Part shown: positions 1-20,022 of the stretch, in pieces | Layout: every line of letters starts with the position of its first letter | Position numbering within the stretch: the first letter of the stretch is position 1 | Origin: a virus | IMG/VR virus record: IMGVR_UViG_3300030109_000430 | Span: 1-20,022 of that record | Strand: one strand, 5' to 3' | Length of the DNA stretch: 20,022 nucleotides | Notes under the pieces: model-generated | What the model was told of the DNA's origin: nothing | Databases searched by the model: none | Seen by the model: the letters and a program-made list of their open reading frames with translations, nothing else | Position numbers and translations under genes: made by a program

Positions 1-481
1 ATAATCTTTCTTTAAATACTGTAACATTATTAATTGTAGAACCAGTAACACCACTTAATGATGGTGTTGCCCATGTACTACCATTGTAATGTCTAGGTGC
101 ATCTGCTCCATTTACTATAAATAAAAACCCACCACCAGATATGGTAAAATTAACATGCTGAAATTGTGCGTTACTTAATGATGTAACTACTGCTCCACCT
201 ACAGCACCAGAACTTGTAACATCATAAATAGCTGAACCACTAGCTGCAAATAATTTATTTGTAGCACCAGAAGAATATGCCATCAATGATTGTATTGTAC
301 TAGGTAAACCTGTTGCATGGCTTGTATAACCATTTCTTAGCGACACATCTGTACTTCCCGGAAAGAAATTATCTAAACGTATTGCGTCAGATTGTTCCAT
401 CATATCAGGTGCATCTCTAGTATTTAAACCACCAATAGGTGCTGGAACTGTTGTACTTTCTCCTGTTGGTTGAAATACCAT
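1..481 (-). CDS. Tail hub / packaged-DNA stabilisation-like protein (5' part only)
   Basis: This gene runs off the left edge; only its first 160 codons are present. It starts with ATG immediately after the stop of the 482-1237 gene, with an AGAGG Shine-Dalgarno sequence inside the last codons of that gene. The N-terminus carries a stretch PAPIGGLNTRDAPDMMEQSD followed by DNFFPG and LRNGY, then a Gly/Ser/Thr-rich beta-type sequence. I recognise this opening from podovirus structural proteins that occupy the position of P22 gp10, the tail-hub protein that plugs the neck and keeps packaged DNA inside. Its place after the neck adaptor agrees with P22 gene order. The function rests on that resemblance and on synteny; the C-terminal half cannot be judged. 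Confidence 0.65.
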   Translation of the reverse strand, partial: MVFQPTGESTTVPAPIGGLNTRDAPDMMEQSDAIRLDNFFPGSTDVSLRNGYTSHATGLPSTIQSLMAYSSGATNKLFAASGSAIYDVTSSGAVGGAVVTSLSNAQFQHVNFTISGGGFLFIVNGADAPRHYNGSTWATPSLSGVTGSTINNVTVFKERL

Positions 482-1237
482 TTAAAATCTTCCTCTTAAT
501 CCAAACATAATTCTATTTTCATCTTCATCAAAATTTTTATTACGTTCTAAAAGTGCGTCAACTAATAAATTTTCATTTATAGGATAATTTAACCCTGCAC
601 TAATATTTCTATTATTACCAAAATCAGTACCTGCTCTTATCATAACATTTTCAGTAGGTCTATATTCAGTTTTTAAATATTCATTATCACCAAAATCTGT
701 GTCATAATTAATATTTAATTTATCTGTATTGTATCCCAAGCGAGCTTTTTGCAAATCCCCAAAATCAGTATAACCAGTTGCAATAAATTCACCATTTGGA
801 GAACGAAAAAATATTTCTCCATTTTCATTTTGTGTAAAATCAGTATTAAACCTAGCACCTATATTACCAAAAGGAGTTTTAGTTTGCCCTGATATATAAC
901 CCATTTCTTCTTTATCATAATCAGTAGAACCTCCGATATTAAAATTTGGCGTTTTTAAATGCAATCCTGTTCCTTCTTTTCCTTTTTTACGAAGTTCATG
1001 TGCCACAATAGCTTTAATATTTTCATCTAAATCAATTTCTTTTTCTATTGTTGCAGAAGCATCTCTTTCATTTTTAGGTACAATAAATTTAATATTTTGG
1101 CTACCTGCTTCCCCTCTTATATAACCTTGAGATGGATTAGAAACTATTGTAATAGGCATATCACTATCTTCTAAAAATTTTAAAGTATGTTCTTTTTTTA
1201 ATTCATTAACCATTCTTTTTTTTTCTTCTTCGTCCAT
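482..1237 (-). CDS. Virion-operon protein with regular TDFG beta-repeats
   Basis: A 251-residue protein I do not recognise. The N-terminal 90 residues are charged and soluble and include HELRK at about 80-84, a degenerate look-alike of a HExxH metallopeptidase motif lacking the second His. From about residue 98 to the end the sequence is built of amphipathic beta-hairpin units marked by TDYD (105), TDFT (132), TDFG (157), TDFG (180) and TDFG (204), spaced 23-27 residues apart. The chain ends in an alternating strand finishing FGLRGRF, with a terminal Phe like the beta-signal of outer-membrane barrels. No signal peptide is visible. It lies between the neck genes and the tail hub, so it may be a virion or ejected protein; whether it makes a barrel is inference. 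Confidence 0.7.
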   Translation of the reverse strand: MDEEEKKRMVNELKKEHTLKFLEDSDMPITIVSNPSQGYIRGEAGSQNIKFIVPKNERDASATIEKEIDLDENIKAIVAHELRKKGKEGTGLHLKTPNFNIGGSTDYDKEEMGYISGQTKTPFGNIGARFNTDFTQNENGEIFFRSPNGEFIATGYTDFGDLQKARLGYNTDKLNINYDTDFGDNEYLKTEYRPTENVMIRAGTDFGNNRNISAGLNYPINENLLVDALLERNKNFDEDENRIMFGLRGRF

Positions 1238-1240
1238 TAA

Positions 1241-1693
1241 TTAAAAACCTCTTAATGCGTTAATTAATCTCATTTTTTCTTCATCTTCTTCTACATCTTG
1301 TTTAGGTATTTCGTATAAAGGAGTATTAGTCCTAGTATCAGCTACATTAAATGTACTTGCTTTTCTTCTTAATGGTTTAGTAGATGTTGATGACGCATTG
1401 TTATCATTTGTTTGCTCTACAAGATTAGCTTCTAAATCTAAACCTTTTTCATCATCATAAAAATCATTTGTAACTTCTGGCGTATCTTTTAATGCCCTAC
1501 TTAAAAAAGTACCTTCTGGATCATAATTGCTATCTAATAGACTACGACCTAAATCATATATACTGCCTTGTTCTGGTTCTACACCAAATACTGCATCTAA
1601 TGCTTGGTCTTTGTACGGATTTAACAACTGTTTAAGCATTGTTTCATCTTCATAATTTCTATACTGGTCTAAATATAATCTATTTCTAGCCAT
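1241..1693 (-). CDS. Hypothetical acidic virion-operon protein
   Basis: A 150-residue protein of unknown function. It is polar and acidic, with a low-complexity Asn/Ser/Thr stretch around residues 94-106 and an acidic helix (DVEEDEEKMR) near the end; no transmembrane segment or catalytic motif is seen. The ATG overlaps the stop of the preceding 45-residue gene as TAATG, so it is probably translated by re-initiation. Its last codons (…LRGF) also encode the AGAGG ribosome-binding site of the next gene. Position between the neck adaptor and the tail hub suggests a minor structural or assembly role, but nothing in the sequence proves it. Confidence 0.7.
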   Translation of the reverse strand: MARNRLYLDQYRNYEDETMLKQLLNPYKDQALDAVFGVEPEQGSIYDLGRSLLDSNYDPEGTFLSRALKDTPEVTNDFYDDEKGLDLEANLVEQTNDNNASSTSTKPLRRKASTFNVADTRTNTPLYEIPKQDVEEDEEKMRLINALRGF

Positions 1694-1830
1694 TATTTTT
1701 TACCTTTATTTGTTTTACCATAACCTGAAGCATAGATTGCACGCCCTTGTGCAGTAGCTTTAGATTTGGTTTTATACGTTTTACCTTTATTACCAAATTT
1801 ATATCCGCCTTTTGTTTTTTTAACTGGCAT
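1693..1830 (-). CDS. Small basic protein (45 aa)
   Basis: A 45-residue, very Lys/Gly-rich peptide starting MPVKKTKGGYKFGNKGKTYK and containing QGRAIYASGYGK near its end. It fits exactly between its neighbours: its ATG overlaps the stop of the upstream neck gene (TAATG) and its TAA overlaps the ATG of the downstream gene in the same way. I recall similar short KGGY…GRAIYASGY peptides next to neck genes in marine and proteobacterial podovirus-type phages, without known function. The net positive charge would suit binding nucleic acid or an acidic virion surface; that is inference. Confidence 0.75.
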   Translation of the reverse strand: MPVKKTKGGYKFGNKGKTYKTKSKATAQGRAIYASGYGKTNKGKK

Positions 1831-2537
1831 TATAGTGTAAAGTTCCCTTCTGGCTCATTAACTGGTAAAAATAATCTAGTATTACCAGACATTCTTAATA
1901 TCGGTTTAGCACCATCTTTAGCTTGTTTTTCAAATACTTTTAATTGATATTCTTGTAATTGATTATCGTATGGCAAACCTTTTTGTTTTAAAAATCTCCA
2001 TATAACACCTAATGTTATTATATCTTCATCTAATACTGTAGTATTACTATCGGCTGCAAATTTTTCTGCATCTGCTACTCCATTACCTGTAGTATCTACC
2101 CACCATTTAGAAATATACTCAAAATAAATAGCATCATTTACTGTAGGTACTGGGTTCATTAATAAAAAACCACCTCTTATTCTAAAATAATTGGTTACGC
2201 CACTTTGTACTGATGCTTTTAATCTTTGCCATTCTGAATTATTTAATGGTCCATAAAACTTTCTATCTGTAGTTCTATTCCACATAGTATTATTACTAAA
2301 TCTTTCAAAATCACTAGCAATAGAAGTTATAGTTCCTTGACTTTCATTGGCTATTGCAGAATGTGCTTCTTCTTTAATTAATACTTCCCAATCATAACCA
2401 GAAACTAAATTTTTACCTTCTCGATTGGCTGCTGCCAATAATTGTATAACTGTTGTGTCCGTTGAACCAACAACAGCATTTGGAGATGGAACTCCAATTT
2501 CATTTGCTGCATCTTGGCATATTGTTAATAATGTCAT
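1830..2537 (-). CDS. Neck / head-to-tail adaptor protein (P22 gp4-like position)
   Basis: A 235-residue protein opening MTLLTICQDAANEIGVP, an arrangement common in phage neck adaptors that dock under the portal ring. The sequence continues with a helical region (TTVIQLLAAANREGKNL), a central beta-rich part, and a helical C-terminus (DIITLGVIWRFLKQKGLPYDNQLQEYQ) typical of this family. It would extend the portal channel and bridge to the tail hub after DNA packaging. Its ATG overlaps the stop of the 130-residue gene as ATGA. The assignment combines family resemblance with position two genes after the capsid block and before the tail hub. It could be described simply as a head-completion protein. 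Confidence 0.7.
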   Translation of the reverse strand: MTLLTICQDAANEIGVPSPNAVVGSTDTTVIQLLAAANREGKNLVSGYDWEVLIKEEAHSAIANESQGTITSIASDFERFSNNTMWNRTTDRKFYGPLNNSEWQRLKASVQSGVTNYFRIRGGFLLMNPVPTVNDAIYFEYISKWWVDTTGNGVADAEKFAADSNTTVLDEDIITLGVIWRFLKQKGLPYDNQLQEYQLKVFEKQAKDGAKPILRMSGNTRLFLPVNEPEGNFTL

Positions 2538-2926
2538 GAGCCAACTACCTGTAATGGTTTAATATCATGTTTATCCATAAGAAATTCTTTAGCTTCTTTT
2601 CTATAATCTATAGTGCCTTTGCCTAAACCATGACACGCACCATCAGATAATGCTGCTAATTGTTCTACTGATGTAATTCCTTCTAATCTTAAAACGTCTA
2701 TTTTTCTTTTATTCATACATTCTAAAACATCTAAATTTGTTTCTTTTTTTACTTTAATTTTTTTATCTTTATAAAATTCTGACCATTCTCTTGGAAAATT
2801 TTTTTCAAATTCTTTTGCTCTTGGTTCTACTTTGTGTATTACAGAATTAGGATCACCTATAATTGATAATTCAACCATATCTATACCATCTTGTGATTTA
2901 AAAAAATTAGCTCTTAAATTTGACAT
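2534..2926 (-). CDS. Hypothetical head-operon protein (130 aa)
   Basis: A 130-residue charged protein. The C-terminal third (LRLEGITSVEQLAALSD…GLGKGTIDYRKEAKEFL) looks like a helix-hairpin-helix-type fold, a module often found in phage head-operon proteins of unknown role. No catalytic motif is visible. A strong AAAAGGAGG ribosome-binding site precedes the ATG and follows an intercistronic hairpin. It overlaps the neck adaptor start by four bases (ATGA). It lies between the decoration protein and the neck adaptor, so a role in head completion is plausible but unproven. Confidence 0.7.
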   Translation of the reverse strand: MSNLRANFFKSQDGIDMVELSIIGDPNSVIHKVEPRAKEFEKNFPREWSEFYKDKKIKVKKETNLDVLECMNKRKIDVLRLEGITSVEQLAALSDGACHGLGKGTIDYRKEAKEFLMDKHDIKPLQVVGS

Positions 2927-2945
2927 TCTATCCTCCTTTTAAATG

Positions 2946-2969
2946 GTAGGGGGAACTTAATCCCCCTAC
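2946..2969 (-). other. Intercistronic RNA hairpin after the decoration gene
   Basis: A 9-bp perfect stem (GTAGGGGGA/TCCCCCTAC) with a 6-nt loop lies 9 nt after the stop of the decoration gene and just before the ribosome-binding site of the next gene. On the minus-strand transcript it is followed by A-rich sequence rather than a U-run, so it is not a classical intrinsic terminator. It may protect the 3' end of the abundant coat mRNA or partly stop transcription. The hairpin at 17996-18015 has the same placement. Confidence 0.55.
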
Positions 2970-2978
2970 TTTATTAAG

Positions 2979-3452
2979 TTACTCTAAACCACCTGCTCTT
3001 ATGTGCATTGCTAAAGCTGCTGCTTCACCAGCAGAACCTCCTCTAGCAGAAGTCAATTTAAGACCATGCACTTGTGTTTGAGATGATGAAGCATCATCTA
3101 AAGAACCAGCAGTAGCACTAGTATAGAGTTTTGCATCTGCTGCACAAGACGCTAGTACGTTTAATGTGCATACTCCAGATGTTTGAACCCAAGCATAACT
3201 ACCTGAAGCAATAGCAACAGGAGCAACACCTACTATTTCACCAGTATCGGCAAGAGCTTTTGTAATTGGAACAGCACTCATTGCTTCTGTTACTGCTACA
3301 CAATCATATTGTGCTACAGCACCTCCAGCTAAACAATAAATCCATTCACTTCCATCAGTTCCAACCATTTTTGCACCTAGAGTTTGACTAGGAGTAGTTT
3401 CGTTTTCTCCATCAAAATCAATTCCAACTGCACTTTGCGTTGTAAAAGCCAT
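2979..3452 (-). CDS. Putative capsid decoration / stabilising protein
   Basis: A 157-residue Ala/Gly/Ser/Thr-rich protein with short beta-type segments (EWIYCLAGGAVAQYD, SYAWVQTSGVCTLNV, DAKLYTSATAG). This composition and the motif around AWVQTSGV resemble small head-decoration proteins encoded next to coat genes. It would bind the outside of the coat shell after expansion and strengthen it. It follows the coat gene by 18 nt in the same operon. There is no signal peptide. The role is inferred from composition and synteny; an alternative is another small virion protein. Confidence 0.65.
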   Translation of the reverse strand: MAFTTQSAVGIDFDGENETTPSQTLGAKMVGTDGSEWIYCLAGGAVAQYDCVAVTEAMSAVPITKALADTGEIVGVAPVAIASGSYAWVQTSGVCTLNVLASCAADAKLYTSATAGSLDDASSSQTQVHGLKLTSARGGSAGEAAALAMHIRAGGLE

Positions 3453-3470
3453 AATAGTATTCCCTTCTAA

Positions 3471-4433
3471 TTAGTTTTTAAGAACACATTGTCTTGCACG
3501 ATTTGAAACAGTCATGTTACCTGCCCAAACTACTGGCAATACCATTGCGTCTTGGTTTACAGAAGCCTTCTCACCTAAAGGAGTAAATTCTCTGCCTTTA
3601 GCTGGACGAAGGAATAAATAATCAGTATTCAGCATATACATATGAGATGCTGGACATTGATCGTCATAATAAACAGGTGCGTTCATAAACATTAAGTTCA
3701 TAAAACCAGCACTTGCTTTATCATCACTTGTAAACCTTTGGTTAGTTTGTAGTGATGCCCAGTAAAACTGGAAATAGTTGGTATCTGCAACAATGCAGTC
3801 AGGTTTATCTGCACCTCTGATAGTTGATAACCATGCAGAGTTCATACCTGATTGTATATTAGTTGCTGATGCTACTGCTCCGCCTGATGAAGATGTTGTA
3901 AAATCATAAACTTGATTTTGCCAGAAAGAGTAAGTATTAGCGTTAATACCACCAACAGTATTAGTAGGAGTATCTGCAACTGTAAGTTGTAGCCCTCCTA
4001 AATCTTTACCACCTGTTCCTGTTCCATCTGCATACAAGGAAGTTGCCATTGTATTTTTAAGTGTTTTTTCAAGATTTTTCACTCTTGATTTAAGTAGGTT
4101 AAATACTTGTTCTTTACCAGAGTTTTCTACTTGCTCTAGTCCAGAAATTACAACATTACCAGCTAATTGTTTATAATTAAACTCGGCTGCTGTAAAAACA
4201 CTACTTGTTGAAGTATCTAATACTTCGTAGCCACTATACCATTTTGCAGTACTATTTGTTGCATATTCTAGTTCTTGCACAATAGTTCTACCACCTGATA
4301 CAATTTTGTTGCCTTTTTCGCTTATTGAACGAAGTAAAGCATTATTGTTTGTGATATTGTCTGCCATTGTCCTGCTGTAATTAGCAAGAGTAGTGGTAAC
4401 AATATCTGTAAATGTACTATTTGGAGATGCCAT
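3471..4433 (-). CDS. Major capsid protein
   Basis: A 320-residue protein in the coat position, after portal and scaffold. The sequence reads as an HK97-fold coat: an N-terminal arm (FTDIVTTTLANYSRTMADNI), an E-loop-like section (GGRTIVQELEYATNSTAKWY), a long spine-helix region (ENSGKEQVFNLLKSRVKNLEKTLKNTMATSLYADG), a Thr/Gly-rich P-domain region, and a C-terminal A-domain (FMNAPVYYDDQC…YLFLRPAKGREF…VVWAGNMTVSNR). I recognise the general pattern from coat proteins of proteobacterial podovirus-type phages. It should assemble into the procapsid around the scaffold encoded just upstream. The reading frame is intact and preceded by a GGGAG ribosome-binding site. Confidence 0.85.
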   Translation of the reverse strand: MASPNSTFTDIVTTTLANYSRTMADNITNNNALLRSISEKGNKIVSGGRTIVQELEYATNSTAKWYSGYEVLDTSTSSVFTAAEFNYKQLAGNVVISGLEQVENSGKEQVFNLLKSRVKNLEKTLKNTMATSLYADGTGTGGKDLGGLQLTVADTPTNTVGGINANTYSFWQNQVYDFTTSSSGGAVASATNIQSGMNSAWLSTIRGADKPDCIVADTNYFQFYWASLQTNQRFTSDDKASAGFMNLMFMNAPVYYDDQCPASHMYMLNTDYLFLRPAKGREFTPLGEKASVNQDAMVLPVVWAGNMTVSNRARQCVLKN

Positions 4434-4466
4434 TATCTGCTCCCTATTTTAAAATTAACCCTTGCA

Positions 4467-5597
4467 TCAAGCACCAAATCCTGCACCCTCAATATTTGTC
4501 ATTAACAAACTATCCAAATCAGATGCTTTAACAGAACCTTTTGGAGGATTAGCAGAAGCAGAAGGTTTTACTTTTCTAGCTTTTTCAACTGCTTTCTTTC
4601 TTTTAGAATCCTCTTGTTTTTTTATAGATAATTGAGATGCTTTAAGTGCTTCTGCATATAAATCATCATCAAGTCTAACAGCTTTAGCATAAGCATCATC
4701 TAATCCTTTTGCTTCTCCAGCATCTATTAAATTACCCATTTTAACTCTTACTTTGTCAAAATGTGGGTGTAATAAATTACCATCAGCATCAGTTTTAGTT
4801 GAAAACTGCTCTACTGTTTGTTCTGTTTGTGCAACTGTTGATTGCATATTTTGTTGTTTAAATTGATTGAGTTCTGCCATAATTTGCTGATTTTGTTGCA
4901 ATAATTGGGCGTATTGTGGGTCTGGATCATTCCAAGACTCACTCTCATCTTCTAAGGACGACAGATTTATTCCGTAACCTTGTGCAAGTTGTCGAAGTGC
5001 CATTTTTGGATTTGTTCTCAGGGCTTGGTCTGCATTAAGTAACCGAGATATGTATTCTGCTTCACCTATCCCAGTTGCTTGAATATTTTGTCTAGCTGGC
5101 TGTAAAACTTTATCTAATGCTTCAATGTTTTTGCGTTGTTCCGCTAAATCTTGTGTCTTTTTGGTGTAATCAGATGTCATTTCTTTATCACGTTTTATCA
5201 TAAATTCTTGTGATTCACGAGGTAAAGTGTCAAACACCTTTTTTACATCATCTGACCAATTTTTAGGAGCTTCTAATTTGGATTCCGTAGAATTTTTAGA
5301 CGCTTCTACATTGTCAGGGTTTTCTTCTGAATCTTCCGAATCTGATTGGTCATCTTCTTGTTCAGTAGCTAACTGATCCAAGTTGTCAGAGTCATCTTCT
5401 TCTTTTTCAGGAGAAGTTTCTTGTTGTTCTGGTACTGTAATATCTTCAATAGTATCTTGTTGCGTTTCTTCAACAGGATTATCTTCTGATACTTCAGGTT
5501 CTTTTAGAGCTTCACCGATTGAACTTTCCAATACAGCATCTAAGCTCATTGGCTCATTTGCTGATTCCTGTATTTCAGGAGTGCTTTCTTCTGCCAT
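4467..5597 (-). CDS. Capsid scaffolding protein
   Basis: A 376-residue protein with the layout of phage scaffolds. The first 110 residues are highly acidic and disordered (many Glu/Asp/Gln/Ser), followed by helical and coiled-coil segments (about 130-260, including a Gln-rich stretch around YAQLLQQNQQIMAEL), and a basic Lys-rich tail (KKQEDSKRKKAVEKARKVK) near the C-terminus. Scaffold C-termini of this kind bind the coat N-arm electrostatically. It sits between portal and coat, the usual place. It would direct procapsid assembly and then leave the shell. Several spurious reading frames on the other strand arise from the skewed codon use here. Confidence 0.82.
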   Translation of the reverse strand: MAEESTPEIQESANEPMSLDAVLESSIGEALKEPEVSEDNPVEETQQDTIEDITVPEQQETSPEKEEDDSDNLDQLATEQEDDQSDSEDSEENPDNVEASKNSTESKLEAPKNWSDDVKKVFDTLPRESQEFMIKRDKEMTSDYTKKTQDLAEQRKNIEALDKVLQPARQNIQATGIGEAEYISRLLNADQALRTNPKMALRQLAQGYGINLSSLEDESESWNDPDPQYAQLLQQNQQIMAELNQFKQQNMQSTVAQTEQTVEQFSTKTDADGNLLHPHFDKVRVKMGNLIDAGEAKGLDDAYAKAVRLDDDLYAEALKASQLSIKKQEDSKRKKAVEKARKVKPSASANPPKGSVKASDLDSLLMTNIEGAGFGA

Positions 5598-5609
5598 GTT
5601 ATACCTTTC

Positions 5610-5870
5610 TTATTGTTGCCAATTATCAGGTTTTGCACTACTTGTTCGTTCAGAACCTGACCAATCGTTACCAATTTGGCGAATACCATGTCGCCTTTCA
5701 TGATTTCTTAGTGCTGATCGACTACCTATTACAGATTTATCGACAGGACTAACAAATTCTTCTATATCAGACATTACTTGTAAAGATTTACCACGTCTAC
5801 GTTTATTTTTATTTTGGTATTCTTTACCACCTGACCAATTTATATTGTCATAATTTTTTAAATAGCTCAT
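5610..5870 (-). CDS. Small conserved portal-linked protein (86 aa)
   Basis: An 86-residue basic, polar protein. The core EFVSPVDKSVIGSRSALRNH followed by ERRHGIRQIGNDW is a pattern I recall from short proteins encoded between portal and scaffold in many podovirus-type phages; its function is unknown to me. The N-terminus has a basic cluster (KNKRRRGK). Its ATG overlaps the portal stop as ATGA, so translation is probably coupled. A role in procapsid assembly or genome handling is only suggested by position. Confidence 0.72.
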   Translation of the reverse strand: MSYLKNYDNINWSGGKEYQNKNKRRRGKSLQVMSDIEEFVSPVDKSVIGSRSALRNHERRHGIRQIGNDWSGSERTSSAKPDNWQQ

Positions 5871-7804
5871 TCCATAGCCTTTTCTGCTAATTTAACGTCT
5901 GTATTTAATAAAGCTAAATCTTCTTTTAAATCATTTCTTTCTCTTGAAAGTTCTGCTTCAGACTGTATTTTAGTCATTTCTGCACCAGATTTTGCTTGAA
6001 TATCAGCTAATTTACCTTCTTGTTTCATTTTCTCACGCATTAACTCACCTTGTATTTTAGCTTGTGCTATTTTTTCAGCTTCGCTAGGTTGTGGTGGTGC
6101 TTGCATTTGTTGCTGCATTTGCTGCATAATTTGTTGTTCAGTTTGATCTATTATTTCTTCAAAATCTCTACCAACTTTCCATGCTCCTACTAAAAATCTT
6201 AAAGATTGAAAAGCTATAGGAGTTAACATAGGATTAGCATTTGATATAGCTATTGCTTTTTCTAAATACGCACCCATTGTTTGTAAAAACTCTATTCTTG
6301 TTTGTTTTTCTGCGTTTTCATCAGCAAATACAGTAGAATCTGTTTCTACATCAATATTATATTCTCTTAACTTGTCATCACGCATAATTTGCATCATTTC
6401 AGGTGTTACCTGTATATTTGTAATTGCCTGTAAAATTTCTGGTTCGTAATGCTCTGCTACTATTTCAGCTTTTATTCTAAATAAATCTCTAATATAGCGT
6501 TCTATTTCTTCTTGTCTTTTACGCATACGCATACTACCAAATTGTGCTTTTAATTGTTGTGCAGTAGCTGTTTCACTAGCTTTTGTATTACCTCTTAATA
6601 AATCTGATATACCAGTAACCTCGTATATTATTTCTAATATTTGAGTTCTTTGTTGATACAATCCTTGTAATACTTGCCCTATAGGAGATATATCTTCTTG
6701 TTGAAATACTCCTGATAAACCACCTTTTTGAGCTAGTAAACTAAAGTTTTCTGATGGTATAAAGTCATTATCTCCTGCGTTAGCTAAGTGTGATAATTCA
6801 GGCACACTTGCGTCATATACGCCACGCCTTTTTAATCCTTCAATAAGATTTGATATTCTAGTTGTAACTCTATCTAATTCTTCTGCTTGGTCTTGATACA
6901 ATGTAAACTCTGGTATTGGAACGCTTGTATCATTAGTTCTTACAGCTATCATAGGTGTAGGAGTAGGAAAGAAATCTTGTAATTCATAAGGGTCATCATC
7001 TTCTCTTAAAATCTTATCGTAATTTCTAGCTACATAATATCTTTTGTATTTTACTCTGTCCCATATTTCCCAGATTTCTGCCCTTTTAAATACTTCTTCT
7101 GCTTCGTAATTTTCTTCGTCAGAATCAGGCGACCAATTTAATGGTATATCTTCTACATTAGAAAAACCTTTATCTTTAAGTTGGTCTCTTGTCCATAAAT
7201 GCCTTCTGGCTTTCCAACTTACATCTTCTGGTCTTTTTGCTGGATTTTCTCTGTAATCTTCCCAATGCACATAATCAAAATAACAACGTTGTTCAGCTAC
7301 TCTTTCTTCTTCTACTTCAATAATAACTCTTTCACCCATTTCGTTAATTTGTTCCATTTGTACCATTTCTTTTACAAATACTGGGTCATATACTACCCAT
7401 ACAACACCACGACCTGGCAATAAATAATCTTCTAATGCTGATTCTATAGGTTTATTAGCATTATATACATCATTAGCATAAGCTAATGTTCTTTCTAAAA
7501 CTCTAGCAATATCTTTAGTTACTGGGTTATTATCAGGAAAACGCCTTCTTACATCAGGTTTTGCCATTTTAGCAAACAACGCACCTTTTAAAGTTTCTGT
7601 ATTTGCCCATAAAATATTAAACTTTTTTTCAGAACCCATGCCATAAGTATCTACATTACGTTCATCTCTGTAGCGTTCTATTACTTTTCTACCTCTTTTA
7701 CGCCAATCTTCTTCTGTTTTATCAGCATTGTTTAATTCTATATGCCAATATTGAGCAGTACCTTGTTCTAGTTCTAGTTTAGACCTTGTTTCTTCGCTTG
7801 CCAT
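5867..7804 (-). CDS. Portal protein (P22-like)
   Basis: A 645-residue protein of the size and pattern of P22-type portals (P22 gp1 is about 725 residues). The N-terminal part contains the wing/clip-type segments (WRKRGRKVIERYRDERN, then FNILWANTETLKGALFAKMAKPDVRRR and DYLLPGRGVVWVVYD). A stem/clip region around YQDQAEELDRVTTRISNLIEGLKRRG leads to a conserved EVTGISDLLRGNTKASETATAQQLK segment seen in podovirus portals. The last 110 residues are helical and Gln/Glu/Lys-rich (QQIMQQMQQQMQ…), like the barrel of P22. It forms the dodecameric DNA gate at one capsid vertex and the dock for terminase and neck. A gene for a 43-residue peptide overlaps its start. Confidence 0.9.
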   Translation of the reverse strand: MASEETRSKLELEQGTAQYWHIELNNADKTEEDWRKRGRKVIERYRDERNVDTYGMGSEKKFNILWANTETLKGALFAKMAKPDVRRRFPDNNPVTKDIARVLERTLAYANDVYNANKPIESALEDYLLPGRGVVWVVYDPVFVKEMVQMEQINEMGERVIIEVEEERVAEQRCYFDYVHWEDYRENPAKRPEDVSWKARRHLWTRDQLKDKGFSNVEDIPLNWSPDSDEENYEAEEVFKRAEIWEIWDRVKYKRYYVARNYDKILREDDDPYELQDFFPTPTPMIAVRTNDTSVPIPEFTLYQDQAEELDRVTTRISNLIEGLKRRGVYDASVPELSHLANAGDNDFIPSENFSLLAQKGGLSGVFQQEDISPIGQVLQGLYQQRTQILEIIYEVTGISDLLRGNTKASETATAQQLKAQFGSMRMRKRQEEIERYIRDLFRIKAEIVAEHYEPEILQAITNIQVTPEMMQIMRDDKLREYNIDVETDSTVFADENAEKQTRIEFLQTMGAYLEKAIAISNANPMLTPIAFQSLRFLVGAWKVGRDFEEIIDQTEQQIMQQMQQQMQAPPQPSEAEKIAQAKIQGELMREKMKQEGKLADIQAKSGAEMTKIQSEAELSRERNDLKEDLALLNTDVKLAEKAME

Positions 7805-7910
7805 TAGCTTTTTTCCTAATTACTTTTATTTTATCTTTTTTATTTGACATTTGATAAAAAGTATAATCCATTTTTTTATAATTGCCATTATATTTTTCAT
7901 CTTTTAGCAT
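7779..7910 (-). CDS. Small basic ORF bridging terminase and portal (43 aa)
   Basis: A 43-codon frame beginning MLKDEKYNGNYKKMDYTFYQ and ending in a Lys/Arg-rich tail. Its ATG overlaps the large-terminase stop as TAATG, the same junction used by other real genes in this window, and it overlaps the portal start by 26 nt. It fills an otherwise empty 105-nt gap. I do not recognise it and see no motif beyond its basic charge. It may encode a short protein or serve mainly to carry ribosomes to the portal start. Confidence 0.5.
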   Translation of the reverse strand: MLKDEKYNGNYKKMDYTFYQMSNKKDKIKVIRKKANGKRRNKV

Positions 7911-9244
7911 TATATTCTAGGTTGCCCTTTACTTTTTTCTGATTTTAAGTGCATTTCAACCATTTCGTCAAGCGTTGGTTGTTTATATAAATTTTCTAGT
8001 GGGTCAATTTCTTTTGGTTTTGGTTTAATATTTTTATATGCCATAGCTAAATATCTAAAGCTATCGCTTGCGTGTGATGCCCAATTATGTAAAGGAGTTC
8101 TTTTAAAAACTCGTTTTATATCGTCCCATTCTCTTTGATAATTTCTTAACGCATTTAATCCATCTTCGCATTTTTCTTGGTCAAAATAGCAATGTTGTAA
8201 TAATAATCGTGCTGCATTAATGCCATCATCAACTTTATGGCTAGGAACTATGCGTGGTTTTCTACCCATGTTTAATAATGTTTCTGCTCTTGTTCTACCT
8301 GTGCCTAATTCTCTAACTTTAGCATCATGTGGTAAATAATCATCTCCCCAATAGCTATAAGGCAATTCTTCCATCATCTTAACGTAATGATCTAAGCCTA
8401 CTCCGCCACTTTCATAATAATCAATTATTCTTATTTCACCCATAGTAACTTGGAAAAACCATAAAGCACAACTATCAGATATACCTAAATCCCATGCTAC
8501 ATGCACAGGCAATGCTTCGTCATATTCTACTTTTGTTATTCTACCTTCTTGTTCTGCTTCTATAACAAGATTACCATAATATGCACCTTTAATAGCCGCA
8601 GCCCAACTACATTCAAACTCTTGCATATATTCATCTTCACCCATTTGTTGTTTAGCAGCTTCTAATTCTTTAGGGTCTACAACTTGTGTTTCTGATGCTC
8701 GGTATATAACTCTATACCAATCAGGGTCATGTTTAGAATCTTCGTATAATCGCCAAAACTGGTTACGTCCTTTCGGTGTACCAATAAATATTGCCCAGCC
8801 TTTTCTATCTACTAATGCTGGTCTTACAACTTCCGACCATACTCTAGGACTCATATCGGCATATTCATCTAGTATTACGCCATCAAGATATATACCACGC
8901 AACGCATCTGGATCATCACCAGCTCCATACAATCGTATTCGACTACCATTTAATAAATCTACTCTTAGTTCTGATTGATTAATCTTAGTTCCCGGAATAT
9001 CTCTGGTATAATATACAAGATAATCCCAAGCTACTGCTTTTGCTTGTCGGTAATACGGAGCAATATACGCATAACGTCCATCACTACGTTCTGTTTTTAA
9101 TTCTAATGCTTTACGCAATAACTCCGTAACAGCATACACAGACTTTCCCCAACGTCTATGCGATACACAGATTTTAAATCTTTTATTATTCTGATGCAGT
9201 TTTGCCTGTAATGGTCTAGGCGTATATGGTATTGTTATATGCAT
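7910..9244 (-). CDS. terL: Terminase large subunit (packaging ATPase/nuclease)
   Basis: A 444-residue protein with both terminase domains. The N-terminal ATPase has a Walker A variant HRRWGKS at residues 29-35, a Walker B segment VILDE at about 123-127, and a coupling motif AIFIGTPKGR at about 151-160. The C-terminal RNase-H-fold nuclease shows the expected acidic residues: Asp in VAWDLGISDS (252), Asp in YLPHDAKVREL (307) and Asp in ASHASDSFRYLAMAY (about 403). It cuts concatemeric phage DNA and drives it through the portal. It is directly upstream of the portal and downstream of three small genes and the HTH small-terminase candidate. The frame is complete. Confidence 0.95.
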   Translation of the reverse strand: MHITIPYTPRPLQAKLHQNNKRFKICVSHRRWGKSVYAVTELLRKALELKTERSDGRYAYIAPYYRQAKAVAWDYLVYYTRDIPGTKINQSELRVDLLNGSRIRLYGAGDDPDALRGIYLDGVILDEYADMSPRVWSEVVRPALVDRKGWAIFIGTPKGRNQFWRLYEDSKHDPDWYRVIYRASETQVVDPKELEAAKQQMGEDEYMQEFECSWAAAIKGAYYGNLVIEAEQEGRITKVEYDEALPVHVAWDLGISDSCALWFFQVTMGEIRIIDYYESGGVGLDHYVKMMEELPYSYWGDDYLPHDAKVRELGTGRTRAETLLNMGRKPRIVPSHKVDDGINAARLLLQHCYFDQEKCEDGLNALRNYQREWDDIKRVFKRTPLHNWASHASDSFRYLAMAYKNIKPKPKEIDPLENLYKQPTLDEMVEMHLKSEKSKGQPRI

Positions 9245-9391
9245 TTACGCTTTAGCTGTTTTTGCAGCTTTTTTAAAAGCAAGAGATGTTGGTCTACCTT
9301 TTTGCCCTACCTTTTTCATTTTTTCATTGCTACCCGCTTTTATTCTTTTTCTTTTAGCGTGTATATTTGCATATAATCCACGTCTTGCCAT
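9245..9391 (-). CDS. Small basic protein (48 aa), ARRGLYANIHAKRKRIKAGS family
   Basis: A 48-residue strongly basic peptide, MARRGLYANIHAKRKRIKAG and onward to KKAAKTAKA. The ATG at 9391 is chosen because GGGAGG lies six bases before it; a longer TTG-started form would reach into the previous gene and has no such site. I recall near-identical short peptides beside terminase or portal genes in marine and other podovirus-type phages, with no assigned function. Its charge suggests it binds DNA or RNA, or neutralises DNA in the capsid. It ends directly before the large terminase start. Confidence 0.8.
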   Translation of the reverse strand: MARRGLYANIHAKRKRIKAGSNEKMKKVGQKGRPTSLAFKKAAKTAKA

Positions 9392-9401
9392 ATTATCCTC
9401 C

Positions 9402-9671
9402 CTAAGATTTTTTATGTTTGTTTGCAAAGTTTCTAGCAGCTGTTACACTACCAAAACCCCATTTTTTTAAAGCTAACGCTTTACGAGTAGGATTACCTTT
9501 TGCATCTTTCATTGGTCCTGCCATACCACTAAAACGTGCTGCAAACGATACCCTTCTCGGATTTGTTCCTTTGTTTAACGGAGCTTTTAAATTACTGCCA
9601 GTAGTTCTATTTAAATGCGCTCTCCCTTTAGCCGATAACCCACCACTTGGACTTTTATGAATTTTCTTCAT
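9402..9671 (-). CDS. Small basic conserved phage protein (DUF6321-like)
   Basis: An 89-residue Lys/Arg/Gly-rich protein. It begins MKKIHKSPSGGLSAKGRAHL, continues RRVSFAARFSGMAGPMKDAKG and NPTRKALALKKWGF, a pattern I recall as a domain of unknown function (I believe DUF6321) in uncultured marine phages. No enzyme motif is present. It overlaps the end of the small-terminase candidate by 17 nt and precedes another basic peptide, so a packaging or nucleoid role is possible, but this is inference from position and charge. Confidence 0.78.
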   Translation of the reverse strand: MKKIHKSPSGGLSAKGRAHLNRTTGSNLKAPLNKGTNPRRVSFAARFSGMAGPMKDAKGNPTRKALALKKWGFGSVTAARNFANKHKKS

Positions 9672-10035
9672 GTTGCACTTCCTCCACTACCTTCATTTCC
9701 TTCGGTGGGTCTAATGAAAAACTTACACTTATCTGATTAGGTATTCCCTCATGCTCCACCTTTTCCGTAAAACCTGCTTTTGTTTTTGCTAAAAATATAG
9801 CTGATATAGTATCACCTTTCATGGCTTTACTATACAATTTAGAACCTAAAGACATTACTAATCTTTCTCTACCAGTTTCTAATGCGTGTTTAAAATACTT
9901 GCGTAATGTTTTAGGACTACAACCTACTAATTTAGATATTTGTTCATGATTTAAACCAAACGCTACTCCTAAAGAACATATCCTTTCAGTTTCAGGCGTT
10001 GGCTCAAATGTAGGTCTACCAAATTTATCACTCAT
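9655..10035 (-). CDS. Probable terminase small subunit (HTH protein)
   Basis: A 126-residue protein whose N-terminal half holds a clear helix-turn-helix (AFGLNHEQISKLVGCSPKTL then RKYFKHALETGRE, about residues 27-58). The middle (LYSKAMKGDTISAIFLAKTKAGF) is helical, as in small-terminase oligomerisation regions, and the C-terminal tail is acidic (VVEEVQHEENS). Small terminases recognise the packaging site on phage DNA and regulate the large subunit. It lies upstream of the large terminase with two small genes between. It overlaps the methyltransferase stop by 8 nt. An alternative is a transcription regulator with the same fold. Confidence 0.68.
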   Translation of the reverse strand: MSDKFGRPTFEPTPETERICSLGVAFGLNHEQISKLVGCSPKTLRKYFKHALETGRERLVMSLGSKLYSKAMKGDTISAIFLAKTKAGFTEKVEHEGIPNQISVSFSLDPPKEMKVVEEVQHEENS

Positions 10036-11230
10036 TTATTAACTCTCCTTTACTACCTGTAAAGTTCTCCCATCTTTTTACTATAACATCACAATATTTA
10101 GGGTCTAGTTCCATTAATCTTGCTTTTCTATTTGTCTTTTCACAGGCTATCACAGTGCTTCCTGAACCTCCAAAACAATCTAAAACAATATCTTCTCTTT
10201 TACTACTATTGTTTATTGCTCTTTCAACTAAAGCTACTGGTTTTTGTGTCCCATGAACATATTCTGTTGTTTTATCTCTATTAATTGACCATAGATCAAA
10301 ATCTGATTTGTCTCCCTTTTTAAAATTCCCACCTTTAATGTATAAAATAAATTCACATTGTCTTCTGTATTTCATGTAGCCTAAACCTGCGTTTTTCTTA
10401 TCCCAAACTATAACTGCGTCTATCTTTTTTCCTAATTTTTCTATTATATCTAAAAATGGTTTTTGTTTAAGTGGAGATACACAAATATAAACATCTGCGT
10501 CTTGTTTTATGTATGAAAATGTTAAAGCTAGTAAAGAGCCTAATTCATCCCCTTCTAAAGTATCGTTTAATATTTTGCCGTATGTTTTTTTTTCAACGAC
10601 TTGTGTTCTTCCTCCTGAGTAGTTTATACCATAAGGAGGATCAGTAAATATCATATCGGCTTGCTCTGGACATAACTTATCTAAATTATCCACCATAGTA
10701 GAATCGCCACACATTAACCTATGATCACCTAGTTGCCATATATCGCCTAATTTAGTAACAGGCTCAATAGGTGGCTCTGGCACTTCATCTTCATCAGTTA
10801 AACCCTCAAACTCTTTTAATAAAAAACCATTAAGTTCTATATCATTAAAACCTAATAATGATATATCAAAATCATCATCAGACAACTCGCCTATTTCTAA
10901 AGCTAATATATTTTCGTCCCACCCTGCATTTGTGGCTAACTGGTTATCCGCTATTACATACGCCTTCTTTTGTTTTTCTGATAAATGGCTTAACCTTAAA
11001 CAAGGCACTTCTTTAATACCCATTTTTTTAGACGCTAACACCCTACCATGACCAGCTATTATTTCATTATTTTTATCTAATAGCACAGGATTAGTAAAAC
11101 CAAATTCTTTTATACTATTTTCAATTTGAGTAATTTGTTCTTTACTATGCGTCCTACTGTTATTTCTATAGGCAGTTAATTTTGTAGGATTTATCATTTC
11201 AATATTACTACTCATATTTTTTGGTAACAT
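10028..11230 (-). CDS. ParB-domain DNA methyltransferase (N6-adenine/N4-cytosine)
   Basis: A 400-residue two-domain protein. Residues about 12-130 form a ParB/sulfiredoxin-like domain (INPTKLTAYRNNSRTHSKEQ, GFTNPVLL, then IIAGHGRVLASKKMGIKEVP). The rest is an amino-methyltransferase with the catalytic DPPY at 197-200 (FTDPPYGINYSG) and the AdoMet-binding DCFGGSGS at about 351-358. Catalytic motif before AdoMet motif is the beta-class order, with the target-recognition region between. Such proteins methylate A or C in short sites and protect phage DNA from host restriction. No partner restriction enzyme is visible. The first ATG is weakly supported; Met6 (11215) is a possible start. The ParB domain lacks the central HTH that real ParB uses to read parS. 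Confidence 0.9.
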   Translation of the reverse strand: MLPKNMSSNIEMINPTKLTAYRNNSRTHSKEQITQIENSIKEFGFTNPVLLDKNNEIIAGHGRVLASKKMGIKEVPCLRLSHLSEKQKKAYVIADNQLATNAGWDENILALEIGELSDDDFDISLLGFNDIELNGFLLKEFEGLTDEDEVPEPPIEPVTKLGDIWQLGDHRLMCGDSTMVDNLDKLCPEQADMIFTDPPYGINYSGGRTQVVEKKTYGKILNDTLEGDELGSLLALTFSYIKQDADVYICVSPLKQKPFLDIIEKLGKKIDAVIVWDKKNAGLGYMKYRRQCEFILYIKGGNFKKGDKSDFDLWSINRDKTTEYVHGTQKPVALVERAINNSSKREDIVLDCFGGSGSTVIACEKTNRKARLMELDPKYCDVIVKRWENFTGSKGELINE

Positions 11231-11291
11231 AACACATTACTCATTGTCAATTTTTTTAAACCAAAATATTATTTTTTAAAATACACAAAAT

Positions 11292-11323
11292 ATTATATAT
11301 TTAGGTACGAGTATTAATACCTA
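11292..11323 (-). promoter_or_regulatory. Candidate late promoter with dyad at the -35 region
   Basis: On the minus strand a TATAAT hexamer (11292-11297) lies about 60 nt upstream of the methyltransferase start. No good TTGACA precedes it at 17 nt; instead an inverted repeat TAGGTA…TACCTA (11302-11307 and 11318-11323) enclosing the palindrome GTATTAATAC occupies that position. This would fit an activator-dependent late promoter for the packaging and head operon. The support is motif placement only. Confidence 0.3.
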
Positions 11324-11347
11324 GAGCCCACCACTAGCCGACCCCTA

Positions 11348-11391
11348 CCTTCGATTGAAATAAAATAAAACTATTTCGTTTATATCGGAGG
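11348..11391 (+). other. Long hairpin in the non-coding region
   Basis: CCTTCGAT (11348-11355) pairs with ATCGGAGG (11384-11391), with one G-U pair if the plus strand is transcribed, and an inner stem GAAATA (11357-11362) pairs with TATTTC (11372-11377). A further outer GACCC/GGGTC pair (11340-11344 and 11390-11394) is an alternative closing stem. The structure pairs slightly better as plus-strand RNA than as minus-strand RNA. It could be a small RNA, or a DNA structure at an origin or packaging site. Confidence 0.45.
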
Positions 11392-11502
11392 GTCCCCTAT
11401 CCCTTCCCTAAAGCTATAGATATATTATTATATACGTTAAGGTTAACTGTTATTAACTACTAAGGTTTATATTACCTAGCCTCTCTTATGTTTTTAAATT
11501 AA

Positions 11503-11549
11503 CTTGGCGTTATAGCTTGCCATTAGTAATCGCCCAGAAACGCCTCAAG
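11503..11549. other. Bulged hairpin in the non-coding region
   Basis: CTTGGCGTT (11503-11511) pairs with AACGCC (11539-11544) and, after a 2-nt bulge, AAG (11547-11549), giving 9 base pairs around a 27-nt loop. Flanking TTTAA and TTAA can extend the stem. No T-run follows on either strand, so it does not look like an intrinsic terminator. Confidence 0.45.
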
Positions 11550-11707
11550 GTTTAACGCTACGTTGTTTGCCTAACTGTCTTGCCCTCCGTTAGCCCACTC
11601 GCCTTGCGTGGTCATGACTGTTATTTTAAACTGCCTATTAAATTATTTTATAGGTTCTTTTTTTGTTAAGGTATATTAACACGAATTTACTATCGTACCC
11701 CTAACAA

Positions 11708-12223
11708 CTATCCATGCGTATTTAATATATTAACAGCTATATTATGATCTTTATTATCATCAATAGAACTAAATTTATCTATGACTTTAGTATTACTTTC
11801 TTTCTCTAACTCTATATTGCTTATGCTTTGCTTATGCAAACTGTTAGCATTTGCTTGAGTAGTTTGGCTTCTATACTTACGTTTAGCAATTACTCCTTGT
11901 TTACCTGCTTTACTTCTTTGTGTTCGTATACCATCAATTTTATTCTTTTCCTTTAATAACCTCTTATTACTAAAGAACCCATCATTATCTACTGGCATAA
12001 ATAAAGGTTCTAATTCTTCGGTCCATAACTTAGTCCACTTTTTCCCTTCAGAAGCATAGCCACATATCTTATGAGCATGTCTATATTGTAGAGTACAATC
12101 ACGCTCTAAAAACATACGACAGAGGAGCTTTATATAACACCCAACGGCTTCATTACTTAAATGGTTAGTATCTACTAAGAAGTCTGCACAATAGAGTCCA
12201 AAGAAGAATGATTTTTCTTTCAT
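11708..12223 (-). CDS. DUF1376-like replication protein
   Basis: A 171-residue protein whose N-terminal 100 residues match the DUF1376 pattern: FFFGLYCADFLVDTNHLSNE followed by AVGCYIKLLCRMF, and later FFSNKRLLKEKNK. This winged-helix-like domain occurs in phage and prophage replication-initiation proteins and in YdaU-type prophage proteins. The C-terminal 70 residues are polar, Ser/Asn/Lys-rich and probably disordered. It is the last gene of the replication module, next to the structured non-coding region, so it may act at an origin there. The start overlaps the preceding HTH gene by four bases (ATGA), with AAAGGAAAG as ribosome-binding site. Confidence 0.7.
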   Translation of the reverse strand: MKEKSFFFGLYCADFLVDTNHLSNEAVGCYIKLLCRMFLERDCTLQYRHAHKICGYASEGKKWTKLWTEELEPLFMPVDNDGFFSNKRLLKEKNKIDGIRTQRSKAGKQGVIAKRKYRSQTTQANANSLHKQSISNIELEKESNTKVIDKFSSIDDNKDHNIAVNILNTHG

Positions 12224-12429
12224 AGTTCTTTCCTTTCATATGTATCATTAAGAGCTTCTACTATTGTATTGTAATCACAATCACATGCCGATTTAATCTT
12301 TTGCATTAAATGATAACTAGGTACTCTGCGTCCAGCTATTAGATGGCATATCATTCCTTCTGATACACCAACTTTCTTTGCAAAACTACGTTGTGTATGA
12401 TTCTTTAATATTAATTCTTTTAAACTCAT
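12220..12429 (-). CDS. Xre/Cro-type HTH regulator (69 aa)
   Basis: A 69-residue protein beginning MSLKELILKN. The start at 12429 is chosen because AGAAAGGATA lies just before it; the open frame extends 19 codons further into the previous gene without such a site. Residues about 11-45 form a Cro/C1-type helix-turn-helix (RSFAKKVGVSEGMICHLIAG then RRVPSYHLMQKI). It probably binds operator DNA as a dimer and may control early or replication genes; its target cannot be seen. It may also be a replication accessory factor, given the DUF1376-like gene it overlaps. Confidence 0.75.
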   Translation of the reverse strand: MSLKELILKNHTQRSFAKKVGVSEGMICHLIAGRRVPSYHLMQKIKSACDCDYNTIVEALNDTYERKEL

Positions 12430-12451
12430 ATCTTTATCCTTTCTTAATTTA

Positions 12452-13246
12452 TTAAACTCCACACATACCTTCATCACAGATGTCATTAAACATATCCATT
12501 TGGTCTTTATGTGGGTCTAGTTCTGCTTCATCTAATGGAACACAATCTTTATGTAAATACGCTTCAACATCTTTATAACGAATTTTATTTCTAATTTCTT
12601 TGTCAAATTTAATTAGTTGTGCCCATTCTTCTGGGTCTTTTTTATGTCGTAACCAAGAACTATTTGAATTAAATGGGCAATACGTACAAGCTGATTTATC
12701 TGGTATAGGGTGATTATTGTTTTTTAACCAGTTGTAACAATCTATCCTAGAAAATTGTTTTTCTAAAACTAATGGATATTGATTGTCTATCCACCAATCT
12801 CTACTTCTAGCCATTCTTGACATTTCATCTTTAGATATGCCTATTAACATTTCTACTTTAGTATCTTTAGGCACTCTTTGATGTTTTTTTAATCCTAACA
12901 ACTCTCTAACTTTTCTCTGAATAGGGTATATTTTATACTCCCTAGTGCATTGTCGTCTACCAAAACCTTTTTCTTCTGTTACAGTATTTTTAGTAAATAC
13001 AGGTATTTTTAAAAAATTACTATCTAAGCTATCTTGTTTTAAATTACCATTATCTACAATGTATAAAGGATAAGATAATTTTCCTTTTAAATAATCTAAC
13101 CATTTATAAACTTCTTTTGGTTCATCTTTAGTATCAGCAAATATTGCACAATCAACCATTGGAACTTCTCCATACTCTATCATTAAAGCTAATGTGCTAC
13201 TCTGTACTCCGGCTCCTAATGATAATATTCTTAATTGTTTAACCAT
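12452..13246 (-). CDS. PAPS-reductase-like adenine nucleotide alpha-hydrolase
   Basis: A 264-residue member of the ATP-pyrophosphatase/PAPS-reductase superfamily. The PP-loop is SLGAGVQSS at residues 9-17. The sequence then shows AIFADTKDEPKEVYKWL, GRRQCTREYKIYPI (Cys100), LIGISKDEMSRMARSRDWW and SACTYCPF (Cys187 and Cys190). The three cysteines could bind a metal or iron-sulfur cluster. These proteins activate substrates by adenylation; relatives include sulfur-transfer enzymes such as DndC and QueC-like enzymes. The real substrate here is unknown. The gene overlaps the helicase stop by 8 nt with AAAGGA before its ATG. Its place in the replication module hints at nucleotide or DNA modification rather than sulfate assimilation. 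Confidence 0.82.
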   Translation of the reverse strand: MVKQLRILSLGAGVQSSTLALMIEYGEVPMVDCAIFADTKDEPKEVYKWLDYLKGKLSYPLYIVDNGNLKQDSLDSNFLKIPVFTKNTVTEEKGFGRRQCTREYKIYPIQRKVRELLGLKKHQRVPKDTKVEMLIGISKDEMSRMARSRDWWIDNQYPLVLEKQFSRIDCYNWLKNNNHPIPDKSACTYCPFNSNSSWLRHKKDPEEWAQLIKFDKEIRNKIRYKDVEAYLHKDCVPLDEAELDPHKDQMDMFNDICDEGMCGV

Positions 13247-14735
13247 AAATATCCTTTCGATCTTTATTTATGTTAGCTGCCTTGTTCTCGCTTTCAAAAC
13301 AACCATTATCTACATTATAAGTCATATCCATTACTCTAGGATAACCAAGTTCTTCATAACGGGTTTTCCATATCGTTAGTTTACTCTCAGTATTACGACT
13401 TCCGTCATCATTTGTAAACTTAGGTCTCCATAAAGCCATTATATGATCTGGTTTATTATACCAATGGGCAGAGCCAGCTATGGAGTACGCTGTCGGTGCA
13501 GAATTAGCTATTTTAGCGTCTGGTTTAGCAGGGTGTGCTAATATCATTATGTGTATGTCTAATAACTTAGCTAATGTGCACATATCATCTAAACATCTAC
13601 CAATAAACTGTGTTTCACTACCTGTAGTAAATGATGGCATTTCTAACTTATTAAAGGGGTCTAATATAAAAGCACTAATGCCATATCTAGCTTTCATATC
13701 TCTTATTCTTTCACATACCCAATTAAACTCTGGTGCATTATTAGGGTGATTTAAAAAATAAAAATGATCTCTTATCCATTTATCCGCTTCTTCTGTTTGT
13801 GATGGGTACAGTTCATTTTCTAACTTTTTATGATAATAAGTGCGTAAATGTCTACGAACATAAGGTTTAACTCTTGTTTCTCCGCTAAACATACCTACAT
13901 TTACATTATACTTCATAACTATTTGCGCCCATAATTGTAAGGCAAAAGTAGTTTTACCATGACCCGGCATACCAGTAAACACACTCACCATACCACTACC
14001 AAACATGACTTTGTTATCCCAACCATCAAAATCAGGATTATATAATGTTATAGGCGCAGGTTCTGGTATTTCATCTAATGAATATACACCCTCAATAGGA
14101 AACTCTTGTAATGCTTCTTTTACTTGCCATTGTAGTTCTTCTTTACCTACCTTTTGCATAAATTCATTAATATCTTTAGTATCATCAGGTAATTCTACAA
14201 ACTTACAACGACCATGCCCTAATAAACCTGCTAAATCTGCTCTTAAAAATTTACCTGCATCATCATTATCTGTAAGTAAAACAAAACAATTTACATCATC
14301 TAAACCTTGTTCTAATCCGTCTAATACATATTTATATTTTCTTGAGCTATTTGGATCGTCTGTAGTAGTAGGAGGTGCGCCATTAGGTACACTTAATATA
14401 CTATCTATAGCAAAACCACTTTCTAATAAGGCACAAAGGTCAAATTCACCCTCCGTTATATATACTGTATCTAAATTTTTAGACTTTAAAACATTATCTA
14501 AATTATAAAATTGTTGCACACCTTGTGCTTGTTGTTTAAAGATTTTCTCTTTTATGGCTCTGGCTTTATAATTTACTCGTTCTCCTTTTAAATCATAATA
14601 ACCAAATACAATGGATTCTAATTTATCCTTACCATACTGTCCTTGTCCTGATTCTATTCGTAAATCTGTGAGGGTCTTTTGGCTGATTCCCCTCTTGTTT
14701 GCGAACTTTAGGACGTTGTCGCTGATATTCTTCAT
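13239..14735 (-). CDS. TOPRIM primase-DnaB-type helicase (T7 gp4/Twinkle-like), no zinc domain
   Basis: A 498-residue replicative primase-helicase. The N-terminal part (KLESIVFGYYDLKGERVNYK) matches the RNA-polymerase/TOPRIM section of T7 gp4, with TOPRIM residues Glu95 (ITEGEFD) and Asp156/Asp158 (LLTDNDDAG). The RecA-like helicase has Walker A GMPGHGKT (255-262), Walker B AFILDPFNKLE (about 354-364) and a later LAHPAKPD motif. It would unwind the fork and prime lagging strands as a hexamer. The usual N-terminal zinc-binding domain is missing and is encoded in another frame by the overlapping gene upstream. The ATG has GGAG nine bases before it, so separate translation is possible. Confidence 0.92.
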   Translation of the reverse strand: MKNISDNVLKFANKRGISQKTLTDLRIESGQGQYGKDKLESIVFGYYDLKGERVNYKARAIKEKIFKQQAQGVQQFYNLDNVLKSKNLDTVYITEGEFDLCALLESGFAIDSILSVPNGAPPTTTDDPNSSRKYKYVLDGLEQGLDDVNCFVLLTDNDDAGKFLRADLAGLLGHGRCKFVELPDDTKDINEFMQKVGKEELQWQVKEALQEFPIEGVYSLDEIPEPAPITLYNPDFDGWDNKVMFGSGMVSVFTGMPGHGKTTFALQLWAQIVMKYNVNVGMFSGETRVKPYVRRHLRTYYHKKLENELYPSQTEEADKWIRDHFYFLNHPNNAPEFNWVCERIRDMKARYGISAFILDPFNKLEMPSFTTGSETQFIGRCLDDMCTLAKLLDIHIMILAHPAKPDAKIANSAPTAYSIAGSAHWYNKPDHIMALWRPKFTNDDGSRNTESKLTIWKTRYEELGYPRVMDMTYNVDNGCFESENKAANINKDRKDIYG

Positions 14736-14907
14736 AAAATTCTGCTCCTTTAATATTACAATGGTGACAAAAATACACTACACAATCAGATTTTACTGTA
14801 ACTGATAAAGGTGTATCTCGTTTATTTTTAGTTCTAGTGTGTTGACAACTAGGGCAGGAATGCTTACCAGTTCTCTTAATTGCCAATACAAACTTTCTAT
14901 CCAGCAT
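14629..14907 (-). CDS. Primase zinc-binding domain protein (split from helicase)
   Basis: A 92-residue protein starting MLDRKFVLAIKRTGKHSCPS. It has CPSC at 18-21 and CHHC at 47-50, the four-cysteine zinc module that recognises priming sites in T7 gp4-type primases. After about residue 55 the sequence becomes Arg/Gln/Lys-rich and looks like an overlapping-frame tail; it overlaps the helicase gene by 107 nt in another frame. The domain normally lies on the same chain as TOPRIM-helicase. It may work as a separate subunit or be joined by a +1 frameshift near TTTT at the helicase start. The ATG at 14907 is used in preference to a TTG at 14922. Confidence 0.75.
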   Translation of the reverse strand: MLDRKFVLAIKRTGKHSCPSCQHTRTKNKRDTPLSVTVKSDCVVYFCHHCNIKGAEFYEEYQRQRPKVRKQEGNQPKDPHRFTNRIRTRTVW

Positions 14908-15097
14908 ATCGATACTCTGCAAAAGTTTTCTTTTTCACAGTTTTTCTAGTAGTTTCAATATTATGCCCATCTTGTCTTAAATCTAAAATACGAGCCGATA
15001 GTCTAAAACTCCCATATAATTCCAAAGCTTGTAACGGATTTATAGTTTTATGTTCTTTTAAATGAGCTAAAATTAAATCATTTTGTGTCTGTGTCAT
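14897..15097 (-). CDS. Small HTH-domain protein (66 aa)
   Basis: A 66-residue protein with a helix-turn-helix pattern (LILAHLKEHKTINPLQALEL, then GSFRLSARILDLRQDGHNIETT), close to the HTH_39 type often found in phage replication modules. The C-terminus is basic (RKTVKKKTFAEYRYAG). It probably binds DNA; whether as regulator or as replication helper is unknown. The ATG lies inside the end of the resolvase gene with GGGAG nine bases before it, and its stop overlaps the zinc-domain gene. Confidence 0.78.
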   Translation of the reverse strand: MTQTQNDLILAHLKEHKTINPLQALELYGSFRLSARILDLRQDGHNIETTRKTVKKKTFAEYRYAG

Positions 15098-15461
15098 TAT
15101 CTTTACTCCCTTTTAATTGTTCTACTTGTTGATGTAAGTCTGTTATTGTTTTCATTAAACTTAAAAGCATATTATATTCTAGGTAGCACTTAGGACTACC
15201 ATGATCTCGTTCTACTAATAAAAAATCTGCACCTTGCTTGGCTTTATCCCCAGTTCGCCAACCATGTTTCCATTTCTTACATTCAATAATATACTTTTCC
15301 CCAGTTGGTGATACAACATAGACATCATTAGGAAAATCTCTAAAGATGCCACTTCCGGGCTGTTTTCTAGCTTCCCAACCACTATCTTTATTTATTGTAT
15401 CAACAATCTTTTTCTCGAATTTAGAACCTTTAGCTTTAGCACTTCTTGCACTTAAAACCAT
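15078..15461 (-). CDS. Holliday-junction resolvase-like PD-(D/E)XK nuclease
   Basis: A 127-residue protein with the archaeal Hjc-like nuclease core: Glu16 (GSKFEKKI), Asp46 (FRDFPNDVYVV), and Glu60-x-Lys62 (YIIECKKWKHGW). The length agrees with small resolvases. It would cut branched or four-way DNA made during replication and recombination and prepare concatemers for packaging. The ATG at 15461 is chosen because GGGGA lies six bases before it and it abuts the zinc-ribbon gene; a TTG at 15497 would give a longer form. A polar C-terminal tail follows a short coiled-coil (TITDLHQQVEQLK). Confidence 0.82.
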   Translation of the reverse strand: MVLSARSAKAKGSKFEKKIVDTINKDSGWEARKQPGSGIFRDFPNDVYVVSPTGEKYIIECKKWKHGWRTGDKAKQGADFLLVERDHGSPKCYLEYNMLLSLMKTITDLHQQVEQLKGSKDNDTDTK

Positions 15462-15463
15462 TT

Positions 15464-15583
15464 TTAATCCCCATGTTTTTCTTTGCAATACCAACAATAC
15501 AACCTACTAAACACATAATATATATCTTTCGTGTTGCATTTTTTACACTCTATAAACTTTGCCTTAGAAAGGTATCTTATCAT
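15464..15583 (-). CDS. Zinc-ribbon microprotein (39 aa)
   Basis: A 39-codon frame starting MIRYLSKAKFIECKKCNTKD and ending CWYCKEKHGD. It carries two CxxC knuckles (Cys13/16 and Cys30/33) 13 residues apart, as in a minimal zinc ribbon. It begins 20 nt inside the SSB gene and stops three nt before the resolvase ATG, exactly filling the gap, and its last codons include the resolvase ribbon-binding GGGGA site. No strong ribosome-binding site precedes the ATG, so coupling to SSB translation is likely. I do not recognise a family; a protein or nucleic-acid binding role is plausible. Confidence 0.58.
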   Translation of the reverse strand: MIRYLSKAKFIECKKCNTKDIYYVFSRLYCWYCKEKHGD

Positions 15584-16106
15584 CAGGCATTTCACTTATA
15601 GCAGTATTATCTAAATCTTCTGTTTGTTGAAGATGTTTAAATGCTCCTACTGAACCTCTACTATAATTTAATAATATAAATTTAAGTTTTTGGTCAGCAG
15701 TAAGTGTGGCATCTCGGTTTACACATGCTTGTAGTATAATCGCCCAATCTCTACCTTGTAACTCCGCAACATCATGTCCGCCAGCAGTACCTTCCGTAGA
15801 TGGTTGATAGCTATTCTGAGGCGTTTGTGTAGGTTCTGTATGGGTATTTGGTTGCGGAGCTACTGTATCTCCTAATATAGTAATACTATCAACAAAATTC
15901 ATAGGCTTGCCACCTACTACTTTTTCTTTAAACTTTATGTCAATATTATTGCTCGCTTTTACATCTATAATATTTGTAACATATTGTGGATTAGCATAAT
16001 AAAATACACCATTTGTATCTGTTACTTTATATGTTTTACCAGCTTCCCAACCTTTTTCTATATTAGCTGGTCTAGGTGGTGTTATTTCTCTAACTTGTAT
16101 TTGCAT
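15564..16106 (-). CDS. Single-stranded DNA-binding protein (SSB-like)
   Basis: A 180-residue protein. The first 80 residues are beta-rich (YKVTDTNGVFYYANPQYVTN, IDIKFKEKVVGGKPMNFVDS), compatible with an OB-fold. A Pro/Gln/Thr/Ser linker follows at about 83-108, then a helical segment (DWAIILQACVNRDATLTADQ). The chain ends MPDDKIPF, an acidic tip of the kind by which SSBs recruit replication and repair partners. It would coat single-stranded phage DNA. It lies between an exonuclease and a resolvase, consistent with that job. AAAAGGAG precedes the ATG. The OB-fold is inferred; the C-terminal tip is the clearest evidence. Confidence 0.72.
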   Translation of the reverse strand: MQIQVREITPPRPANIEKGWEAGKTYKVTDTNGVFYYANPQYVTNIIDVKASNNIDIKFKEKVVGGKPMNFVDSITILGDTVAPQPNTHTEPTQTPQNSYQPSTEGTAGGHDVAELQGRDWAIILQACVNRDATLTADQKLKFILLNYSRGSVGAFKHLQQTEDLDNTAISEMPDDKIPF

Positions 16107-16185
16107 TATTTAACTCCTTTTTTGGTGATGGAATCAGGTAAGGAGTGTCTAAGTCATAACCCAACTCCATCATAAAATTAATCAT
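16090..16185 (-). CDS. Possible 31-aa peptide between exonuclease and SSB
   Basis: A 31-codon frame, MINFMMELGYDLDTPYLIPS to NANTS, that starts within the exonuclease stop region and runs 17 nt into the SSB gene. It bridges a 71-nt gap in the tight overlapping style of this genome. It has no recognised motif and no clear ribosome-binding site, so it may only carry ribosomes across the junction. Confidence 0.3.
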   Translation of the reverse strand: MINFMMELGYDLDTPYLIPSPKKELNNANTS

Positions 16186-16969
16186 TATTAGACCACTCCT
16201 TTTTATAATCTTTTATAAACTGATGTATATTACATATGTTAAGCCATACACATAAATCTCTCCTATATGTTTTAGGCGAATAATATCTTTCAGTTACTAC
16301 CCCATTGTCTCTGTTTACATGAACTATTAATCTGCCAAACTCATTAGTATGTTCTTCTTGTAATATAGCGTGCATATATCCTGCTAATTGTATTGCCCAT
16401 TTTTCACTAAAAACTAACGCTGATGCAGAACCAGATTTATAATCTACTAAACATCTACCATAATCTTTTACAATAGCTTCTAAATCATATTTACCTGCAT
16501 ACAGAGGTTCTTTGCTATAAATAAGTTTTTCTACAGATAATGTTTTTTCTACTCTTTCTTTATACCAGTCTAACATATTAGATTGTAGCATTTTAATATG
16601 GTCATCAGTACTAAACTTAGGCTTTAAACCTTTAGCATAACACTCTAAGAAATCGTGAATTTCCGATCCTCTTGTAGCACTAGCAGTCCAAACATTTACA
16701 GCATCTCTACTTGCTTCTTTTAAATACTTAGTAAAACTTGTTTTATTCCATTTATAAGTTTGCTCATAATCCATAGAATCTATTAAAGTTTCTCTAAGGT
16801 TTTTTCTGCCAGCAGCAGCAGCCATACCAAAATCAGAAAATACTGGCTTCATTATAGTTGTTACTGATGTTGGTACAGTAATAATACCTTTAGCATCTAT
16901 AGCCTCATAAGTATGATTACTTGGTTTATGCTTTACTGTAGTGCCATCATTTAATGTTCTAGTTTCCAT
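16178..16969 (-). CDS. PD-(D/E)XK exonuclease (RecB/Cas4-like)
   Basis: A 263-residue nuclease. The RecB/Cas4-type motifs are in order: RGSEIHDFLE with His105, AGKYDLEAIV with Asp162, LVDYKSGSA with Asp176 and Lys178, and KWAIQLAGY with Gln194 and Tyr198. No cysteine cluster for an iron-sulfur centre is seen, unlike Cas4. The protein would digest DNA ends for phage recombination or degrade host DNA. It is directly upstream of SSB and two genes from a resolvase, forming a recombination set. The start overlaps the end of the preceding small gene by 11 nt. Confidence 0.85.
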   Translation of the reverse strand: METRTLNDGTTVKHKPSNHTYEAIDAKGIITVPTSVTTIMKPVFSDFGMAAAAGRKNLRETLIDSMDYEQTYKWNKTSFTKYLKEASRDAVNVWTASATRGSEIHDFLECYAKGLKPKFSTDDHIKMLQSNMLDWYKERVEKTLSVEKLIYSKEPLYAGKYDLEAIVKDYGRCLVDYKSGSASALVFSEKWAIQLAGYMHAILQEEHTNEFGRLIVHVNRDNGVVTERYYSPKTYRRDLCVWLNICNIHQFIKDYKKEWSNND

Positions 16970-17117
16970 TATAAGTTCTTTCTTTTAGTTTTCTCATTAA
17001 TATAGCTAAGTTAGTAGACCAATAATTTTTTGCCCACTCTGACTCTGCTCTATCTAAACATGCTATAGTATTATCAATTAATCTCTCATAAATATCAGGC
17101 ATCTTTATTCTCATCTT
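16959..17117 (-). CDS. Hypothetical small protein (about 52 aa)
   Basis: A short helical, charged protein, MRIKMPDIYERLIDNTIACL onward to KLKERTYNGN. Starts at 17135, 17117 and 17105 are all possible; 17117 has AGAG seven bases upstream, while 17105 would keep only a short overlap with the preceding gene. It has no recognised domain. It overlaps both neighbours in an early-gene run and its end overlaps the exonuclease start. Confidence 0.6.
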   Translation of the reverse strand, partial: KMRIKMPDIYERLIDNTIACLDRAESEWAKNYWSTNLAILMRKLKERTYNGN

Positions 17118-17289
17118 GTTCTCTTTGTATGGCATAAGATAAATTTCCAACTTGTATTACCTTTTGTAACAACTCATCTTTTAATGGTTTGCCAGATTTA
17201 AGTCTAAAATTTAATAAACCTATAAGTTCATCAGAACGCATTGCTATTAATTGGTCATCTAAATTATGAAAATCGCTTATCTCACTCAC
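17095..17289 (-). CDS. Hypothetical small protein (64 aa, GTG start)
   Basis: A 64-residue acidic, helical protein (SDELIGLLNFRLKSGKPLKD, then ELLQKVIQVGNL). It starts with GTG: GGAG lies seven bases before it inside the end of the previous gene, and no ATG in this frame gives a comparable site. The function is unknown. It belongs to a set of four consecutive unknown early genes. Confidence 0.65.
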   Translation of the reverse strand: MSEISDFHNLDDQLIAMRSDELIGLLNFRLKSGKPLKDELLQKVIQVGNLSYAIQREQDENKDA

Positions 17290-17497
17290 TTTTATTCTCC
17301 CAGTAATTACTCCAACCTTCTTGTAATTGTTCTGTTAATTCGGTCAAAGAACTTGGAGAATTTATTAAAAAATTAGGTGCTAAAGATAAAACAGCAGCTT
17401 GATATAAATTAAAATTAGAACATGAACCTATTAAAGATTGTGCTTTATCCCAAAAATTAGCTTCCTGTTCTATTATTTGATCTTTTAATCTACTCAT
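17282..17497 (-). CDS. Hypothetical small acidic protein (71 aa)
   Basis: A 71-residue protein with Trp/Tyr-containing helices (EQEANFWDKAQSLIG, LTEQLQEGWSNYWENKSE) and no recognised domain. Its ATG overlaps the stop of the preceding gene as TAATG. Small acidic early phage proteins are often host-takeover or anti-defence factors, but there is no direct evidence for that here. Confidence 0.65.
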   Translation of the reverse strand: MSRLKDQIIEQEANFWDKAQSLIGSCSNFNLYQAAVLSLAPNFLINSPSSLTELTEQLQEGWSNYWENKSE

Positions 17498-17820
17498 TAT
17501 AGTTCTCCATTAAGTGTTGCTAAATAATTTTCAGATATTTGTTTTTTACCTTGCCACATACTTAAATTACGTAAATTCCATAAATATTTAAATTTTGGTG
17601 ATATTTCATCTCTAGTTACAATTATAGTATAAGCATTATTAACTGATTTTAAATTTAGATTAAAATTTAAATTAACTATTTTATTTTCGTAAGGTGTTAA
17701 ATCATTATTAGGCATAATTGCCGGCATATTATCTTGAATCATGCCAATATTATGATCTGCAAATTTTATTTCTTCTTTAATTTGGTTAATTATTTTTTTA
17801 ACATTATTTAGTTTAGACAT
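17497..17820 (-). CDS. Hypothetical early protein (107 aa)
   Basis: A 107-residue protein, first gene behind a clear promoter and an AAAAGGAGAG ribosome-binding site. It has an N-terminal helix (NNVKKIINQIKEEIKFADHN) and a central beta segment (IVNLNFNLNLKSVNNAYTII). No known domain is recognised. It starts the leftward early run of four unknown genes that leads into the exonuclease and SSB. Confidence 0.72.
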   Translation of the reverse strand: MSKLNNVKKIINQIKEEIKFADHNIGMIQDNMPAIMPNNDLTPYENKIVNLNFNLNLKSVNNAYTIIVTRDEISPKFKYLWNLRNLSMWQGKKQISENYLATLNGEL

Positions 17821-17888
17821 TAGACTCTCCTTTTGTAATTAAATTAATATTACTATTAGTATAATATTATAATATACTACTAGTCAAG
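17821..17888 (-). repeat. Promoter-leader cassette, copy 1 (other copy 18329-18391)
   Basis: The 5' leaders of the genes starting at 17820 and 18328 are near-duplicates. Both read, from the start codon back, TAGACTCTCCTTTT on the plus strand, then an AT-rich run with TTAATATTA-like words, then a -10 and a -35 ending in GTCAAG. The rightward leader carries a related AAAAGGAGGTCTAAAATG. This suggests the two leftward transcription units arose by duplication of an early promoter module and are controlled together. Confidence 0.55.
17858..17887 (-). promoter_or_regulatory. Sigma-70-type early promoter (leftward, second)
   Basis: On the minus strand TTGACT (17882-17887) is followed after 18 nt by TATACT (17858-17863). 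It lies about 40 nt upstream of the start of the 107-residue gene. The spacing and the TATACT -10 match the rightward promoter at 18432-18461. Confidence 0.65.
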
Positions 17889-17891
17889 CTA

Positions 17892-17978
17892 TTAAACATT
17901 TAATAAATATAAATATGTATATAGTAGTATTGTAAATACTAATAAAACAAAATTAATCTTAAATAAAAAATTTAACAT
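17892..17978 (-). CDS. Tiny hydrophobic membrane peptide (28 aa)
   Basis: A 28-codon frame starting MLNFLFKINFVLLVFTILLY and ending YLYLLNV. Nearly all of it is one hydrophobic, transmembrane-type segment with a single Lys at position 7. It has one of the best ribosome-binding sites in the region (AAAAAAGGAGAG, six bases before ATG), shared in form with the other early leaders, which supports it as real. It lies downstream of the winged-helix gene and an intercistronic hairpin. An early single-span phage peptide could act in superinfection exclusion or membrane takeover; this is inference. Confidence 0.6.
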   Translation of the reverse strand: MLNFLFKINFVLLVFTILLYTYLYLLNV

Positions 17979-17995
17979 AAAACTCTCCTTTTTTA

Positions 17996-18015
17996 AGGGG
18001 AGCGTTACCTCCCCT
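17996..18015 (-). other. Intercistronic RNA hairpin after the winged-helix gene
   Basis: A 7-bp perfect stem, AGGGGAG/CTCCCCT, with a 6-nt loop lies 17 nt after the stop of the 98-residue gene and directly before the ribosome-binding site of the membrane peptide. On the minus transcript it is followed by UUAAAAAAGG, so it is not a standard terminator. The placement matches the hairpin at 2946-2969. Confidence 0.55.
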
Positions 18016-18031
18016 CATTAATTACTGTTAT

Positions 18032-18328
18032 TTATTTTTTGTTATCAAAATAAACATTAATTCCTTTTTCAGTTAACCAAAGAGTAGAAGGAAGTGGCGT
18101 TTGATAAGGAATTGGACTTTGTTCTTCTGGTTCAGAATATACTAATTCTTTTTTTTCTAAACTTGATATAACTCCGCCTACTTGTTCTTTTGACCATGAT
18201 AATATATCCATAATATTTTTAGGACCAACATCACTAAAATTATCATCTAGTTGGTCATATCTGTTATCGTAATTTAAACATAACTTCATAACTTTTATTT
18301 CTTTTTCTGTTATATTTACTTTTGACAT
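18032..18328 (-). CDS. Winged-helix early regulator candidate (98 aa)
   Basis: A 98-residue protein with a winged-helix pattern: helices TEKEIKVMKLCLNYD, NIMDILSWSKEQVGGVISSL and a wing ending LWLTEKGINVYF. This looks like MarR-like or similar small DNA-binding folds. It is the first leftward gene from the divergent promoter region and faces the rightward operon, a classic place for a regulator of its own promoter. AAAAGGAG lies before the ATG. The fold is inferred from pattern, and the target is not shown. Confidence 0.65.
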   Translation of the reverse strand: MSKVNITEKEIKVMKLCLNYDNRYDQLDDNFSDVGPKNIMDILSWSKEQVGGVISSLEKKELVYSEPEEQSPIPYQTPLPSTLWLTEKGINVYFDNKK

Positions 18329-18391
18329 TTAGACTCTCCTTTTATTTAATTAATATATTATTAATATAACCATTACTATACTATATGTCAA
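18329..18391 (-). repeat. Promoter-leader cassette, copy 2
   Basis: This is the second copy of the early leader described at 17821-17888. It shares the TAGACTCTCCTTTT block next to the start codon, the AT-rich middle and the GTCAAG at the -35 end. The middle has diverged by small insertions and substitutions. Confidence 0.55.
18363..18391 (-). promoter_or_regulatory. Sigma-70-type early promoter (leftward, first)
   Basis: On the minus strand TTGACA (18386-18391) is followed after 17 nt by TATATT (18363-18368). It would transcribe the winged-helix gene and the genes beyond. The spacer contains ATAGTATAGTAATG, similar to ATAGGTATAGTTATG in the divergent promoter, a possible common operator. 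Confidence 0.68.
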
Positions 18392-18393
18392 GT

Positions 18394-18425
18394 AATTAAT
18401 TAAAATAATTATTATTTAATTAATT
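18394..18425. promoter_or_regulatory. AT-rich dyad between divergent promoters
   Basis: A 32-bp AT-only stretch has perfect 11-bp inverted arms (AATTAATTAAA and TTTAATTAATT) around a 10-nt centre. It lies between the two opposed -35 boxes, 2 bp from one and 6 bp from the other. It can act as UP elements for both promoters, as an operator, or as an easily melted site. Sequence alone does not decide between these. Confidence 0.5.
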
Positions 18426-18431
18426 TAATAC

Positions 18432-18461
18432 TTGACAATAGGTATAGTTATGTGTTATACT
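18432..18461 (+). promoter_or_regulatory. Sigma-70-type early promoter (rightward)
   Basis: TTGACA (18432-18437) is followed after 18 nt by TATACT (18456-18461), about 30 nt before the start codon at 18494. The strong AAAAGGAGG ribosome-binding site follows. It drives the only rightward operon in the window. Confidence 0.72.
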
Positions 18462-18493
18462 GTAAGTAACTATAATTTAAAAGGAGGTCTAAA

Positions 18494-18685
18494 ATGGGTA
18501 TAAGTATAAATGATGTAGATGCTGAAACTTTAAAACGTATAGGTTTAAGAAAGCCTAAAAGCAGAAGTTTTACAGCTGAGCAAGAAAGGCAATATGCCAT
18601 TAAAGTATTAAATGTAATACATGAGTTAAAACAAAAAGAAAGAAGTAGGGTTTTAAAACGTGCTATTACTATGAATAATAATTAA
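18494..18685 (+). CDS. Small basic early protein (63 aa)
   Basis: A 63-residue protein. After a short N-terminus it has a basic helical core: SRSFTAEQERQYAIKVLNVI followed by HELKQKERSRVLKRA. I recall this FTAEQERQYA…QRSRVLRRA pattern from short phage proteins placed before a larger early gene, but not their function. The basic helices suit nucleic-acid binding. AAAAGGAGG seven bases before the ATG supports the start. It forms an operon with the next gene, 12 nt away. Confidence 0.8.
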   Translation: MGISINDVDAETLKRIGLRKPKSRSFTAEQERQYAIKVLNVIHELKQKERSRVLKRAITMNNN

Positions 18686-18697
18686 TAGGAGTGTCAA

Positions 18698-19213
18698 ATG
18701 CAACCATTAGTAAAAATGCAATCTCAATGGGAAGTAAAAAGACCCATTAAAGAAAGAATAAAACTAATACAAGACCAAGCCTATAATGTATCTGGCAAAC
18801 ATATATCATATAAAGAAGCTAAGAAATTAGTACAAGATATGATGCAAGCCACACATTATAAAAATGATAAGTACCAAGTTTATGTAGCTAGTCAAGAAGA
18901 AACAGACAGTATGTGTTTAACGGATCAATTTAAATCTATGGGTATAACATATCTATCTATTAAAAGATTAGACTTAGAACCCATACATGATTGGCGAGAT
19001 TTACAAGAAATAAAAAACCAAATATGTGGTAAAGATAGAGAAGGTTTAGAACTATATCCTTCTGAAGATAGAGTAGTTGATACAGCTAACCAATATCATA
19101 TGTTTGTTTTTGGAAAAGACTATAAAATACCATTAGGGTTTATGAAAGGGTTTAAATCAGAAGCAGAATATAATAGTAATGGAATGATTTCTAAACAAAG
19201 AAAGTTGACATAA
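18698..19213 (+). CDS. Conserved phage protein, DUF7694-like (171 aa)
   Basis: A 171-residue soluble protein. The core YLSIKRLDLEPIHDWRDLQE, then NQICGKDREGLELYPSEDRV and ANQYHMFVFG…IPLGF, is a pattern I recall from many phages of proteobacteria as a conserved domain of unknown function (I believe DUF7694). The N-terminal 60 residues are basic and helical. AGGAG before the ATG supports the start. It is the last gene of the rightward operon and stops 5 nt before the parS palindrome. It is a probable early function; nothing shows an enzymatic site. Confidence 0.8.
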   Translation: MQPLVKMQSQWEVKRPIKERIKLIQDQAYNVSGKHISYKEAKKLVQDMMQATHYKNDKYQVYVASQEETDSMCLTDQFKSMGITYLSIKRLDLEPIHDWRDLQEIKNQICGKDREGLELYPSEDRVVDTANQYHMFVFGKDYKIPLGFMKGFKSEAEYNSNGMISKQRKLT

Positions 19214-19217
19214 ATAA

Positions 19218-19233
19218 TGTTTCACGTGAAACA
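19218..19233. other. Perfect parS centromere palindrome
   Basis: TGTTTCACGTGAAACA is an exact copy of the 16-bp parS site bound by chromosomal ParB proteins in most bacteria. It lies in a 21-bp gap between two convergent genes. No U-run follows it on either side, so it is a poor intrinsic terminator. No ParA or ParB of the chromosome-segregation type is encoded in this window. Host ParB would be expected to load here. The exact match to the consensus is seen; its use by the phage is inference. Confidence 0.85.
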
Positions 19234-19234
19234 A

Positions 19235-19882
19235 TTACTGACCAGTTAAAGGATTATTTAATGCTCTTTCTAAAACTTTAATTAGACGTTCTTCTAACTC
19301 TTTTAACTTAACATCTATAGCTTCATTACGTCTTTGTGCATCAGATTCTATAGCCGTTCTTTTGCCATCAAACCTATCTTCTGCATGTTGTATTAAAGTT
19401 CTTACATCATTCTCTGCTGTACGTTGACTACCTCTTATTTCTTGTTCGGTAGTTCTTGATCTTTTATCCACGTTAGCTATAGCGTCCATAATATCATTTA
19501 TATCTTTACGCAATTCATTACGAATATCTCTAGCATCACCTTGTGCTGCTGTTACTAATTCTAATGCTGTAGATATTTCAGACTGTAAAATTTGTTCCAT
19601 ATTGGCAATTTTAGTTTCTAATGTATTATCCATGTTAAATATTTTATCATTTAATACTGTTTCTAAATTAGTTATCTTTTCTTCAAATACATTTAAACGA
19701 CTTTCAAACCCAGTTAAATCAGGTGGTTCATAAGATTTTATAACTTCTTTCATGTCCATGTAATCTTTATACACTTCAAATGCACCATAAGCACCACCAA
19801 CTAATGTTGATAATGCTATTAATATACCTACTAATTTGCCACCTCTAAATTTAATACCAGCAAATTCTAATTCGTTACTCAT
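19235..19882 (-). CDS. Membrane-anchored coiled-coil protein (215 aa)
   Basis: A 215-residue protein. The ATG at 19882 has GGAG six bases before it and is preferred to a TTG at 19894. One hydrophobic segment (KLVGILIALSTLVGGAYGAF) lies at about residues 15-36, with few charged residues, followed by KDYMDMKEVIKSYEPPD and a long charged coiled coil from about 60 to 210. The layout suggests a membrane-anchored rod, like some phage lysis or ejection-related proteins, or a virion component. I do not recognise a named family. It ends two bases from the parS site and follows the partial gene to the right with an 8-nt overlap. Confidence 0.72.
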   Translation of the reverse strand: MSNELEFAGIKFRGGKLVGILIALSTLVGGAYGAFEVYKDYMDMKEVIKSYEPPDLTGFESRLNVFEEKITNLETVLNDKIFNMDNTLETKIANMEQILQSEISTALELVTAAQGDARDIRNELRKDINDIMDAIANVDKRSRTTEQEIRGSQRTAENDVRTLIQHAEDRFDGKRTAIESDAQRRNEAIDVKLKELEERLIKVLERALNNPLTGQ

Positions 19883-20022
19883 ATTGTGCTCCAATCATTT
19901 GCTCAAACACTAAACTATCTCTGACTCCATAGTATGCACCTAATGGGTCTTGTAATATAGTATTTGCATATATTTCTTTTGATTCATACCACGTTGGTTG
20001 CACTTGTGTTGGCACTTGTTGG
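19875..20022 (-). CDS. Unknown protein, C-terminal 48 residues only
   Basis: The gene runs off the right edge; only its end is present. The visible C-terminus begins QQVPTQVQPTWYESKEIYAN and continues through LQDPLGAYYGVRDSLVF to GAQYE. A Gln/Pro/Val-rich stretch leads into a short helical end. It overlaps the coiled-coil gene start by 8 nt, which supports the frame. It is probably in the late operon with tail genes, but its function cannot be judged from this fragment. Confidence 0.6.
   Translation of the reverse strand, partial: QQVPTQVQPTWYESKEIYANTILQDPLGAYYGVRDSLVFEQMIGAQYE

Follow-up and report, generated by a model that had tools for sequence, protein, structure and literature searches.

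Phage-plasmids of the P1 and N15 type encode both ParA and ParB and partition their extrachromosomal phage DNA by means of ParB–parS. To our knowledge, parS is nearly universal in bacteria, and the chromosomal ParB/Spo0J–parS system has a 16-bp consensus identical to the site described below, of which a variant changed at the centre is also found on chromosomes. The borrowing of a host ParB by means of parS has already been reported for a few mobile elements. For its genome to become trapped in spores, phage phi29 depends on the host protein Spo0J (Meijer et al., 2005, cited in PMC9437464), and the parS mimics of SGI1 use and upset the ParABS system of IncC plasmids, stabilizing SGI1 and harming the rival replicon (PMC10954446).

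The locus under study lies in a stretch of 20,022 bases, hereafter the window, which is a whole IMG/VR record. It carries a parS of the chromosomal type and, unlike phage-plasmids of the P1 and N15 type, no ParA or ParB was found in it or in the relatives searched. The site differs from chromosomal parS in that it stands by itself in a phage record that has no parAB, and not at oriC. Phage phi29 is likewise a phage without par genes of its own that depends on host ParB (PMC9437464), although the role shown for it is spore entrapment in a Bacillus, whereas the window and its relatives give no evidence of sporulation and the site is single and intergenic. SGI1 likewise bears parS-like sites without its own parAB, which are recognized in trans, but these are of a plasmid type and use a plasmid ParB, whereas the window virus has the chromosomal consensus (PMC10954446). 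In the literature searched, with most subscription papers and all preprints outside its reach, there was no report of phages that are devoid of par genes and recurrently carry the chromosomal parS, and no direct report of parS in lytic phages or Microviridae or of the hijacking of host ParB by a phage. The suggestion of an earlier note on this DNA that such a site had not been described for phages of this kind has to be qualified, phi29 and SGI1 being precedents for the principle. A recurrent chromosomal parS in phages without par genes is apparently new, and apparently widespread.

The site and its surroundings

The window belongs to a tailed phage in which terminase, portal, major head protein, primase-helicase and exonuclease genes are recognizable, and since relatives measure 34–38 kb it probably represents about half a genome. 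This phage and the relatives carrying the site are AT-rich, probably marine, tailed phages. A motif scan of all 20,022 bases found TGTTTCACGTGAAACA with 0 mismatches to the parS consensus and no second match within three mismatches (Table 1). At the base composition of the window (GC 0.32), an exact 16-mer has a probability of 2.8e-10 per position and of about 6e-6 per window. Only the perfect match is informative, since 9 of 100 shuffled windows contain a match within three mismatches. The earlier note's description of an exact parS 16-mer, rare by chance and alone in a short gap between convergent genes, is borne out in each of these respects, the 16-mer taking up most of that gap.

Table 1. 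Coordinates of the parS locus and of other features of the window.
Feature	Position	Strand	Remark
ParB_N + N6/N4 DNA methylase fusion	10028..11230	-	ParB_N match 10961-11206
Divergent promoter-like pair upstream of two operons	18363..18461	.	Consensus match only; context
171-aa DUF7694 / phrog_7839 protein	18698..19213	+	Left, converging neighbour of parS
21-bp convergent intergenic gap around parS	19214..19234	.	Gene ends 19213 (+), 19235 (-)
parS-type 16-bp palindrome TGTTTCACGTGAAACA	19218..19233	.	Exact match; putative host ParB-loading site
214-aa coiled-coil-like protein	19235..19879	-	Right neighbour of parS; common to many otherwise different phages

An 89% identical copy of the DUF7694 protein is encoded in a 5.9-kb record (L122), where it has another right neighbour and where no parS was found. 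No PHROG or Pfam entry matches the coiled-coil protein, relatives of which occur in over 590 IMG/VR stretches. Its gene (compared across L124–L203) is up to 92% identical between otherwise unrelated phages, such as the window phage and G005, and therefore moves between phage types.

Three longer genomes place the site in a wider context. The head genes of the window recur in G004 (34.0 kb) and G009 (38.0 kb), with TerL identities of 99% and 95%, respectively, and in G009 parS is found at the point where the late operon and the replication operon run towards each other. Relative to these two genomes, the replication module of the window (11708–16969) is inverted with respect to the head-gene module, parS still lying behind the coiled-coil gene. 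G005 (38.2 kb), taken as complete because of its 99-base terminal direct repeat, has only the coiled-coil gene in common with the window, and its one exact parS sits precisely where the rightward operon stops and meets the lysozyme gene, the last of the leftward operon. Placement at a convergent junction is thus seen in the window and in near relatives, though not in every carrier, as parS lies between co-directional genes in L150 and L182; convergence is common at parS without being required.

Recurrence in relatives and absence of partition genes

Loci of relatives were gathered through the neighbouring coiled-coil gene, independently of the presence of the site. Among the whole records of 50 relatives (1.02 Mb), parS was found within two mismatches in 23 and as an exact copy in 15, against 0.0003 exact matches expected by chance, and the reversed palindrome used as a control was found in none of the same records. 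The exact parS directly follows the stop codon of the coiled-coil gene in L124 and L125, the same place as in the window, where the earlier note had proposed to look for it in related phages. At that place, a variant with a different centre, TGTTTCACATGAAACA, is found in L126, L130, L133–L135 and L137, TGTTTCATATGAAACA in L138 and another changed-centre site in L189, whereas further relatives with the coiled-coil gene have exact parS at different loci. The note had held that absence or divergence of the palindrome in close relatives would speak against its reading; the palindrome is intact in L124 and L125, while the centre of some other close relatives reads CACATG or CATATG. No site was found in about half of the relatives with the coiled-coil gene, including the near full-length G018 and G033, so that the site is not essential.

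Clustering of the parS contexts gave 12 groups whose flanks are unrelated in sequence. Among representatives of the 12 contexts, the columns of the 16-mer are invariant (2 bits), and the flanks fall to about 0–0.4 bit per column beyond 2–3 bp. An invariant 16-mer within unconserved flanks indicates that selection acts on the 16-mer itself, and its sharing by unrelated contexts indicates that different loci have acquired or retained it time and again. Most of the sites abut stop codons, in gaps as small as they can be, L182 for instance reading TAA-TGTTTCACGTGAAACA-AAATG.

The same consensus is present in many bacteria. In a scan of 56 genomes from the class of an Alteromonadales metagenome-assembled genome (MAG), the consensus or variants with one mismatch were found in 26 and the reversed control in three. 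Two of the 56 genomes have no other site within one mismatch than TGTTTCACATGAAACA, which in one of them lies 32 kb from parB; this makes the changed-centre phage copies plausible parS variants. A search of genome contigs with a TerL profile found no relative, and a search of such contigs with the coiled-coil protein brought up no more than two MAG contigs, both distant and labelled Verrucomicrobia and Alteromonadales. The window terminase is nearest to those of HTVC010P-like pelagiphages and of the Methylophilales phage Venkman (about 47%). The nearest isolates tested, by TerL or by the coiled-coil gene, were the pelagiphages Hodr, HTVC115P and HTVC010P and phage Venkman, in none of which a site was found within one mismatch.

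Profiles of partition proteins gave no candidate partner for the site on the phage itself. ParA (PF13614) had no match in 49 records, G005 included, and HTH_ParB (PF17762) none in 29 carriers, most records being fragments in both cases; in the apparently complete G005 there was no match to ParA, ParB_N or an integrase. ParB_N (PF02195) exceeded the cut-off only in the methylase fusion of the window and in two records that yielded no parS match. This fusion was rejected as the partner of parS, having no HTH_ParB and being missing from G004 and G009, near relatives that do bear parS; judged by its domains, it is not a segregation ParB. The earlier note had seen no segregation-type ParA or ParB in the window, and the profile searches agree with it. 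A self-contained ParABS would include a ParA and a ParB with its HTH domain on the same replicon, neither of which was found, and a parS without its own parAB is what a site acting in trans looks like. Integrase matches occurred in five relatives, four of them over the cut-off and all five without parS. The contrast between 0 of 28 parS carriers and 5 of 21 non-carriers (Fisher p 0.011) is drawn from many fragmentary records and may partly reflect ancestry.

Possible roles of the site

The identification as parS is supported by the exact match, its recurrence, the confinement of selection to the 16-mer and the lack of ParA, ParB HTH or integrase matches in carriers; these results strongly favour what the earlier note had proposed, a host-type parS in a phage without its own par genes. 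Since the phage and many of its relatives carry an exact parS without encoding partition proteins, host ParB is probably borrowed. We give a probability of roughly 0.55 to a reading in which the 16-mer loads host chromosomal ParB and places the DNA of a non-integrating phage under host ParA/ParB, and perhaps SMC, for positioning or for sharing between daughter cells. A host ParB of matching specificity would bind the phage parS during infection, close as a CTP-dependent clamp and spread over adjacent phage DNA. The spread protein would in turn bring the phage genome under the ParA/ParB machinery of the host, perhaps together with SMC, so that unintegrated DNA might be positioned or split between daughter cells without the phage having to encode a par gene. 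The near universality of parS means that a phage could dock onto the machine of most hosts at the price of 16 bp. If confirmed, this would tie lytic or episomal infection to the segregation of the host chromosome far outside the spore case of phi29, predict carrier-state persistence or a targeted disruption of segregation, turn parS into an easy sequence marker by which such phages can be found, and make it testable whether the spreading of host ParB positions, condenses or silences viral genomes.

A lytic phage present in many copies, with a single site on each, could just as well titrate ParB. Sequence does not choose between the roles that the earlier note had listed, namely placement or segregation, titration, silencing and a terminus, and how weight is divided here between the roles of ParB is a judgement. 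The main rival is accordingly a decoy or incompatibility effect, in which replicated phage genomes would draw host ParB off oriC and stall segregation or division to the benefit of the phage. Replication multiplies the one copy that each genome carries, the parS mimics of SGI1 destabilize the helper plasmid in a manner where copy number matters (PMC10954446), and one inovirus (bajarodino virus 6, below) packs several copies into a small genome; a decoy should, however, favour many sites, whereas relatives of the window keep one, at most two, per record, and we consider this role unlikely, though to be taken seriously. Ranked after titration, and improbable in our estimate, is a part in DNA architecture, host ParB loading SMC condensin and so aiding the separation or compaction of replicated phage genomes, or insulating converging transcription units. 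The loading of SMC by ParB–parS is established in bacteria (PMC10197239), and the junctions at which parS lies in G005, G009 and the window, where the two main operons of the first two meet end to end, would suit such a part, to which the co-directional settings of L150 and L182 are opposed.

Explanations that dispense with ParB fare worse. The short palindrome might be an operator or other site for a phage-encoded DNA-binding protein, its likeness to parS being fortuitous, and the window does encode an HTH_3 protein besides the ParB_N–methylase fusion. The exact identity of the site across unrelated phage groups and chromosomes, its usual position at the 3′ ends of genes rather than at promoters, the lack of HTH_ParB in all 29 carriers and the absence of the fusion from near relatives make this very doubtful. 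Still less credible is a shared bidirectional transcription terminator or RNA hairpin. The frequent occurrence of the site at convergent 3′ ends and the CACATG/CATATG variation in what would be the loop fit such an element, but sites also lie between co-directional genes, and a stem invariant across 12 contexts is not required of a hairpin. An intrinsic terminator, with its GC-rich stem, T run and stable RNA hairpin, was rejected for the window, the gap containing no terminator-like site and the RNA fold z-scores being weak (-1.1 and -0.5); the possibility raised in the earlier note that the palindrome is only a terminator thus finds no support. A chance match, or chromosomal DNA contaminating the records, has only the short length of the site in its favour and can be set aside for practical purposes given the excess of exact records over expectation, reversed-palindrome controls near zero everywhere and the phage genes that flank the site in complete or near-complete phage records.

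Exact parS in other phages

Across all of IMG/VR, exact parS was found in at least 120 stretches and the reversed palindrome in one. ParB_N is absent from 24 of the 28 larger carriers (30–201 kb). Among isolate phages, a 32-base query containing parS matches 309 records and its control one. Three exact parS and no ParB_N are found both in Lactobacillus phage Bromius (L253, MH809531.1) and in Butyrivibrio phage Arian (L244, MN882551.2), one exact site, one with a single mismatch and no ParB_N in the phi29-like Bacillus phage Goe1, and six exact sites within 5.9 kb, again without ParB_N, in the inovirus bajarodino virus 6 (L243, PQ006135.1). It is in our view an even bet that a wide and for the most part unrecognized class of non-integrating phages, tailed and filamentous, of Gram-negative and Gram-positive hosts has repeatedly acquired parS to use or jam host ParB/ParA/SMC during infection, the window belonging to a marine branch of this class.

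The hosts of Bromius and Arian differ from the Bacillus spore case of phi29. In the filamentous bajarodino virus 6, five of the six copies of parS lie in annotated intergenic gaps, and this virus is a striking candidate for an inovirus that hijacks partition or titrates ParB. Short parS queries also match many phages of Microbacterium, Arthrobacter and Gordonia, some of them at a recurrent annotated gene (HTH protein or capsid protease). Three IMG/VR stretches (L016, L043 and L052) contain three to five exact parS within about 1 kb and could be chromosome fragments, phage-plasmids or phages with multiple parS.
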